From positions 1-61,960 of the forward strand of contig NZ_WANV01000011.1 of assembly GCF_015521605.1 (NCBI RefSeq): a DNA stretch of 61,960 nt, written 5' to 3'. The stretch is from Thermococcus sp. Its GTDB lineage: Archaea; Methanobacteriota_B; Thermococci; Thermococcales; Thermococcaceae. Positions 1-61,960 of this stretch are shown here, one piece after another (position 1 is the first letter of the stretch; each line of letters begins with the position of its first letter). Position numbers and translations under genes: made by a program. The notes below the pieces were generated by a model. The model was not told the origin of the DNA. It worked only from the letters and a program-made list of their open reading frames with translations, and ran no database searches.

Positions 1-1047
1 CTCATGGACTGGCTCCAGAACCACATATGGCCGAGGGAGGCGAAGCTAACCCGCGAATACACCAAGGTCGGGGCCTACCTCGGCGCGCTGGAGATGATAA
101 AGTCCGGAACCGGGACGTTCCTCGACATGTACTTCTTCATGGACGGCGTTGCCGAGGTTGTTCTTGAGTCTGGCCTTCGCGGTTACCTCTCCTACGGTAT
201 GATAGACCTCGGCGACCCTGAGAAGACCGAGAAGGAAATAAAGGAGGCCCTCCGCACGATGGAGTTCATAGAGGGCCTTAACTCTGACAGGGTTCACTTC
301 GTCTTTGGGCCGCACGCACCTTACACCTGCTCGATAGCCCTGCTCAGGGAGGTAAGGAAGCTGGCGAACGAGCACGGGAAGCTGATAACCATCCACGTGA
401 GCGAGACAATGGTGGAGATAGGCCAGATAAGCGAGCGCTACGGGAAAAGCCCGGTCGTTCTCCTCGATGAAATCGGCTTCTTCGGGAGCGACGTCATAAT
501 AGCCCACGGCGTCTGGCTCGACAGTAGGGACATACAGATCCTCGCGAGGCACGGCATCACGGTGGCCCACAACCCGGCAAGCAATATGAAGCTTGCGAGC
601 GGGGTGATGCCCCTTCAGAGGCTCCTGAATGCCGGAGTTAACGTCGGCCTTGGCACGGACGGGGCGGCGAGCAACAACAACCTCGACATGCTCGACGAGA
701 TGAAGCTGGCCGCTCTGCTCCACAAGGTTCACAACCTCGACCCGACGGTGGCGGATGCCAAGACGGTCTTCAGGATGGCCACAGTAAACGGTGCAAGGGC
801 ACTGGGAATCAAGGCTGGAGTGATAAAGGAGGGCTATCTGGCGGACGTTGCCATAATAGACTTCAACAGGCCCCACCTTCGGCCGGTGAACAACGTGATA
901 AGCCACCTAGTCTACTCTGCCAGCGGAAACGACGTCGAGACAACTATCGTGGACGGAAAAATCCTCATGCTCGACCGCGAGGTTCTCACGCTCGACGAGG
1001 AGAAAATCCTTGCTGATGCTGAAAAAACTATAGAGAAGCTGGCTTAG
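1..1047 (+). CDS. MTA/SAH deaminase-type amidohydrolase (5' end missing)
   Basis: Zinc amidohydrolase of the family that deaminates 5'-methylthioadenosine, S-adenosylhomocysteine or related adenosines in purine salvage. The reading frame is open from the first base, so the true start and the N-terminal metal-binding HxH lie outside the window; 348 residues are visible. Visible metal and catalytic landmarks are GPHAPYTCS (about residue 104), the HVSET histidine (about 134), AHGVW (about 169) and the Asp in GTDGAASNN (about 220), in the usual order. The C-terminal part carries the typical small beta domain (GYLADVAIIDF). The stop overlaps the convergent membrane gene by 4 bp. The family is clear; the exact nucleoside substrate cannot be told from sequence. 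Confidence 0.85.
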   Translation, partial: LMDWLQNHIWPREAKLTREYTKVGAYLGALEMIKSGTGTFLDMYFFMDGVAEVVLESGLRGYLSYGMIDLGDPEKTEKEIKEALRTMEFIEGLNSDRVHFVFGPHAPYTCSIALLREVRKLANEHGKLITIHVSETMVEIGQISERYGKSPVVLLDEIGFFGSDVIIAHGVWLDSRDIQILARHGITVAHNPASNMKLASGVMPLQRLLNAGVNVGLGTDGAASNNNLDMLDEMKLAALLHKVHNLDPTVADAKTVFRMATVNGARALGIKAGVIKEGYLADVAIIDFNRPHLRPVNNVISHLVYSASGNDVETTIVDGKILMLDREVLTLDEEKILADAEKTIEKLA

Positions 1048-1868
1048 AGGCTGGCCAGCAGGTCGGGGTCAACACTTACCTCGTCTCTTTTTCTCCATGT
1101 AAGCCGTCCGGTCAGTCTCACAAACATCTCCGCCCCTGAAACGTTTGCCAAGGTGTTTGCAAGTTCGCTCAGGGCACCGTCTATGAACCCAATGACAAGT
1201 GCTGTGATGGCTCCTCCCCCCATCCACGATATCATCAGGACGATCCCGCCGGCCGCCGCGACGATTCCAACAACTGAGAGCATCAGCAGAAAACCGTAGA
1301 CCATCGTCTCCTTTTTCTCATCCCATGCCGCCCCTATGATGTCCATCCCCGCGCTGAAGTCTTCAGTCCAGATGTAGGCGGGAACCATCATTGCTATGAG
1401 GCCGAGTACAAACAGAACCGCGGGTATCGCTGGTATCGCCGCGACTACGTAGCTTACCGGTTCCGGTAGAATCAGGTAGAGAAAGATCGCCGGGATGAGC
1501 AGGAGAAGTGCTATGAAGCCTGCCAAGAGTCCATAGACTATTGAAATCAGAATGACCTTTAGACCTCCGATGAACGATTCCCTGAGGAGTTTCCCCTCGT
1601 TGATGTCCTCTCCGTTGAATCTGTGTTTGTATGCCATCGTTGGGTAATAGAACGTTGGGATTCGTAGTAGCAGTGCCAGCAGGACTAGTGGAATCGCTAT
1701 TTCCCACGCGACATCGGGCCTGTACGCGATTAGTTCAGCATCGTCACCGATACCTAGAACCGTGAGTACGGCCATCGAGATTCCAGTCAGGACTACTGGA
1801 ACCCGCCAGATTTTATTTTCTTCGGATATGGTTCTGAAGGCTGTTCCAATGGCATTGAATGCGTCCAT
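1044..1868 (-). CDS. Multi-pass membrane protein of unknown function
   Basis: A 274-residue protein with about six hydrophobic segments, the most obvious near residues 28-40, 57-70, 103-135, 141-167 and 190-230. An amphipathic N-terminus resembles proteins that arrange five to six helices around charged loops. The start is well placed: GGGGTGATTCC lies directly upstream of the ATG and a TATA-like TTTAAAAA sits near 1900, giving a very short leader. The C-terminus ends convergently inside the amidohydrolase stop. I do not recognise the family with certainty; it resembles small archaeal membrane proteins annotated only by DUF numbers. No catalytic motif is visible. Confidence 0.75.
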   Translation of the reverse strand: MDAFNAIGTAFRTISEENKIWRVPVVLTGISMAVLTVLGIGDDAELIAYRPDVAWEIAIPLVLLALLLRIPTFYYPTMAYKHRFNGEDINEGKLLRESFIGGLKVILISIVYGLLAGFIALLLLIPAIFLYLILPEPVSYVVAAIPAIPAVLFVLGLIAMMVPAYIWTEDFSAGMDIIGAAWDEKKETMVYGFLLMLSVVGIVAAAGGIVLMISWMGGGAITALVIGFIDGALSELANTLANVSGAEMFVRLTGRLTWRKRDEVSVDPDLLASL

Positions 1869-2005
1869 GGAATCACCCCAATGGGGTTTGTCCGGGCCTT
1901 TTTAAATGTTACTGTTGGAAGTTGTATCTGCAGTAGGGTAAATCATAGTAACGAATCGCGCAAGGGTTAAATCCCTCCTGAGTAATCCCAGAAACGGTGA
2001 GTCCG

Positions 2006-2557
2006 ATGGTCTCCTTCGAGATCGTCCGCGGTGACATAACCCGCTTCCCGGCCGAGGCCATAGTGAACGCGGCCAATAAGTACCTCGAACACGGCGGCGG
2101 TGTCGCCTACGCGATAGCGAAAGCAGCGGCTGGAGATGTGAGGGAGTACATTCGGATAAGCAAGGAGGAAATGCGCGAGCAGCTCGGAAAGGACTACATC
2201 GAGCACGGCGAGGTCGTTGTAACGCCGGCATTAAGGCTTGAGAAGTTTGGGATTAAGCACGTCATACACACCGTTGGACCCTACTGCGGTGGCGTCTGGG
2301 ACGGGGGCAAGAAAGAGAAGCTCAGGAAGGCCATTCTCGGGGCCCTGAGAAAAGCGGAAGAGCTCGGCGTCAAAACGATAGCCTTCCCGGCCATAAGTGC
2401 CGGCATCTACGGCTGCCCGCTTGAGGAAGTCGTGAGGACTTTCAAGGAGGTCGTTGAGGAGTTCGGGAAGAAAGCGAGGAGCGTGGAGAAGGTTTATCTG
2501 GTGCTATACTCCGAGGATGCCTACAGAGCCGCTCTGGGGGCTGTGGGTTCGGCCTGA
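2006..2557 (+). CDS. Macro-domain protein (ADP-ribose-binding / O-acetyl-ADP-ribose deacetylase type)
   Basis: A stand-alone macro domain of 183 residues. The fold's signature is present: GDITRFPAEAIVNAANKYL near the N-terminus supplies the adenine-binding Asp and the Asn-Ala-Ala-Asn loop, GGGVAYAIAKAAG follows, and the phosphate-binding loop AISAGIYGCP is near residue 135. Such proteins bind ADP-ribose and often hydrolyse O-acetyl-ADP-ribose or ADP-ribosyl esters. An in-frame GTG exists at 1997, but GGTGA at 1996-2000 is a Shine-Dalgarno site five bases before the ATG at 2006, so I take the ATG. A TATA-like GGGTTAAATCC lies near 1965, consistent with initiation just before the SD site. The physiological substrate is unknown. 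Confidence 0.88.
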   Translation: MVSFEIVRGDITRFPAEAIVNAANKYLEHGGGVAYAIAKAAAGDVREYIRISKEEMREQLGKDYIEHGEVVVTPALRLEKFGIKHVIHTVGPYCGGVWDGGKKEKLRKAILGALRKAEELGVKTIAFPAISAGIYGCPLEEVVRTFKEVVEEFGKKARSVEKVYLVLYSEDAYRAALGAVGSA

Positions 2558-2600
2558 GGGCCGTTTCCCTTTTGACTTAACACGCACCATCATGGAAAAT

Positions 2601-2632
2601 TATATAACCTCGGGGCGTTAGATATATTGGGA
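2601..2632 (+). promoter_or_regulatory. TATA promoter of small membrane gene, probably leaderless
   Basis: GGAAAATTATATAACC at about 2594-2609 reads as a BRE followed by a strong TATA box. Initiation about 25 bases downstream falls near 2629, which is next to the candidate start codons at 2627 (TTG), 2633 (ATG) and 2639 (ATG). No Shine-Dalgarno site is visible, so the mRNA is probably leaderless or nearly so. Confidence 0.6.
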
Positions 2633-2890
2633 ATGCCAATGTCCTGCGGGGAACTTAAGGAACTCGTGAGAATTCTCTTTCTTTGGTTTACCGTGTTCTT
2701 CGTGTCCGGATTTCTGGTGCTCTACTACGCGATTCGAAAGGTGGCGTGTGCCCAGGGCCTCTGCGGTTCGAGTTTCCTCCATCAAACTCCGCCCATCTAC
2801 AGCGCAGACATGCTCGTGATGGTCTTCTCCGTCTCGGTGCTCTTCTTCGCCCTCCTGTGGTACGTTTCGTCGAGGGAGAAGGGAGAGTAG
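2633..2890 (+). CDS. Small two-helix membrane protein
   Basis: An 85-residue protein with two strongly hydrophobic stretches, about residues 14-36 and 60-80, separated by a hydrophilic, Cys-containing loop (VACAQGLCG). Two cysteines outside the membrane could form a disulfide. The start is uncertain between 2627, 2633 and 2639 because the gene appears leaderless. Only about 45 bases separate it from the next small membrane gene, so the two may be co-transcribed. No family recognised. Confidence 0.55.
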   Translation: MPMSCGELKELVRILFLWFTVFFVSGFLVLYYAIRKVACAQGLCGSSFLHQTPPIYSADMLVMVFSVSVLFFALLWYVSSREKGE

Positions 2891-2934
2891 GGGGTGCTGG
2901 CATCTCCGGGCTTAAAACTCCTCCGACGGCAGAA

Positions 2935-3324
2935 ATGAGAACAAATGAACCTCCCCTATGGCTGCCTTTACTCCTACTGTTCCGGCTGGGCTTTCGCTTC
3001 GTCACGCTCCTCGACCCGGTTCTCGGCATGGTGCTCTTCTACAACGCCCCTCTCATGTTGCATTTCCCCAGAATCGTTGTCCTGTGCTACCCCTTAATCA
3101 TGGGCATCATTGAGGCTTACCTCGTGGTTGCCCTCAGACGAGGGCAGTTCCCCTTCGGTCTAATTCTCACCTATTTTATGGCCGCCATCGTTTTTGAGTT
3201 CCCCTACGCGGCAGTTGAGAGCGGAGAAAGTGGGATTCTCCTCTTGCCCCTGATGGGGTACATCACGGCCCCCGCTGGCCTGCTCCTCGTCCTAACCTCA
3301 CATCGCCCATGGAAAACCCCTTAA
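2935..3324 (+). CDS. Small hydrophobic membrane protein, hypothetical
   Basis: A 129-residue protein predicted to have about four membrane segments (around residues 8-28, 35-55, 72-95 and 100-122). A longer open frame begins upstream, but its first part lies in another frame over the previous small gene and reads like non-coding translation, so the ATG at 2935 is the sensible start. A TATA-like CTTAAAACT lies about 20 bases upstream. It ends 32 bases before the Nnr start codon, so it could be in the same transcript. No recognised family or catalytic motif. Confidence 0.5.
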   Translation: MRTNEPPLWLPLLLLFRLGFRFVTLLDPVLGMVLFYNAPLMLHFPRIVVLCYPLIMGIIEAYLVVALRRGQFPFGLILTYFMAAIVFEFPYAAVESGESGILLLPLMGYITAPAGLLLVLTSHRPWKTP

Positions 3325-3356
3325 CCTTTGAGTTTGAAATTTCTCCGGTGGTGCTC

Positions 3357-4799
3357 ATGAGAATCGAGGACGTCTACATCTGGGACATCAACGCCAAGTG
3401 GCTCGGGATTTCACCTTACCAGCTCATGGAGAACGCCGGGGCCGGCGTCGCTCGAACCATTGAAGAACGCTTCGGCAAAGGGTTGAAGGTAGCGGTCTTC
3501 TCCGGCACCGGCAACAACGGCGGCGACGGCTTCGTCGTTGCTAGGCACCTCAGCTTCGAGAACGACGTTACGCTCTTCCTCGTCGGCGATGAGGCGAAGA
3601 TAAGGAGTGAGGAAGCGAGACACAACTGGGATATACTCAAGGCTCTCGATTTCGTGAAGATCAGGGTTCTCAAGGATTCCGCCTACATAGAGCCCCTTGA
3701 CCTGAGCGCTTACGACGTCATCGTCGATGCCCTCCTCGGAGCCGGAACTAAAGGCGAGCCGCGCGAACCGATACGCTCCGCGATAGAGAAGATAAACGAG
3801 TACGCCGGAAAGGCTAAGATAGTCAGTGTCGACCTGCCGAGCGGCTATCCGTCTGCGGTTCACGTCAGAGCGGATTTTGCCGTAACCTTCCAGTGGGACA
3901 AGGAGGAGTACGGGGGCTTCGAGAGGGTAATAGCCAAGATAGGCTATCCGAAGGAGCTCTACTACCTTGTCGGGCCGGGCGATGCCAAGTTCGCGCTGAG
4001 GAAGAGAGGGGAGCACAAGGGGCAGAACGGGAAGCTGCTCGTAATCGGTGGTAGCGAGGACTACTTCGGGGCGCCATACTTGGCATCGAAGGCCGCTTCC
4101 TATCTGGTGGACCTCGTTTATCTGGCGATGCCCGAGTATTCAGCGAGGAGGATAAGCGACCCCGATTTAATCCTCCGTCCTGTGGGGGAAAGGAACCTCG
4201 CGCCGGAACACGTCCCAGAACTCTTAAGGCTCGCGGAAAAGGTCGATGCCGTCGTCATCGGCCCGGGAATCGGCCCCAGGGAGGAAACAAAGGCTTTTGT
4301 ACGGGAGTTCGTGAAACGCTGTGAGAAGCCGCTTGTCATAGACGCCGACGGTCTAAAGGCGGTGGCCGAGGATTTAAGCGTTCTAAAGGGCAAGACCTTC
4401 GTTTTAACCCCCCACGCCGGCGAATTCAAGCTCCTCTTCGGCGTGAAGTCAGCGGGTTCACTCACTGAGAAGGCCGAACTCGTGATGCAAAAGGCGCAGA
4501 AAATAGGTGGCGTGATACTCCTTAAGGGAGCATACGACATCATCAGCGACGGAAAAACATGGAAGTACAACAGGACGGGGAACAGGGGCATGACGACCGG
4601 TGGGACCGGGGACGTTTTGGCCGGCCTCGTTGGTGCTCTGCTCGCCCTCGGCAACGAACCGTTAAGATCCGCTTCCGTTGGGGCATTCCTGAACGGTTTG
4701 GCAGGGGACATGGTGAAGGAGGAACTCGGGGAGAACTTCACCGCACTGGAGGTGGCCAAAAAAGTCCCTCACGCGGTCAGGTGGGTGGTGGAGTTCTGA
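3357..4799 (+). CDS. nnr: Bifunctional NAD(P)H-hydrate epimerase / ADP-dependent NAD(P)H-hydrate dehydratase
   Basis: Repairs damaged nicotinamide cofactors: the N-terminal half epimerises R-NAD(P)HX and the C-terminal half dehydrates the S form back to NAD(P)H using ADP. The epimerase half (about residues 1-210) shows LMENAG and the nucleotide loop SGTGNNGGDGFVVARHL. The dehydratase half (about 225-480) is a ribokinase-like fold with GGSEDYFGAP, VIGPGIGPREET, the LTPHAGEF motif and the GTGDVLAG catalytic loop. Length of 480 fits the fused enzyme. An upstream in-frame ATG at 3309 overlaps the preceding gene; GGTGGTG just before 3357 and conservation beginning at MRIEDVYIWD favour 3357. The stop abuts the next, convergent gene with no gap. 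Confidence 0.93.
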   Translation: MRIEDVYIWDINAKWLGISPYQLMENAGAGVARTIEERFGKGLKVAVFSGTGNNGGDGFVVARHLSFENDVTLFLVGDEAKIRSEEARHNWDILKALDFVKIRVLKDSAYIEPLDLSAYDVIVDALLGAGTKGEPREPIRSAIEKINEYAGKAKIVSVDLPSGYPSAVHVRADFAVTFQWDKEEYGGFERVIAKIGYPKELYYLVGPGDAKFALRKRGEHKGQNGKLLVIGGSEDYFGAPYLASKAASYLVDLVYLAMPEYSARRISDPDLILRPVGERNLAPEHVPELLRLAEKVDAVVIGPGIGPREETKAFVREFVKRCEKPLVIDADGLKAVAEDLSVLKGKTFVLTPHAGEFKLLFGVKSAGSLTEKAELVMQKAQKIGGVILLKGAYDIISDGKTWKYNRTGNRGMTTGGTGDVLAGLVGALLALGNEPLRSASVGAFLNGLAGDMVKEELGENFTALEVAKKVPHAVRWVVEF

Positions 4800-5975
4800 T
4801 TATTCCACCTTCCAGAGGAGAAGGGTTATCCCAAGCAGGGGGACACTGTAGGCCAGCGAGTACAGTGAATGACTCACCGTAAACAGCACGATCATGGCTG
4901 GGTACATCAATACCAGGTGCTCTTTTTCTCTGGGAGAGTAGGCCACATTTGTTACCAGCAACTTCCCGACGGCAAGAATGAGAAGGGAGATTATCCAGAA
5001 TGTAAATTCTGAAACTCTCATCAAGAGATAATAAGAGATTGGTACCGTGTATGGGGCGATAATCAACGAGATTAGGGTCTTTTTACCTGCATCTGCTCCC
5101 CTACTTGTAATATCTACCAGCTCCATCACCACCCACAGGGTTAATGAGAGCACTACAACAACTACATCGCTGTTGGATCCGTATTTTGTCGCTGTTATCA
5201 TGAGGGACCACAGTAGGGCCGTTGAAATTGGTTTCCAAGTCTTTTGATCTCCTTTGTAAGCAAAAACGTGAATTGCCGCGATTGGGATCAAGAGAATGAG
5301 CGAGGGAATATCTGGAGGCCAATATCCGTACTTTAAATCCCACTGGAGGCCGCTTCCAATTCTTGCTATGCAAACCCCTACAAGTCCTGAAAATGTAATC
5401 AAAACTAGAGGCCCGTGGATAGTATCTCCCTTGGAGAGTATGTTTACTATACCCAAATAGATTGCAAGGAACAGCAGATACAGCAGTACTTCTCTGATGG
5501 GGGCCCATATATCTTCTTTAATAGTTACTTGGGTTGAAATGGGACTGGACACGCCGTCGATCTTCACGGTGATTAAGTATTCCCTGCCCCCAAATTTGTC
5601 TAGGTAGTTCCCTATCACTGGCCTTCCAAAATAGTGATCGGCCATTTCATGATTGAACGTGAGAGTTATGGTTATCGACCCTTCCACGTTGTGGGGATTA
5701 AGATCGAGTGAGGGGGACGGCACGGTTACGGTTCCCGGAGGTGGCCCTTCGGGCCATATCTCTTTGTTATCAAGGTACACCTTCTCGAGTTTAAGGGTGG
5801 CCGTGTCGTTTGGATTGGAGAGTTTTAGGTTTATATCACAAATCACGGCGTTATCTGGTTCAACGGGGTTTGGTATGCAGTGCATATCCATGGTTACCTT
5901 GTCCGCTTTGGTTGGTGGGGCGAGCAAAACGACGAAAGTCATGATGATGAAGATAAAGACGAGCCGTTTGTTCAT
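4800..5975 (-). CDS. Secreted N-terminus, multi-pass membrane protein of unknown function
   Basis: A 391-residue protein with a signal peptide-like N-terminus (MNKRLVFIFIIMTFVVLLA, cleavage possibly after PPTKA), an extracellular beta-rich domain to about residue 155, then eight or so hydrophobic segments to the C-terminus. The extracellular part has two cysteines (near residues 33 and 46) that could pair. Codon use is AT-richer than the flanking genes, and the gene sits alone between nnr and the amylase gene, both hints of later acquisition. Its stop codon is adjacent to that of nnr. I do not recognise the family. Confidence 0.7.
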   Translation of the reverse strand: MNKRLVFIFIIMTFVVLLAPPTKADKVTMDMHCIPNPVEPDNAVICDINLKLSNPNDTATLKLEKVYLDNKEIWPEGPPPGTVTVPSPSLDLNPHNVEGSITITLTFNHEMADHYFGRPVIGNYLDKFGGREYLITVKIDGVSSPISTQVTIKEDIWAPIREVLLYLLFLAIYLGIVNILSKGDTIHGPLVLITFSGLVGVCIARIGSGLQWDLKYGYWPPDIPSLILLIPIAAIHVFAYKGDQKTWKPISTALLWSLMITATKYGSNSDVVVVVLSLTLWVVMELVDITSRGADAGKKTLISLIIAPYTVPISYYLLMRVSEFTFWIISLLILAVGKLLVTNVAYSPREKEHLVLMYPAMIVLFTVSHSLYSLAYSVPLLGITLLLWKVE

Positions 5976-6162
5976 TTCTAATCCCCTGATGAATTTAAAT
6001 CGATGTGAGTATTAATGCTAAGCCTGCCCGTCGTATGTTTTGGGAGCATTTAAATGTTATGGTGATCTAGTGGTTGGGTTATTGGAGTTTGTGATTCTCA
6101 TGCGGGAGAAAAGTGCCAGTTTTGCTGAAGGGATTTGACACGGAAATTTGAAAGAAAAGGCG

Positions 6163-7536
6163 TCACCCGACGCCGCAGTAGCTCCAGACGGAATAGCCGT
6201 AATAGCCGTTGGCCGGGTCGTGCGGGGGTGCCTCAAGATAGACCCAGCCGCTTGAGTCCACCCACTTGTCGACCCATCCGCCGAGGTTGCCGGTGTACTC
6301 GTGGATGCACGAGCCCGCGAATTTCGGAACGTAGATCCATCTGCCAGCCCAGCTGTTCCCGAGGTTGATGTAGGTTATAAGGCCCGGCTTGCTCCCGTAG
6401 CCGTTCCTGACGAAGATGAGCTCATCGTTATCGTAGTAGACTATGTCGGTGCTCCCTCCCGCGAGGTTGTCGTGTATCCATATGAGGTTCTTGAGTTTAT
6501 CCTTGTTGAGCCACTCCTCGTAGTCGCGGTAGAATATCGTCGGCTGACCCTCGTAGGTGAGGATGAAGGCGTAGGCTGGATACTTGTTCCAGATTATGTC
6601 GGTGTCGTGGTTGGCTACAAACGTCACCGCCTTGAAGGGATCGCGTGAAACGACGGTCTGGCCGTACCTGAGCGCATCCACGAGGGCCGGGATGTTGTTG
6701 TTATCGAAGGCCTCGTCCATCTTGTAGTAGAGCAGGAAGTCGAAGACCTTGGCACCGCTGGAGTAGGCCCAGTTGAGGAGGGCGTCGACGTTGGTGTCCC
6801 AGTACTCGCCGACGGCCCAGCCTCCCCACCAGTTCAGCCAGTCCTTGACGACCCAGGGAGCGTAGCCCTTGACGTAGTCGAAGCGCCAGGCGTCAACCCC
6901 TATGCTTCTCAGGTAGGCGGCGTAGCTCTCCTGGCTGGCCCAGAGCCAGTACTGGTCCCAGCTCTTGTCGTGGCAGATATCCGGGTAGCCTCCAAAGGTT
7001 CCGGAATCGCCTGCGTGCAGCTCGTTGGGATGGAAGTCGAGGTAGTTGGCGGTGTACTTGCCCGATGCGACCTTTGAGAAGTCCGTCCAAGTGTAGTCGT
7101 TCACGAAGGGGTTCCACTCCAGGTCGCCGCCGGCGCGGTGGTTGATGACTATGTCCGCTATCACCTTCATGTCGTAGGCGTGGGCAGTGTTTATCATGTT
7201 CACAAGCTCCTGTTTAGAGCCGAAGCGGGTCTCAACGGTTCCTTTCTGATAGTACTCACCGAGGTCGAAGTAATCGTAGGGGTCGTAGCCCATCGAATAG
7301 CCGCCGCTCATGCCCTTGCTCGCGGGGGGAATCCATATCGCCGAGATTCCGGCGCTCGCCCAGTCGGGTATCTTCTGGGCTATGGTGTCCCACCAGATTC
7401 CGCCCCCTGGGACGTCCCAGTAGAAGGCCTGCATTATGACGCCGCCGTTCTCAAGGGTTTCCGCCTTTGCAGGAACTGCCGAGACGCTGAGAACCACCAG
7501 AAGTACGAGAAGTGCAACCAACACTTTCCTGGCCAT
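6163..7536 (-). CDS. amyA: Secreted GH13 alpha-amylase
   Basis: Extracellular thermostable alpha-amylase that hydrolyses internal alpha-1,4 bonds of starch. The 457-residue precursor has a classic signal peptide (residues 1-25, ending VPAKA before ETLENG). Family GH13 regions appear in order: DIVINHRAG (region I), [11 protein letters not shown] with the nucleophile Asp (II), AVGEYWDTN with the acid/base Glu (III) and FVANHDTD (IV). A compact C-terminal domain holds the Cys residues SCIHEY and SYCGVG. An upstream in-frame ATG at 7569 is unlikely because it overlaps the operator; GGTGGTGATT sits four bases before 7536. Sequence is very close to known Thermococcus and Pyrococcus secreted amylases. 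Expression is likely sugar-controlled through the motif at 7564-7580. Confidence 0.96.
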
Positions 7537-7563
7537 GGCAATCACCACCGGGTGGTCATAATA

Positions 7564-7588
7564 TATCACCGATGGTGAAATATTTAAG
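7564..7588 (-). promoter_or_regulatory. Amylase promoter with Thermococcales glycolytic motif (TGM)
   Basis: On the minus strand the TATA box CTTAAATATT covers 7579-7588. Immediately downstream, 7564-7580 reads TATCAC-CGATG-GTGAAA, matching the TGM consensus TATCAC-N5-GTGATA in 11 of 12 defined bases. Initiation about 25 bases from the TATA centre falls near 7559, so the motif lies between TATA and start site. In Thermococcales the TrmB-like regulator (Tgr/TrmBL1) represses when the motif is downstream of TATA, so repression in the absence of suitable maltooligosaccharides is the expected mode. Confidence 0.8.
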
Positions 7589-7646
7589 CTTTATCGTTAA
7601 TGTACATTGAAGAGCGTAATTGTTCATCATAATCAGAGCCAAAAAC

Positions 7647-7661
7647 GAAACGTCATGTTTC
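7647..7661. repeat. Inverted repeat GAAAC-N5-GTTTC upstream of amylase promoter
   Basis: GAAAC GTCAT GTTTC forms a 5-bp inverted repeat about 60 bp upstream of the amylase TATA box and 20 bp after the stop of the ArsR-like gene. It may be a second operator for amylase or part of a weak hairpin at the end of the upstream operon. The arms are short, so this is a low-certainty call. Confidence 0.35.
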
Positions 7662-7681
7662 ATATTAAGGGAGTAAAAAAG

Positions 7682-8239
7682 TTAGAATCCAACCAATTTT
7701 TTCACTTTCTTGGCCTTTTCACAGAGCTCGCAGCTCTGGAGGAAGACCAGCATGTTGAGGAGGTGGAAGAGCTCTATCTCCGTGAGGTCAACGTCGGCCT
7801 GGGATATCCTCTTGATTATTGGCTGAGAGTTGAGCTCTATCTCGTTTAGAACTTCCTTCGCCAGTTTCTTGAGTGTCTCCCTGTCCTCTATCCTGAATCC
7901 CGCCTTTTCCAAAATCTGCACCAGCTTTTCTGCCTCCACCTGGAGGTAAGCCTGTCTGAACTCTTCGATGCGCTCATCGGGATCCGCTTTTATGAGGAAT
8001 ATCCTGGCTGCCCTTCCGTAGACTCTCTCGTTCCCGTGGATTTCCAGCTCTTCCACTAAGCCGGCGGCTTCGAGCATCTTCACATGCCGGTATATGGTCG
8101 TCCTGTCCTTCCCTATGGCGTCGCTGAGTTCGTTGATAGTCATGGGGCGATCTCTGAGCAGTTGAAGAATTTTAAAGCGTGTCTCCTCGGAGAGAACCTT
8201 GACCTTTTCCGGTTCAGTGATAATCAGAACTTCCCTCAA
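7682..8239 (-). CDS. ArsR-like winged-helix transcriptional regulator (second gene copy of the operon)
   Basis: DNA-binding regulator of 185 residues. The winged helix-turn-helix is at about residues 14-75 (SEETRFKILQLL, MTINELSDAIG, TTIYRHVKMLEAAGLV), followed by a helical C-terminal half with a CELCEK motif near the end that could bind metal or form a disulfide. A far ATG at 8284 would overlap DUF211 by 44 bp; a TTG at 8239 with GGAGG about 10 bases upstream gives a start (REVLIITEPEK) that aligns with the neighbouring paralogue (AKVKVITDPEV), so I chose TTG. It is the last gene of the ArsR / DUF211 / ArsR operon and directly precedes the amylase gene. Ligand unknown. Confidence 0.85.
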   Translation of the reverse strand: MREVLIITEPEKVKVLSEETRFKILQLLRDRPMTINELSDAIGKDRTTIYRHVKMLEAAGLVEELEIHGNERVYGRAARIFLIKADPDERIEEFRQAYLQVEAEKLVQILEKAGFRIEDRETLKKLAKEVLNEIELNSQPIIKRISQADVDLTEIELFHLLNMLVFLQSCELCEKAKKVKKLVGF

Positions 8240-8240
8240 C

Positions 8241-8546
8241 TCAATACTCCTCCAGCTTGTCCTGGGGAGTTTCACCCTCCTCAACTATCTTCTTTCCGGC
8301 CGCGACCATGTCTATGCTGTGAACGACCCCGCCGAACTCCTCGATGGTCCTGACTATCTCGTCGTAGTCGAGGTTGTCCCCGACCATCGTTATCTTGACG
8401 TTCTCCGTTTCCTTGTCTATTTCCACCAGGGTTATGTTGACGCCGTCAACGCCCTCAAGCTCGCTGAGTCCGAGTGCCAGCTCCGTCACCATGGGCTGGT
8501 GCGGCTTAAGCACGTCCAGCACTAGAAGTCGTATCCCCTTCGCCAT
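8241..8546 (-). CDS. DUF211 family protein
   Basis: A 101-residue protein with the ferredoxin-like pattern of DUF211: IRLLVLDVLKPH, then VNITLVEIDKETENVKITM and LDYDEIVRTIEEFGGVVHSIDMV. The family is archaeal, its role is undefined, and structures of relatives suggest ACT-like ligand-binding oligomers. It is sandwiched between two ArsR-like regulators in one operon; its stop TGA overlaps or abuts the TTG start of the downstream regulator (1-base gap), which points to translational coupling. A ligand-sensing partner role for the regulators is an inference from this arrangement only. Confidence 0.88.
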   Translation of the reverse strand: MAKGIRLLVLDVLKPHQPMVTELALGLSELEGVDGVNITLVEIDKETENVKITMVGDNLDYDEIVRTIEEFGGVVHSIDMVAAGKKIVEEGETPQDKLEEY

Positions 8547-8570
8547 ATCCCATCGCTTCTCCTTTCTGCA

Positions 8571-9146
8571 TCATTTTTTAAGTATTTCTCCCAGCCTTCT
8601 CAGGAGCGCAAGAGTCTCATCATCGCGCCCCATCCTCGCCATGGCGAGCCACTCAATGGCGTGAATGATGTCCTCGTTAGAGAAGTCCTTGAGGGCCTCC
8701 TCGTTGGCCTCTATCTCCTTGGATATCTCTGTTTTGTACTCGTGCTCCTTTGCCAGGAGGCTGTCCATAACATCAAGCAGCTCCTCACCGTCGAACTCAT
8801 AGCCGAGGGCCTTGAATATCTCCAGCTTTATCTTGAGCCTTGAGCGGGCGAAGTAGCGGAGCTCCTCGTCTCCGAGGTACATGTTGATGTAGAATGCATC
8901 GGCCGTTCTTCCGTAGTACTTCTCCACGAGGTTGCCCTTCATCTCCGTCCTCTTGACCTCGACTAAGCCGGCTTCCTTGAGCTTCTCGATGTGGTGGTAT
9001 ATCGTCTGGGGCGTCTTCCCCAGTATCTCGCTGAGCTGGGAGATGGTCATCTCCTTGTTGCGGAGCAGTCCGAGGATCTTCCTCCTTGTGTCCTCAAGCA
9101 TCAGCTTTATGACCTCCGGGTCTGTTATGACCTTCACCTTCGCCAT
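8571..9146 (-). CDS. ArsR-like winged-helix transcriptional regulator
   Basis: A 191-residue regulator paralogous to the one at 7682-8239. The winged helix spans about residues 15-75 (LEDTRRKILGLL, MTISQLSEILG, QTIYHHIEKLKEAGLV), followed by a mostly helical domain likely for dimerisation. ATG at 9146 is chosen over the in-frame GTG at 9155 because GGGTGGTGG lies at the right distance and the paralogue starts equivalently. It is the first gene of the three-gene operon. A perfect 7-bp inverted repeat at 9164-9189 overlaps the expected transcription start, suggesting autorepression. Ligand not predictable. Confidence 0.88.
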   Translation of the reverse strand: MAKVKVITDPEVIKLMLEDTRRKILGLLRNKEMTISQLSEILGKTPQTIYHHIEKLKEAGLVEVKRTEMKGNLVEKYYGRTADAFYINMYLGDEELRYFARSRLKIKLEIFKALGYEFDGEELLDVMDSLLAKEHEYKTEISKEIEANEEALKDFSNEDIIHAIEWLAMARMGRDDETLALLRRLGEILKK

Positions 9147-9163
9147 TTCCACCACCCAATTTA

Positions 9164-9189
9164 AACGTTCTAATGGTTTTTTGAACGTT
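9164..9189. promoter_or_regulatory. Inverted repeat AACGTTC-N12-GAACGTT, candidate ArsR operator
   Basis: AACGTTC at 9164-9170 and GAACGTT at 9183-9189 are perfect reverse complements separated by 12 bases. The site lies 18-43 bp upstream of the ATG of the ArsR-like gene, downstream of minus-strand TATA-like sequence near 9192-9201, so a bound dimer would block polymerase. Size and spacing suit a winged-helix dimer contacting two turns. Confidence 0.6.
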
Positions 9190-9303
9190 ATGGCATATAA
9201 CCCTTTTGCTTCCCGGTAGGTTTATATACGTAAACTCCATGCCCCCTTAGAACACGTGCTGGACAAAATATCCAGTCTTCCCGGATGTACCCATCTGTGG
9301 AGG

Positions 9304-9342
9304 AAGGCTTAAATATGGTCTCCCGAAAAACCTTCGGAGGTG
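9304..9342 (+). promoter_or_regulatory. Promoter and ribosome binding site of acyl-CoA synthetase gene
   Basis: GGCTTAAATATGG (9306-9318) is a TATA box; a start site near 9337 would leave a leader of about 12 bases holding GGAGGTG (9336-9342), six bases before ATG 9349. A second TATA-like GTTTATATACG at 9219-9229 faces either direction, and CTGGA-N7-TCCAG (9259-9275) lies between the two. Confidence 0.5.
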
Positions 9343-9348
9343 GACAAG

Positions 9349-10761
9349 ATGGAGGCTCCAAAGCTCGATTTCCTGTTTTATCCAAGGAGCGTCGCTGTCA
9401 TTGGGGCGTCAAACGTCCCCGGGAAGATAGGAAACTCGATAATGCGCTCGATAACGCTCAAATTCGATGGGAAGGTCTACGCCGTCAACGTCAAGGGTGG
9501 CGAAGTCGAGGTCAACGGAAAGAAGTTCCCGGTTTACAGGAGCATTAAGGAGATACCGGATGAGGTCGATGTCGCGGTCATAGCGGTTCCTGCCAGGTTT
9601 GTTCCAGATGTTATCGACGAGTGCGGTGAGAAAGGGGTTAAGGGTGCCGTCGTGATCTCTGCTGGCTTCAAGGAGGCCGGAAGGGCCGACCTTGAGGAGG
9701 AACTCGTTAAGAGGGCCAGGAAGTGGGGCATCAGGCTCGTCGGCCCCAACTGTCTCGGCGTCACCAACCTTGAGAACGGCTTCGACTGCAACTTCAACCC
9801 GCCGGAGAGGCAGGCAAGGCCGCCCGCTGGAAAGATAGCCTTCATGAGTCAAAGCGGTGCTTTTGGAGCCGCCATTCTCGACTGGGCGGCCAACCACGAG
9901 ATAGGCATGAGCAAGTTCATCAGCCTCGGCAACATGGCCGACCTCGATGAGAGCGACTTCATAGCATACCTCGGCCAGGACGAGAAGACCGGCGTCATAA
10001 CCGGCTACATCGAGGGCGTCAAGGACGGAAGGAAGTTCTTCAACATCGCCAGGCAGGTCACCCTTGAGAAGCCCATCATAATCCTCAAGGCCGGAAGGAC
10101 CGAGGCCGGGGCAAAGGCCGCCGCGAGCCACACCGGTTCACTCGCCGGGTCATTCAAGATATACGAGGCTGCCTTTGAGCAGACGGGCGTTCTCGGCGCC
10201 AAGAGCATGCGCCAGCTCTTCAACTACGCCAAGGCCCTGGCGATGCAGAAGCCGGCCAAGGGCAACCGCGTGGCGATAGTCACCAACGGCGGTGGAGCCG
10301 GAGTCATGATGAGCGACGGCCTGCTTGAGCGCGGCATGAAGCTCGCGGAACTGAGCGAGGAGACCAACGAGAAGTTCAGGGGGGCTATAGAGAAGAGGGA
10401 GCTTCCCGAGCACATGAGCTACAAGAATCCCGTTGACATAATCGGCGACGCCCCGTCGAGCCGCTATGAGCTGGCCATGCGCTACACACTCGAAGATCCG
10501 AACGTTGACGTTCTCGTCGTCATAGCGCTCTTCCAGAGCCCGGCTCTGGACGAGGGAATCGTCGAGGCGATGGGGAGAATGAGGGAGTACGGCAAGCCGA
10601 TAGTCTTTGTCGCTCCGGGTGGAGACTACCCGCACAGGATGGCCAGGAGAATAGAGAAGGAAGCCGGTGTTCCCGTCTACGAGACGGTCGAGGACGGCGT
10701 CGATGCTGTCTACGCCCTCGTCCGCTACGGTGAATGGCTGAGGGAGAACGGGCGGCTTTGA
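9349..10761 (+). CDS. ADP-forming acyl-CoA synthetase, alpha-type subunit
   Basis: A 470-residue subunit of the archaeal acid--CoA ligase (ADP-forming) family, which converts acyl-CoA plus ADP and phosphate to acid plus ATP. Seen in order: CoA-binding Rossmann domain (VAVIGASNVPGKIGNSIM), succinyl-CoA-ligase-like domain (LVGPNCLGV, FMSQSGAFGAAILDW) and the phosphohistidine loop AAASHTGSLAGS near residue 255, whose His carries phosphate. The ATP-grasp beta subunit is not adjacent, as is usual in Thermococcales where alpha and beta genes are scattered. In-frame GTG at 9340 overlaps the Shine-Dalgarno site, so ATG 9349 is used. It differs from the best-known acetyl-CoA synthetase I sequence, so the acyl group (branched-chain, aryl, succinyl or other) is open. 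Confidence 0.88.
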   Translation: MEAPKLDFLFYPRSVAVIGASNVPGKIGNSIMRSITLKFDGKVYAVNVKGGEVEVNGKKFPVYRSIKEIPDEVDVAVIAVPARFVPDVIDECGEKGVKGAVVISAGFKEAGRADLEEELVKRARKWGIRLVGPNCLGVTNLENGFDCNFNPPERQARPPAGKIAFMSQSGAFGAAILDWAANHEIGMSKFISLGNMADLDESDFIAYLGQDEKTGVITGYIEGVKDGRKFFNIARQVTLEKPIIILKAGRTEAGAKAAASHTGSLAGSFKIYEAAFEQTGVLGAKSMRQLFNYAKALAMQKPAKGNRVAIVTNGGGAGVMMSDGLLERGMKLAELSEETNEKFRGAIEKRELPEHMSYKNPVDIIGDAPSSRYELAMRYTLEDPNVDVLVVIALFQSPALDEGIVEAMGRMREYGKPIVFVAPGGDYPHRMARRIEKEAGVPVYETVEDGVDAVYALVRYGEWLRENGRL

Positions 10762-10772
10762 TGGTCTTTCTT

Positions 10773-10996
10773 TCAGCCTTCGGCATTCTCCCTCCCTTTG
10801 CCTGTTCCCTCGCCAAGCAGGAGAGCTTCAAAATCCCTCAGGTCAAACGCCAACTCGAGCTCTCCCTTCCCTTCTATCCTCTTCGCGACTATCCCAAAGT
10901 GTTTTTCGTAGTCCCTGAGTCCCACAAGTTCGGCCTTTTTTCAAGGAGGTTCAGAATTCTTCTGGAGTCTCCCAGTAGTTCTTTCCGCCTTTTCAT
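10773..10996 (-). pseudogene. Small gene interrupted by a one-base frameshift at an A6 run
   Basis: Reading leftwards from ATG 10996 gives MKRRKELLGDSRRILNLLE, after which the frame runs into a stop. If one base is added in the A6 run (plus-strand T6 at 10936-10941), the frame continues as KKAELVGLRDYEKHFGIV and on to a stop at 10773-10775, ending GTGKGRENAEG, for a charged, helical protein of 74 residues. The downstream part has protein-like composition throughout. A TATA box (TTTATATAATC on the minus strand, 11012-11022) lies about 22 bases upstream of the ATG, so the mRNA would be leaderless. It could be a real mutation, a sequencing error in a homopolymer, or slippage. Family not recognised. 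Confidence 0.6.
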
Positions 10997-11011
10997 AAAT
11001 TCTCTAAGCAC

Positions 11012-11023
11012 GATTATATAAAT
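11012..11023 (-). promoter_or_regulatory. TATA box of the frameshifted small gene
   Basis: Minus-strand ATTTATATAATC, centred near 11018, places initiation around 10993, at the ATG of the small gene (10996). No SD site is present, consistent with a leaderless message. Confidence 0.5.
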
Positions 11024-11045
11024 CATGATTATAGTTTTTGCAATA

Positions 11046-11061
11046 ATGGAAAACTTTAAAT
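11046..11061 (+). promoter_or_regulatory. BRE/TATA promoter of trpS transcript
   Basis: ATGGAAAACTTTAAAT has a purine-rich BRE (GGAAAA) followed by TATA element CTTTAAAT at 11054-11061. Initiation about 25 bases past the TATA centre is expected near 11083, giving a roughly 97-base leader for trpS and placing the ATG of the mini-ORF at 11085 essentially at the 5' end. Confidence 0.65.
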
Positions 11062-11084
11062 CCCCTTCTTACATTTCTCTTCCC

Positions 11085-11114
11085 ATGCGCGGTGGTCGTT
11101 TTTGGCCTTGGTGA
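11085..11114 (+). CDS. Candidate leader peptide with two Trp codons (MRGGRFWPW)
   Basis: A nine-codon ORF, ATG to TGA, encoding M-R-G-G-R-F-W-P-W, lies in the 5' leader of trpS. The last sense codons are TGG CCT TGG, followed by TGA. The predicted transcription start is about two bases before the ATG, so it would be read as a leaderless ORF. Two Trp codons and a Pro at the end of a tiny ORF ahead of tryptophanyl-tRNA synthetase suggest a ribosome-stalling sensor of charged tRNA-Trp. This is an inference from position and content; no peptide has been shown here. Confidence 0.45.
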   Translation: MRGGRFWPW

Positions 11115-11142
11115 AACCCCGCTCTTCTGCCCCGGCTTAGCC

Positions 11143-11193
11143 ATGAGTTTCGTTTCCACTGGAAATGGAGGTGTTTTGAATGGACGACTTTAA
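11143..11193 (+). CDS. Second upstream ORF overlapping the trpS start
   Basis: ATG 11143 opens a 16-codon ORF (MSFVSTGNGGVLNGRL) that runs through the trpS Shine-Dalgarno sequence and ends at 11193, 14 bases inside trpS in another frame. It has no clear SD site of its own. If translated, ribosomes would pass over the trpS start. It may be a chance ORF. Confidence 0.2.
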   Translation: MSFVSTGNGGVLNGRL

Positions 11194-12334
11194 GGTCACC
11201 CCATGGGACGTTGAGGGTGTAGTTGACTACGCGAAGCTGATAGAGGAGTTTGGAACCAGCCCCCTCACGGACGAGCTGATAGAGAAAACCTCAGAACTAA
11301 CGAAGAGTGAACTGCCCATCTACTTCAGGAGGAGGTTTTTCTTCTCCCACAGGGACTACGACAAGGTTTTAGCGGATTACGAGGCCGGAAAGGGCTTCTT
11401 CCTCTACACCGGCAGGGGCCCGAGCGGCCCGATGCACATAGGCCACATCATCCCGTTCTTCGCCACCAAGTGGCTCCAGGAGAAGTTCGGGGTCAACCTC
11501 TACGTCCAAATAACCGACGACGAGAAGTTCCTCTTCAAGGAAAAGCTCACCTTCGACGACACCAAGCGCTGGGCCTACGACAACATCCTCGACATCATAG
11601 CCGTCGGCTTCGACCCGGACAGGACGTTCATCTTCCAGGACAGCGAGTTCACGAAGATATACGAGATGGCCATCCCGATAGCCAAGAAGATAAACTACTC
11701 GATGGCTCGCGCGGTTTTCGGCTTCACCGACCAGAGCAAGATAGGAATGATATTCTACCCGGCGATACAGGCCGCCCCGACCTTCTTCGAGAAGAAGCGC
11801 TGCCTTATCCCGGCTGCAATAGACCAGGACCCCTACTGGAGGCTCCAGAGGGACTTCGCGGAAAGTTTGGGCTACTACAAGACCGCCGCGATCCACAGCA
11901 AGTTCGTGCCCGGGCTTATGGGCCTTGAGGGTAAGATGAGTGCCAGCAAGCCTGAGACGGCCATCTATCTCACCGACGACCCCGAGGAGGCGGGCAGGAA
12001 GATATGGAAGTACGCCCTGACCGGCGGGAGGGCAACCGCCAGAGAGCAGCGCGAGAAGGGCGGTGAACCCGAGAAGTGTGTGGTGTTCAAGTGGCTGGAG
12101 ATATTCTTCGAGCCCGACGACAAGAAGCTCATGGAGCGCTACCACGCCTGTAAAAACGGCGAGCTCCTCTGCGGCCAGTGCAAGCGCTATCTCATAGAAA
12201 AGGTTCAGGACTTCCTCACCGAGCACCAGAAGAAGCGCAAGGAGGCCGAGAAGCAGGTCGAGAAGTTCAAGTACACCGGTGAGCTGGCGAGGGAGCAGTG
12301 GGAGAAGAGCATCCCGGAGGCGCTGAAAGAATAA
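11180..12334 (+). CDS. trpS: Tryptophanyl-tRNA synthetase
   Basis: Charges tRNA-Trp with tryptophan in the cytoplasm. It is the archaeal/eukaryotic-type class I enzyme, 384 residues. The N-terminal extension (FKVTPWDVEG) typical of this type is followed by the Rossmann fold with GPSGPMHIGHIIPF (HIGH motif, about residue 83) and the KMSAS loop (about residue 255), then the helical anticodon-binding domain. ATG 11180 follows GGAGGTG by six bases. The sequence is very close to the Pyrococcus enzyme as I know it. The gene has a long leader with a Trp-rich mini-ORF, unusual in a genome where most leaders are short. Confidence 0.97.
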   Translation: MDDFKVTPWDVEGVVDYAKLIEEFGTSPLTDELIEKTSELTKSELPIYFRRRFFFSHRDYDKVLADYEAGKGFFLYTGRGPSGPMHIGHIIPFFATKWLQEKFGVNLYVQITDDEKFLFKEKLTFDDTKRWAYDNILDIIAVGFDPDRTFIFQDSEFTKIYEMAIPIAKKINYSMARAVFGFTDQSKIGMIFYPAIQAAPTFFEKKRCLIPAAIDQDPYWRLQRDFAESLGYYKTAAIHSKFVPGLMGLEGKMSASKPETAIYLTDDPEEAGRKIWKYALTGGRATAREQREKGGEPEKCVVFKWLEIFFEPDDKKLMERYHACKNGELLCGQCKRYLIEKVQDFLTEHQKKRKEAEKQVEKFKYTGELAREQWEKSIPEALKE

Positions 12335-12397
12335 TTACACTTTTACCTCTTGTCTTTTTAAACAAAAATAAAAATGAGCAACAAATAACTCAAATAA

Positions 12398-12640
12398 TTA
12401 AAACCAGTTGCCTATATCAAAAATGTCATCTACATCCGTCCCATCGTCCTGTGCTTCTAAAATTAAGTCGACCACGAAATCCTCAAAGTCTTTCTCGTCG
12501 TTCTTCGAGTTCCTCGCGGCGGCGCTCATGGCCCTGCTCTTGAACCCCTCGTCGGCAGAGACTGCCCTCCCGCTGTCGACGGCGCTCTGTATCCTCCTTG
12601 CTGCGTCCCAGGTCATGGGCTTGGAACCTTTTCTTCCCAT
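12398..12640 (-). CDS. Small acidic protein with SMP (seed maturation protein)-like motif
   Basis: An 80-residue protein. The first half, MTWDAARRIQSAVDSG then FKSRAMSAAARNS, closely follows the SMP motif (aariqsa ... f.araqsaa.rn) found in plant late-embryogenesis proteins and many fungal and bacterial small proteins. The second half is strongly acidic (DEKDFEDFVVDLILEAQDDG, DVDDIFDIG). The protein is likely cytoplasmic and partly disordered. It is convergent with trpS and divergent from the winged-helix gene at 12757. The Shine-Dalgarno match is weak; a TATA-like GTTAAATT lies about 30 bases upstream of the ATG. Function unknown; SMP assignment is by motif memory. Confidence 0.65.
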   Translation of the reverse strand: MGRKGSKPMTWDAARRIQSAVDSGRAVSADEGFKSRAMSAAARNSKNDEKDFEDFVVDLILEAQDDGTDVDDIFDIGNWF

Positions 12641-12756
12641 TGGGATCGCCCCCTTCAGATTTTCAATTTAACATTCGACGTTTTACTTTATAAGTGAGTA
12701 TTCTCAAAAGAAAACGCTTTTTTGTGAATATCCTGACAGATACTCGGGGACAGTTT

Positions 12757-13863
12757 ATGGGACGGCCAGCGAAGATTGATAGGTTCAAAGTTGCCGAGAA
12801 GATAATAGAACTGGCAGAACGTGGGGATGAGCTCACCATATATAACGTCACCAAAGAACTTAAAAGGGAGTTCGATTTTGACGTACGAGAAGAGTCTGTT
12901 CGAAGAATTCTGAATGAACTTGTGCGCCTGAAGATTTTGGCCAAGCATCCCGAAGACAGAGCTTCTCCTCGAACGGGTAGGAGGAAAAAGCCATACAAGC
13001 TTATATTGAATCCTGAAAAGGCTCAGGCGATTATCCGGTGCTGGAAGGAGTTTCACTCGTTACGTGAGAAACTTAATGCGTTGAAACACCTCGCTGATTC
13101 CAAAGAGCAGGAGTTTGAATTTTCAGAGCTCCCCTATAAGTTCTGCCCTTATCTCGTTCTTCTCGGTATCGACTGGATTGAGGGAATTACAGGCTTCTTG
13201 GGAAAGTTTGATTGGAAAACTTTCCTAGATTATGCCATTCCCCTATATGGGGCTGTGTTCTCACTGAGGCACGACCAAGAGCTTAGACTGCTAAATGAAG
13301 AGTATCCTGGCGGAGAATTTTTCATTGCACTTGAGGGTAATTCATGTAGCTTCTTTGAGAACGCCCGATGGGTGGAATACGTGGCTCGAAGGAAGGCCAA
13401 AACGGAGATAGAAAACAAACTTTTAGAGATTTTTTACGGCGGAAACGAATTCAGGTGTGCCAGTATTCACTATGGCGACGGTGGCATTCCAAAGCTTTCG
13501 AATTATATCCTGGGCGTTAGGTACTTCGTCCAAGATTCTCGGCTTATTATCTTTGATCTGTCCCCAAATCCATTTTTGACAAAAGACGATGATGAGAAGG
13601 TTGCTACTGCTTTTGAGACACTGGTTCAAGAGCTCCCTAAAAAATACCCTGAGGTGAAGCTTATTCAAGTTAGATCTGTTTCATCAGCTATGGGAGAACT
13701 CCTGAAGTCTATGGGGTTTGAAGAGTGCTGTAAGTTCTATCTTTCCACGAGAACGGAGAAAATAGGTGATACTTCTCGTTTCGTGGTTGAATTCTCGAAA
13801 AATCCACCACTTGTAAGTGAAAGGGAATGGGTGATAAAAGTTTTTGAGAAACGGGTAAAGTGA
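12757..13863 (+). CDS. Orphan protein with N-terminal winged helix
   Basis: A 368-residue protein I do not recognise. Residues about 1-70 look like a winged helix (FKVAEKIIELAERGDEL, EESVRRILNELVRLKIL) followed by a basic wing (RTGRRKKPYK). The remainder is mixed alpha/beta with no known motif. An upstream ATG-like start at 12694 is in frame, but the region 12694-12756 contains the promoter TATA (CTTTATAAG, 12687-12695), so ATG 12757 with GGGGA upstream is preferred. Codon use is AT-rich compared with trpS and the genes after it, which together with its isolated position suggests horizontal acquisition. Confidence 0.65.
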   Translation: MGRPAKIDRFKVAEKIIELAERGDELTIYNVTKELKREFDFDVREESVRRILNELVRLKILAKHPEDRASPRTGRRKKPYKLILNPEKAQAIIRCWKEFHSLREKLNALKHLADSKEQEFEFSELPYKFCPYLVLLGIDWIEGITGFLGKFDWKTFLDYAIPLYGAVFSLRHDQELRLLNEEYPGGEFFIALEGNSCSFFENARWVEYVARRKAKTEIENKLLEIFYGGNEFRCASIHYGDGGIPKLSNYILGVRYFVQDSRLIIFDLSPNPFLTKDDDEKVATAFETLVQELPKKYPEVKLIQVRSVSSAMGELLKSMGFEECCKFYLSTRTEKIGDTSRFVVEFSKNPPLVSEREWVIKVFEKRVK

Positions 13864-13994
13864 CTGTCTCTAATTCCATTTTACCCCCTCGGGCGTTCTT
13901 CTATTGGGGTGATGAAGAGAGTGGGTCGGATTTTTAATCCTCCATCAAAACCTTTTTATACTCCTGGAGGTTTAACTTTTACTGGTGCGTAAAA

Positions 13995-15743
13995 ATGAGG
14001 AAGGGCTCTTTGGCGCTCCTTCTTATCATCGTGGTTCTCGTGAGCGGCTGTCTTGGGGGCACTTCCCAGACGGACACGGCATCTTCCAGTCCATTGACGA
14101 CCGGAACTCCAGAGGAATCCCCGGATTTCTCTATAATCTACCCTGAAAACCCAATCGTAGAAAACCTGAGCATGGACGAGGGCGGTCCGCTCCTCGATAA
14201 CATCTACTCCCCCACCGCGATCCAGCGGGGTAACCTCACCATCGAGTACGACGGGAGCACGATCAGGGGCCGTTACGACTTTGTTCTTTCAAACGTCTCG
14301 GAGAACGTCATCTATCTTGCCCTCACCGGCGTTCCCGACGACCCTGATGTTCTGAGGCTCAACCTGACGATTGAGGGCGTTCCCGTTGACCTCTCCCGCC
14401 TCAGCGGGGGCAGGATTTTCTTTGAAGAGGCTTTTGGCCGTCCGATAACACGGAGCTATTTAACGGTCTATGAGATACGCTTCAATTCATCGAGGAAAGA
14501 CCTCCGTGGAGAGATAAAGTACTCGCTGAAATACCCGGTCTTTCTCGACCTACCTGAGCAATACGCGGGTTCGCCCCTCACATGGTGGGATATTGGGGCC
14601 GAGCCGGTGGGCCTCAACATGACGTACTCCCTGCCCGAGGGATACACCCTTGTGGTGCCTGGCTTTGGGGCCTTCAACGGTTCTGGAACGCTGAGCGGTG
14701 AAAATCTCCTTCAACTCCTCTTTGGCTCCTTCATCAACGACGGCCCGGTGGTCGTCAAGAAAGTCCCCGCGGCGGGCATCAACGTGACTGTTTATATCCC
14801 CAATGGACAGTACAGCCCACGCTACTGGGAGTACTTGGAGGATATCATAAAATTATCCGTTGAAACCTACGTCAATGTCACTGGACTCAGGCCCTTTGGC
14901 GACATACATCTAGCGGTTAACCCCGACTTCATGGGCTCCTTTATGATACACGGCACCAACTCGGTCGTCATAGGTGAGAGGCGTGGCATCGAGCTCATCG
15001 TCCGCAAGAGAACCGGTTCCATACCGCACGAGCTCGCCCATATCTGGTTCGCTGGATACGCGGATTTCAAGTATTTCAACGAAGGTTTTGCCTCCTACCT
15101 GCAGTCCCTTGCCATGAGGCGTATCATACCTGCTCGCTTTAATACGTACCTGGAGCTAAATGAAAAGTTCGTCGTCGAATATGGGAGGTCGATCTCGATC
15201 CACGATGCCATGTCAGAGAACCTGCTGGATTTGAGGAATCGCAACGTATCCACGGTGCTGTACACTAAAGGAGCATTTACCCTCCGTTCCCTCCAGTTCG
15301 TCCTCGGCGACGAAACGTTCTATAGAGGACTTCACGAGGCCCTAATACGGTGCCATGGGACAGAGTGTGGCTTGACCGATCTTGAGGGGATTTTTGAGAA
15401 CGTTTCTGGGGAAGACCTCGACTGGTTCTTCAGCGAATGGTTCAACTCAACGTTGCTACCGGACTACACCGTTGAGAACCTTACCGTGACCAACGAGAGT
15501 GGTTCGTACAGGCTCGTCTTTAAACTCGTTGACAGGAGCAACTTCACGATGCCCGTTCAGGTTAGAGTGGTTACGGAGAATGCCAAGTTCGTGGACATGA
15601 CCGTCAGGGTGGAGAATGGTCTTGGAAGCGCAGATATTACGCTGGAGGCAAAGCCGGTGATGATAGTAATTGACCCGAATGAGTGGATAGCCAACGTAAA
15701 CCGGAAGTTCGAGGTCGATGGGATAGAGGTGGAGGTCAATTAG
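13995..15743 (+). CDS. Lipoprotein with gluzincin-type metallopeptidase domain
   Basis: A 582-residue surface lipoprotein. The N-terminus has a signal peptide ending in a lipobox (VLVSGC, Cys about residue 20) and a Thr/Ser-rich linker. The middle is beta-rich. The catalytic motif HELAHIW (His 345, Glu 346, His 349) is followed by NEGFASYL with Glu 363, the pattern of M1/M61-like peptidases, and a C-terminal beta domain follows. Only 13 residues separate the second His from the Glu, fewer than the 18 of M1 aminopeptidases, so it is a divergent member. It probably works on peptides at the cell surface. A TATA-like TTTTTATACT lies near 13952. Start chosen for its signal peptide. Confidence 0.85.
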   Translation: MRKGSLALLLIIVVLVSGCLGGTSQTDTASSSPLTTGTPEESPDFSIIYPENPIVENLSMDEGGPLLDNIYSPTAIQRGNLTIEYDGSTIRGRYDFVLSNVSENVIYLALTGVPDDPDVLRLNLTIEGVPVDLSRLSGGRIFFEEAFGRPITRSYLTVYEIRFNSSRKDLRGEIKYSLKYPVFLDLPEQYAGSPLTWWDIGAEPVGLNMTYSLPEGYTLVVPGFGAFNGSGTLSGENLLQLLFGSFINDGPVVVKKVPAAGINVTVYIPNGQYSPRYWEYLEDIIKLSVETYVNVTGLRPFGDIHLAVNPDFMGSFMIHGTNSVVIGERRGIELIVRKRTGSIPHELAHIWFAGYADFKYFNEGFASYLQSLAMRRIIPARFNTYLELNEKFVVEYGRSISIHDAMSENLLDLRNRNVSTVLYTKGAFTLRSLQFVLGDETFYRGLHEALIRCHGTECGLTDLEGIFENVSGEDLDWFFSEWFNSTLLPDYTVENLTVTNESGSYRLVFKLVDRSNFTMPVQVRVVTENAKFVDMTVRVENGLGSADITLEAKPVMIVIDPNEWIANVNRKFEVDGIEVEVN

Positions 15744-15746
15744 GGG

Positions 15747-16709
15747 CTAAAACACGCCCCACTCCCCCTCGAACTCCTTTTCTTCCCCGGTCTCTTCTCC
15801 TTTCAGCTCTACTCTGAACGTCTCCTCTGCTCTAACGTCTGGTCTCAGCCTTATGTCCAGGATGCCCCTGATTATGAACTCACTGTGGCCGAGGAGTATC
15901 GTTCCTCCGCCGAGGGACTCAGCGACCATCTTCGGCGTTACCGTGAGGTAAGAGCATACCATCGTTACCTTCTCCTCCGGGAGCATTCTCTCGCGGAACT
16001 CGAAGCTCCCGCCCTTTCCGACGACCTTCTCGTACTCAAAGCCCTTCGAAGTAAGGGCCACCTTTACGCGCCTAGCCTTTGTGAGGGTGGAGTAAACCGT
16101 TCCGGCTATGAACTTCCCCTCTCCACGATAGTTCACCTGGGCGGAGTCGCTCTCCGTGGCAACGGTTACCGTGCCGCTCCCCCTGACCTCACCCTCGTCG
16201 GTAAAGAAAAGCAACATTATGTTCTTGTAAAGCTCGTCGATTATTCTCACGGCGGGAGCCTTTACGAAGCCGGTTCCGTCTGGGGAAACGGCCACCTTGA
16301 ACGGTGAGTCCATGAAGGGAGCCCGTGGAGCCCTCTTCTTCTCCTTGGAGATGAACTTCCTCTCCACGTGGTAGCTCCTGTTCCTTCCGCTCCCGACCCA
16401 GTAGCCCCTCATTTCCAGTGTTCCGACCTCGAACTCAAGCTCCTCTGGAAAAGTGACCTCCGAGCCGGAAAAGCCGGATAGGCCTGCAAAGCTCTCGGCA
16501 CGCCTGTACTCCCTCCGCTTTTTCATCAGCACGTAAATTCCGGAGAACATTATCAGCAGGAAGAACGCAAAGAACGCCGTGATCAGCAGCCTGCCCTCCG
16601 ATACGCTGACGAGCACAAAGGCGAGAATCGCCATGAACAGTACCGTAAAGATTCCCAGGACGGCCAGCGCAACCGTGCTTCCCCTCTCCTTCAGGACGAC
16701 GACTCTCAT
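15747..16709 (-). CDS. Two-helix membrane protein with large soluble domain, hypothetical
   Basis: A 320-residue protein with two adjacent membrane segments near the N-terminus (about residues 14-36 and 41-62) and a long beta-rich soluble part. Basic residues follow the second helix (MKKRREYRR), so the soluble domain is probably cytoplasmic. ATG 16709 follows GGTGA at the usual five-base spacing; the upstream in-frame start at 16781 would run across the divergent promoter. It is convergent with the lipoprotein gene, three bases apart. No recognised family. Confidence 0.7.
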   Translation of the reverse strand: MRVVVLKERGSTVALAVLGIFTVLFMAILAFVLVSVSEGRLLITAFFAFFLLIMFSGIYVLMKKRREYRRAESFAGLSGFSGSEVTFPEELEFEVGTLEMRGYWVGSGRNRSYHVERKFISKEKKRAPRAPFMDSPFKVAVSPDGTGFVKAPAVRIIDELYKNIMLLFFTDEGEVRGSGTVTVATESDSAQVNYRGEGKFIAGTVYSTLTKARRVKVALTSKGFEYEKVVGKGGSFEFRERMLPEEKVTMVCSYLTVTPKMVAESLGGGTILLGHSEFIIRGILDIRLRPDVRAEETFRVELKGEETGEEKEFEGEWGVF

Positions 16710-16799
16710 CGGGTTCACCGGTGAAACTTCGGCGTCATGGTTATTATCCTTTGCGAGCGTTTTATAACCCCCGAACCCCAACCCTCACCGGTGTTGGAG

Positions 16800-17477
16800 A
16801 TGGTTCGCCTTCCGTTCCGCGACGGTTTTTATGAGCTGAGGCCCAGCAAGATAGTCTGTCTTGGAAGAAACTACGCCGAGCACGCGAAGGAACTCGGGCA
16901 TGAGGTGCCGAAGGAGCCTGTGATATTCCTCAAACCGCCGAGTTCGCTCATAGGTCCAAACGAGGCCATAATCCTCCCGAGAAAGAGCAGGGAGGTTCAC
17001 CACGAGGTCGAGCTGGCGGTGATAATCGGAAAGCGCGCAAAGCGGGTTCCGGCCGAGAAGGCTATGGACTACGTCCTCGGCTACACGATTCTGCTGGACG
17101 TAACGGCCAGAGACCTGCAGTGGGAGGCCAAGCGGAGGGGCCTTCCATGGACTGTCTCGAAGGGCTTCGACACCTTCGCCCCGGTCGGCCCGAGGGTCGT
17201 TGACAGGCGCGAGTTAAACATCGATGACCTTGAACTCGGCCTCAGGGTCAATGGAGAGGTTAGACAGCTCGCAAGGACAAGCGAGATGATATTCAAAATC
17301 CCGGAGATAATCGAGTACGTCTCGGGAATAATGACCCTCGAACCGGGTGACATAATAGCGACCGGAACCCCCCCGGGGGTTGGCCCGCTGAGGCACGGTG
17401 ATAGGGTGGAGGCCTGGATAGAGGGCATAGGGAAGCTTGAAGAGGACGTTCTGGCCGAGGAGTCAATACTCTGCTGA
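16800..17477 (+). CDS. Fumarylacetoacetate hydrolase (FAH) family protein
   Basis: A 225-residue single-domain FAH-fold enzyme, of the group that includes acylpyruvases, oxaloacetate decarboxylases and hydratases/isomerases of aromatic catabolism. Visible motifs are CLGRNYAEHAKELG, FLKPPSSLIGP, the metal-binding EVELAVIIG (Glu), LLDVTARDLQ with Asp and GDIIATGTPPGVG. Divalent metal would bind the Glu/Glu/Asp set. ATG 16800 follows GGTGTTGGAG and a TATA box (TTTTATAAC, about 16759), so the longer in-frame start at 16737 is rejected. Substrate unknown; acylpyruvate hydrolase or oxaloacetate tautomerase/decarboxylase are reasonable options. Confidence 0.88.
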   Translation: MVRLPFRDGFYELRPSKIVCLGRNYAEHAKELGHEVPKEPVIFLKPPSSLIGPNEAIILPRKSREVHHEVELAVIIGKRAKRVPAEKAMDYVLGYTILLDVTARDLQWEAKRRGLPWTVSKGFDTFAPVGPRVVDRRELNIDDLELGLRVNGEVRQLARTSEMIFKIPEIIEYVSGIMTLEPGDIIATGTPPGVGPLRHGDRVEAWIEGIGKLEEDVLAEESILC

Positions 17478-17522
17478 GAAACTTTTTTAAGTTCTTTTTC
17501 TGTGACTTCTGTGGGTGGTACG

Positions 17523-17867
17523 ATGCGGAGGCGTTTCGCTCCCCTCCTCCTCGTTCTGGTTGCTGCGGCGGTGTTCTCGGCCGGCTGTTTGAAGGGCGGG
17601 AACTTCGTTTACTCCAGGGGACAGACACTCTCCCCAGGAAGCGAACTGGTGTACCCATTTTCCGGCCCCGTGAACCTGACGGTTAAGATAACCTCAGATG
17701 TCCCCATTGAGGTCAGGATAGCCGGGGATAACGGCGTCCTGAAGGACTTTGGGATGGTGAAGAAAGTTGACACCGCCGTTGAGCTCCCGGAGGGAAAGTG
17801 GAAAGTCATCATCAGAAATTCCGGTGACGGGAAGGCGGTTCTTGACATCGAGATCCGGGGTCGCTGA
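17523..17867 (+). CDS. Small lipoprotein, hypothetical
   Basis: A 114-residue lipoprotein: signal peptide with lipobox AAVFSAGC (Cys about residue 22), then a small beta-rich domain (about residues 45-114, e.g. NLTVKITSDVPIEVRIAG, KWKVIIRNSGDGKAVLDIEI). ATG 17523 follows GGTGGTAC. An upstream GTG in frame would disrupt the signal peptide. It lies 45 bases after the FAH gene and could be co-transcribed. Surface or pseudo-periplasmic location. No family recognised. Confidence 0.7.
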   Translation: MRRRFAPLLLVLVAAAVFSAGCLKGGNFVYSRGQTLSPGSELVYPFSGPVNLTVKITSDVPIEVRIAGDNGVLKDFGMVKKVDTAVELPEGKWKVIIRNSGDGKAVLDIEIRGR

Positions 17868-18124
17868 TGGCGGCTTCATTCGTTTTTCCTCCCCCTTTCT
17901 CCAAATTTGTTCAGGTTTTCCAACTTCCATTGACAATCGTTCGAACCCTTAAACTGCCAGGCAAATGCCCTTCGAGACTTCAATGTCGTAATGTGCGTTA
18001 GTGTTCACCTGTTCATCTTACTGATGAACTTTTATTCATGCTGATACTAAAAACGGCATAAGAGTCTCTTTTGACCCGTTCCTGGTTTTATCTTCGCTTT
18101 CTTGACCTTTGCAGGTCTGAAAAA
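17868..18124. other. Non-coding interval between lipoprotein and OPT transporter
   Basis: This stretch is AT-rich and I see no convincing gene on either strand. It holds the hairpin at 18011-18033 and, at its right edge, the promoter of the transporter. CTGATGA at 18021-18027 with CTGA 13 bases later looks like half of a C/D box sRNA, but no second half follows. Confidence 0.5.
18011..18033 (+). terminator. Hairpin with T-run, candidate terminator
   Basis: GTTCATC (18011-18017) and GATGAAC (18023-18029) are perfect complements with a 5-base loop, followed by TTTTA. This has the form of an intrinsic terminator on the plus strand, about 145 bases after the small lipoprotein gene. Confidence 0.4.
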
Positions 18125-18179
18125 CTTTATATTTTGGAAAAGGGCGATATCTAAGGATTGCACGTCCTGCAGGCACGTG
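18125..18179 (+). promoter_or_regulatory. OPT transporter promoter with downstream palindrome
   Basis: CTTTATATT at 18125-18133 is a TATA box, giving initiation near 18154 and a leader of about 60 bases. CACGT-CCTGCAGG-CACGTG at 18161-18179 contains the perfect palindrome CCTGCAGG between CACGT copies, just downstream of the start site, a typical repressor position. Confidence 0.5.
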
Positions 18180-18215
18180 GACATGAATGCTCATAACCGT
18201 ACAGGAGGTTGGGAG

Positions 18216-19967
18216 ATGGCGGACGCCAACTGGAAGCTTGGAGAAGCGACCTGGAAGCGTAAGGATTCGGACGAGACCTACCGCGAAATAACTCCCGCTG
18301 CGGTAATCCTCGGTGTCATCTGGGGCGCCTTTATGGCGGCCAGCTTCACCTACGCTGGGATGATAATGGGCTTCACCTCCGGCGGTTCGGCCATAGCGGC
18401 CATCGTCGGCTGGGGTGTGCTGAGGGGAATCCTCAAGAAGGGAACCGTCGTCGAGAACAACATCGTCCAGACCATAGCTTCGGCAGTCAACATATCTGTC
18501 TCGGGAGTCATCTTCACCATACCGGCGCTCTACATCATGGGCCTGCACCAGGAGATAAACACGACCTACTTCTTCCTCGCCACCGCGGCCGGGGCGATAC
18601 TGGGAATCACCTTCATCATCCCCCTGAGGAAGCAGATGATCGAGATAGACAGGCTTCGCTTCCCGACCGGTACGGCAGTTGCCACCGTCCTCAAGACCCC
18701 GGGAAGCGGAATCGAGAAGGCCAGGCTGCTCTTCCTCGGCATGGCCGTCAGCGCGGCCGTCTACCTGATCCAGCAGTTCCCGGTGCTCGGCCTCCCGGAG
18801 GTCATCCCGGAGTACGTTGACCTCGGCGCGATGCTCCACCTCCCCGACTGGGTCAGCCTCGCCATGGCCCTCTCGCTGATGGTCTTCGGTATGGGCCTCA
18901 TCACCGGAAGGAACGGCCTCATAGTCCTCGCCGGTGGAATACTCTCCTACTACATCATAACCCCGATAGTCAAGAGCCTCGGCTGGCTCCCGAGCGACGT
19001 GACCGGCGGCGCGATCAGCGGCTTCGTCTACGCCAACATGACCAGGCCCCTCGGCATCGGTATGCTCCTCGGCGGTTCGATAGCCGGCCTCATACTCTCG
19101 ATGCCGGTCATCATAGTCGCCCTCAGGAGCATAGCCAACGCGAGCAAGCTCGGAACCGGCAGGAACGAGGAGCTCCCGATCAAGTACCTCTACGCGGGAA
19201 TAGCTTTGGCCTTCCTCCTTCTTCTGGCCACCACCTACAGGCTCGGCAACCTCGGCATCGGCAGGAGCCTGCTCACAGCCCTCGTCGGTGTCGCCTGGAT
19301 ATTCGTCGCCTCGCTGCTCGTGGCAATGTCCACCGGAATGACCGACTGGAGCCCGGTTTCCGGCCTCTCCCTCGTGTCGGTCATGATACTCCTCTACCTC
19401 ACGGGGAAGCAGGTGCCGCTGACCATACTCCTCGGAGCCACCGTCGGCGTCGCCATATCCGGTGCAGCGGACATGATGCAGGACCTCAAGACCGGCCACC
19501 TCGTCGGCGGTATTCCCTCAAGACAGCAGAAGGTCGAGCTCCTCACCGCCTGGCTCGGCCCGATAATAGCCCTCACCGTCGTCGGCCTCATCTGGAAGGC
19601 CTACGGCATAGGAAATGAGGCCGTCCCGGCACCGCAGGCGATGGCCCTCAAGTCCATGGTTGAGGCCATTCTCGGCGGCAACGTCCCGGTGGACAAGTTC
19701 ATCGCCGGCGGAATCCTCGGCTTCGCCCTCTCGATGAGCGGAATACCGGGACTCGGCGTCCTCGTCGGCCTGTCGATGTACCTGCCGATGCTCTACATCC
19801 TGCCCTACGGACTTGGCTGTATCGTCCATGAGATAGCCAAGAGGAAGAAGGGCAGCGAGTTCATAACCGAGAAGGTCCTCCCAGTGGCAGCGGGGCTGAT
19901 GGTCGGTGAGGCCGCGATGACCCTTCTCTTCGCGGTTCTCACAGTGCTCGGAGTGCTCCACCCGTGA
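18216..19967 (+). CDS. OPT family oligopeptide transporter
   Basis: A 583-residue membrane transporter of the OPT superfamily, which imports peptides or metal chelates with protons. It has about 14 hydrophobic segments; the first follows the family-typical N-terminus YREITPAAVILGVIWG. Loops RFPTGTAVATVLK and GIPSRQQKVELL are characteristic of the prokaryotic OPT group. The start at ATG 18216 is set by AGGAGGTT a few bases upstream; a longer frame from 18102 begins before the TATA box and is rejected. A small coiled-coil membrane protein follows 10 bases later and probably belongs to the same transcript. Substrate is not predictable. Confidence 0.92.
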   Translation: MADANWKLGEATWKRKDSDETYREITPAAVILGVIWGAFMAASFTYAGMIMGFTSGGSAIAAIVGWGVLRGILKKGTVVENNIVQTIASAVNISVSGVIFTIPALYIMGLHQEINTTYFFLATAAGAILGITFIIPLRKQMIEIDRLRFPTGTAVATVLKTPGSGIEKARLLFLGMAVSAAVYLIQQFPVLGLPEVIPEYVDLGAMLHLPDWVSLAMALSLMVFGMGLITGRNGLIVLAGGILSYYIITPIVKSLGWLPSDVTGGAISGFVYANMTRPLGIGMLLGGSIAGLILSMPVIIVALRSIANASKLGTGRNEELPIKYLYAGIALAFLLLLATTYRLGNLGIGRSLLTALVGVAWIFVASLLVAMSTGMTDWSPVSGLSLVSVMILLYLTGKQVPLTILLGATVGVAISGAADMMQDLKTGHLVGGIPSRQQKVELLTAWLGPIIALTVVGLIWKAYGIGNEAVPAPQAMALKSMVEAILGGNVPVDKFIAGGILGFALSMSGIPGLGVLVGLSMYLPMLYILPYGLGCIVHEIAKRKKGSEFITEKVLPVAAGLMVGEAAMTLLFAVLTVLGVLHP

Positions 19968-19977
19968 GGTGATGGAA

Positions 19978-20490
19978 ATGAAGAAGCTCATCGGAAACGT
20001 CCTCCTCACAGCCGGACTCATAGCTGGTTCAATAACCGCCGCCAGGATACCGCCAATGTGGGGCGGTTTAGCAGCTTCCCTCGTGGTGATGGGAGCGGGA
20101 ATACTCCTCAGGAGACAGGGTGCGAGGGAGGAGCTCCACAGGGCCGCCGAGAGCGGAACCGGTGGAGTCAGGGAGCTTGAGAGGCTCCTTGGCGACGCCT
20201 TGGCCAGGCTTGAGAAGGTCCTCGACGCCCCGGCTGAGAAGGCCCACGCCGAGCTCACCAAGATACTTGAGGAGCTCGACGAGTTCGCCGAGAAGGCCCA
20301 GCCGCTCCGCATTGAAGGCCTCATGACCTACGGAAAGATCATGAGCATCTTCAGCAGGGGCGAGAGGGCCCTCAACAGGGCCTGGAGCGCCTTCGCCGAC
20401 GGTTACGAAGAAGAGGGAAGGAAATACCTCCGCTACGGCTATGAAGACCTCAAAGAGACCCTCAGTGCAGTTAAGGCCCTGAGGGTCTGA
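19978..20490 (+). CDS. Membrane-anchored coiled-coil protein downstream of OPT transporter
   Basis: A 170-residue protein with two short hydrophobic stretches at the N-terminus (about residues 5-20 and 28-44) and a long charged helical region, e.g. LERLLGDALARLEKVL and ELTKILEELDEFAEKA, likely a coiled coil facing the cytoplasm. ATG 19978 follows GAGGTG by six bases; two nearer in-frame starts overlap that site. It begins 10 bases after the transporter stop, so it is probably a co-expressed partner or regulator of the transporter. No known family. Confidence 0.75.
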   Translation: MKKLIGNVLLTAGLIAGSITAARIPPMWGGLAASLVVMGAGILLRRQGAREELHRAAESGTGGVRELERLLGDALARLEKVLDAPAEKAHAELTKILEELDEFAEKAQPLRIEGLMTYGKIMSIFSRGERALNRAWSAFADGYEEEGRKYLRYGYEDLKETLSAVKALRV

Positions 20491-20493
20491 GCC

Positions 20494-20502
20494 CTGTTTT
20501 TT
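20494..20502 (+). terminator. T-run terminator after OPT operon
   Basis: CTGTTTTTTC directly after the stop codon provides a six-T run on the non-template strand, sufficient for archaeal transcription termination, in the short gap before the convergent methyltransferase gene. Confidence 0.45.
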
Positions 20503-20520
20503 CTTCCCTTGGATTTTTCG

Positions 20521-21624
<1,104 letters not shown>

Positions 21625-22698
21625 TCACTCCATTATTACCACTACACCCTTCCACTTCTTCCCGAAGCACTCGCTCGCCAGAACGTGTTTGCCGGTGAGC
21701 CTTTCGAGGAGCTTTATCCCGCCGTCGCACTTTTTAAAACCGGTCGCTATCCCAACTGTGAACCCCTCTATCTCCCGTATCCCAACGCGCTTCCGGTTGT
21801 CGAGTTTTTTCCTTAACTCGTCTCCGTACTTCCAGAGGATCCTCCTTGGGTCTAGGAGCAGGTCCTTCTCAATCCCGTCCAGGACGTCCTCGAAGTCCCA
21901 GGTAAATTCTTCCTCCCTTTTCTCCTCCCTTCCGAAGAGGGTAAAGCGACCCGTCTGCCACTCCCTCAGGAACCACCTCGCCGTCTCCTCGATATCGACC
22001 TCGCCCCCGGCCTTTATCAGGCCCCTCCTCTCGCCGATTTTTCTCAGTATCTCCTCCTCGCTCTCGAACCCATCTATTTCGAACTTCTCGGTTATTGCCT
22101 CCTTCCTCGTTTCGAGGATGCGTGAGATGAGCTTCAAAGCGGGTTTGACGGGTTCGTCTATCTTGTCTGCAGGAAAGCCTCCTTTGATGACCAGCTCGTC
22201 GAAGTCGTCTATTGGAACAACGCCAGGAGAGTCCAAAAGCCATATCTTCCTGCTGAGCCGTATCAGCTGCTTTCCCTTTGTGTAGCCGGGTATTGGGGCG
22301 GTGCCGACGGCCTTCTTGCCCTTCAGAGTGTTGATTATCGTGCTCTTCCCAACGTTGGGGTATCCTATGAGGGCGACCTTAACCTTCCCCCTCTCGTCGA
22401 GCAGGGGTTTTGCGAGCTTTCTTATTTCCTTCCTCAGGATTCCCGTCCCCTTCCGCTCCCTAGCGCTTATGAAGACGACCGGAATCTCGCTCTTCCGCTT
22501 GTACTCCTCGGCCCACTCCTTCGGCACCAAATCGGCCTTGTTCATGACTATGAGGAGCGGTTTGCCCTCCTCCTGGACGAGCCTCTCAAGCTTTCTGTTC
22601 CTCGTCCCTATCGGGTCCCTTGCATCGACTACCTCGACTATGATGTCGGCCTCGTCAACTACCTCCCTTACTATCCTCCACGCCTTCCTCTGCTTCAT
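21625..22698 (-). CDS. Circularly permuted GTPase (YlqF/YawG type)
   Basis: A 357-residue GTPase whose motifs are permuted in the order G4-G5-G1-G2-G3: NKADLVP (about residue 53), SARERKGTG (about 78), GYPNVGKSTIINTLKG (about 111), PGYTKG and DSPGV (about 151). Members of this group act in ribosome assembly; the archaeal relatives resemble nucleolar GTPases of large-subunit maturation. The C-terminal region is rich in charged helices, and probably contacts RNA. It overlaps the upstream TIGR04076-like gene by 44 bp in another frame, a sign of translational coupling in this operon. Confidence 0.9.
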   Translation of the reverse strand: MKQRKAWRIVREVVDEADIIVEVVDARDPIGTRNRKLERLVQEEGKPLLIVMNKADLVPKEWAEEYKRKSEIPVVFISARERKGTGILRKEIRKLAKPLLDERGKVKVALIGYPNVGKSTIINTLKGKKAVGTAPIPGYTKGKQLIRLSRKIWLLDSPGVVPIDDFDELVIKGGFPADKIDEPVKPALKLISRILETRKEAITEKFEIDGFESEEEILRKIGERRGLIKAGGEVDIEETARWFLREWQTGRFTLFGREEKREEEFTWDFEDVLDGIEKDLLLDPRRILWKYGDELRKKLDNRKRVGIREIEGFTVGIATGFKKCDGGIKLLERLTGKHVLASECFGKKWKGVVVIME

Positions 22699-22987
22699 CT
22701 CTAACCACCGTTATCTCAAAGATTACCGTACCGCCGTCCGTGTAGGGCGGTCCGGGGTCAAGGCACTGGACATAAGCTTTCTCCCCCCTGCCAAGCCCTA
22801 GTTCGCTGGGCTTAATACCCTTTCGCAGCGCAACTATGTACGGTAGCAGCGATGCGAAGGCATGGGTGCATATGGCGTCGGTTTCGTCCAGGTTGACCTC
22901 TGCACCCTCGACCACTATTCTGTCCCCGGGGCTAAAAACGGGACATTTCCCCCGGATTTTTATTACTCTAATCTCTAACCGCTCCAT
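22655..22987 (-). CDS. TIGR04076-like small protein
   Basis: A 110-residue protein with the conserved beginning IRVIKIRGKCPVFSPGDRIVVEG, then ICTHAFASLLPYIVALRKG, the core of the TIGR04076 family whose role is undefined. A conserved Cys pair (GKCPVF and AICTHA) is visible. ATG 22987 follows GGTGAG by four bases; a GTG nine bases upstream overlaps that site. It is the first gene of the operon leading into the permuted GTPase and the THUMP methyltransferase. The overlap with the GTPase gene is real in this reading. Confidence 0.8.
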   Translation of the reverse strand: MERLEIRVIKIRGKCPVFSPGDRIVVEGAEVNLDETDAICTHAFASLLPYIVALRKGIKPSELGLGRGEKAYVQCLDPGPPYTDGGTVIFEITVVRDEAEEGVEDSKGGS

Positions 22988-23079
22988 ACATCTCACCGAA
23001 ACCTAAATAAAGATTGAAGTTCAAAAAACTATTCGACATAAGAAGCTGGTTATGATAACGATTGATGGTGGTGCTCAAC

Positions 23080-24516
23080 GTGTCCGAGGATATCGAGGCG
23101 AAAATCCGCCGCCTTAGAGAGCTGGGTAAAGCCAGCGTAGAGCCTGAGGCCCCTAAAACGGCCAAGCCCCCTGTCAAGAAACCTCCTAAAAAGCCCCGCC
23201 CCGTGGGCAGTATCAGGGAGAGAGAAAGGAGAAAACGTATTCTCATTGGTGCATCAATCGTCATAATCGTGATTTTGATAATTTCTATAGGGGCTTACAT
23301 TTACATGGAAAACCGTGCTGCCCAGGAACTCACCCAGGCCAAGAACAAAAAGCTCGCCGAGGTCAACACTTATTTTAAGCCCGGAAGTGAGCTCATGAAC
23401 ACGACGTTTGGGAAGAACGCCCGCGATGAGCTAATCAGAAAGATAAACGCTGCCCAGACTGTTGATGAGGTTCAATCGATAGACGTTAAAGCTGCCTATC
23501 AGGAGGCGTGGAACCAGTACCAGGCATATCTTGAGGAGCAGAAGCGCCTCGAAATGGAGCGTCAGCTCAACCAGACCAAGAAGGAGAAGATAAGCCAGAT
23601 CGAGGCTCAGTTCAGCCAGCTTCTCGCCATGCCGCTGCCGGACAACCTCAAGAAGAAGGTCATTGACTCCCTGAACAGCCTCGAAGAACAGGTCATGAGC
23701 GCCACCAGTGAGCAGCAGGTCAATGCAGTAAACGCCGACCCGTATCTACTAGAGCTCTGGAGGGAGTACTACTACTACGTCATTGACACAATCCCGACCC
23801 AGAACGTCATCCTTGAGAGGGACAACGTCAAGAAGATAGTCACCAAAGCCGAGGCCAAATCCATCCTCGGAGGCATACTCGACTATAGGGAGCTCATCCA
23901 GTACAAGGTTTACAAGGTCGAGTTCGTTGATATCGCCCTCGTCCTCTCAAGGGACAAGATAAACGGCGCCTTCCTTGCTCCGGGAGACAAGATCATGATA
24001 TTCGCCAAGAACGCGACCAACGCGCCCTTCAAAGAGATAGTCAACGAGGGTTACGTTGAGCTTGTTCTCCTGCCGACCCAGGCCGGAACCATATCCGTCA
24101 ACGAGGCTCAGAGCCAGACGAGTTCATCGAGCACCACCTCATCCACCCAGTACTCCGAGCAGCACAACACCCAGTACACGCCGGGCGACACTTCCATAAC
24201 CAACGGACAGGCCATTAGCGACATATATACCAACTCCCAGACTGCCAGCCAGAGCGCATCCGCCAGCTACAGCTACACCGTTGACCTCACCGAGATCCTT
24301 AAGGCCATCGCGGCCGGCAAGATACAGGCCAGCGAGGACGTCAAGGAGCAACTCAGGGCGTACGGCTGGGAGATAGTCGACCTTGAGAAGGAATCTGGCA
24401 TGCTCGTGCTCGACCCGAACACCCAGTTCCTGATAATAGTAAAGGTGCCCTCAATATTCGTGCCGGACATACTCTCCAACCAGCAGTACCTGTACATCGC
24501 TAAGGTCGCAACATGA
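23080..24516 (+). CDS. DUF515-like membrane protein of a type IV pilus/secretion-like system
   Basis: A 478-residue protein. After a short charged, Pro/Lys-rich cytoplasmic head (about residues 1-50) comes one membrane helix (ILIGASIVIIVILIISIGAYI, about 54-75), then a long coiled-coil region (about 80-200) and a globular extracellular domain with a Ser/Thr/Gln-rich segment (about 345-400). This layout fits the archaeal DUF515 family found beside pilus-type ATPases. GTG 23080 follows GGTGGTG by six bases; earlier in-frame TTG/ATG codons overlap that site. First gene of a five-gene co-oriented cluster; probably an inner platform or alignment component. The DUF label is from memory. Confidence 0.75.
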   Translation: MSEDIEAKIRRLRELGKASVEPEAPKTAKPPVKKPPKKPRPVGSIRERERRKRILIGASIVIIVILIISIGAYIYMENRAAQELTQAKNKKLAEVNTYFKPGSELMNTTFGKNARDELIRKINAAQTVDEVQSIDVKAAYQEAWNQYQAYLEEQKRLEMERQLNQTKKEKISQIEAQFSQLLAMPLPDNLKKKVIDSLNSLEEQVMSATSEQQVNAVNADPYLLELWREYYYYVIDTIPTQNVILERDNVKKIVTKAEAKSILGGILDYRELIQYKVYKVEFVDIALVLSRDKINGAFLAPGDKIMIFAKNATNAPFKEIVNEGYVELVLLPTQAGTISVNEAQSQTSSSSTTSSTQYSEQHNTQYTPGDTSITNGQAISDIYTNSQTASQSASASYSYTVDLTEILKAIAAGKIQASEDVKEQLRAYGWEIVDLEKESGMLVLDPNTQFLIIVKVPSIFVPDILSNQQYLYIAKVAT

Positions 24517-24526
24517 GGTGATCATA

Positions 24527-25507
24527 ATGAAGCGCCTCACAGCATCTCTCTTTATTCTTTTGTTAGCCGCATCTCTAGTCAGCGCAGCTACGTACACCCT
24601 CCCCGGTGACACCTACAACAACATCGGGGTCATGGGGGAGGTTATGATAAATCTAAACGTGACTATGGTCAACACCGCCCCCTTCCCCAAGTTCATCGTT
24701 GTAAACCCTCGCTATGACTTCACCGTTTACAGGCTGGATAACAGTGAGAGCGTTCGGGCCTTCCTTTCGGGAGATACCGTTGTCCACAATATCTCGAACG
24801 TTCAGAGAACGACCCTGAACTACTACACTGGATTCTGGATAATGCCGTATGAAACCGTTGTTGTCAACTTTAGAATAACGTCCCACTACTCGTACATAAT
24901 TCCGACCGTCGATTACCAGACGGTGTGCGGCGACTCCGCCAAGATAACCTCCGTTGAGTACAACGGAAGCAGCGTCAGCGGAGTCGTTCAGGATCTTGAT
25001 GATATCGGCGTTTTGAGCTGCGGTGTAATGTATCCTCAGCTTATAAACACCCCGAAGGTTATCTACATGAGGAGCATGTTCCCGATTATCGATGGGCACA
25101 TCAAAATCCTCAGATATGAGGGAGACGTGACCTTCCGTCTGACCAACGTTCCAAACGATGCCGGGATATTCAACACCTTCTTCGCAGCTGCGATACCTGT
25201 CATCTTCGATGGGGCAAACATGACCGACTTCACCCCGAACTACACGATGACCTACAGAGACTATATGGAGGAGTTCATCTGGAAGTACAAGGGCCTCAAC
25301 CCACCCCAGAAGACCCAGCCACAGCCTCTTCCATCAATGCCCGGGATGTTCCAGCTTTCAAACACCCTGATAAGCGGGGTATCTGTTGGAGTCCCGGAGC
25401 TTAAACCGCCCGAACAGGCAGGCTTCGACTTCCCGGTTTGGATAATATTCATGGGCAGAGGTGTTGATATAACCTATCACGTTAGCTGGAAGACTGAGGG
25501 GCGGTGA
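24527..25507 (+). CDS. Secreted beta-rich protein of the pilus-like cluster
   Basis: A 326-residue protein with a clear signal peptide (MKRLTASLFILLLAASLVSAA, cleavage around residue 20). The mature part is beta-rich with NxT/NxS sequons (e.g. NVT, NMT, NYT) suggesting N-glycosylation, and contains two conserved-looking cysteines (VCGDS and LSCGV). There is no class III pilin signal. ATG 24527 follows GAGGTGATC. It lies 10 bases after the DUF515-like gene and just before the ATPase gene, so it is likely an extracellular part or substrate of the machine. No recognised family. Confidence 0.75.
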   Translation: MKRLTASLFILLLAASLVSAATYTLPGDTYNNIGVMGEVMINLNVTMVNTAPFPKFIVVNPRYDFTVYRLDNSESVRAFLSGDTVVHNISNVQRTTLNYYTGFWIMPYETVVVNFRITSHYSYIIPTVDYQTVCGDSAKITSVEYNGSSVSGVVQDLDDIGVLSCGVMYPQLINTPKVIYMRSMFPIIDGHIKILRYEGDVTFRLTNVPNDAGIFNTFFAAAIPVIFDGANMTDFTPNYTMTYRDYMEEFIWKYKGLNPPQKTQPQPLPSMPGMFQLSNTLISGVSVGVPELKPPEQAGFDFPVWIIFMGRGVDITYHVSWKTEGR

Positions 25508-25513
25508 GCGTTG

Positions 25514-27376
25514 GTGCTGGACGAGAAGAAAAAGAAGAAGGAAACCGTCTCGTGGATTGATGAGATACTGAACGGAGAGGATGACCTCCTTGAGAACGTG
25601 CTCAAGAAGGACAAGAAAAAGGAGGAAGAGGAGGAGCACCTTCCTTTTGTGAGGGAAGAGGGAGGTATCGATCTTGAGGAGATCCTCAGCCGTCCTTCCC
25701 CTGAGGAGGCGATAACCAGCAGGCCCACCGGGGCGGATCTCCTGGGCGAGATACTTGTCAAGGAGGAGAAGACTCCTCCCAAAAAACCCAAGCCCGCTCC
25801 CAAGCCAAGACCCCCTTCAACCCTTCAGGACATACTGGGCTCTTCGATTCGCTCGGAGGAGGCCACCTATGCCGGAAAGGCCGAGGTTCTTGATGCATAC
25901 GGAAACGTTCGCATACTCCGTGTAAAGGGTGAGCCCGTTCCCATATATGAGATACGCCTCCCCAAGCTGAGCCGTGAGGAGGAAGAGCTGTTCAAGAGAA
26001 TAAAAGACAGGGCGATAACTGAACTCCAGATAGATCCAAGCGCCTTCCCTGACCTTGAAGAGCGCAGACGCGTCTTCATGAACGCCGTCAGGCGGATGAT
26101 CAAGGAAGAGGCCCCCCATTTCTCAGAGGGCAGGATTGAGGTTCTCACAGAGATGATAGTCCAGTCCATGATCGGCTACGGTAAGCTCGATCCTCTCGTC
26201 CGCGACGACAACCTTGAGGAAATAATGGTTATCGGAACAAACAGGCCCGTGTACGTCTGGCACAGGCGCTTTAACATGTGCAAGACCAACATAATCTTTC
26301 CGGAGGAAAAGGAGATACTCAACATAATAGAGCGCATTGCCAGGGAGGTTGGGAGGAGAATAGACCAGCAGAGTCCGCTCCTCGATGCACGTCTCCCGGA
26401 CGGAAGTCGTGTAAACGCCACAATACCTCCGATCAGCCTCGACGGTCCCACCATAACCATCCGTAAGTTCAAGAAAGACCCGCTCACGATAATTGACCTT
26501 ATAAAATACGGAACAATGAACACGGACATAGCTGCCCTCCTCTGGATATTTGTAGATGGCCTTGGAGTTAAACCTGCCAACGTTCTCGTGGCGGGGGGTA
26601 CTGGTTCCGGAAAGACGACCACCCTGAACTCCCTGGCGATGTTTATACCTCCAAGCGAGCGTGTTATTACAATAGAGGACACCGCCGAGCTTCAGCTCCC
26701 GGTTGAGCACTGGATCAGGCTTGAGACAAGGCCGCCCAACGTTGAGGGCAGGGGAGAAATCACGATGGACGACCTCGTGAAGAACACCCTCCGTATGCGT
26801 CCCGACAGAATCATAGTCGGTGAGGTTCGTGGCCCCGAGGCCAGGACGATGTTCACTGCGATGAACACGGGTCACGATGGATGTATGGGAACCATCCATT
26901 CCAACAGCGCGAGGGAAACCATAGTCCGTCTTGAGAGCCCCCCGATGAATGTTCCAAAGATAATGATACCTGCCCTTGACATAATCATAATGCAGGTGAG
27001 GTTCCACAGCAGGAAGAAGGGAACCATAAGGCGCATTACTGAGATTGCAGAGATATCTGGTATAGAAGGAGAAAGCGTCCAGCTGAACAAGCTGTACAAG
27101 TATGATCCCGCGAAGGACGAGCTTATACCCACGGGTGTTCCCAGTAGGACTCTCAATACACTTGCCCACCACACCGGAATGAGCATATCTGAACTTGAGT
27201 TCGAGAAGGAGAAGCGCAAGATAATCCTCGACTGGATGATAGAAAAGGGCATAAGGAGCATAGAGAAGGTTGGGTACTACATAAGACAGTTCTACATAGA
27301 CGAGGAGGCACTGCTGAAGAAAATTCAGGTAGAGAGTAGCATCGAAACCAGCAGACAGATTAAGAATATAATCTAG
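25514..27376 (+). CDS. Type II/IV secretion system ATPase (TadA/ArlI-like)
   Basis: A 620-residue hexameric secretion ATPase that powers pilus assembly or secretion from the cytoplasmic face. The first 110 residues are highly charged and probably disordered. The ATPase core shows the N-terminal region DNLEEIMVIGTNRPVYVWH, the basic QQSPLLDARLPDGSRVN loop, Walker A GGTGSGKTTTL (about residue 361), the Asp box (ITIEDTAELQL), Walker B RIIVGEVRG and the His box GCMGTIHSNSA. GTG 25514 is preferred to TTG 25511 because of spacing from GGTGAG. Downstream are two TadC/GspF-like proteins, so this is a complete core motor. Confidence 0.93.
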   Translation: MLDEKKKKKETVSWIDEILNGEDDLLENVLKKDKKKEEEEEHLPFVREEGGIDLEEILSRPSPEEAITSRPTGADLLGEILVKEEKTPPKKPKPAPKPRPPSTLQDILGSSIRSEEATYAGKAEVLDAYGNVRILRVKGEPVPIYEIRLPKLSREEEELFKRIKDRAITELQIDPSAFPDLEERRRVFMNAVRRMIKEEAPHFSEGRIEVLTEMIVQSMIGYGKLDPLVRDDNLEEIMVIGTNRPVYVWHRRFNMCKTNIIFPEEKEILNIIERIAREVGRRIDQQSPLLDARLPDGSRVNATIPPISLDGPTITIRKFKKDPLTIIDLIKYGTMNTDIAALLWIFVDGLGVKPANVLVAGGTGSGKTTTLNSLAMFIPPSERVITIEDTAELQLPVEHWIRLETRPPNVEGRGEITMDDLVKNTLRMRPDRIIVGEVRGPEARTMFTAMNTGHDGCMGTIHSNSARETIVRLESPPMNVPKIMIPALDIIIMQVRFHSRKKGTIRRITEIAEISGIEGESVQLNKLYKYDPAKDELIPTGVPSRTLNTLAHHTGMSISELEFEKEKRKIILDWMIEKGIRSIEKVGYYIRQFYIDEEALLKKIQVESSIETSRQIKNII

Positions 27377-27386
27377 GGTGATAATC

Positions 27387-28451
27387 GTGGGCGTCGTTAA
27401 AGCCATCACCGACTTTTTGGAACGCCTAGGCGGAAAGACTGTCGAGGTAGCGGAAAAGCCCATAAGGAGAATTCCACAGGGAAAGAGTGTTCAGGAAAGG
27501 CTCAGGGCGCTCAAGGAGCTCCAGAAAGAGATTGAGAGAGAAAAGACTGAGACAGAGAAGGAAAAGGAAATCGAGGAGATGCTTGAATGGAGGAAGAAGG
27601 AGATACAGAAACCCTTTTCTGAGAGGCTTGCCGAGACCGTGCTCCGCTACTTCAAAGGGCCCGTGGAGGCGCTCACGAACTCGCTGAGGGGGCTTGATCA
27701 GGATCTCTACAGGGCAAGTATCTTAATGCCCAAGGAAAAATATGTCGCCCTGATGCTCGCGGTGGCGATTTTTGCCGGTATCTTTGGATTTCTATTTGCA
27801 TATCTCCTGTACGTTCCGGTTGATATGTCTGCCCTGGTAGGATTCCTGGGTTTTGTGGGCGGTTTCATGTACATGAGGTACTACCCGAGGATGGTCTGGA
27901 AGCGCAGGGTTGTTGAGGTAGAGAGAGCCATGCCCTACGCCCTGAGGCACATGGCGTCCCTCCTGAGTGCGGGCGTTGGTATCTCCGAGGCCCTGCTCTC
28001 GGTTGCCCGTGCAGATTATGGCGTCATCTCCGAGGAGTTCGAGCTCATATTGAGGGATATGAGAACTGGTTCGTCCTTTGAGGATGCCCTTACAAAGTTC
28101 GATGAGAAGATGGGTTCAGAAAACGTCAGCCGCGTCGTCAAGCAGATATTGAGGGCAATTAAGTTCGGTGGAAACCTTTCCGAGATTCTCTACAAGCTGG
28201 CGGAGGACTTTGCCTTCGAATACAGAATGAAACTGGTGGAGTATGTCCAGAGGGTTAATGGTATAGCTTTCATCTACATGTTCATGACTATAGTCATGCC
28301 CACAATGTTTGTCGTTGGAATACTCGCCGGCTCAGTGATGTCTCAGCAGCTTATACTGCCCCCTGAGACCCTGGCGGTTATACTGCTCTTTGCCTTCCCG
28401 GCACTGTCGTTTATAGTGGTTAACATGATCAAGAAAGGAGAGCCGAGGTGA
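27387..28451 (+). CDS. Type II secretion F/TadC-like membrane platform protein 1
   Basis: A 354-residue polytopic platform protein. The first 90 residues are a charged coiled coil (LQKEIEREKTETEKEKEIEE), followed by two helices around residues 118-160, a cytoplasmic T2SSF domain (ERAMPYALRHMASLLSAGVG, then GGNLSEILYKLAE) and two C-terminal helices. GTG 27387 follows GGGTGATA by four bases. The next platform gene overlaps this stop region and begins six bases after it. Acts with the ATPase to extract and polymerise pilin-like subunits. Confidence 0.9.
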   Translation: MGVVKAITDFLERLGGKTVEVAEKPIRRIPQGKSVQERLRALKELQKEIEREKTETEKEKEIEEMLEWRKKEIQKPFSERLAETVLRYFKGPVEALTNSLRGLDQDLYRASILMPKEKYVALMLAVAIFAGIFGFLFAYLLYVPVDMSALVGFLGFVGGFMYMRYYPRMVWKRRVVEVERAMPYALRHMASLLSAGVGISEALLSVARADYGVISEEFELILRDMRTGSSFEDALTKFDEKMGSENVSRVVKQILRAIKFGGNLSEILYKLAEDFAFEYRMKLVEYVQRVNGIAFIYMFMTIVMPTMFVVGILAGSVMSQQLILPPETLAVILLFAFPALSFIVVNMIKKGEPR

Positions 28452-28456
28452 CAGTG

Positions 28457-29359
28457 ATGGCCGGTGGATTGTCCTCAGCGTTGATAAAAATCGTCGAGAG
28501 AATAGTTCCCAAGCGCTGGATGAGACGATATGAGGTCTTCATATATTCTTCAGGTATAAACTTCCTTGCCGCCGAGTACCTCATAGTGTCACTGCTGATT
28601 GGAATAATAGGCGCTCTCGTCGTTGAGTTGTTCTCCACACTTGTTTACGCAGTGGTGGCATTCGTAGCCCTCTTTGCTGGGATGGCCTTTGGATATCCCT
28701 ACTGGAGGATCACTAAGCGCATAGATGAGATGGAAAAAATGCTTCCGGATGCATTCTTCTACCTGGCCAGCTCCCTTAGGGCAGGCATCTCTTTCTCAGA
28801 GGCTCTGGAAGAGCTGACGACGGCAAAGTTTGGGGCACTGACAGAGGAGTTCAAGAAGACAGTCTCCGAGATAAAGAAAGGTCGCCCAACCGCCGAGGCA
28901 CTCCGCGCCTTTGCGATCAGGAACATGAAGTCCCCGGTTATCTACCGCTCCATGATGATAATCATTGAGGCCCTTGAAAGGGGTGCACCAATGAGCGACG
29001 TTCTGGTTTACGTGGGAAACGATGTGAGGGAAATACTCAGGATAAAGCAGGAGAGGAAAGCCTCGACCGGTATGCAGGTCATGTTTTTCATAATAACCAG
29101 CGGATTCATAGGGCCTCTCATCCTGGGGATAGTGGCCCAGGTCATGTTCGCTATGAGCACGGGGAACGTGACCTTTCCGGTCGAGACGGTGAGAACCATA
29201 CTTCTGGGCTTCGTTGCCCTTCAGGCAATAGTTTCAGGTCTGGGAATAGGTGTCATAAGAGAAGGGAAATACTCAGCAGGCATCAAATACAGCCTGCTGC
29301 TTATGGTGATGGGCATAGCGGTCTTCCAGGGCGCATCAGGCCTCAACATCGCCGCTTGA
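28457..29359 (+). CDS. Type II secretion F/TadC-like membrane platform protein 2
   Basis: A 300-residue paralogue of the preceding platform protein with the same pattern: two N-terminal helices (about residues 40-82), the cytoplasmic T2SSF domain (LPDAFFYLASSLRAGISFSEAL, and MMIIIEALERGAPM) and C-terminal helices from about 205. ATG 28457 follows GAGGTGACA, which itself overlaps the end of the upstream gene. Its stop lies 24 bp inside the convergent FKBP gene. Two tandem F proteins with an ATPase resemble archaeal Tad-like or Epd-type pilus operons. Confidence 0.9.
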   Translation: MAGGLSSALIKIVERIVPKRWMRRYEVFIYSSGINFLAAEYLIVSLLIGIIGALVVELFSTLVYAVVAFVALFAGMAFGYPYWRITKRIDEMEKMLPDAFFYLASSLRAGISFSEALEELTTAKFGALTEEFKKTVSEIKKGRPTAEALRAFAIRNMKSPVIYRSMMIIIEALERGAPMSDVLVYVGNDVREILRIKQERKASTGMQVMFFIITSGFIGPLILGIVAQVMFAMSTGNVTFPVETVRTILLGFVALQAIVSGLGIGVIREGKYSAGIKYSLLLMVMGIAVFQGASGLNIAA

Positions 29360-29833
29360 GGCCTCTTCCTCTTTAGCTTTCTGGATGTCCACTATTTCTA
29401 CCTCAAAGATGAGGGTCTTCCCCGCGAGCGGATGGTTGAAGTCGAGGGTGACGCTCTCCTCACCGACCTTCGCTATCTTGGCTATTCCCGAGTCGGTCAT
29501 GACGTACATCCCTTCAATCGGCTCCAGGCCTGCGTTGGTGAACTCGGAGACGGGAACATCAATAACGAGCTCCGGGTTGGGCATTCCGTAGGCCTTCTCC
29601 GGAGGAACGGTGACCGTCTTCTTCTCCCCTATCTCCATGCCTATGAGGGCCTCGTCAAGGCCGGGAATTATCTCACCAACGCCGACGTTGACCCCGAGGG
29701 GACCGTACTCCCTCTCCTCAACGTATATGTCGTTTTCCTTGGCGATGTCCTCGTAACTGGTATCAAAAACTTCACCGTTCTCAAATCTGCCCACGTAGTG
29801 GAACACCACAAAATCTCCAGCTTCGATCTTCAT
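29336..29833 (-). CDS. FKBP-type peptidyl-prolyl cis-trans isomerase
   Basis: A 165-residue archaeal FKBP with an inserted IF (chaperone) domain, which speeds proline isomerisation during folding. The FKBP core is GDFVVFHYVGRFENGEVFDTS (start), VNVGVGEIIPGLDEALIGME and GEKKTVTVPPEKAYG, followed by the insert about residues 87-128 and a last strand VEIVDI. The start at ATG 29833 agrees with the known short archaeal FKBP (MKxExGDFV...) and has GGAG at nine bases; an in-frame ATG at 29860 is right at the predicted start of transcription (TATA 29880-29885) and cannot be excluded. It overlaps the TadC-like gene by 24 bp convergently. Confidence 0.95.
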   Translation of the reverse strand: MKIEAGDFVVFHYVGRFENGEVFDTSYEDIAKENDIYVEEREYGPLGVNVGVGEIIPGLDEALIGMEIGEKKTVTVPPEKAYGMPNPELVIDVPVSEFTNAGLEPIEGMYVMTDSGIAKIAKVGEESVTLDFNHPLAGKTLIFEVEIVDIQKAKEEEASSGDVEA

Positions 29834-29967
29834 TTCCTTCAACTCCAAAAGTCTCTTCATGGTGGCTTGACCCGGCGCCTTATAACGGTTTTGGTGTTTT
29901 TCCACTTTGAACGATAAACACGGCAACTATATAAAGAACGTCACACCATTTAAAAATGGGTGATATC

Positions 29968-30261
29968 ATGGGACATCTCTCCGAAATTCTTCGGAAGGAA
30001 TACGGCGACCTCACCGTCAGAGACGTTTATTCCACGAAACTCGGAGATACTGATGTTGAGATAGTCGAGGTCTCAAAGGACGGCGAGAGGTTCATAGCCA
30101 TGTTCCAGAGCCGTGAGGTGAAGGAAAACCTGTTCAGGTGGTCGCTGATAATAACAAGCGCCAAGCACACAAGAACCCTCAAGGGCATGGATTCCCTAGA
30201 CGGAATAATCTTGGCCCTCAAGTCAAGCATAGACGCGATGGTTGTTGGGATGGAAGGGTAA
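29968..30261 (+). CDS. Small hypothetical protein, alpha/beta
   Basis: A 97-residue soluble protein (HLSEILRKEYGDLTVRDVYS, then VEIVEVSKDGERFIAMFQSR). It has the alternating strand and helix pattern of a small alpha/beta fold and no cysteines. ATG 29968 follows GGGTGATA by three bases; an earlier GTG-like start overlaps. The TATA box CTATATAAAG (29927-29936) gives initiation near 29957. It is divergent from FKBP with about 130 bp between, and convergent with the DUF2118 gene nine bases after. No family recognised. Confidence 0.7.
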   Translation: MGHLSEILRKEYGDLTVRDVYSTKLGDTDVEIVEVSKDGERFIAMFQSREVKENLFRWSLIITSAKHTRTLKGMDSLDGIILALKSSIDAMVVGMEG

Positions 30262-30270
30262 AGAAAGGAC

Positions 30271-30771
30271 CTACTCCTCGGGTAGGATGTAGTAAACGTA
30301 GTGCGGCCTGTTCGTTACCTCGTCTATGAACACGACCGTCCCGGTCCTGGGGGGCTTGAGGTAGTGAACCTCCCCCTTTCTCGTGGTTACCGCCGCGAAG
30401 GCGTCGCCGGTTCTCACCCTGTTCCCGACGTTCGCTATCAGGGTTTTCGTATATCCCTCCACCGGGAGCAGGAGCAGTTCATCGCCCTTCTTCAGGTATA
30501 TCCTCGTTCTTCCATCTGGGAGGACCAGAACCGCATCCTTGAGCAGCTTACCCTCAATTCTATCAACGTAGAGATAAAACCTGTCGTAAACTTCCTTCGC
30601 GAGGAATTTGGGGCCCTCCACATCGATGAAGTCTGGAACTTTTTCACCCCTCTTCAGCCACACCTCAACGTTCCCGCTGATGATAACGCAGTCTTTTATT
30701 GCCTCTCTCCCCTCAATGCACTCCTCGGGGGGAGCTTCAACGTAAAGCCTTGGAACCTTCTCCACCGTCAT
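30271..30771 (-). CDS. DUF2118-like protein
   Basis: A 166-residue protein with the pattern of the archaeal DUF2118 family, whose C-terminal part resembles a biotinyl/lipoyl-like barrel (GNRVRTGDAFAAVTTRKGEV, then PPRTGTVVFI). No lysine in the position of the biotin motif is seen, so covalent modification is unlikely. Start choice is between GTG 30774, ATG 30771 and GTG 30765; the ATG is reported, while AGGTGAT would favour 30765. The promoter is shared with the divergent DUF4129-like gene 64 bp away. Function unknown. Confidence 0.75.
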   Translation of the reverse strand: MTVEKVPRLYVEAPPEECIEGREAIKDCVIISGNVEVWLKRGEKVPDFIDVEGPKFLAKEVYDRFYLYVDRIEGKLLKDAVLVLPDGRTRIYLKKGDELLLLPVEGYTKTLIANVGNRVRTGDAFAAVTTRKGEVHYLKPPRTGTVVFIDEVTNRPHYVYYILPEE

Positions 30772-30794
30772 CACCTGACCTTTACCTGGGGGTA

Positions 30795-30810
30795 AAAGCT
30801 TTTAAACCTG
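30795..30810. promoter_or_regulatory. Shared palindromic TATA region for divergent genes
   Basis: AAAAGCTTTTAAAC can be read as a TATA box in both directions. Initiation about 25 bases away would fall near 30829 for the plus-strand operon (ATG 30835) and near 30777 for the DUF2118-like gene (ATG 30771), so both messages would have leaders of only a few bases. Confidence 0.5.
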
Positions 30811-30834
30811 CCCTCTCCAAACTCTCTGATAAAA

Positions 30835-31695
30835 ATGTCCACCAGGGTAAAATTCTTGGCCCTCTTTGGACTGCTGTTTTCACTGATGATGCTGATGGCT
30901 ACTCAGAATGCAACTACCTCAGACCTATCGAGGGGCAGTTCTGCTCCCTGGGCCGGCGTCTTTCTTATTGTTCTCGCGATAGTCGGGCTATTCCTTATTG
31001 TGGGCGTCCTTCTTGGGTGGAGGGATCCCTTTCGGAGGCTTGACTCTGAGGGCACGGGCTTTCTCGTCCGGTACATCATGATGACCGTGGGGGGACTGGG
31101 AATCGCTCTCGTTCTGTACCTGATTCAAACGAATTCTTCCCCCGGATTCCCGTCAAACAACACCACCGCATTGAACGGCTCGGTGAACGGTTCTCCTCCC
31201 CTTCAGTCCACCACCCAATCCCCCGCCTACTACAACAACACCCCGCCGGCATCGACGTTTGGGCGCTCCCTCCCCTCCCAGTACATCCTATATGCGGTTC
31301 TCCTTGTGGCAATAGCGGTCTTTGCATACCTTGCCGTGATCCAGTACAGGGATTACCTGCGGAAAAAGGAGCGTAGGGAGATGAAGCTCCGGGCCGAGCT
31401 GTTTGATAAAAAACTTGATGAACTCGGTCTTGAGATGTTCGAGAACCCAAGAGAGGCCATTGTGGGAATATACAAGAACGCCGTTCTCTGGCTCAGCTAC
31501 CTGGGTGTCCCCTACGAGGAGAGCTGGACACACTGGGAACATGTCAGGCATGTGGAGTACATGCACGACGCTTTCATCGAACTGACCCGGCTTTTCGAAA
31601 AGGCAAAATATGCCCCCGAAAAAATAACATGGGAGGATGCCGAGAGGGCACTGGAAGTTTATCGCACGATGAGGAGGGGTGTGAATGAAGTTTAA
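30835..31695 (+). CDS. Membrane protein with DUF4129-like C-terminal domain
   Basis: A 286-residue protein with three to four membrane helices (about residues 8-24, 40-62, 82-100 and 150-168) and a Ser/Thr/Asn/Pro-rich extracellular loop between the last two (NNTTALNGSVNGSPP). The cytoplasmic C-terminus has the DUF4129 pattern (PREAIVGIYKNAVLWLSYLGVP, then FIELTRLFEKAKYAP). DUF4129 proteins normally lie beside MoxR, DUF58 and transglutaminase-like genes, and the first two occur here. The start codon ATG lies close to the predicted transcription start. Next gene overlaps by 11 bp. Confidence 0.8.
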   Translation: MSTRVKFLALFGLLFSLMMLMATQNATTSDLSRGSSAPWAGVFLIVLAIVGLFLIVGVLLGWRDPFRRLDSEGTGFLVRYIMMTVGGLGIALVLYLIQTNSSPGFPSNNTTALNGSVNGSPPLQSTTQSPAYYNNTPPASTFGRSLPSQYILYAVLLVAIAVFAYLAVIQYRDYLRKKERREMKLRAELFDKKLDELGLEMFENPREAIVGIYKNAVLWLSYLGVPYEESWTHWEHVRHVEYMHDAFIELTRLFEKAKYAPEKITWEDAERALEVYRTMRRGVNEV

Positions 31696-32134
31696 TTATG
31701 CCCTCGCAATAGCCACGATCCCCCTGGTCATCGCTATAATCGCGGGATCGTACATGGTTAGATGGCTGGCCGTCCTGATTCTGGGCAGCTTTTTGGCCTT
31801 TATCCTCTTTAATTTTGAGATACGGGTTCCCCTCCCCAAAAGAAAGCGCCAGCTTAGGGTCAAAAGAAAAACCGACATCGAAAGGATGGTGACCCTCATA
31901 GAACGCGCCAAGAAAGGGAAGGTCGCCCGTTCCCTTCTTGAGGAGAAGATAGCCGGAATATACGCCATGCTCTCCGATGATTATGACAAGGCCTTTCACT
32001 CCCTCACCTCCGAACCCAACGAGGCGATTAAGGCCCTCCGTTCGGAGGGGGATTTTCTCGATAACCTTGAAAGGGCTCTAAAAATTGTGGAGGAGGATCT
32101 ATATGAAGATAGAAGAGGTAAGCTCCAAGGGTAA
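31685..32134 (+). CDS. Small membrane protein in the MoxR operon
   Basis: A 149-residue protein with two closely spaced hydrophobic helices at the N-terminus (about residues 5-45) and a charged cytoplasmic helical domain (TDIERMVTLIERAKKGKVARSLLEEKI). It overlaps the previous gene by 11 bp and the next by 32 bp, so it is translated in a coupled series: DUF4129-like, this gene, MoxR, DUF58, membrane protein. GGTGTG stands a few bases ahead of ATG 31685. Its content suggests a scaffold or coupling protein. No family assigned. Confidence 0.75.
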   Translation: MKFNYALAIATIPLVIAIIAGSYMVRWLAVLILGSFLAFILFNFEIRVPLPKRKRQLRVKRKTDIERMVTLIERAKKGKVARSLLEEKIAGIYAMLSDDYDKAFHSLTSEPNEAIKALRSEGDFLDNLERALKIVEEDLYEDRRGKLQG

Positions 32135-33056
32135 TGCCGTCCTTGAGGAGGTCAGGAAAGCCATAGTCGGAAAGGATGAGGTGCTGAAGCTCATACTGAC
32201 GACAATTCTGGCCGATGGACACATACTCCTAGAAGACCTGCCTGGCCTCGCCAAGACTCTCATGGCAAAGAGCTTTGCGACCGCCTTGGGGGTCAGGTTC
32301 AAGCGCGTTCAGTTCACGCCGGATCTTCTCCCCAGCGATATTCTGGGCGTCAGCGTTTTCAACCAGAAAACCCTTGAGTTCGAGTTTAAGAAGGGCCCAA
32401 TCTTCACGAACATACTCCTTGCCGATGAGATCAACCGTGCCCCACCCAAGACCCAGTCCGCTTTGCTTGAGGCCATGCAGGAAAGGCAGGTTACCGTTGA
32501 GGGAAACACCTACGAGCTGGAGAGGCCGTTTATAGTCGTGGCCACCCAGAACCCGATAGAGCAGGAGGGGACTTACCCTCTCCCGGAGGCACAGCTCGAC
32601 AGATTTCTCGTCAGGCTCCGCGTTGGATATCCCAGCAGGGGTGAGGAAATTGAAATACTCCGGAGGAGGATGGCCAGAAAGAAGGAGGAGGTCGATATAA
32701 CCCCCATCCTGACTCCAGAGGAGGTCGTCGAGATGCAGAGAACGATAGAGGACGTTTACGTCAGCGACGCAATCCTGGAGTACATAACCGACATAGTCCT
32801 GGCAACGAGGGAGGACAAGAAGGAGATAGAGGTTGGGGCATCCCCCAGGGGAAGCCTTGCCCTGCTCAAGCTCTCCAGGGCCTATGCCGCACTTGAGGGC
32901 AGGGACTACGTCATTCCCGACGACGTAAAGGCCGTCGCAGTCCCGGCGCTGAGCCACAGGCTCATCCTGAAGAGAGAGCTCTGGTACACGAAGGTCAGCC
33001 AGGAGAGTATAATGGCGAAGCTCCTCGAGCGCGTTCCGGTTCCCAAGTTTGAGTGA
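32103..33056 (+). CDS. MoxR family AAA+ ATPase
   Basis: A 317-residue chaperone-like AAA+ ATPase of the MoxR family. Walker A is LEDLPGLAKTLMAKS (about residue 43), Walker B LLADEINRAPPKTQ (about 108), sensor 1 ATQNPIEQEGTYPLPEAQ and the C-terminal lid. Members remodel or activate partner proteins, often with VWA/DUF58 domains. ATG 32103 follows GGAGGATCT. The DUF58 gene follows after nine bases, the usual pairing. The gene overlaps the preceding small membrane gene, so all may be expressed as one unit. Confidence 0.95.
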   Translation: MKIEEVSSKGNAVLEEVRKAIVGKDEVLKLILTTILADGHILLEDLPGLAKTLMAKSFATALGVRFKRVQFTPDLLPSDILGVSVFNQKTLEFEFKKGPIFTNILLADEINRAPPKTQSALLEAMQERQVTVEGNTYELERPFIVVATQNPIEQEGTYPLPEAQLDRFLVRLRVGYPSRGEEIEILRRRMARKKEEVDITPILTPEEVVEMQRTIEDVYVSDAILEYITDIVLATREDKKEIEVGASPRGSLALLKLSRAYAALEGRDYVIPDDVKAVAVPALSHRLILKRELWYTKVSQESIMAKLLERVPVPKFE

Positions 33057-33065
33057 GGTGAAAAG

Positions 33066-34361
33066 GTGCAGGCCCAACCCCCGCTCTACGGCACTGTCCC
33101 CGTTGAGGAGAAGGAAGAGGCGCCCACGGACAAGATGCTCCCAACGGAGAAGGCAGAGGAGGTTCTCATAGCCCTCTGGCTCATCGTTATGTTCGCCTTC
33201 CTTCTCCTGCGCTGGGAGCTGGTGTATCTGACGCTTCCGATAATCTGGCTCATCTTTATAGCGGTGTTCTTCTTCAAACCACGCCTCAACGTCGAGATAG
33301 AGCGCTTGATCCCACACAACCGCTTCCTTGAGGGAACTGAAATTGAGATAGTCCTCAGGGTCAAGTCCCACGAGAGGATACCCACCCTGAAGATCACCGA
33401 GGACATCCCCCCTGGCCTGGAGCTGGTGGAGGGACACAGGGAGCACGTCCTTTCCCTTCGACCTGGGGATGAGAGGGAGATAAGATACCGGGTTCGGGTT
33501 AAGCGCGGAATCCACGAGTTCAACTGGGTAAGACTGAGCTACCGCGACCCATTTGGCTTCTTCAGGATTGACAGAAAGGTGGACGTCTACAGTGAGATAG
33601 TGGGCGTTCCAATGATCACTGACGTTCCAACGCCCTACTCCACAAGAGGAACCAAAATAACGGTCGGTCCGCTTCCCTCGCCGAGGGTGGGGGAGGGGGT
33701 TGAGTTCCACGCGATCAGGGAGTATCAGCCCGGAGACCCTCTTAAGATAATAAACTGGAAGGCCACCGCGAGAACGGGCAGGATAATGGCCAACGAGTAC
33801 GAGAGCGAGCGCAAGGTCGATGTCGTCTTCATCGTCGATGCCTCCTACACCGGCAGTGCTGTCTTCGACCACCTGGTTAGGGCGGCCGCTTCACTGATGC
33901 TCAACGCCCTCAACAACGGAACCAGCTTTGGCCTCCTGCTTGCGGAAGACGTTCCGCTCTGGGTTCGCATTGACTACGGCAAGAGGCACTTCTTCAAGTG
34001 CATAGATTTCCTGAGCACGGCGAAACCCGATAAGAACAACATGATAGCCTATCAGGTCGAACACCTCATAAAAGCGCGCTTTCCCCCAAAAGCCCAGCTC
34101 CTGTACTTCTCCCCCCTCCTAACAGAGGAAAGCCGGGAGGCGCTTAAAATAATGGCCAGGTACGGCTACAGAGTAGTTGTCATAAGCCCGAACCCCTACA
34201 CTGCCTCCAGGCCAAAGAGCCGCGAGGAGGAGCTGGCAGTGAAGCTCTTAACCCTCCAGAGGAGGGCGATGCTGATGAAGATGTCGGCCTACGGGATCAT
34301 AATAGACTGGGACGTCAGAAAGCCCCTTGAGGCTGCGGTAGCGGAGGTGGTTGGGCTGTGA
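33066..34361 (+). CDS. DUF58 (VWA-like) membrane protein
   Basis: A 431-residue partner of MoxR. Two N-terminal helices (about residues 34-72) are followed by a beta-sandwich-like domain and the DUF58 core EFHAIREYQPGDPLKIINWKATAR (about 215-245), then a VWA-like fold beginning DVVFIVDASYTGSAVF with a partial metal-binding site. The start is GTG 33066, seven bases past GAGGTGA. The last codons overlap the next gene by four bases (GTGA), typical of translational coupling. Likely acts at the membrane with the MoxR ATPase. Confidence 0.92.
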   Translation: MQAQPPLYGTVPVEEKEEAPTDKMLPTEKAEEVLIALWLIVMFAFLLLRWELVYLTLPIIWLIFIAVFFFKPRLNVEIERLIPHNRFLEGTEIEIVLRVKSHERIPTLKITEDIPPGLELVEGHREHVLSLRPGDEREIRYRVRVKRGIHEFNWVRLSYRDPFGFFRIDRKVDVYSEIVGVPMITDVPTPYSTRGTKITVGPLPSPRVGEGVEFHAIREYQPGDPLKIINWKATARTGRIMANEYESERKVDVVFIVDASYTGSAVFDHLVRAAASLMLNALNNGTSFGLLLAEDVPLWVRIDYGKRHFFKCIDFLSTAKPDKNNMIAYQVEHLIKARFPPKAQLLYFSPLLTEESREALKIMARYGYRVVVISPNPYTASRPKSREEELAVKLLTLQRRAMLMKMSAYGIIIDWDVRKPLEAAVAEVVGL

Positions 34362-34780
34362 GGATTAAGAGAAGGCTCTACTCCCTCGTACCGCTGGTTC
34401 CCCTCGTTGTACTCCTTGGGATGCGTGATATCAGGACGCTCCTGCTGATCCCCCTGGCGCTCATGGCCGTCCAGTGGTACTTCATGGGTGTGCTTTTCCT
34501 GCTGGCAACGTCGGCCTTCCTCATCTATACGAGAACTGGAGGCCTCTATGGCCTCACGGTGATGGTGCTGGCAGTCCTAGCCATTGAGATGGGCTACCTG
34601 GACAGGGAGCGCGCCCCGAGGGAACACTATCTCATCCTGATAGCGGCGGTGGCGATGTCCTTTCCGACCTATCTGCTGATGTCGATGCTCTCCCCGGCAC
34701 TCCCGAGGTTTGAAGTGACCGCACTGGCGGCGCTGCTCCTCGTGGTGCTGTACCTCTTTATATGGTCTGCGGCGTCTTAG
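34358..34780 (+). CDS. Small membrane protein, last gene of the MoxR/DUF58 operon
   Basis: A 140-residue very hydrophobic protein with about four helices. It starts GTG at 34358, inside the last codon of the DUF58 gene, and its stop overlaps the convergent kinase by four bp. It lies where transglutaminase-like membrane proteins are often found in such clusters but is far too short and lacks the Cys-His-Asp triad. No family recognised. Confidence 0.7.
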   Translation: MRIKRRLYSLVPLVPLVVLLGMRDIRTLLLIPLALMAVQWYFMGVLFLLATSAFLIYTRTGGLYGLTVMVLAVLAIEMGYLDRERAPREHYLILIAAVAMSFPTYLLMSMLSPALPRFEVTALAALLLVVLYLFIWSAAS

Positions 34781-35610
34781 ATGCTCCAGCTCCCCGTTTT
34801 TTTCAGCACTTCTCTCGCCATCTCCAGCCCTTTTTTAACGCACTCCTCAACCCCTCTCCCCCTGGAGTACATCGCCAGAAAACCGCCCGCAAAGGCATCC
34901 CCCGCACCGGTGGGATCGACTATCTCGTCCTCGCTTATCGGAAGAGCCGGGAACTCCCTGAACTCGCCGTCGTAGAGCAGAACCCCCCTCTCGCCACGTG
35001 TTATCACAACCAGCTTCGCTCCCCACTCGTGGAGCTTTCTGGCGGCCTCTTCCACCGTTGGGGCCCTGGTTATCGTCAACGCTTCCCTCTCGTTGGGGAA
35101 TATCACCTCGACCCTCGACACTATCTCCCTCATGAGGTCGGTTCTCTCTCTGTAGTCCTCCATGTAGGTAGGGTTAAAATCGAGGCTTACCATCTTACCT
35201 TCCAGTCTTTTTAGGGCCTTGAGCTGTTCTTCCGGTGGAATCGGGGCTATATGGAACAGGCCCGCATCCATGTACTCCTCGGGAATTGGGGTCTCGCCCA
35301 TGTTCCGGGCAACACCCATCTCAACGGGCGCGTCAACGCTCCCGTCCTCGTGGTAAATCATGTATATGTGAATCGTTTTGCCGGGCAGGATTTGAACGCC
35401 CCTGACGTCAAGAACGGACGAGAGCTTTTTGAGCCATTCCTTTGGGAAGTCCTCGCCCACCTTGGTTATCAGGCCGACCCTCGCTCCCGCTAAAGCGGCG
35501 GATGTAGCCACGGCCGCGGCCGCACCCCCTGGGTAGATTATCTCATCCCTTCCCGGAAACCTGATGTGGTCTATTGAGACGTGACCGAGCACCGCCAGGT
35601 CAAGCTTCAT
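34777..35610 (-). CDS. PfkB family carbohydrate/nucleoside kinase
   Basis: A 277-residue ribokinase-fold sugar kinase. N-terminal substrate motif YPGGAAAAVATSAALAGARVG (about residues 25-45), middle part with NPTYMED, and C-terminal PfkB signature DPTGAGDAFAGGFLA (about residue 228) with the catalytic Asp in GAGDAF. ATG 35610 follows GGTGATAATC; an earlier in-frame ATG at 35637 is less likely. Thermococcales have several such kinases (ribose-1-phosphate, cytidine, inositol) and I cannot decide the substrate from sequence. Stop overlaps the convergent gene by four bp. Confidence 0.88.
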   Translation of the reverse strand: MKLDLAVLGHVSIDHIRFPGRDEIIYPGGAAAAVATSAALAGARVGLITKVGEDFPKEWLKKLSSVLDVRGVQILPGKTIHIYMIYHEDGSVDAPVEMGVARNMGETPIPEEYMDAGLFHIAPIPPEEQLKALKRLEGKMVSLDFNPTYMEDYRERTDLMREIVSRVEVIFPNEREALTITRAPTVEEAARKLHEWGAKLVVITRGERGVLLYDGEFREFPALPISEDEIVDPTGAGDAFAGGFLAMYSRGRGVEECVKKGLEMAREVLKKTGSWSI

Positions 35611-35768
35611 GATTATCACCAACACCTGCTTTTTCACAGACTTGTGCCAACCCCTTTAAGCAATTTCCGGTCTGAGTAATCGGCTTCTACCCACACGTTT
35701 AGATGAACATCGAAAAGGTTAAAAGCGCCGAAGAGGGAGATTTTATCAAAGAAAACGGGGTGATTTCC

Positions 35769-37265
35769 ATGGAAAGCGTCTTCCAGAACGAGACAGTCAG
35801 GGAGATACTTACGAGATACCGCCGCATCTGGGCCATAGGCCACGCCCAGAGCGTCCTCGGCTGGGACATGGAGGTCAACATGCCCAAGGAGGGGATACTT
35901 GAGAGGAGCGTCGCCCAGGGCGAGCTTTCCGTCCTGAGCCAGGAGTTCCTCCTCAAGCCGGAGTTCGTCGAGCTGGTGGAGAAGGCTAAATCCATAGAAG
36001 GCCTCAACGAGTACGAGAGGGGCGTTGTCAGGGTTCTCGACCGCTCGATAAGGATAAGCCGCTCGTTCCCGCCGGAGTTCCTCAGGGAGATGAGTGAGGT
36101 AACGAGCCAGGCGACCAAAGCATGGGAGGAGGCCAAGAGGAGCGACGACTACTCCAAGTTTGAGCCCTGGCTGGACAGGATCATAGACCTCGCCAAGAGG
36201 GCGGCTGATTACCTCGGATACGAGGACGAGCCCTACGATGCGCTCCTCGACATGTTCGAGGAAGGACTGACGACCAAAGAAGTTGAGAGGATGTTTGACA
36301 GGCTTGAGAGGGAGCTCAAACCCCTCCTTGAGAGGATAATGGAGGAGGGTAAGGTTCCCCGGAGCCACCCGCTTGAGAAGGAGAAGTACGAGAGGGAGTG
36401 GATGGAGCGCGTAAACGTATGGATACTCCAGAAGTTTGGCTATCCGCTTGGGGTTCGCGCGAGACTGGACGTCTCTGCCCACCCGTTCACGACGGAGTTC
36501 GGTATCCGCGATGTCAGGATAACCACCAGGTATGAGGGCTACGACTTCAGGAGAACTATACTGAGCACCGTCCACGAATTCGGTCACGCGCTCTACGAGC
36601 TTCAGCAGGACGAGAGGTTCATGTTCAGTCCGATTGCCGGCGGCGTCTCCCTCGGAATCCACGAGAGCCAGAGCCGCTTCTGGGAGAACATCGTTGGAAG
36701 GAGCATGGAGTTCGCGGAGCTCATACACCCCGTTCTCAGGGAGAACCTGCCCTTCATGGCGAACTACACTCCTGAGGACGTCTACCTGTACTTCAACATG
36801 GTTCGCCCGGACTTCATCAGGACCGAGTCAGACGTCGTCACCTACAACTTCCACATCCTGCTCCGCTTCAAGCTCGAAAGGATGATGCTCAACGAGGGCG
36901 TCAAGGCGAGGGATTTACCCGAGCTCTGGAACGAAGAGATGGAGAGCCTCCTCGGCATAAGGCCGAAGAGCTACGCCGAGGGAATTCTGCAGGACATCCA
37001 CTGGGCGCATGGAACCGTCGGCTACTTCCCGACCTACAGCATAGGAACGCTCCTCTCGGCCCAGCTCTACTACCACATGAAGAAGGATATTAACGTGGAA
37101 GAGCACATCGCCAGTGCGGACTTCGGGCCGATGAAGGCCTGGCTCCGCGAGAAGATCCACAGGTACGGCTCGATCTATCCACCGAAGGAGCTCCTGAAGA
37201 ACTCCATCGGCGAGGAACTCGACCCGAGCTACTTCATCCGCTGGGTGAAGGAGAGGTACCTCTGA
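35769..37265 (+). CDS. M32 family carboxypeptidase
   Basis: A 498-residue thermostable metallocarboxypeptidase (Taq/Pfu carboxypeptidase family), cytoplasmic, removing C-terminal residues. The metal-binding HEFGH motif is at about residue 268, followed by the conserved IHESQSRFWEN with its third ligand Glu, and HWAHGTVGYFPTYSIG near residue 417. An in-frame start at 35703 would add a non-conserved tail; GGTGATTTCC upstream of ATG 35769 and the sequence SVFQNETVREIL support the chosen start. A TATA-like GGTTAAAAG (about 35718) gives a leader of roughly 20 bases. Confidence 0.96.
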   Translation: MESVFQNETVREILTRYRRIWAIGHAQSVLGWDMEVNMPKEGILERSVAQGELSVLSQEFLLKPEFVELVEKAKSIEGLNEYERGVVRVLDRSIRISRSFPPEFLREMSEVTSQATKAWEEAKRSDDYSKFEPWLDRIIDLAKRAADYLGYEDEPYDALLDMFEEGLTTKEVERMFDRLERELKPLLERIMEEGKVPRSHPLEKEKYEREWMERVNVWILQKFGYPLGVRARLDVSAHPFTTEFGIRDVRITTRYEGYDFRRTILSTVHEFGHALYELQQDERFMFSPIAGGVSLGIHESQSRFWENIVGRSMEFAELIHPVLRENLPFMANYTPEDVYLYFNMVRPDFIRTESDVVTYNFHILLRFKLERMMLNEGVKARDLPELWNEEMESLLGIRPKSYAEGILQDIHWAHGTVGYFPTYSIGTLLSAQLYYHMKKDINVEEHIASADFGPMKAWLREKIHRYGSIYPPKELLKNSIGEELDPSYFIRWVKERYL

Positions 37266-37378
37266 ATTTTCCTTCCTTTTTGGGTGGTTCGTTTAGTGAA
37301 GAAAGATAAACCGAGGTTCAACGCGGACAACGGCTACGCTTTGATGTTATCTTCGGGATACATGACTAGGGGGAATAC

Positions 37379-37438
37379 ATGGCGGCCAAAAAGCGTATCG
37401 ATGAGATTGAGAGGGAGTTTGAGGGGTTCGCTAGGTGA
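37379..37438 (+). pseudogene. Possible short gene remnant (19 codons)
   Basis: ATG 37379 after GGGGGAATAC opens MAAKKRIDEIEREFEGFAR and ends at 37438 inside the 3' end of the convergent ASCH gene. The composition is protein-like (charged helix), but the ORF is very short and the flanks show no continuation. It may be a fragment of a former gene or chance. Confidence 0.2.
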
Positions 37439-37781
37439 GCGGCTCCCCCACCCACCCCACCGGTTCGACCTCTATCGCCGCAACGCCGTACTTCTTTTCT
37501 TTCTCCTCGCTGTAGAACCGCCTGTAAACTTTCACGCCCTCTTCTATGCTCTCCACACCCGGCAAAACGTTCCCAAGACCCTCTTTCTCCAGCATCTCCC
37601 TGAAAGATGAGTAGACGCGGACGTCCTTCACCACGCACATGAGCTTGTTCTCGAAGATTATCGTGTCTCCGGGCCTTATCCCCTGCCTCTTCTCGTCGTA
37701 CAAGCGACCCTCGACCTTCTTTCTTCCCTCCGCTATGGCCTTAAGATACTCCTCTTGGAGACCCATCTTCCACGTTGCCAT
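37431..37781 (-). CDS. ASCH-domain protein
   Basis: A 116-residue single-domain ASCH protein, a PUA-like fold thought to bind RNA or modified nucleosides. The landmark beginning is GLQEEYLKAIAEGRKKVEGRLYDEKRQGI (residues about 7-35) with the Lys/Glu/Arg set, followed by GDTIIFENKLMCVVKDVRVYSSF. Related small ASCH proteins include N4-acetylcytidine amidohydrolase; the charged residues would suit it but this is not proven. It ends inside a possible short remnant and lies ten bases after the flavoenzyme gene on the same strand, so both could be in one transcript. Confidence 0.85.
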   Translation of the reverse strand: MATWKMGLQEEYLKAIAEGRKKVEGRLYDEKRQGIRPGDTIIFENKLMCVVKDVRVYSSFREMLEKEGLGNVLPGVESIEEGVKVYRRFYSEEKEKKYGVAAIEVEPVGWVGEPLT

Positions 37782-37790
37782 CCAACCACC

Positions 37791-38903
37791 TCACAGGAGG
37801 GTTCTGACTATGGCGGGGCTTATCTTTATCAGCCTTGCGAGGAGCTTTGGCCTCTTAAGTATTGCCTTCGCGGTCTTCACGTGGTCATCGAAATCCGCTT
37901 GGGTTTCTATTATCTCTCTCGCCTCAGGACTTCCAAGGACTTCGAAGACCTTTTCGATGTCGTCCTGGCTCATGCCGAGGAACACCCTCCTGAAGCGGAG
38001 CCCGAAGCCCACCTGCTTCCTGACGAAGGAACAGCCCTTCTCATAGTCCCGGAGCCTTCCATCGAGGAGAGCCCTCCGGAGGACGTGGGCGCAGTACATC
38101 CCGTACACTATTCCCCCCGCGGTGGTGGGCTTTATCTGAAGCGCCGCATCGCCGACTAGCGCAACGTTGCCCTTAACCCAGGGCTTCCTCACCCCGAAGC
38201 CGACGCTTCCGCTCTTGAACTCGACTATCGAGGTTGGCTTCAGCATCCTTATCTTCAGGAACCTGTGGAAGGCGTCGAGGCTTCCGAACGTCCCTACCCT
38301 GGCTACGCTCTCGCTAACAGGAGCCACCCAGAAGAAGAACTCGGGGTTTATGTCCCTGTTCACCCAGACCTCGACGAAGTCCCTCTTGAATTCCCCAACC
38401 ACCTCGGTCTCATAACCGCTCAGAAACTCCGCCTTCGTTTGAGCCCCTATCGCCTTCGCCACAGTGCTGTTCACGCCGTCGGCCCCGATGTAGAAATCCG
38501 CCTCCATCTCGATCCTCTCTCCGAGCCTCTGGAGGACGGCCTTTCCATTTTTGAATCCCTGGAATGTGGTCGCCATATAGTAGTCCACACCCTTTTTGAC
38601 GGCTCTCTCTGCCAGCCACCTCTCAAGGGCTTTCCTGTCCACGAGGTATGCCTGGGGCGATTTTCTCTCTATCTCAAAGCTCTGTATCCTGGAGTAGAAA
38701 ACCGCCCCGCGGAGCTTGTTTAAAACTGCGCTCTCCGGAAGGCCAAGCCTCTCGTAGTTCTCGGCCCCTATTATGCCGGTGCAGGCCTTTCCCCCCAAGG
38801 AGCCCTTTCTCTCCACAACCGCCACACTAAATTCCCTCGCGAGCAGGTTGGCGAGGTAGCTGCCAACCGGCCCGGCCCCGATGATAAGAACGTCGTACCT
38901 CAT
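37791..38903 (-). CDS. FAD-dependent oxidoreductase, geranylgeranyl reductase-like
   Basis: A 370-residue flavoprotein of the GGR family, which saturates isoprenoid chains of archaeal ether lipids or oxidises related compounds. FAD-binding motifs: YDVLIIGAGPVGSYLANLLA at the N-terminus, the GADGVNSTVAKAIGA loop (about residue 140) and GNVALVGDAALQIKPTTAGG (about 262). ATG 38903 is preceded by GGTGGGTGAG. A CxxG-type motif (KACTGIIG) appears near residue 41, as in archaeal GGRs. It sits upstream of the ASCH gene and divergent from pcp. Family strong; lipid role an inference, since several paralogues exist. Confidence 0.88.
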   Translation of the reverse strand: MRYDVLIIGAGPVGSYLANLLAREFSVAVVERKGSLGGKACTGIIGAENYERLGLPESAVLNKLRGAVFYSRIQSFEIERKSPQAYLVDRKALERWLAERAVKKGVDYYMATTFQGFKNGKAVLQRLGERIEMEADFYIGADGVNSTVAKAIGAQTKAEFLSGYETEVVGEFKRDFVEVWVNRDINPEFFFWVAPVSESVARVGTFGSLDAFHRFLKIRMLKPTSIVEFKSGSVGFGVRKPWVKGNVALVGDAALQIKPTTAGGIVYGMYCAHVLRRALLDGRLRDYEKGCSFVRKQVGFGLRFRRVFLGMSQDDIEKVFEVLGSPEAREIIETQADFDDHVKTAKAILKRPKLLARLIKISPAIVRTLL

Positions 38904-38963
38904 TCTCACCCACCGGGGGGAGTGCGTTTTAAAACCTAAAAACCTAACCTTTCCGGTGGTACC

Positions 38964-39566
38964 ATGAAAGTGCTCGTGACGGGATTTGAGCCCTTTGGCG
39001 GCGAGGAGATAAACCCCTCCTGGGAAGCTGTTTCAGGGCTTCCGGACGAGATTGGTGGGGCCGAGATAGTAAAGCACCAGCTCCCGGTGACCTTCAACGG
39101 CGTCAGAAGGATACTCCCCCGGCTCATCGTTGGGGAGAGGCCCGAAGTGGTTATCCTGACCGGGCAGGCCGGCGGGAGGCCGAACATAACCGTCGAACGC
39201 GTTGCGATAAACGTCATGGATAGCAAAACGCCCGACAACGAGGGCTTTGCTCCTGAGGACGAGCCGGTCTTTGAGGACGCTCCTGCGGCGTACTTTGCAA
39301 CGCTTCCGATAAAGACAATCGTGAGGGCTTTGAGGGGCGCGAAAATACCCGCTGGGGTTTCCAACACCGCGGGAACCTACGTCTGCAATGCAGCTATGTT
39401 CACGGCGCTCCACACGATAGCCGTCGCCGGAATGGAGACCAGGTCGGGCTTCATCCACGTTCCCTTCAGCCACGAGCAGGCTCTTGAAAAGCCGCGGCCT
39501 TCAATGGCCGTTGAAACGATAAGGAAGGCCATCGAGGTCGCCATTGAGACTTCCCTGAGGGGCTGA
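38964..39566 (+). CDS. pcp: Pyrrolidone-carboxylate peptidase (pyroglutamyl peptidase I, C15)
   Basis: Removes N-terminal pyroglutamate from peptides. The 200-residue length is the family norm. Catalytic triad context: Glu in ITVERVAINV (about residue 80), Cys in TYVCNAAMF (about 142) and His in GFIHVPF (about 166). N-terminal MKVLVTGFEPFGG is the strongly conserved strand-turn. ATG 38964 follows GGTGGTACC. Cytoplasmic enzyme of peptide catabolism; M32 carboxypeptidase is also encoded close by. Confidence 0.97.
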   Translation: MKVLVTGFEPFGGEEINPSWEAVSGLPDEIGGAEIVKHQLPVTFNGVRRILPRLIVGERPEVVILTGQAGGRPNITVERVAINVMDSKTPDNEGFAPEDEPVFEDAPAAYFATLPIKTIVRALRGAKIPAGVSNTAGTYVCNAAMFTALHTIAVAGMETRSGFIHVPFSHEQALEKPRPSMAVETIRKAIEVAIETSLRG

Positions 39567-39614
39567 TAAGCTTTTTAAGTGGCCCCTCCAACCTTCCTAC
39601 AGAACCCCCAGAGG

Positions 39615-41609
39615 GTGAGGCCTATTCTAATCCTCGGAGTGGACATAATAAGCGAGAACCCCAAAAGGTTTGCCGTCGTGAGTTGGTTCAATGGACGGCT
39701 TGAGAGAAAGGGTGAGTTCACCCTCTACAGGCTGATCCGTTTCATCCAGAGCAAGAGGCCGGACATCGTGGCCATGGACAGCGTTACCGAGCTCGGTGAC
39801 GACCTCAGGAAGTTCCTTCGGGCCCTTCCGGGCGGAACGAAGCTCGTCCAGGTGACTGGAAGGCCGGGTGAGCAGAGAAGCCTCCAGAGCCTCGCGAGGG
39901 AGCACGGGATAAGGACAACAGACAGGTTCGACCCCTACGAGGAGGCCAAGCTTTCTGCCCTGCTGGCCAGCAAAGGGGTTGGCTACGAGGTTCTTGCCTT
40001 CGAGGACGAGGTGGTTATCAAGGTCACCCGGGGAAGGAGCCACGGCAAGGGCGGCTGGAGCCAGGATCGCTATAGAAAGCGCGTCCACAACCTTGTAAGG
40101 GACAAGGTGCGGGAGATAGAGGACAGGTTGCGGAGGGCTAACATTCCCTTCGACCTGGAAGTTGAGGAGAAAGACTACGGTCTGGCCAAGGGGGAGTTCA
40201 GGGTCTATGCCAGCAGGGAGGAGCTCATGGGGCTGATAAAGCCCGCGCGCGGCGGGGACGTCGAGGTGAGAATTCAGCCGGTTGAAAGGGCCGAGCTCGG
40301 GTTCACTCCCCTGAGGGGTGAGGAGGCTATACACGAGAGGAGGAGCATCATAGTGGGCATAGACCCGGGGATAACGGTCGGTATAGCGGCGATAGACCTG
40401 AGCGGTCGCATAGTGGCGCTCCACAGCGAGAGAAACATGCCTGTCGGCGAGGTCTTTAGGTTCATAAGCGACGTTGGCCATCCGGTCATCGTTGCCACCG
40501 ATGTAAACCCCGCCCCGGGGTTCGTCGAAAAAATAGCCCGCTCCTTCAAGGCCAACCTCTTTGTCCCCAGGGAAAGCCTCCGCGTTGAGGAGAAGAACGA
40601 ACTCCTGCGGAACCTCGGGGTAAGCGTTGACGACGACCACCAGAGGGATGCTCTGGCGGCGGCCTACAAGGCCTATCTCCGCCTGAAGCCCAAGCTGGAG
40701 CACGTTGATTCCAAACTCCGCGAGGCGGGACTCACGAGAAAAGCCGACGAGATAAAAGCTCTGGTCATTCAGGGTTACAACCTCGGGGAGGCCATGCAGA
40801 AAGTTACACTGCGCGAAAGGCCAAAGGAGGAAGAGGCACCAGAGGAGAGGCCGAGTGTCGATGTCACGCCCTACATAAAGCGCATCCGCGAGCTGGAGAG
40901 GAGGGTAGAGTTCCTTGAGAGGGAAAACGCCGAACTGAGAGAGATAATAAAGGAGCAGAGGAGGACGATAGGTAGGCTTGAGAGACGCATAGCTGACTAC
41001 GACGAGGAGGTCAGGAAGAAGGTTCTCCGCGAGAGGGAGCTTGAGGCGAAGGTTAAGCGCATAGAGGTTCTTGAGAAGCAGCTCCGCGAGGCCAAGGCCG
41101 TCATAGAGCGCCTGAGCAGGGACCTTGTCCACGTGAAGAGGATGAACGTGGTGGAGATAAGGGGCTCTGCCGTCCCCCTGAAGGTCATGAACGTCCTCAG
41201 CTGGCGCGAGCTCGAAAAGCTGGAGCGCGAGATAGGCGTAAAGCGGGGCGATGTTCTGTTCGTGGTGAACCCCGCCGGTGCGGGGAGGGCCATAGCGGAG
41301 GAGCTGGTTGAGAAGGGAATCCGGGCGCTGATAACGGAAAAGCCACTGCCCGAGTCCGTCAGAGAGGTTCTCAGGGAAGCGCACGTCCCATTCTTCACGG
41401 GCGATGAACTCGACGTCAAACGTGTTGATGAGTTCGCTGTTGTCGAACGGGAGACCCTTGAGCGGGCCATAGAGACGCTTCTGGCGGAGTGGGAGAAGGA
41501 GGACCGGGAAAAAGAGGCCGAGAAGTTCCTGAGGCTCATTGAGGAGTACAGGCTGGAAAGGTTGAAGGAGCTGAAAAGGAAGGCGGCGGAGGAGAGCCGG
41601 AAGCCCTGA
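39615..41609 (+). CDS. DUF460-type protein with RNase H-like domains and coiled coil
   Basis: A 664-residue protein. Two RNase H-like segments flank a variable region: the first starts ILGVDIISENPKRFAVVSW (residues 5-24) with AMDSV, the second starts IIVGIDPGITVGIAAIDL (about 250) with the strand VIVATDVN and a DDDHQRDALAAAYKAY motif (about 335) that resembles RuvC-type active-site acids. A coiled coil follows (about 430-510) and a small C-terminal domain. This is the archaeal DUF460 arrangement, a putative nuclease. GTG 39615 is used because the TATA box (CTTTTTAAG, 39569-39578) would start transcription around 39598; the GTG at 39579 lies upstream of that. Confidence 0.88.
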   Translation: MRPILILGVDIISENPKRFAVVSWFNGRLERKGEFTLYRLIRFIQSKRPDIVAMDSVTELGDDLRKFLRALPGGTKLVQVTGRPGEQRSLQSLAREHGIRTTDRFDPYEEAKLSALLASKGVGYEVLAFEDEVVIKVTRGRSHGKGGWSQDRYRKRVHNLVRDKVREIEDRLRRANIPFDLEVEEKDYGLAKGEFRVYASREELMGLIKPARGGDVEVRIQPVERAELGFTPLRGEEAIHERRSIIVGIDPGITVGIAAIDLSGRIVALHSERNMPVGEVFRFISDVGHPVIVATDVNPAPGFVEKIARSFKANLFVPRESLRVEEKNELLRNLGVSVDDDHQRDALAAAYKAYLRLKPKLEHVDSKLREAGLTRKADEIKALVIQGYNLGEAMQKVTLRERPKEEEAPEERPSVDVTPYIKRIRELERRVEFLERENAELREIIKEQRRTIGRLERRIADYDEEVRKKVLRERELEAKVKRIEVLEKQLREAKAVIERLSRDLVHVKRMNVVEIRGSAVPLKVMNVLSWRELEKLEREIGVKRGDVLFVVNPAGAGRAIAEELVEKGIRALITEKPLPESVREVLREAHVPFFTGDELDVKRVDEFAVVERETLERAIETLLAEWEKEDREKEAEKFLRLIEEYRLERLKELKRKAAEESRKP

Positions 41610-41636
41610 CCGGCCTCCTTCTGGAGTTGATGTTAC

Positions 41637-42245
41637 ATGGAGACCGAGGTTAAGGTGACCCTGACTGCCACGGGCATCATCTTCGTGGGATTCCTTACCG
41701 GGCTCTACTACCGGAGGGTGGATCACGTACTCAGAACCCTGTGGACTATGGGGCTTCTTGTGGGCTTAATGCTGGTTCAGCGCACTTTTAAGCCTCCCCG
41801 GGGCGTCATCGGAGCCCTTTTGGGGCCCCTGTTCAACGTCAGGACCGTCATGATACTGGCGATATTCCTGGCCGTTCATGTGAGCCTCGTGAACGTCCCC
41901 TTCACCCACTACGACCTGTTTCACAGGGAGTGGAGAAACGCCGACATGATAAGCCACTTCCTCGGAGGGTTGGTCCTCTGGCTGATGATAGCAGAGGTTC
42001 TCAGCGGTCTCTCAAGGGAGGGCTTTGGAATATCCCGGAGGGAGGTGATCCTCTACTCCTTCTTGATATTCTACGGCCTTGCCCTTGGGTGGGAAATCGC
42101 AGAAAAGCTCAGCGAGGGCAGTATAGGTTTCATACAAGAGAGCACACTCAACAAGCTCAGGGACGTCGTCATGGACACTCTGGGGGCTTTCTCTGGCCTC
42201 TGGCTGGTGGCGAGAAAAGGGTACCCGTTTGAGCTGTCTGATTAG
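41637..42245 (+). CDS. DUF2238-like polytopic membrane protein
   Basis: A 202-residue membrane protein with about six helices. The conserved loop FTHYDLFHREWRNADMISHFLGG (about residues 87-110) and YGLALGWEIAEKLSEG (about 145-160), with His, Asp and Glu near the membrane, match the DUF2238/YjdF-like family. It starts 27 bases after the DUF460 gene and could share its message, although the Shine-Dalgarno (GGAGTTGATG) is modest. The stop overlaps the convergent regulator by four bp. Function unknown. Confidence 0.75.
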   Translation: METEVKVTLTATGIIFVGFLTGLYYRRVDHVLRTLWTMGLLVGLMLVQRTFKPPRGVIGALLGPLFNVRTVMILAIFLAVHVSLVNVPFTHYDLFHREWRNADMISHFLGGLVLWLMIAEVLSGLSREGFGISRREVILYSFLIFYGLALGWEIAEKLSEGSIGFIQESTLNKLRDVVMDTLGAFSGLWLVARKGYPFELSD

Positions 42246-42538
42246 ACCCTGCTCAGGATCTCCCTGAGGGTCCGGAGGTACTCAGCCGTTTCCCCGGCCC
42301 CTTTCTCCGTTATCCTCACTGCGGTTCTGGGCCTGTCGGCTATAACCTTGTAGATTTCAACGTAGCCGGCCCTTTCAAGGGTTTTAAGGTGGGAATCCAG
42401 GTTGCCGGGGGTGACGTCGAGAACTCCGAGGAGGTCCCTGAAGAGCACCCTCTCCCTGGGCAGGAGGTAGAGCATTATGGCGAGCCTTATTGGATTGCCC
42501 AGAGTGTGGTTCTTCGTCAGCTCCCTGATGGCCTCCAT
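42242..42538 (-). CDS. Winged-helix regulator paired with membrane protein
   Basis: A 98-residue single-domain winged helix (PF13601-like): LGNPIRLAIMLYLL, FRDLLGVLDVTPGNLDSHLKTLERAGYVEIYK and a wing RPRTAVRITEKG. It starts four bases after the stop of the upstream membrane gene, so it is translated from the same transcript. Such regulators with a membrane partner are common in archaea; the membrane protein may sequester or sense. DNA target unknown. Confidence 0.88.
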   Translation of the reverse strand: MEAIRELTKNHTLGNPIRLAIMLYLLPRERVLFRDLLGVLDVTPGNLDSHLKTLERAGYVEIYKVIADRPRTAVRITEKGAGETAEYLRTLREILSRV

Positions 42539-42542
42539 GGTC

Positions 42543-43157
42543 TCACCGCTCTATCGCTTTGAAGGCCGAGTAGATGTAGAGCAACACGGCCAGCGAGAAC
42601 CCCAGACCAACGAGGAAGCCTGCCCACGCCATTGCCCCGGACTCCATGCCCCTGGCGACGGGTACCCCCATGGCCGGAATGAGGAACGCTGGGACTATCT
42701 CACGCTCGATTCCTCCGTATTTGGCAAAGACCAGCCACATCGCGAAGACCGAGAATGCTATGAAACTCAGGAACCCAACGGCCATGCTCGCCTCTGCGTT
42801 GACCCCGAGGTGCATTCCGGGTATAACTCCCCACCCGAGGACTATTCCCGTGATCCAGGCCAGGGTTATCAGAATCCCTCCAGTTGTCGAGACCTCTGCT
42901 TTCCTCCCCGTAATCCGTCCGAGCCTCTGGAGCCGCCTCCATACCTTTCCGGTAAACCCCATGGCGGCGATGAAGGCAACGGGCCAGTATACAAGGTTGA
43001 ACTGCCAGGAAGGCTTGAACACGCCTATGATGGTGTAGTAGAACAGCATCACAGAAAGCCATGCCCCAAAGTTCATCGCCCCGTACATCTTTCCGGCCGC
43101 TATCAGCTTGCCTTCAACCCTCTCCAGCACGTCCTTCAGCTCCCTAACTTCCTCCAT
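42543..43157 (-). CDS. Multi-pass membrane protein co-transcribed with winged-helix regulator
   Basis: A 204-residue protein with about six membrane helices (from residue 33 on) after a charged helical N-terminus (MEEVRELKDVLERVEGKLI). ATG 43157 follows GGTGG; an in-frame start nine bases upstream overlaps that site. It is immediately upstream of the winged-helix gene. I do not recognise the family; a sensor-like partner of the regulator is plausible from arrangement only. Confidence 0.75.
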   Translation of the reverse strand: MEEVRELKDVLERVEGKLIAAGKMYGAMNFGAWLSVMLFYYTIIGVFKPSWQFNLVYWPVAFIAAMGFTGKVWRRLQRLGRITGRKAEVSTTGGILITLAWITGIVLGWGVIPGMHLGVNAEASMAVGFLSFIAFSVFAMWLVFAKYGGIEREIVPAFLIPAMGVPVARGMESGAMAWAGFLVGLGFSLAVLLYIYSAFKAIER

Positions 43158-43304
43158 ACTTTCCACCCTCCAAGAATATGGCGGCGGATTATTTATAGGG
43201 TGGGGTTTCTCTGGGTTTCAGAATCATTCGGTACCTTTGATGCCGGGATGTGAAGATACTATTAAATACAGGGTAACCGTTTATCTTGGATTGGTGGTGA
43301 TGCT

Positions 43305-44051
43305 ATGGAGCTTCTCAGCACGGGAATCCAGGTTCTTGACGAGGCGCTTGGGGGCGGCCTTTTGGAGGACAGCAATCTCCTCATCGTCTACGATAGGTAC
43401 TCAAAGGGCTGGGCTCTGGCTTTTGAGATACTAAAAAACCGCATAGCGCTGGGAGACTTCGGGGTCATCATCGATTCGGTTCTCCCATTTTCGGCACTGG
43501 CTATGGAACTGAAGGCGGTCAATTTTGACGTGGAAGCTGAAGGAAAAGGGGGAAATCTTGCCATTGTAGACCTGTTCTCTTCCTTCTATGGGGTGGAATA
43601 TTCTCAGGGGTTTATTTACACCTCTAACATGGATCCCGGGACGTTTCTTCCAAAGTATGAACGGGTGTACCGCAGACTTCTGGGGGAGCGTATTGGAGAC
43701 AGACGTCCCGTCGGAATCGATGTCACCATCGATGGGCTCGCCTTCCTGCTCGGCACGGAGAACTTCATCTCGACGTTTCAGAGACTCATGGCCGAGAAGG
43801 AGAGGGCAAGGATCACCGAGAGAAGAAAGAGGCCCCTCAATATCTTTCTCTTGAACAAGGGCAGGGCCTCCGAAAAGCTGGTCTCTTGGGTATCGCTGTA
43901 CAGTCAGTACGTGATCGAGTTCGTTTCCCCCGATGCTCCCTTTGAGGAGAGAATGGTGATAAGAAAATCCCCCCTGCCCGACTTCAACCCGCTGAAGAGC
44001 CAGTACCGGTTCAGGATTTTAGGGGGACGCGTGGTGCTTATGCCTCTCTGA
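43305..44051 (+). CDS. KaiC/RecA-like protein lacking a Walker A motif
   Basis: A 248-residue protein with the overall pattern of single-domain KaiC-like ATPases: TGIQVLDEALGGGLLEDSNLLIV at the start (TG..LDE..GGG), then the place where GxxGxGKT is expected reads YDRYSKGWALAF, so the P-loop is lost. A later strand NLAIVDLF keeps the Walker B-like position. It likely no longer binds ATP in the standard way and may act as a regulator. ATG 43305 follows GGTGGTGATG. The 3' end overlaps the convergent tRNA thiolase by 33 bp. Confidence 0.75.
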   Translation: MELLSTGIQVLDEALGGGLLEDSNLLIVYDRYSKGWALAFEILKNRIALGDFGVIIDSVLPFSALAMELKAVNFDVEAEGKGGNLAIVDLFSSFYGVEYSQGFIYTSNMDPGTFLPKYERVYRRLLGERIGDRRPVGIDVTIDGLAFLLGTENFISTFQRLMAEKERARITERRKRPLNIFLLNKGRASEKLVSWVSLYSQYVIEFVSPDAPFEERMVIRKSPLPDFNPLKSQYRFRILGGRVVLMPL

Positions 44052-44987
44052 TTTTTCCTCCACCTGCAGTTTGAACTGGCAGGCCTTGCATATCTCGCCC
44101 GTTGTGGGCTGTCCGCAGATTCTGCACCTGTTGAGCTCGCTCGTTTTCTTCGTGTAGGTCTTCGCTATGAGCGGGAAGAGCTTATCGTAGCTCCTCAGTA
44201 TCTGATATTTCGTCCCCGGGTGCCTCTCCTCCATCTCATTTATCCAGTCCCGGATCTCGGCCCTAAAAGCTTCCACCGCGTAGGGGCACTCACTGAAATC
44301 GACCTCTATGCCGTTGAGGATAGCGTAGAGGACTATCTCCTTCTCGGGAATCTCGCGCAGGGGCTTTATCCTTGGAACTAGCTCCGGGTGAATCTCCTCG
44401 TAGTATGGGCCAGTTCTCCCCAGGCGCGCTATGTCTCCTCTCATGATGTTCATCAAAAACATCTGAACCTCGTCATCCAAGTTGTGGCCGACGGCCAGCT
44501 TGTCCGCTCCTACGTCCTTCGCCGCGTAGTTGAGCAGCCACCTCCTCCAGACGCCGCAGTAGGAGCATGCACCGACCCTCTCGCCCTTCTCAAAGCTTCC
44601 CATTATCTCGACCGTTTCATCCAGGGAAAATCCGATGTGGTTCTTAAACGAATATATCCGGTGTTCTATCTCCAGCTTCTCCGCGTTCCTCCTTGCTATC
44701 TCAACGCTCGGGGGCCTGTAGCCTGCTATCCCCTCATCGATCGTTATCGCGACCAGCTCGAAGGGGAACTTCTCGCGGAGCTTCGCGAGAAGGTGCATGA
44801 GGACGACGCTGTCCTTTCCGCCGCTCACACCGACGGCTATCCTCTCGCCTTTCTCTATGAGCCGGTACTTTTTAACGGTCTCCTTGAACTTTTTCTCCAC
44901 CATCTCGTTGAAGTGTTTCCTGCAGTAGTACCTGCCGGTGTAGCGTGCGTGGTAGACGGCTGACCTTCCGCACTTTGAGCACTTCAT
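44019..44987 (-). CDS. ttuA: tRNA sulfurtransferase of the TtuA/Ncs6 family
   Basis: A 322-residue ATP-pyrophosphatase that thiolates tRNA uridine: probably TtuA (2-thioribothymidine at U54, important in thermophiles), with Ncs6 (U34) as alternative. N-terminal zinc ribbon (CSKCGRSAVYHARYTGRYYCRKHF), PP-loop GVSGGKDSVVLMHL (about residue 55), the catalytic CSYCGVWRRWLLN (about 139) that binds an iron-sulfur cluster in TtuA, GHNLDDEVQMFLMN and a C-terminal zinc ribbon (CRICGQ...CKAC). ATG 44987 follows GGTGAG by three to four bases; an earlier ATG at 44999 overlaps it. Confidence 0.9.
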   Translation of the reverse strand: MKCSKCGRSAVYHARYTGRYYCRKHFNEMVEKKFKETVKKYRLIEKGERIAVGVSGGKDSVVLMHLLAKLREKFPFELVAITIDEGIAGYRPPSVEIARRNAEKLEIEHRIYSFKNHIGFSLDETVEIMGSFEKGERVGACSYCGVWRRWLLNYAAKDVGADKLAVGHNLDDEVQMFLMNIMRGDIARLGRTGPYYEEIHPELVPRIKPLREIPEKEIVLYAILNGIEVDFSECPYAVEAFRAEIRDWINEMEERHPGTKYQILRSYDKLFPLIAKTYTKKTSELNRCRICGQPTTGEICKACQFKLQVEEKSERHKHHASP

Positions 44988-45034
44988 CCGCTCACCCATT
45001 TAGGCCGGAAAAAGAGGGGTTAAAAAAGTTGGGC

Positions 45035-46168
45035 TCAGCCCACAAGATTGACCAGTGCTGGCCACAGGTTGAGTGCCAAAAGGAACAGCCCGACACCTAT
45101 TGTGAAGTACCTCACCGGCTTGGCAATCCTCTCCGGAAGGTAGGTCTTGACGACGTCGTCGAGCATCCTGCCTCCGTCGAGGGGCACCAGCGGGAAGAGG
45201 TTCATCAGCCCTATCCCCAGGTTGAGCACGTATATCCAGTAGAATGCGAAGAACAGCGGCAGCACCACGTTCTCATAGCCTATCTTTGAGACCACGTGCT
45301 GTGCGGGGTATATCCCGATGTAGCCCTTCTCCGGGTCCTCGGGGTGGGCCCCCAGTTTCAGCTGGAGGTTTATCTCCTCCCCGTTTCTGAGCACCGTGAG
45401 CGTCACGAGCTGCCCGGGTTTGGTCGTGTTCATGAAGTTTATGAAGCTCTCCATGTCGGTTATCTGCTCTCCGTCCATGGCTATTATAACGTCGCCCTGC
45501 TGGAGGACGCCGAAGGCCGGGCTGTCCTCAAGAACGCCGGAGACGAGTATCCCCGCTGGCTGGAGAACTGGGGTTATTGCGAAGTTTATTATGAGGAGCG
45601 CAAGGATGGCTGTTACGACGTTTGCCAGCGAACCCGCCCCATAAACGCGAAGCCTTGAGCGAAGGGACGCCCTTTCAAGTTCTTCCTCATCCGGTTCTAC
45701 GAATGCCCCGGGTATTACGGCGAGGAGAACCAGACCGACGGATTTGAGGGGCAGGTTTTCTGCCCTCGCAACGATCCCGTGGCTCAGTTCGTGGACGACC
45801 ATAACGACGGCAAGCCCAATGAGGCCGTACCAGAGGGGTATCGTTACCCCGGGGATTACCAGCTGAACGCCACTGCTTTCTCCCCCTGTTTGAACGGTCT
45901 TCATGGCAGTTTTGAGGAGGGCATAAAATACGTAGGCCATTCCCGCGAAGCCCAGGACTATTCCCACATCACCGTAAGCCCTCCAGAAGCGCCTGGCCTT
46001 CCCTGCGATGCTATCTATAAAGCCTAGAAGACGTTTTGTGCGCCACATGGCGACGAATAGGTCAACCGTCAAGCCCTCTTCCTTCTCTTCCCTTCTCCCG
46101 AAGAGGGCGTAGAGAACGATCCAGAACGCCGCGATACCAATGATTACTGTGATGAGGGTACTGTTCAT
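45035..46168 (-). CDS. M50 site-2 protease-like membrane metallopeptidase with PDZ domain
   Basis: A 377-residue intramembrane protease. HELSH, the zinc motif, is near residue 128 in a membrane helix; the third ligand is in the C-terminal NLFPLVPLDGGRML (about residue 326). Between them a PDZ domain is visible (SPAFGVLQQGDVIIAMDGEQI). About six helices are predicted. ATG 46168 follows GGTGACCC; an earlier in-frame start overlaps it. Site-2 proteases release membrane-bound regulators or clean up signal remnants; the partner here is unknown. Confidence 0.93.
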   Translation of the reverse strand: MNSTLITVIIGIAAFWIVLYALFGRREEKEEGLTVDLFVAMWRTKRLLGFIDSIAGKARRFWRAYGDVGIVLGFAGMAYVFYALLKTAMKTVQTGGESSGVQLVIPGVTIPLWYGLIGLAVVMVVHELSHGIVARAENLPLKSVGLVLLAVIPGAFVEPDEEELERASLRSRLRVYGAGSLANVVTAILALLIINFAITPVLQPAGILVSGVLEDSPAFGVLQQGDVIIAMDGEQITDMESFINFMNTTKPGQLVTLTVLRNGEEINLQLKLGAHPEDPEKGYIGIYPAQHVVSKIGYENVVLPLFFAFYWIYVLNLGIGLMNLFPLVPLDGGRMLDDVVKTYLPERIAKPVRYFTIGVGLFLLALNLWPALVNLVG

Positions 46169-46218
46169 TTGGGTCACCTAATAGAGCCTTTTTGGTGGGG
46201 GTTTAAAAATGTAGTGCG

Positions 46219-47121
46219 CTACCTACTGAAGTGTAGTATCCTCTTTATATACTCAATGGAACGTGAGTCAATAGCCAACTCTGTAAGTTTTCTGTAGTTA
46301 TCCAGGTTTAGAGGTGACATTGCAAAAGATTGTATTAAGTATTCCAACCCTTTACCAGGGCTTCCTCCGAGGATAAGCAACAACCCCATCTGGCTCAGGT
46401 GAATGCTCAGTATCCTTGGATTCCATCTGATGTCAGGATGCTTGTGGATGAACCTCTCTCTCCCGGGTATGTATTTTTTCATGTTAAACGATATCTGCCT
46501 CCCGTGCACGTAGTACTTTGCAACTATCTCATCTACATAGTCGAACTTGTAGTGTTTAGCTATCCTGAGCCACATATCCCAGTCCTGGGAGCTTGTGAGC
46601 TTAGGATCAAAGAGCCCTGCCCTCTTGAAGCATTCTCGTCTTATGAGAAGGGTTGGACTCCCCACGAAATTTTCCTTCAGAAATTGCTTGTAAACGTCCC
46701 CCCGAAACTGCGGCAGCCTCTTCCCAAGTATCCGTCCGTCTTGCTGGGATATGTAGTAGAAGCCGCCGTAAACCACCCCAAATTCTCTCCCGAGTTCTTC
46801 GAACTTTTTGATCTGAACTTCCAATCTATGGGGAAGCCACTCATCGTCGTCGTCGAGAAGGGCAATGAATCTCCCCCGGGCCTTTTTAATGCCAGTGTTC
46901 CTTGCCACGGGACCCCCAGAATTCTTTTTGAGACGTACGTACCTGATCCTCCCATCGTCTATGCTCTCGACAACCTCCGGCGTGTTATCTGGGGACGCGT
47001 CATCTACCACTATCAGCTCAAAATCATCGAAGCTCTGTCTGAGAACGCTTTTTATAGCCCTTTTGAGCAGATGGGCCCGATTGTACGTCGGGATTATTAC
47101 CGAGACCTCCGGCCTACTCAT
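46219..47121 (-). CDS. Glycosyltransferase family 2
   Basis: A 300-residue GT-A fold transferase. N-terminal SVIIPTYNRAHLLKRAI, nucleotide-binding VVDDASPDNTPEVV, and the metal/sugar-nucleotide site ALLDDDDEWLPHRL (about residue 92) followed by acceptor-site SSQDWDMWLRIAKHY. The stop of this gene is the 3' end of the galU/ugd/GT unit; its ATG overlaps the galU stop by eight bases. Likely adds sugars to a lipid-linked or surface glycan. Sugar not predictable. Confidence 0.92.
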   Translation of the reverse strand: MSRPEVSVIIPTYNRAHLLKRAIKSVLRQSFDDFELIVVDDASPDNTPEVVESIDDGRIRYVRLKKNSGGPVARNTGIKKARGRFIALLDDDDEWLPHRLEVQIKKFEELGREFGVVYGGFYYISQQDGRILGKRLPQFRGDVYKQFLKENFVGSPTLLIRRECFKRAGLFDPKLTSSQDWDMWLRIAKHYKFDYVDEIVAKYYVHGRQISFNMKKYIPGRERFIHKHPDIRWNPRILSIHLSQMGLLLILGGSPGKGLEYLIQSFAMSPLNLDNYRKLTELAIDSRSIEYIKRILHFSR

Positions 47122-47992
47122 CCCGAACCTCCTGGAGAATGCTTTCCATGAGTCCGATTATCTTATCCCGCAGCTCTTTCCTTGTGAGGCTTAATTCGAT
47201 ATTGGCCCTTATGAATCCCACCTTACTCCCAACGTCATATCTTTTCCCCGCTATCATCCTTGCGAACATCTCTTTTTCATTTAAAAGGGTTCTGAGAGCA
47301 TCGGTAAGTTGTATTTCACCCCCTTTCCCGGGGGCCGTCTCTCTAAGAGCATCAAACACATCTGGTGTTAAAACGTACCTACCGATTATCGCAATGTTGC
47401 TTGGTGCTTCTTCCGGAGCGGGTTTTTCCACAAGATCCTTTATCCTGTAGAGATCATTCCCGATCTTTTCCCCATCAAGGATTCCATATTTACCAACGAG
47501 CTCGTGAGGGACGTGTTCTACCCCTACAACCGGTGAGTCCTTCTTTTCTGCGACTTCAATCAGCTGCCTTATCGCGGGTTTGTTGCTTATTATGATATCA
47601 TCTCCAAGGAGAACAGCGAAGGGTTCTCCGTTCACGTGTTTCTCGGCGTGGAGTATAGCGTCTCCAAGTCCTAGCGGCTTCTTCTGGCGGACATAGTGAA
47701 TGTCTGCCATTTCACCGATTTCTTCAATCTGCCTCAGTTCCTCGATTTTTCCCTTTTCTCTGAGGTAGTACTCCAACTCAAAGCTTCTATCAAAGTAGTC
47801 CTCAATTGCGCGTTTGCCTTTCCCGGTAATTATGAGGATATCATCGATTCCTGACTTGATAGCTTCCTCGACAACGTAATGAATAACGGGACGGTCAACT
47901 ATGGGGAGCATTTCTTTGGGCATCGACTTTGTTATTGGGAGCATTCTTGTTCCCAGGCCAGCGGCAGGAATGACCGCCTTCTTAACCTTCAC
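47114..47992 (-). CDS. galU: UTP--glucose-1-phosphate uridylyltransferase
   Basis: Makes UDP-glucose from UTP and glucose-1-phosphate. The 292-residue protein shows the nucleotidyltransferase start AVIPAAGLGTRMLPITKSMPKEMLP with PIVDRP following, then QKKPLGLGDAI, LLGDDI and VEKPAPEEAPS. GTG 47992 is taken because the GAGGGGGTG inside the end of the upstream gene is spaced correctly; an alternative GTG at 47998 is two codons upstream. The gene overlaps the stop of the dehydrogenase by four bp and the next gene's start by eight. Its product feeds the adjacent UDP-glucose dehydrogenase. Confidence 0.94.
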   Translation of the reverse strand: MKVKKAVIPAAGLGTRMLPITKSMPKEMLPIVDRPVIHYVVEEAIKSGIDDILIITGKGKRAIEDYFDRSFELEYYLREKGKIEELRQIEEIGEMADIHYVRQKKPLGLGDAILHAEKHVNGEPFAVLLGDDIIISNKPAIRQLIEVAEKKDSPVVGVEHVPHELVGKYGILDGEKIGNDLYRIKDLVEKPAPEEAPSNIAIIGRYVLTPDVFDALRETAPGKGGEIQLTDALRTLLNEKEMFARMIAGKRYDVGSKVGFIRANIELSLTRKELRDKIIGLMESILQEVRDE

Positions 47993-49272
47993 CAGCACAC
48001 CCCCTCGTAAATTTTTGCACCCTTCTCTGCAGCTTTCACCCGGCGACCATCGATGACAATCTTCTCCGAGTAATCAAGCTCCTCGAACTCACTCCACTCT
48101 GTGACTATCAGAACAGCGTCAGTATCCCTGAGGACATCATCGGAGGAGTTGACGTACTCGATTTTCTCGCCAACATCAGGATAGAATCGCCTAAAGTTCT
48201 CCATTGCTTGAGGATCGTAGGCTATTACTTCAGCCCCTTCGTCAAGTAGTTTCTTGATAATGACATAGGCTCTCGTTTCCCTCACGTCGTCAGTATTTGG
48301 CTTGAATGCCAGACCAAGGACTCCAATTTTTCTTCCCTTCAGGTTTGGAACATGCTTTTTCAGGAGTTCTATCAGCTTGAGTGGCTGTCTTTCGTTGACC
48401 CCTACAACCGCCTTGAGAATGAGTGGTTCTTCTCCCAGTTCCTCAGCCTTTCTGATTAGTGCCCTCATATCCTTTGGGAAGCACGAGCCACCCCAGCCGA
48501 TTCCTGTTTTGAAGAAGTGCGGGCTAATCCTATGGTCAAGTCCAACCCCCTCAAAGACCCTCCACGAGTCGATTCCAAGTTTCTTGCAGATGTTCCCAAT
48601 CTCGTTCGCGAAGCTTATCTTTGTCGCTAGGAAAGCGTTTGAAGCATACTTAATCATTTCGGCGGTTTTAATGTCAGTGAAGAGTTTTGGGGCGTTAATT
48701 GGGGCGTAAAGCTCATCAAGAATTCCTCTCGTTTTTGCATCCTCGACTCCGATTACAACCCTGTCTGGGTTGAGAAAGTCCTTCAACGCTACTCCCTCGC
48801 GCAGGAATTCGGGATTCATCGCCAGACCAAAGTCCTCGAAGGATTTTTTCCCTGAATACTCTTCGAGAATAGGTTTTACAATCTCTTCTGTAGTGCCCGG
48901 AAGGACAGTGCTCTTGACGACGATCACGTGATAGTCTTCCTTCTCTTGAAGGGCTTCTCCAATTGATTTGCTCGCTTCTTTAACGTATTTGAGGTCGATT
49001 GAACCGTCCTCTCTGGAGGGTGTCCCGACTGCTATAAACGTCACGTCCGAGTTTAAGATAGCCTCATGATAGCCCATGGTAGCGTGGTACTTGCCTTTGA
49101 ACTCTTTCATGAGTTCTTCGAGGCCTTCCTCGTAGATTGGGGGTTTAGCATTGTTTATCATTTTAACTTTTCTTTCGTCAACGTCCACGAAAATGACTTC
49201 ATTCCCAAGCTTGACGAAGCCCATGCCAGTGACGAGGCCCACGTAACCGGAGCCTATGATGGAAATTCTCAT
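47989..49272 (-). CDS. UDP-glucose (UDP-sugar) 6-dehydrogenase
   Basis: NAD-dependent four-electron dehydrogenase of the UGD/GMD superfamily, 427 residues. Rossmann start ISIIGSGYVGLVTGMGF, the EFLREGVALKDFLNPDRVVIG middle, and the catalytic Cys in GWGGSCFPKDMRAL (about residue 260), plus GLAFKPNTDDVRET near residue 318. Because galU is co-transcribed, UDP-glucose to UDP-glucuronate is the likely reaction; UDP-GlcNAc or UDP-ManNAc oxidation is possible. ATG 49272 follows GGTGGTCATT. The promoter faces that of a divergent GT2 gene 70 bp away. Confidence 0.92.
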   Translation of the reverse strand: MRISIIGSGYVGLVTGMGFVKLGNEVIFVDVDERKVKMINNAKPPIYEEGLEELMKEFKGKYHATMGYHEAILNSDVTFIAVGTPSREDGSIDLKYVKEASKSIGEALQEKEDYHVIVVKSTVLPGTTEEIVKPILEEYSGKKSFEDFGLAMNPEFLREGVALKDFLNPDRVVIGVEDAKTRGILDELYAPINAPKLFTDIKTAEMIKYASNAFLATKISFANEIGNICKKLGIDSWRVFEGVGLDHRISPHFFKTGIGWGGSCFPKDMRALIRKAEELGEEPLILKAVVGVNERQPLKLIELLKKHVPNLKGRKIGVLGLAFKPNTDDVRETRAYVIIKKLLDEGAEVIAYDPQAMENFRRFYPDVGEKIEYVNSSDDVLRDTDAVLIVTEWSEFEELDYSEKIVIDGRRVKAAEKGAKIYEGVCW

Positions 49273-49303
49273 CAATGACCACCACGAGAATAGGGAAAGT
49301 GAA

Positions 49304-49314
49304 CCTTATAAACT
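49304..49314. promoter_or_regulatory. Shared symmetric TATA between UDP-sugar dehydrogenase and GT2 genes
   Basis: CCTTATAAACT reads as CTTATAAAC on the plus strand and GTTTATAAG on the minus strand, so a single near-palindromic element serves both directions. Initiation would be near 49335 (plus; ATG 49342) and near 49284 (minus; ATG 49272). Confidence 0.5.
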
Positions 49315-49341
49315 TCATGCGCTTTCTTTTTCTGATTGAGC

Positions 49342-50268
49342 ATGAGAAGCATGAAAACTCGAAGCTACATACTGGTAACACCGGCGAAAAATGAGGAAAA
49401 AAACCTTCCTCTGCTTGCCAGGAGTGTTATTAATCAGACCATCCAACCTCGCCTGTGGGTTATTGTTAATGATAATAGTATCGATAAAACTCCCGAGATT
49501 ATCAAACAGTTGGAACATGAGTACGAGTGGATAGTTGGCCATACTATGGGGGATTCTTTTCACGAATATGACCCTACCATGAGATATTCCGAAGTTGTAA
49601 GGGCAGGTTTTAACGTTGTCCAGAGGCTTGCACGTGAGAACGGCATTCCCTACGGCTATATTGGTGTGGTAGATGCGGATTTTATTCTTGAGAGAAGGTT
49701 TTTTGAAAAACTCATGATCAAGTTTCATGAGAATCCCTCCATGGGAATAGCCAGTGGGGGAGTTTACCTAAAAAGCCCTGATGGAAAGCGAATTTTTTGG
49801 GAGAAAACTAACCCAAAGCACCCAAGGGGTAGTCCCCGGCTGTTTCGAAGAGAGTGTTTCAACGATGTGGGTGGATACCGCCGGTTTTATACTCCCGACG
49901 TTGTCTCAAATTATCTTGCGCGGCTCAACGGGTGGGAAATTGGCCAGGTTATAGATGCTATAGCTGTCCAGCTAAGACCCACCCAGAGTAGAGGCGGTTT
50001 CTTTCGAGCATACCTCCGCCAGGGCCGAGCCAATTATCATCTTGGTGTTGAACCCGTATCTATTCTATTTCGAGCGTTGTTTATGGCTCTCTTTGATAAT
50101 CCCACAAAGGCTAGTGGGTTGCTTGTAGGATATTTTTCAGCATTTTCTCAACACGAGAACCCCATGATTTCAAAAAAAATAAGGGAATTTGCGAGGAAAG
50201 ATATGAGTGTGTGTAGTAATATCCGGAAGGTCTTAGGGATGATGTATTTTGGACTTGCTGACTACTAA
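49342..50268 (+). CDS. Glycosyltransferase family 2
   Basis: A 308-residue GT2 enzyme, beginning YILVTPAKNEEKNLPLLARSV with the nucleotide site VNDNSIDKTPEI and DxD motif GVVDADFILERRFFEK (about residue 112), then the acceptor region. A C-terminal stretch of helices (about 230-260, ILFRALFMALFDN) may contact the membrane. The start may be 49342 (ATG), 49336 (TTG) or 49351 (ATG). AT-richer codon use than the genome average. The 3' end overlaps the convergent phosphodiesterase-like gene by 36 bp. Confidence 0.88.
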   Translation: MRSMKTRSYILVTPAKNEEKNLPLLARSVINQTIQPRLWVIVNDNSIDKTPEIIKQLEHEYEWIVGHTMGDSFHEYDPTMRYSEVVRAGFNVVQRLARENGIPYGYIGVVDADFILERRFFEKLMIKFHENPSMGIASGGVYLKSPDGKRIFWEKTNPKHPRGSPRLFRRECFNDVGGYRRFYTPDVVSNYLARLNGWEIGQVIDAIAVQLRPTQSRGGFFRAYLRQGRANYHLGVEPVSILFRALFMALFDNPTKASGLLVGYFSAFSQHENPMISKKIREFARKDMSVCSNIRKVLGMMYFGLADY

Positions 50269-51099
50269 CTTGAAAAGATCCTGAGGCTTCTTTATAACCT
50301 CCCCAGTATTGCTGCTGAAAAAGCCGTGGTCAGAGTGGTCCCCACCGCGTGGATCCCCTGGTATGGGCTCCATCCCGTGATCTGAAATTATATAGAGCAC
50401 ATCACCTTCGTCCAGCTTCTCTGAGACATCTCTGACAAGCTTGTTCACGTCAAAGTATATGTTCATCAGCTTCAGCTTTTTCCTGATGTAGAAGTGAGAA
50501 ATCTCGTCAAGGAAGGGGGTGTACCAGAAAATAAGCTCGTAATCTCCTTCAAGCGCCTCAAAGAGGGCCTTTCTATCCTGCTCATATGTCTCCATCGCGT
50601 ATTCCACGAGAGGCTTTAGATTGCCCTTAACGGCTTCCGCCATCGCTGCCTTTACCTCTGGGGTTGAAACGTTCCTTCCGTAGGATGGGATGCCGTTTGT
50701 CCAAGTCTTGTCAAAGTAGTCGAACATGGTTCTGTACTTCTTCGTCCTGAGGAGGTAGTCGTATGTCTTTTCAAATGGATTGGGTGCCATGAGGTCTCCG
50801 AGCCTCTTTCGTATCGGGAGGGGGAGGATTTTGGCTCCGAGTTTTACATACCACGGGGGTTTAACTTTTGATATATTGCTCTCTTTTGCTATCATTTTCT
50901 CTCTTTTTACAAACGGCTCTTCGATCTCAGGTATTTTTCTTCCAGTAAGCATTGCGGCCCATATTGGCGGTGTTACTATCACTTCAAAATCAGAAAGATC
51001 AGTTTTTGAATATGTTGTCTGTTTGATGTGTTGTAAATCCCACTCTTTTACAAACTTATATTCCAGTCCGTCTATTCCCAGTATGATTATCCTCTCCAT
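50233..51099 (-). CDS. Alkaline phosphatase-fold phosphodiesterase-like protein
   Basis: A 288-residue protein of the type I phosphodiesterase/nucleotide pyrophosphatase superfamily. N-terminal IILGIDGLEYKFV gives a metal Asp, TPPIWAAMLTGRKIPEIE the Thr/Ser position, LIFWYTPFLDEISHFY and YIISDHGMEPI (about residue 237) metal ligands and HSDHGFFSS the last His. It is shorter than typical enzymes and lacks a signal peptide, so acts in the cytoplasm. It is one base after the GT2 gene upstream, so is part of the same glycan unit; it may process a phosphorylated sugar intermediate, which is inference. Confidence 0.82.
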   Translation of the reverse strand: MERIIILGIDGLEYKFVKEWDLQHIKQTTYSKTDLSDFEVIVTPPIWAAMLTGRKIPEIEEPFVKREKMIAKESNISKVKPPWYVKLGAKILPLPIRKRLGDLMAPNPFEKTYDYLLRTKKYRTMFDYFDKTWTNGIPSYGRNVSTPEVKAAMAEAVKGNLKPLVEYAMETYEQDRKALFEALEGDYELIFWYTPFLDEISHFYIRKKLKLMNIYFDVNKLVRDVSEKLDEGDVLYIISDHGMEPIPGDPRGGDHSDHGFFSSNTGEVIKKPQDLFKLVVSKSKIHHP

Positions 51100-52107
51100 T
51101 TAACTTGCCTCCTTCCACCAGAAGTTTATATCCCCCTTCTTAATCCTATTTCGGTTTGAGAGGGCAATCCACATAGCTTCAATCATGTAAATACTCTTGA
51201 GAGCTTTCTCCTTCTTGAAGTCGGAACTCATGAAGAGTATAGAATGAAGCAGGAGATCTCCAATCCTGCCAAGAATATAAATAATCTTGTTTTTGGGGTT
51301 CTGCTCAAAGAGCTTGTAGAACAGATAGAGGTGATAAACCTGTTTCATAGTTTCAAACTGCTTTGATGGGAGCCTTCCCGCTGGAGCTTCTTGATGCACT
51401 AGCCTTGCGTGAGGGGTTTGGTAGAGCGAACCCGGAAATAGCTTGTGAACTCGGTATGAGAAGTCTTTGTCTTCTCCTATTGCATACCTCTTGAGGCGCT
51501 CGTCGAATTCGAGAGTTTTAAAGACTTCTCTCCGATAGGACATGTTCGTTCCGCTGAAGCTCTCTCGCCCTATCACTTTGGTAACACGGTGGGGGAGAAC
51601 CTCAAAGATTGAAGGGAGTTGTTTGTGAACATCGACCTCGTAGTAGCCGCGCTGGAGGAGCCACCAGAGGAACTTCAGAAAACCAAACCTGATGAGCAGG
51701 TTGTTTGGGCGTATTCTATTGGTTATAAAACCCTGAACACCCATGGCGTTTGAGTATTTTTCATATACCTTGATGAGGTTCTCTATGTAGTCTCTCTCAA
51801 GAACGACGTCGTCGTCGAGGAAGAGAAGTATCTCTCCCTTTCCGAGCTTTGCTCCCGTGTTCCTGGCATGGGGTAGGCTGGCACCCGGGAGGGGAATATG
51901 CTTCACGGCGATTCCGGCGTCTCGCATTTTCTTGAAGATGTCCTCGAACTCCTCCCTCATCTTCTCCCATGAACCATCGAAGCTACCGTTGATGATGATA
52001 ACCTCTGTGGGGCGGACTGTCTGTTCAATTATGGACTCGAGGCACTCTTTGAACTCTCTGGGACGTTTGTAGAGTGTTGATATGATAACTGATACGGACA
52101 TGGACAT
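51100..52107 (-). CDS. Glycosyltransferase family 2
   Basis: A 335-residue GT2 enzyme: SVSVIISTLYKRPREFKECLESI, IINGSFDGSW, ARNTGAKLGKGEILLFLDDDVVLERDYI with DDD at about residue 93, and the EDKDFSYRVHKLFPGS motif (about 205). The start could be 52107 or 52101; the predicted TATA (TTTTTAAATTG, minus strand, about 52135-52145) gives a leader of only a few bases. It is adjacent, in one unit, to the phosphodiesterase-like gene. Composition and mobile-looking gene set fit the surface-glycan island. Confidence 0.9.
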   Translation of the reverse strand: MSMSVSVIISTLYKRPREFKECLESIIEQTVRPTEVIIINGSFDGSWEKMREEFEDIFKKMRDAGIAVKHIPLPGASLPHARNTGAKLGKGEILLFLDDDVVLERDYIENLIKVYEKYSNAMGVQGFITNRIRPNNLLIRFGFLKFLWWLLQRGYYEVDVHKQLPSIFEVLPHRVTKVIGRESFSGTNMSYRREVFKTLEFDERLKRYAIGEDKDFSYRVHKLFPGSLYQTPHARLVHQEAPAGRLPSKQFETMKQVYHLYLFYKLFEQNPKNKIIYILGRIGDLLLHSILFMSSDFKKEKALKSIYMIEAMWIALSNRNRIKKGDINFWWKEAS

Positions 52108-52222
52108 CACTATCAAAATGAGAACCTTGGAACAATTTAAAAAGATAGCTAAGCGGATGTCGCAAACTATTTAAGTAACCCCCGTTAACGCATGTTTCGA
52201 GTGTATCGGAGGGAAAAAGCTG

Positions 52223-53209
52223 ATGGGACCGCTCTCGTTCCTCGCCTCTAGAACCAATTACACCCTCGATTTAATCACCGCGCACCTACACGATTTTAGA
52301 ATCGAGGACACCATAGTAATCTCTGGAACTCGCCGTTCTGGTTCCACGTGGCTTATGGAGCTTCTAGAGTCCATTCCAGAATATAAATCCATCTTCGAGC
52401 CATTTCACCCCTCATGGTATCCCGAGTTCAGGAAGCTTGGCATACCCTACGACCCCTACGTTCCCACACAGGAGGACTACCCGAAGCTGAGGGCATATTT
52501 GGGGAAGGTTTTTACCGGTCGGGTGGGAGCCCAATTCCCCCACAGGCAGTACCTTAGATTGGGGACCATAATCCGCCGTTTCAAGGCATCCAAGCTCGTT
52601 GTTAAGTTTGTTAGAGCAAACACAATGCTTCCATGGATAGCAAACACGTTCAATCTGCGGGCTACCTACTTCATAATCAGACATCCCTGCGCCACGATAG
52701 CTTCCCAGCTCGCCACGGGCTTCTTCTCGAAGATAACCGTGGATCAGCTCCTGAATGAGGTTAACAAGGTTCCAGAGCTTGCGGAGAATGAGGAGCTTGT
52801 CACGCGTCTGAGAGGGATCAATTCCCAGATAGAGCGTCTGGCCGCTATCTGGGCCTTTGAAAACTACATTCCTCTGGCCTCTAAGAAGCCGTATCCATGG
52901 TACACTGTGATCTATGAGCGTCTCGTTGTGAATCCAGAGGAGGAGCTGGGGGCAATTTTTGGGTACATCGGAGAGGAAGTGCCAGAGGAGGCCGTAAAGC
53001 GGATAAAAACGCCCAGCAAAGTAACTAGGAAGACCTATGGAAAGGATTACATAGGTACTCCCAGGCAGCTTATAAAATGGCGCGAAAAGCTTAGTGAGAG
53101 GCAAGTCAGGGGAATACTCGAGATTATCTCCTGGTTTGGCTTGGATTTCTACGACGAGCATCCTGAACCTGATTACGATTCTCTTGCATCATGGGGAGTA
53201 AAAATCTAG
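52223..53209 (+). CDS. Sulfotransferase family protein (PAPS-dependent)
   Basis: A 328-residue protein with the two PAPS-binding motifs of cytosolic/membrane sulfotransferases: the 5' phosphosulfate loop ISGTRRSGSTWLMELLES (about residue 33) and the 3' phosphate site FIIRHPCATIASQL (about 150). Downstream WAFENYIPLA and VIYERLVVNPEEEL are typical of the family. ATG 52223 follows GGAGGGAAAA; a TATA box CTATTTAAG lies about 50 bases upstream. It stands next to a glycosyltransferase cluster, so it may sulfate a glycan or glycolipid. PAPS-making genes are not in this window. Confidence 0.88.
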   Translation: MGPLSFLASRTNYTLDLITAHLHDFRIEDTIVISGTRRSGSTWLMELLESIPEYKSIFEPFHPSWYPEFRKLGIPYDPYVPTQEDYPKLRAYLGKVFTGRVGAQFPHRQYLRLGTIIRRFKASKLVVKFVRANTMLPWIANTFNLRATYFIIRHPCATIASQLATGFFSKITVDQLLNEVNKVPELAENEELVTRLRGINSQIERLAAIWAFENYIPLASKKPYPWYTVIYERLVVNPEEELGAIFGYIGEEVPEEAVKRIKTPSKVTRKTYGKDYIGTPRQLIKWREKLSERQVRGILEIISWFGLDFYDEHPEPDYDSLASWGVKI

Positions 53210-53400
53210 GCAAATTACAAAGCAAAACAGGATAGCACTTTCTTAATTGTCCCAGGTTTATACCTGGACTTCCCCTGATAGTATCGAAAGTTATGTCTTT
53301 TTTCAAAGCCACTCCAAGATAGTATATGAGAAAGTCCAATCATGAGCTCCGATCGGAAGCTTTGGAAACCGTTTTAAGCCCCTCTTCCAATCTCCCCCTG
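53210..53400. other. Non-coding interval after the sulfotransferase gene
   Basis: No convincing gene on either strand. It contains CCAGG-TTTATA-CCTGG (53252-53267), an inverted repeat centred on a TATA-like hexamer, and a T6 run at 53293-53299. The hairpin may end the sulfotransferase message or act as an operator; neither is decided. Confidence 0.4.
53372..53377 (+). promoter_or_regulatory. TATA box of first C/D box sRNA
   Basis: GGAAACCGTTTTAAGCC contains TTTTAA at 53372-53377; the C box follows 31 bases later, so transcription should begin just before it, near 53399. Confidence 0.6.
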
Positions 53401-53457
53401 CGATGATGAGTGATGGGCGAACCGATTGATGAGGAAGGAAAGGTGATCGCTGAGCAA
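53399..53457 (+). ncRNA. C/D box sRNA (first of two)
   Basis: Box elements in order: C box ATGATGA (53403-53409), a 12-base guide, a D' box CCGA (53422-53425, one base off CTGA), C' box TGATGA (53427-53432), a 17-base second interval and D box CTGA (53450-53453). The D' guide complement, TTCGCCCAT, equals nine bases of the archaeal 23S rRNA A-loop as I recall it (GUUCGCCCAU), pointing to modification around C2558 in E. coli numbering. The second interval complement contains GATCACCT, which resembles the 16S 3' end, but this match is weaker. The D'-C' spacer of one base is short, so this RNA is a little irregular. Confidence 0.7.
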
Positions 53458-53460
53458 CCC

Positions 53461-53466
53461 TTTTAA
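53461..53466 (+). promoter_or_regulatory. TATA box of second C/D box sRNA
   Basis: CCCTTTTAAGGCC has TTTTAA at 53461-53466, 30 bases before the C box. The layout copies that of the upstream sRNA, so each sRNA has its own promoter. Confidence 0.6.
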
Positions 53467-53485
53467 GGCCCATCCCCTACCTTTT

Positions 53486-53546
53486 CCGGGATGATGACTT
53501 CAGCCTTGCCTGAGGCTCGTGATGATGGAGTGACGGACTGACCGCT
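53486..53546 (+). ncRNA. C/D box sRNA with two 12-base guides to 16S rRNA
   Basis: A textbook archaeal box C/D sRNA: C box ATGATGA (53491-53497), 12-base guide (53498-53509), D' CTGA (53510-53513), six-base spacer, C' TGATGA (53520-53525), 12-base guide (53526-53537), D CTGA (53538-53541). The D' guide complement GCAAGGCTGAA fits archaeal 16S GCAAGGCUGAA over 11 bases, placing the methyl on G near E. coli position 902. The D guide complement CCGTCACTCCA fits 16S CCGUCACUCCA over 11 bases, placing it on U1406. Both targets are in the decoding-region neighbourhood of 16S. Target sequences are from memory of archaeal 16S, not a search. Confidence 0.92.
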
Positions 53547-53551
53547 CCGCT

Positions 53552-53559
53552 CATTTTTA
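53552..53559 (+). terminator. T-run after second sRNA
   Basis: CATTTTTATG gives a five-T run about 12 bases past the D box, a plausible termination point for the sRNA transcript. Confidence 0.4.
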
Positions 53560-53570
53560 TGTCCCTTGAA

Positions 53571-53589
53571 TTAGATTAGCCTAACAAAA
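53571..53589. promoter_or_regulatory. DtxR/IdeR-type metal box upstream of CDF transporter
   Basis: TTAGATTAGCCTAACAAAA matches the DtxR-family consensus TTAGGTTAGCCTAACCTAA in 16 of 19 positions, including the whole TTAGCCTAAC core. It lies about 90 bp upstream of the start codon of the cation-efflux gene and between two T/A-rich stretches, so a metal-dependent regulator may act here, positively or on another transcript. Match judged by eye against the remembered consensus. Confidence 0.55.
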
Positions 53590-53633
53590 TTGGAAAACCT
53601 AATAAAGTTAAAGACCTGAAGGGGAGACAGCAA

Positions 53634-53660
53634 GGTTTAAATATTATGTGCATATGCACA
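53634..53660 (+). promoter_or_regulatory. CDF transporter promoter with 14-bp perfect palindrome
   Basis: TATA box GGTTTAAATATT (53634-53645), then TGTGCATATGCACA (53647-53660), a perfect 14-bp palindrome. With initiation expected near 53665 the palindrome covers about -18 to -5, so a bound repressor would block polymerase. The two together suggest substrate-controlled expression of the transporter. Confidence 0.65.
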
Positions 53661-53676
53661 AAATAGTGGTGATACA

Positions 53677-54537
53677 GTGGAGGAGATATACAGGCCGATA
53701 TGGGTCAGCATAATGGGGAACGTGGTGCTCTCTATCATCAAGGTCATCGTGGGACTAATGTATTCCAGCATAGCCTTAATCTCTGATGGAGTCCACTCTC
53801 TCAGCGACGTCATAACGAGCGTCATAGGCTACGCCGGAATAAGGATATCCTCCAAACCGCCGGACAGGAGTCACCCCTTCGGCCACTCCCGCTTCGAGCC
53901 TCTGGTGGCGTTCTTAATCGGCGAGGCGCTCCTCATAGTCGCCTACGAGATAGGAAGGGACGCCGTCTACCGTATCCTCCACGGAGGCACTATCCAGGTC
54001 AATTCCTTGATGCTGGGCGTCACGGTTCTGTCCATCCTCTCCAAGGAGGCCATGTTCAGGTATTCCGTCTACGTTGGAAAGAAGCTCAACAGCCAGATAC
54101 TCATAGCGGACGCATACCACCACAGGAGCGACGCGCTGAGCAGCGTGGCCGTTCTCGTGGGGCTTGTGGCCCAGAGGTTTGGGTTTGGCTACGGGGATTC
54201 CCTGGCAGGCCTCGTTGTGGCCCTGTTTCTTGTGAAGGTCGCACTGGATATAATCCTGACAAACCTCGGCTACCTGACCGGGCAGGCTCCGCCCTTTGAG
54301 GTGTGTGAGAGGATAAAGAAGACCGCCTTAAGTGTCCCGAATGTCCTCGGAGTCCACGATTTAAGGGCGCACTACGTTGGAAATAAGCTCCACGTTGAGC
54401 TCCACATCGAGGTTCCACCCGAGCTCACGCTGAAGGAGGCCCACGACATCAGCGAGGATGTGAAGAAGCGCATAGAGAGGCTGCCCGAGGTGGAGGTCGC
54501 CTTCGTCCACGTGGACATCAAGGGGGTCACGAAGTAA
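53677..54537 (+). CDS. Cation diffusion facilitator (CDF) family metal efflux transporter
   Basis: A 286-residue antiporter that exports divalent metals (zinc, iron, manganese or cobalt). Six membrane helices with the CDF signature ISDGVHSLSDVITSVIG (about residues 29-45) and the metal site AYHHRSDALSSVAVL (about 145-159), followed by a cytoplasmic ferredoxin-like C-domain with histidine-rich strands (HVELHIEVPPEL, FVHVDIKG). The first metal site reads D-x3-S-x3-D, the second H-x3-D. GTG 53677 follows GGTGATACA. A metal-type palindrome precedes it. The 3' end overlaps the MfnA-type gene by 11 bp. Metal not decided; the nearby DtxR-like box favours iron or manganese. Confidence 0.93.
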   Translation: MEEIYRPIWVSIMGNVVLSIIKVIVGLMYSSIALISDGVHSLSDVITSVIGYAGIRISSKPPDRSHPFGHSRFEPLVAFLIGEALLIVAYEIGRDAVYRILHGGTIQVNSLMLGVTVLSILSKEAMFRYSVYVGKKLNSQILIADAYHHRSDALSSVAVLVGLVAQRFGFGYGDSLAGLVVALFLVKVALDIILTNLGYLTGQAPPFEVCERIKKTALSVPNVLGVHDLRAHYVGNKLHVELHIEVPPELTLKEAHDISEDVKKRIERLPEVEVAFVHVDIKGVTK

Positions 54538-55687
54538 TTCCTTCAATAGTCGCCCTCAAATCCTCCAAGAACTCTTCCAGATGCTCCCTCTTCACATGGG
54601 GCATCATGACTATCCTTATGTAGCCCCTGTGGGCGCTTATGCCCCAGCCGCGCCTCTTCAGCTCCTCCTCAACCTCCTCAAGGTTTTTGGTTCCAAAGGA
54701 CACTATGTTGAGAACGGGCTCTCTGATGAGATAAACGCCGGGTATCTTTTTCAGTTCCCCGGCGAACCATCTGCTCAGCCCCATCGCTTTTCCCACGACC
54801 TCCTTGTAGCCTTCGAACCCGAGGTGCTTTATCATCGCCCAGACAGCCAAAGCACTTGCTCCCGGTCTGGTTCCGGTTATCGTCGCCTGCCACACCTTTC
54901 CGCCGGCCAGGTAGGGGGCGGGGACACTTATCGCCTCAAGGAATTTCTTTTCCCGGAATATTATTCCCCCTGCAGGAATGGGCACCATCCCCATCTTGTG
55001 GGGGTCTATGGTTATGCTCTTCACGCCCTTCAGCCTGAAGTCAAAGTCGGGAAGATCGTAGCCGAGCTCCTTCGCAAAAGGTATCACGAACCCCCCGAAG
55101 GCAGCATCCACGTGAAGCGGAAGGCCATAGTCGATGGCCAGGTCACTCAAAGCTGGAATGTCGTCGACGACGCCCAGCCCGGTGGTGCCGGCGATGCCGA
55201 CGATTCCTATGGTGTTGTCAGTGATTTTGGCCTCGACGTCCTTAACATCGACCGAATAGTCCTTCCTCAGCCCCGCCCAGACGAGTTTTACCCCCAGCAT
55301 CTCGCTCGCCTTCAGGAAGGAGAAGTGGGCGCTCTCAGGGAGTATCAGCTCGGGGTTCTCGGTCCCGGCGATGTTCCGAAAGGCCCGCACCGCCAGGATG
55401 TTGGCCTCAGTGCCACCGGAGACTATGTGCCCGTAGCCTTTCTCCAGGCCCAGGAGGTTTGACAGCATCTCAACGGCTTCCTCCTCGACCCTCTGACTCC
55501 CTACGTGGAGGCCGGGATCACCGAGATTCCTGTCTATGTACCTCCTGACGATTTCAACTGCAAAGGGGTGGGGGTAGGTGCACATCGAGCCGAGGATTCT
55601 CCCCGAGTCAAAGGTTAAATCTAAAGACGTTTTTTCCTCAAGCTCCTCCAGAACCTCCTTTTCGCTCGCGCCTTTTCTCGGGAACAT
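54527..55687 (-). CDS. mfnA: PLP-dependent decarboxylase of the MfnA family (aspartate/tyrosine decarboxylase)
   Basis: A 386-residue group II decarboxylase. In Thermococcales the family member makes beta-alanine from aspartate for coenzyme A; in methanogens it acts on tyrosine. Seen: SGGTEANILAVRAFRN (about residue 91), HVDAAFGGFV and the PLP lysine in SITIDPHKMGMVPIPAGG (about residue 233). ATG 55687 follows GGTGAG; an in-frame ATG one codon upstream is too close to it. Convergent overlap of 11 bp with the CDF gene. Aspartate is the more likely substrate by lineage, but not proven. Confidence 0.9.
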   Translation of the reverse strand: MFPRKGASEKEVLEELEEKTSLDLTFDSGRILGSMCTYPHPFAVEIVRRYIDRNLGDPGLHVGSQRVEEEAVEMLSNLLGLEKGYGHIVSGGTEANILAVRAFRNIAGTENPELILPESAHFSFLKASEMLGVKLVWAGLRKDYSVDVKDVEAKITDNTIGIVGIAGTTGLGVVDDIPALSDLAIDYGLPLHVDAAFGGFVIPFAKELGYDLPDFDFRLKGVKSITIDPHKMGMVPIPAGGIIFREKKFLEAISVPAPYLAGGKVWQATITGTRPGASALAVWAMIKHLGFEGYKEVVGKAMGLSRWFAGELKKIPGVYLIREPVLNIVSFGTKNLEEVEEELKRRGWGISAHRGYIRIVMMPHVKREHLEEFLEDLRATIEGITS

Positions 55688-55724
55688 CATCTCACCAGCC
55701 TGGCACTACTCCTCGGGGAGGGAT

Positions 55725-56900
55725 TTAAGCTTTTGCCCTCTGGATGTAGGTCTTGAAGAACAGGGGAGTCGTCAGCGCGGTCAGCATCGAGACTGTTATG
55801 AAGCTGGCAAAGAGAACCTGATCTATTAAGCCAGCGCTGAGGCCAAAGGTCAGTATGGCCAGCTCCAGGCTTCCCCTCCCGCCCATGCCTATGCCGACGA
55901 GTATTGAGTCCCTCCAGCTGAGGCCGAAGATTTTGCTCCCCAGACCGCATCCGAAGAGCTTCCCGAAAACCGCGGACAGGTAGAGTGCCCCTATGAGGGC
56001 AAGGCTCATTCCCGCCGTTGGGGGATTGAACATGAGCCCGACGTAGATGAAGAACAGGGGTATGAAGAACTCGGTGAGAACCACCTGGAGATCCTCGATG
56101 AGCTCGTTCAGCTTTATCCTGGTGACCACGAGGGGGTCTTTCCTTTCCCTCAGCCTGCTTATTGTAAGGCCTGCAAGGTAGGCTCCGATTATCTGGTTGA
56201 GGCCGGCTTTCTCGGCTATGATTGCAAGTGCAAAGGTTAAGATAAGGGTGAAGGTGAAGAAGACGTTAAGGTTTCTGACGATTGAGTAGAACCACCTCGC
56301 CCTCTTGAAAACGTACTCTGAGATTAGCAGTGTGGCCGCTATGAACGCAAATATCTTGACGGTCAGAATCCCAAAGGAGACAAGATCAAGGCCGCCGCCG
56401 GCGAGGGCCGTTATGATGCCTATGAGATAGACCGCCATTATATCGTCCGCGAAGGCCGCCCCCATGATGATGGACGAGACCTCCCTCTTGACCCGCTCCT
56501 TGGCCAGGACTCCGCTCGTCACCTCTATTGCCGTGTTTCCGAGGGTTATTCCTATGAATATGGCCGCCGTCATGCCCTTGCCGAAGTACATCACGGTGAG
56601 AAATCCGAAAATGAACGAGAACGCAACTCCGAGGCTGGCAACCACAACCGCCTTCTTGGTGTTCTGGGCTATCGCGGAGAAGTTGCTGGTGAGCCCCATG
56701 TAGAGCATCATCATTATCAGCCCGAACTCCGCCAGGACCCCCAGTTCCTCCGTCGGTTCAATGACGCCCAGTAAAAAGGGCCCCAGGAGAACACCGGTGA
56801 GGACGTGGGCTATTATCGGGTGTATCCCGACCCTCTCAAAGAGCCATTCAATGCTCTTCGCTACCACCAGCAGAATTGCCAGCGCGGGCAGGAAGTCCAC
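55725..56900 (-). CDS. CPA2-type Na+(K+)/H+ antiporter
   Basis: A 391-residue cation:proton antiporter of the Kef/NapA-like (CPA2) family with about 12 membrane helices. LARGELY hydrophobic throughout, with the conserved LTGVLLGPFLLG (about residue 33), the paired ion-binding acids in AAFADDIMAVYLI (about residues 149-161) and NQIIGAYLAGLTIS near residue 238. No cytoplasmic regulatory RCK domain is fused. The start is GTG 56900 and it overlaps no gene; only one base separates it from the next gene upstream on the same strand, so the pair is co-translated. It would help pH and Na+ homeostasis. Confidence 0.92.
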   Translation of the reverse strand: MDFLPALAILLVVAKSIEWLFERVGIHPIIAHVLTGVLLGPFLLGVIEPTEELGVLAEFGLIMMMLYMGLTSNFSAIAQNTKKAVVVASLGVAFSFIFGFLTVMYFGKGMTAAIFIGITLGNTAIEVTSGVLAKERVKREVSSIIMGAAFADDIMAVYLIGIITALAGGGLDLVSFGILTVKIFAFIAATLLISEYVFKRARWFYSIVRNLNVFFTFTLILTFALAIIAEKAGLNQIIGAYLAGLTISRLRERKDPLVVTRIKLNELIEDLQVVLTEFFIPLFFIYVGLMFNPPTAGMSLALIGALYLSAVFGKLFGCGLGSKIFGLSWRDSILVGIGMGGRGSLELAILTFGLSAGLIDQVLFASFITVSMLTALTTPLFFKTYIQRAKA

Positions 56901-56901
56901 G

Positions 56902-57150
56902 TCATCCCCTCCTCGCCAGCAGAGCGCCTATTATCCAGAGTGCCATCAGTATTATCGCAAGTATCGCTGCGATGCTCACGCCCCTGCCCGTCCCGAAGAT
57001 TATCGGTATGGGGCCTATCATTATGACCCCGCCGCCTTCAATTTCGCCATCGCCACCGAGGGCCGATACCGCGGTTCCAATAAAGACTAGCAAGAATCCG
57101 AGCAGTATCATCCCCATGCCCGTCAGTATGAGCAGGCTCCCCTTGTCCAT
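56902..57150 (-). CDS. DUF131/TIGR00304-like small membrane protein
   Basis: An 82-residue membrane protein with two helices (about residues 6-27 and 58-78). The loop GGGVIMIGPIPIIFGTG is diagnostic for the archaeal DUF131/TIGR00304 family, whose function is unknown. It is one base upstream of the antiporter on the same strand, so the two are probably translationally coupled, and a role in antiporter assembly or regulation can be guessed only from this pairing. Confidence 0.85.
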   Translation of the reverse strand: MDKGSLLILTGMGMILLGFLLVFIGTAVSALGGDGEIEGGGVIMIGPIPIIFGTGRGVSIAAILAIILMALWIIGALLARRG

Positions 57151-57188
57151 ACGTTGAAGACTCTCCCCTCATCTTTTAAAACTTAACC

Positions 57189-57225
57189 CAAAGGGTTTAA
57201 ATGCCGGGGGGCCAAATTCTCCAAC
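57189..57225 (+). promoter_or_regulatory. TATA box and leaderless start of HAD gene
   Basis: GGGTTTAAATGCC (57189-57201) is a TATA box, and initiation about 25 bases past its centre falls near 57221, within five bases of ATG 57226. No SD site is seen before the ATG. Confidence 0.5.
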
Positions 57226-57924
57226 ATGCTTGTACTCGTTGACCTCGACGATACCCTATGCAACACATGGGATGCTGGGAAGTACACGATACTCCGTCTC
57301 ATCCCTTTCCTGCTGAAAAGGAGGAAGTTTAAGGCGTTCTTTTACATACTTACCGCCCGCTACCGCGAGCTTGAGCAGTCCAGGGAGCTCCACATGATGG
57401 ATCTCGACAAAATCGTTGAGAGGCTCCTCAGGAAGATGTACGCCGGCATCTCGCCCGAGGAGCTCGACCAGATCCAGGAGCTCGTGGACAGGGTCTTTTT
57501 CTCGAACCTGAGGCTCTTCCCGGATGCGGTTCCCTTTCTGGAGGGCCTGAAATCCCTTGGTGCCAGGGTGGTCCTGATAACGGACTCCTCGACAAGATGG
57601 CAGAGAAAGAAGCTTGAATACCTCGGCATAAAGGACTACTTCGATGCACTTGTAATCAGCGGGGAGACGGGGCACAGCAAGCTCGATCCCCACAACTTCC
57701 GCCTGGCGAGGCGGCTCTTTCCCCACGAGGATGAGGTATACATGGTCGGAGACAGGGACGATACGGATATGCGTGGCGGGAAGGAGATAGGCGCAACCAC
57801 GATACTCGTCCGCAGGGGGTATTTCAAGGGGAGGCTGGCAAAGCACGCTGATTACGTGGTCAAAGACCTCACGGAGGCCTTGGAGGTGATAAAACGTGAG
57901 CATGAAAAACGAGCTGAAGCGTAA
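57226..57924 (+). CDS. HAD family hydrolase
   Basis: A 232-residue HAD-superfamily phosphatase. Motif I LVDLDDTLCNT (residues 4-14), motif II ITDSSTR (about 119), a Lys in LDPHNFRLA region and motif IV MVGDRDDTDMRGG (about 167). A mostly helical cap domain is between motifs I and II. It starts leaderless and overlaps the next gene by 29 bases (its last residues over the GTG start), so the two are translationally coupled. Substrate unknown; a phosphatase acting on lipid or sugar phosphates would fit the next gene. Confidence 0.9.
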   Translation: MLVLVDLDDTLCNTWDAGKYTILRLIPFLLKRRKFKAFFYILTARYRELEQSRELHMMDLDKIVERLLRKMYAGISPEELDQIQELVDRVFFSNLRLFPDAVPFLEGLKSLGARVVLITDSSTRWQRKKLEYLGIKDYFDALVISGETGHSKLDPHNFRLARRLFPHEDEVYMVGDRDDTDMRGGKEIGATTILVRRGYFKGRLAKHADYVVKDLTEALEVIKREHEKRAEA

Positions 57925-58549
57925 ATCCCTTCACCTCACCGGCCTTCTTGTTCCAGTCTCGTACCTGCTCTTCGGCAGAGAGGTCACACTCACCCTCATA
58001 GGCGTGGCGTTCTTCCTCTTCGTCGTGCTCGAACCCTTCAGAATAATTGAGGAGTTAAGGGACAACATCAAGAGGAGGCTCAAGATATACGTTGACAACG
58101 ATGTCATCGAACGCGTGGAGGTTCTGGAGAAGCAGATACGGGAGATAACGAGGGAGCACGAACGCTACCGGGTGGCGGCCCACATATACTTTGCCGCGGC
58201 GGCATTCATAGTGGTGTACTTCTTCCCTCCCGAGATAGCCGTGGGGGCGATAACAGTCGCCACGGTCGGGGATGCCCTCGCCGCCATAGTCGGCAAGTCC
58301 TTCGGGAGGCACAGGTTCAGCAACGGTAAGAGCCTTGAGGGAAGCCTCTCCTACTTTATCTCGGGACTTCTGATTCTCTGGCCCCTTGTGGGGCCCTTTC
58401 TGGCGGTTCTCGGCTCCCTGACTGGCATGCTGGTGGAGTTCCACGGTCTTCCCCCGGGAAAGGATCCCAGAGAACAGCTGGACGACAACTTTTCAAACCA
58501 GCTGGCGATAGCGGTTGTGCTGTATCTTGCGGGGCTTTTCCTGGCTTGA
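57896..58549 (+). CDS. Dolichol kinase / CTP-dependent kinase-like membrane protein
   Basis: A 217-residue membrane protein of the dolichol kinase/phosphatidate cytidylyltransferase-like family. N-terminal KNELKRKSLHLTGLLVPVSYLLF, four or five helices, and the conserved GDALAAIVGKSFGRHRF (about residue 122) with GKSLEGSLSYF and the late DDNFSNQL (about 198) acidic motif. It probably phosphorylates an isoprenoid alcohol with CTP, as needed for lipid-linked glycan carriers. Start GTG 57896 follows GGAGGTGATA; ATG 57902 is the alternative. Translation is coupled to the upstream HAD gene by 29-bp overlap. Confidence 0.87.
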   Translation: MSMKNELKRKSLHLTGLLVPVSYLLFGREVTLTLIGVAFFLFVVLEPFRIIEELRDNIKRRLKIYVDNDVIERVEVLEKQIREITREHERYRVAAHIYFAAAAFIVVYFFPPEIAVGAITVATVGDALAAIVGKSFGRHRFSNGKSLEGSLSYFISGLLILWPLVGPFLAVLGSLTGMLVEFHGLPPGKDPREQLDDNFSNQLAIAVVLYLAGLFLA

Positions 58550-58557
58550 TTTTTTTA
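58549..58557 (+). terminator. T-run after dolichol kinase-like gene
   Basis: Seven T residues follow directly after the TGA stop (TGATTTTTTTATT). This is a sufficient archaeal terminator for the HAD/kinase transcript. The convergent large gene ends at 58608. Confidence 0.45.
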
Positions 58558-58607
58558 TTAACGTTCTCTATGGGGCCACAAATAGGTAGAAAAGAACAGA
58601 AAGGACG

Positions 58608-61600
58608 TCACTCTATGGTGACAGTGGCGAACTTGGTAAACGTGTCCTCGTCGCCCCACTCCTCGCCGGGTGCCTTGTCCTTGACGGCATCCTGGAGCGG
58701 CAGGCTGTCAACGGCAGAATCGCCGGCACCCTGTCCAGTCACGTATGCCACAATACTGAGCTTCTCCGGCTTTCCTCCGAGAGCCTCCCATGGGATGGCT
58801 ATCTCAAGCGTCTGGAGTCCGTCCTCGGCCCCTCCGGTGTAGGCGTAGAATCCAACCCATTTGAGCTCCTCATACTTCCATGCCGAGCCGTCCCATACGA
58901 CGAACTGTGCGCTTGTTATGTTGCTGGTCCCCTTGTCCCCGAAGAACTCGCCGTTCCAGAAGAAGTACAGTTCTGCGTCCACGCCCTGGCTGAAGCCGAT
59001 CTTTCTGCCCCACGCGTCGGTTCCGGCGGTGTAGCCTCCGTCCTTGTAGTCCATCGCTATGCCGTAAGCCACCCTCCACGAGGCCTTGTTCTCCGTTGTG
59101 AGGGCTATGTAGAGGAACTGGTCGTCGTAGTCAACGTAGAGGGCCTTGAGGTTCGCACCGTCCTGGCCGAAGCCTGTCTCGTCTACTGCCACGGGCTGGA
59201 CGTCCCAGTCGTCCAGGCTGCCGTCTATGGTCTTTGTGAGGTTCTTGGCGAGCTCCTGCATGTGCCTCTCCTTCTCAAGCTCACCGCTCTTTGCCTTTTC
59301 TACCATGCCCTCCATCTCTCTGACTATCTTCTTCAGCCCGGTGTAGGCGCGGTATATCTTGAGGGAAGCGCCGAACGCATAGTTTGGCTGGTCTATCAGC
59401 GCCTTTCCATCGTTGTACAGTTTCAGGAGGTCCATGACCTCGTCTTGGATCTTGTTGAGGCGGTCCTTCATCTCGTCAGTCAGCGGCAGGTTGCTGAGCT
59501 CCTTCATGAGGGCGTCGTAGTTCGCGTAGTCTCTCTCGAAGTGCCTTATTCCGTAGAACCTGTTGAGCATCACGAACGAGTTCTGGTACTGGATGAGCCT
59601 CTGCATCTTGACGCTGACGAGGTTCGCGCTCTCGATTATGTTCTCCATCCTGATTTTGACGTAGTAGTCCGGAATGTTGTCTGAAAGCTCCGCCGTGGTG
59701 CTCGGCTCCTTGGTGATGGTGTCGACTATGTCGCTTATTCCATCGTTTGCGAAGGGGTCCCCGAAGTTCCAGACGGCGGGGCCATAGCTAAAGCCGGTAG
59801 CCACCTGGAAGCTGAACTCTTTGGCCCCTCCGAAGACGCTCAGCGGGATTCTTACCTCAACGGTATTCTTGCGGAGGTTGACCCCAACGAGTGCGCCGTT
59901 GACCTGAACGATGTTTCCGGAGGGATCTACGAAGTACAGCAGGGAGGTCTTGCTGGTTCCGGCGGAGGCCACGGCCGAGGTCTGGCCTGTGTACTGGCTT
60001 CCGCCGAGGTTTACGGCCATCTGGATGTCCCACTGGAGAACTCCGTTGGTGTCCATTTCACCGGCAAACCACGTGGCTCCACCGTCCTTGTAGTCTATCG
60101 GAACGGCTATGAAGGTCGCTCCGTTGTCGCCTATCTTTATGTTGCTCATGTTTGCGAACTTGAAGAGGAAGTACACGTAGCGGTCGTCCTTGGTGACACC
60201 GACCTCCGTCAGGTCGGCGTGGGCTGAAGTTCCGCCGGGCAGGTACTGGTCTTTGTCGTGCCTCTGGTCGTTCGTGGCATCGTTCCAAATGAAGAAGCCG
60301 TTCTGAACGATGTATGAGTTTGGAGCGAGGGTGGCCGCCAGCCAGTCGTCCGGATTTCCATCGACGTCTATGTTGCCCACCCAGACAACCTGAACATCCA
60401 TGGTGAACTCGTTGTTGTTTTCGTTGGCCTCGGGGATTAGGTTGTCCTCGTCAACGACCGCCCTTATGGTGTACGTTCCGGTGGCGTTCGGAGTCCAGGT
60501 GAAGGTGAACCACCTGCTCTCACCCGGTCCGAGGTCGACCGTCCAGTTCGTGTAGAGGTTGCCGTTGATGTAGACCCTAACGCTCGCGTTCTGGGTGGGA
60601 AGGGAGCCCTCGTTCCTAACGGTGACGTTGTAAACGGCGTTCCTGTTGAGGCCGACAACTCCCGGCCCGGTGATGCTCGTCGTGAGGTCGGCCATCAGAA
60701 ACCACTCGCAGACGAGCATGTTTGTGAATACATCGGTGTCTCCCCACTCGCTTCCAATGTTGGTGTAGTCTATGGCCGGATCCACGGGGAGGCTGTCAAC
60801 GGCCGAACCACCGCTACCTGTAACCCAGGCCATAACCGCGAACCTGGAGTGCTTGCCACCGAGGGCGCTCCATGGTATCCTTATCTCAATGGTCTGGAGG
60901 CCGGTAGAAGTGTCTCCCGTGTAAGCGAAGCTTCCTCCGACACCGCTTATGCTGTTATATGTCCAGCTGCCTCCTGTCCATGTGTTGAAGTTGTCCGTGC
61001 CCATTCCGGTATTCCATCCCCACCAGAAGTAAATCTCATAATCAACCGCAAAACCATTGGAGAACTCAACACTCCTTCCCCACGAGTCTCCACCGCTGGT
61101 GTATCCGTTGCCCGTTCCTGGATCAATATCAATACCAATTCCATAGGCAACGTCCCAGCTTCCGGTGTTGTTGGTCTTTATCGCGATATAAAGGTACTGA
61201 TCGTCCCACGAGACATAGAGCCTCTCAAGGTTCGCTCCAGCCTGCCCGTTGTCCATTCCGATCACTATGAGGTCTGCATCGCTCCAGTCGCTCAGGTCGC
61301 CGTCGATGGTCTTCGTACCGACGTATATCTCGGCGAGGTTGGTGAATACATCGGTGTCTCCCCACTCGCTTCCAATGTTGGTGTAGTCTATGGCCGGATC
61401 CACGGGGAGGCTGTCAACGGCCGAACCACCGCTTCCGGTGACCCAAGCCATTATCGCTATCTTGTTGGGCTTCCCTCCAAGGGCAGACCAGGGGATCTTT
61501 ATCTCAATGGTCTGGAGGCCGGTAGAGGTGTCCCCCGTGTAGGCAAAGCTCCCCCCAACACCATTTATACTGTTGTAATTCCAGCCGCTTCCGGTCCAGG

Positions 61601-61960
61601 TGTTGAAGTTGTCCGTACCCATCCCGCTGTTCCAGCCCCACCAGAAGTAAATCTCATAATCAACCGCAAAACCGCTGCTGAAGTTTATCTGCCTGCCCCA
61701 GGAGTCGCTCGGACCGGTGTATCCGTTTCCTGTTCCGGGGTCAACGTCTATTCCTATTCCGTAGGCAACGTCCCAGCTTCCGGTGTTGTTGGTCTTTATC
61801 GCGATATAAAGGTACTGATCGTCCCACGAGACGTAAAGCCTGTCAAGATTAGCTCCGGCCTGCCCGTTGTCTTGTCCTACCGCTATCAAATCCGAGGCAG
61901 TCCAGTCGCTTAGGCTTCCGTCTATGATCTTGGTTCCATAGAGGGCACTTGCAAACCTGC
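58608..61960 (-). CDS. Large secreted multidomain carbohydrate-active protein (probable amylopullulanase C-terminal part), 5' end missing
   Basis: The frame is open to the right edge of the window, so the N-terminus and any catalytic domain are outside; 1116 residues are visible. From N to C: two near-identical CBM9-like units of about 206 residues (each with DGDLSDW-like starts, RLYVSWDDQYLYIAIKTN and PWSALGGK motifs), a CARDB-type domain (YNVTVRNEGSLPTQNASV), another DGNPDDW-led binding region, a long helical region (about 59250-59700) and a last diverged copy of the CBM9-like unit (DGSLDDWDVQPVAVDE). The arrangement and some sequence resemble the C-terminal part of Thermococcus GH57 amylopullulanases. 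Secreted, cell-surface location likely. Function in starch degradation is inferred from resemblance. Confidence 0.8.
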   Translation of the reverse strand, partial: RFASALYGTKIIDGSLSDWTASDLIAVGQDNGQAGANLDRLYVSWDDQYLYIAIKTNNTGSWDVAYGIGIDVDPGTGNGYTGPSDSWGRQINFSSGFAVDYEIYFWWGWNSGMGTDNFNTWTGSGWNYNSINGVGGSFAYTGDTSTGLQTIEIKIPWSALGGKPNKIAIMAWVTGSGGSAVDSLPVDPAIDYTNIGSEWGDTDVFTNLAEIYVGTKTIDGDLSDWSDADLIVIGMDNGQAGANLERLYVSWDDQYLYIAIKTNNTGSWDVAYGIGIDIDPGTGNGYTSGGDSWGRSVEFSNGFAVDYEIYFWWGWNTGMGTDNFNTWTGGSWTYNSISGVGGSFAYTGDTSTGLQTIEIRIPWSALGGKHSRFAVMAWVTGSGGSAVDSLPVDPAIDYTNIGSEWGDTDVFTNMLVCEWFLMADLTTSITGPGVVGLNRNAVYNVTVRNEGSLPTQNASVRVYINGNLYTNWTVDLGPGESRWFTFTWTPNATGTYTIRAVVDEDNLIPEANENNNEFTMDVQVVWVGNIDVDGNPDDWLAATLAPNSYIVQNGFFIWNDATNDQRHDKDQYLPGGTSAHADLTEVGVTKDDRYVYFLFKFANMSNIKIGDNGATFIAVPIDYKDGGATWFAGEMDTNGVLQWDIQMAVNLGGSQYTGQTSAVASAGTSKTSLLYFVDPSGNIVQVNGALVGVNLRKNTVEVRIPLSVFGGAKEFSFQVATGFSYGPAVWNFGDPFANDGISDIVDTITKEPSTTAELSDNIPDYYVKIRMENIIESANLVSVKMQRLIQYQNSFVMLNRFYGIRHFERDYANYDALMKELSNLPLTDEMKDRLNKIQDEVMDLLKLYNDGKALIDQPNYAFGASLKIYRAYTGLKKIVREMEGMVEKAKSGELEKERHMQELAKNLTKTIDGSLDDWDVQPVAVDETGFGQDGANLKALYVDYDDQFLYIALTTENKASWRVAYGIAMDYKDGGYTAGTDAWGRKIGFSQGVDAELYFFWNGEFFGDKGTSNITSAQFVVWDGSAWKYEELKWVGFYAYTGGAEDGLQTLEIAIPWEALGGKPEKLSIVAYVTGQGAGDSAVDSLPLQDAVKDKAPGEEWGDEDTFTKFATVTIE
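60699..61316 (-). repeat. CBM9-like coding repeat, copy B
   Basis: Second of two tandem 618-bp (206-codon) units in the large secreted gene. Compared with copy A it holds identical blocks, such as a 92-base stretch (60724-60815 versus 61342-61433) and about 70 bases around 61147-61220 versus 61765-61838, so the duplication is recent or kept alike by gene conversion. Confidence 0.75.
61317..61934 (-). repeat. CBM9-like coding repeat, copy A
   Basis: First of the two tandem 618-bp units, offset exactly 618 bases from copy B. It begins with the segment encoding GTKIIDGSLSDW and ends at the DVFTNLAEIYV segment. A third, far more diverged copy is at 58608-59240. Confidence 0.75.

Follow-up and report, generated by a model that had tools for sequence, protein, structure and literature searches.

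A conserved uORF in front of trpS in Thermococcaceae as a probable sensor of tRNA-Trp charging by programmed +1 frameshifting

Introduction

In the bacterial gene for release factor RF2 (prfB), +1 frameshifting involves an SD-like stimulator, a spacing of three bases, a CUU_U or UUU_U slip site and a slow A-site codon, and leads to homeostatic feedback on the very factor that decodes the slow codon (PMC5009743). A minority of RF2 genes, belonging to certain bacteria, naturally shift at UUU_U (PMC5009743). The locus described here, the leader of the tryptophanyl-tRNA synthetase gene trpS in Thermococcaceae, resembles RF2 in these sequence elements and would share the feedback, but the slow codon of RF2 is a stop codon read by RF2 itself, whereas here it would be the sense codon UGG read by a charged tRNA. 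It also differs in that the proposed shift lies in a separate uORF, so that the enzyme would not contain the trans-frame peptide, in the register of the SD-like motif, and in being archaeal and, as predicted, leaderless.

Other described systems share single elements with this locus. In the ketolide-induced ermC leader, ribosomes that have shifted frame within a uORF traverse the spacer and switch on the downstream gene (PMC5009743); there, however, the signal is a drug, which induces the shift, and the effect depends on unfolding of the mRNA, whereas the trpS leader would respond to tRNA charging and has no conserved structure. The polycysteine uORFs of mycobacteria are leaderless short ORFs in which codons for a scarce amino acid control the downstream gene (PMC9031893), although they are bacterial, concern Cys instead of Trp, and no frameshift has been reported for them. 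At the CUU_AGG_C site of yeast Ty1 and ABP140, the P-site tRNA slips +1 while a sense codon awaits a scarce tRNA (PMC5009743), but this tRNA is constitutively rare and the product is a fusion protein, not the output of a metabolite sensor in a uORF. The shift in E. coli pheL is also among the nearest cases and is judged incidental. The trp leader attenuators and the T-box of trpS have the same input, the charging of tRNA-Trp, and the same logic as the circuit proposed here; they work, however, through RNA structure and terminators, for which the present leader offers neither a conserved structure nor an Rfam match.

Results

The stretch of DNA analysed (the window) comprises 61,960 nucleotides of contig NZ_WANV01000011.1 from a Thermococcus sp., whose genome (G000, 2.03 Mb) belongs to the Thermococcaceae. 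An earlier note on this DNA had described a nine-codon reading frame with two Trp codons in front of trpS. The downstream gene is trpS as stated, its product scoring 750.6 bits with the equivalog model NF008924 (cut-off 644), and the short frame was recovered with the same sequence and at the same place. The following features, all on the + strand, are referred to below:

11048–11060, +, promoter with a BRE-like A-rich stretch and TATA box (GGAAAACTTTAAA); TATA spacing kept in 83/83 genomes
11085–11114, +, predicted leaderless uORF, MRGGRFWPW-stop; kept in 83/83 genomes, with its stop at +24 to +33 in all
11091–11096, +, SD-like motif GGTGGT; GGTGRT invariant in 83/83 genomes, silent sites included
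11100–11105, +, proposed +1 shift site TTT_TGG (slip codon Phe6, hungry codon Trp7); TTT in 81/83, TGG in 83/83 genomes
11106–11111, +, possible second shift site CCT_TGG (Trp9); Trp9 in 63/83 genomes
11104–11193, +, +1 frame after the shift site, GLGETPLFCPGLAMSFVSTGNGGVLNGRL-stop; open in 83/83 genomes, the other two frames closed in 83/83
11167–11173, +, Shine-Dalgarno (SD) sequence of trpS, GGAGGTG; kept in most relatives
11180–12334, +, trpS, tryptophanyl-tRNA synthetase, 384 aa

In the window the uORF reads ATG CGC GGT GGT CGT TTT TGG CCT TGG TGA, and 65 nt separate its stop from the ATG of trpS. The regions upstream of trpS were compared in 83 Thermococcaceae genomes from six genera in which the trpS leader is readable. 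Loss of the frame or of its Trp codons in close relatives had been named as an outcome that would refute the sensor idea, and for Trp7 no such loss was seen: the pattern ATG-N-GGT-GRT-NGY-YTT-TGG-N-N-stop (N alone being any codon) is present in 83/83 genomes and the TGG of Trp7 is invariant. Trp9 is missing from 20 of them. The uORF has 8–10 codons everywhere except in one genome (L082), in which six additional bases follow the ATG and preserve frame 0. Gly3, Phe6 and Trp7 are close to invariant, codon 2 is unconstrained, codon 5 specifies Arg, Cys or Gly, and codon 8 is variable. The stop is TGA in 73, TAA in 7 and TAG in 3 genomes and lies 47–71 nt upstream of the trpS start across the relatives, while the T at +27, with which the stop begins in almost every genome, is invariant (83/83). 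A chance origin of the uORF is excluded by its presence in every genome with an invariant Trp7 and a stop confined to +24 to +33. This comparison of sequences shows that the short reading frame exists and that its first Trp codon is important, with the second being optional. The earlier note had stressed both Trp codons, of which only the first is invariant; its observation is otherwise confirmed and strengthened.

The sequence TTTAAA or TTTATA starts 29–30 nt before the ATG of the uORF in 83/83 genomes (TTTAAA at 30 nt in the window). The base preceding this ATG is C in all of them, and a purine is first met 3 nt or more upstream. Promoter and initiator rules have been published for Thermococcus (PMC4247193, PMC5316973), and the initiator follows a pyrimidine-purine rule (PMC5316973). 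Given this rule, the TATA spacing and the C at -1, the A of the uORF ATG is likely the first base of the trpS message. Promoter spacing and initiator base fit a leaderless uORF in 83/83 genomes, the transcription start being a predicted one. At the other end of the leader, 12–13 nt lie between the first G of the trpS SD and the start codon in most relatives.

Within the uORF, the nucleotides around codons 6 and 7 are conserved beyond what they encode. Codon 6 is TTT in 81 and CTT in 2 genomes; TTC would be silent in frame 0, yet it occurs in none of the 83, and TTC is the preferred Phe codon in the trpS genes themselves (TTT at 24%). Codons 3, 4 and 6 do not vary at their silent sites. Similarly, a change of the T of TGG to C would be silent in the +1 frame and was never seen, and the first base of the frame-0 stop, which occupies a third codon position of the +1 frame, is still T in 83/83 genomes. 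As both the T at +27 and the TGG are fixed despite this silence, frame 0 is considered to be under constraint as well as the +1 frame. Two constrained frames that meet at a shift-prone site are the usual mark of programmed frameshifting. The leader has the elements of an RF2-type cassette, namely a shift-prone P-site codon that is kept against codon preference, a UGG directly after this slip codon in 83/83 genomes, and a 0 frame that closes early with a +1 frame that is open, again in 83/83. In E. coli, UUU_U promotes shifting less well than CUU_U. Codon 8 is CTT, CCT, CCC or CTC in all but one of the genomes that possess Trp9 (62/63). As CUU_U and CCC_U are known to be prone to +1 shifts, there may be a second shift site at Trp9.

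The GGTGRT motif ends three bases upstream of the slip codon, with an anti-SD register of about 6 nt as compared to 2 in RF2, and since the register differs, a push exerted by this SD-like sequence may be weaker than that in RF2. The predicted pairing with the anti-SD relies on the published Thermococcus SD consensus GGDGRD (PMC4247193), as the 3' end of 16S rRNA was not found by pattern in the assembly of the window. A product started from the TTG at +17 (-1 frame) with GGTGRT as its SD was considered as the main product and rejected, because its length is variable and several genomes have only TTG GCT-stop.

Between Trp7 and the trpS start, the +1 frame contains 0 stops in the 83 genomes, whereas the -1 frame contains 122 and the 0 frame 144, each of these two frames being closed in 83/83. 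In the window the +1 frame ends with TAA at 11191–11193, 11 nt beyond the trpS start; in 82/83 genomes its stop lies between -3 and +14 nt from the trpS start, for example as TGA-ATG or 8–14 nt past the start codon. Stop and start thus overlap or lie near each other, as in a coupled gene pair, in all genomes but one. In this exception (L055, genome G072), the +1 stop is 40 nt past the trpS start and the shift codon is CTT; it is possibly a variant or a decay of the coupling. The second uORF that had been noted at 11143–11193 does exist, but it is merely the tail of this +1 frame, and its internal ATG is not a general feature of the relatives. The spacer (11120–11139 in the window) also has two elements that are seen again in relatives across genera, namely a CTCTTCT tract rich in pyrimidines and a TTAG that supplies a stop in the -1 frame.

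When spacers were shuffled for 20 representatives of less than 80% identity, the joint probability of an open +1 frame was about 10^-8.8. Since the genomes are related, neutral substitution was also simulated along the trpS tree with the frame open at the outset, and the frame was open at all tips in 7 of 6000 runs. In the stretch from Trp7 to the trpS SD, 18 changes in length were inferred, of which only 3 disturb the frame (P 1.9e-5). As a control, sequences of comparable length ahead of the promoter were open, depending on the frame, in 27–31 of 81 genomes. No surplus of silent changes was seen in the +1 peptide (67, 57 and 57 by codon position), and a coding function for it was rejected on this ground. 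It seems that the reading of the +1 frame is conserved and not its peptide; as the peptide itself is not under selection, the act of translating this frame would be what counts.

RNAalifold did not find a consensus fold over the aligned leaders, which are nearly unstructured at 85 °C (mean minimum free energy -1.6 kcal/mol; mean unpaired probability of the SD 0.58). The T-run at 11099–11103 and the TTTCC-ACT-GGAAA repeat at 11153–11165, which had been pointed out as possible control elements, are both present, the repeat being confined to part of the family. The alternative hairpins and terminator of a trpL-type attenuator were not found, as there is no consensus fold and little structure at 85 °C. 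Sequestration of the SD by the CTCTTCT tract was considered and set aside: the two can be paired by eye, but there is little structure in this region at 85 °C. An Rfam scan of the window gave no match to a T-box or another leader element. The same scan detected two C/D box sRNAs, sR1 and sR60, at 53399–53455 and 53487–53543 on the + strand, about 30 nt apart.

Discussion

The earlier note had proposed a sensor of charged tRNA-Trp, and a conserved, apparently leaderless Trp-codon uORF dedicated to trpS across the family fits this idea. It had placed the effect in ribosome stalling or transcript folding, for which the comparison of leaders gives no support, with no conserved fold and almost no structure at 85 °C. 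Frameshifting is favoured over both, because the +1 frame and the UUU_UGG site are constrained. Judged from the aligned sequences, the leader is therefore probably a sensor of tRNA charging that acts by programmed +1 frameshifting coupled to trpS.

According to this model, the trpS message would begin with the uORF AUG or no more than a few bases from it, and ribosomes would load on the leaderless uORF. With ample Trp-tRNA, Trp7 would be decoded and the ribosome would leave at the stop at codon 9–11, 47–71 nt before trpS. UGG is slow to decode during Trp shortage. When Trp-tRNA is scarce, the A site at the Trp7 codon would stay empty while the upstream GGUGRU could pair with 16S rRNA, and the P-site tRNA, which is tRNA-Phe on UUU or, in two species, tRNA-Leu on CUU, would slip +1 onto UUU. 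The shifted ribosome would cross the spacer in the +1 frame, terminate on or just past the trpS start and might re-initiate there, so that translational coupling would raise the output of TrpRS and restore charging, making the circuit homeostatic. Coupling in archaea fades beyond about 30 nt, the data coming from Haloferax and E. coli (PMC12548453), and with little coupling beyond this distance the frame-0 stop should not feed trpS whereas the +1 stop should. The strong SD of trpS itself counts against the frameshift reading, as do the register of the SD-like motif, the weaker shifting at UUU_U in E. coli, the late +1 stop of L055 and a GTG described below.

Other explanations for the conserved leader were weighed against frameshifting. 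A GTG at +7, within GGTG, sits in the +1 frame in 83/83 genomes and could in principle start it. Frame 0 might then be translated from the 5' AUG and the +1 frame independently from this GTG to trpS, with the Trp codons slowing frame-0 ribosomes and only modulating traffic. The residues of the +1 frame, V-V/I-V/A-F-G, vary mostly conservatively or silently, which would agree with such dual initiation. However, about 7 nt would separate the GTG from the predicted 5' end, no SD precedes it, 95% of the leaderless starts in T. onnurineus are ATG (PMC5316973), and the invariant G at +6, Trp7 and the frame-0 stop would be left unexplained, which makes this reading unlikely. A classical leader peptide without any shift, in which a stall at Trp7 alters access to the trpS SD or blocks termination, would agree with an invariant Trp7 in a short uORF before trpS, and some species have hairpins at 37 °C that could involve the SD. 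Quite apart from the lack of a conserved fold and the near absence of structure at 85 °C, it explains neither the open, in-phase +1 frame nor the choice of TTT over TTC, and it is considered quite unlikely.

The near invariance of Gly3, Phe6 and Trp7 might also reflect a nascent-peptide arrest of the TnaC type, with free tryptophan sensed through MxG[GD]xFW. Since codon 5 varies between Arg, Cys and Gly and codon 2 is free while codons 3, 4 and 6 show no silent variation, the constraint acts on the nucleotides and not on the peptide, and seven residues would barely enter the exit tunnel; of all the readings, arrest is the least credible and is given hardly any weight. That the leader has no regulatory role and was inherited with one frame open by happenstance is very improbable as well: the sequences are related and their conservation is not independent, but the tree-aware simulation (7/6000), the indel test (1.9e-5) and the rate at which upstream control stretches are open argue against it.

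With the frameshift model, it is rather likely that hungry-codon frameshifting serves here as an amino acid sensor in a family-wide manner, with a leaderless archaeal uORF delivering the ribosome to the cognate synthetase gene. If true, this would be the first natural example known to us of an amino acid being sensed directly by frameshifting at a starved sense codon, and also the first control of this kind in archaea. A literature search that included two recoding reviews (PMC5009743, PMC8211752) found no frameshifting uORF that senses aminoacyl-tRNA, an absence which is not proof. Such a circuit would need no RNA folding and would suit growth at 80–100 °C, and, in a genus open to genetic work, it would provide a ready reporter with which to study frameshifting and leaderless translation in archaea.

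A trpC gene (IGPS) above the Pfam cut-off was missing in 13 of 15 genomes tested, including that of the window, so that most of these species are probably tryptophan auxotrophs, and a comparison with a trp operon was not possible for the same reason. The cassette is found at trpS in all six genera of the Thermococcaceae. In a whole-genome pattern search it was located at trpS, and the remaining matches were sporadic among the matches listed. The leaders of tyrS, pheS, hisS and cysS in 10 genomes are plain and short and show no such device (a few starts being mis-called). Among 80 trpS leaders from a sister lineage within the class and from other archaea, no common counterpart was seen beyond the sister lineage. 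In the latter (L084, L085 and L089; L157–L159 are the same contigs), the leader reads AGGTGATCTTC-TTG-GGA-TGG and contains an ORF of seven codons that is led by the SD GGTGAT, with Trp as its third codon and a stop that is conserved. A frame beginning ATG GAR CAC, -1 relative to the TTG ORF, stays open until 8 nt beyond the trpS start in 3/3 genomes. Judging from these three genomes, the sister lineage may run the same circuit by means of a -1 shift at TTG GGA TGG, or it may use a uORF started at the ATG.
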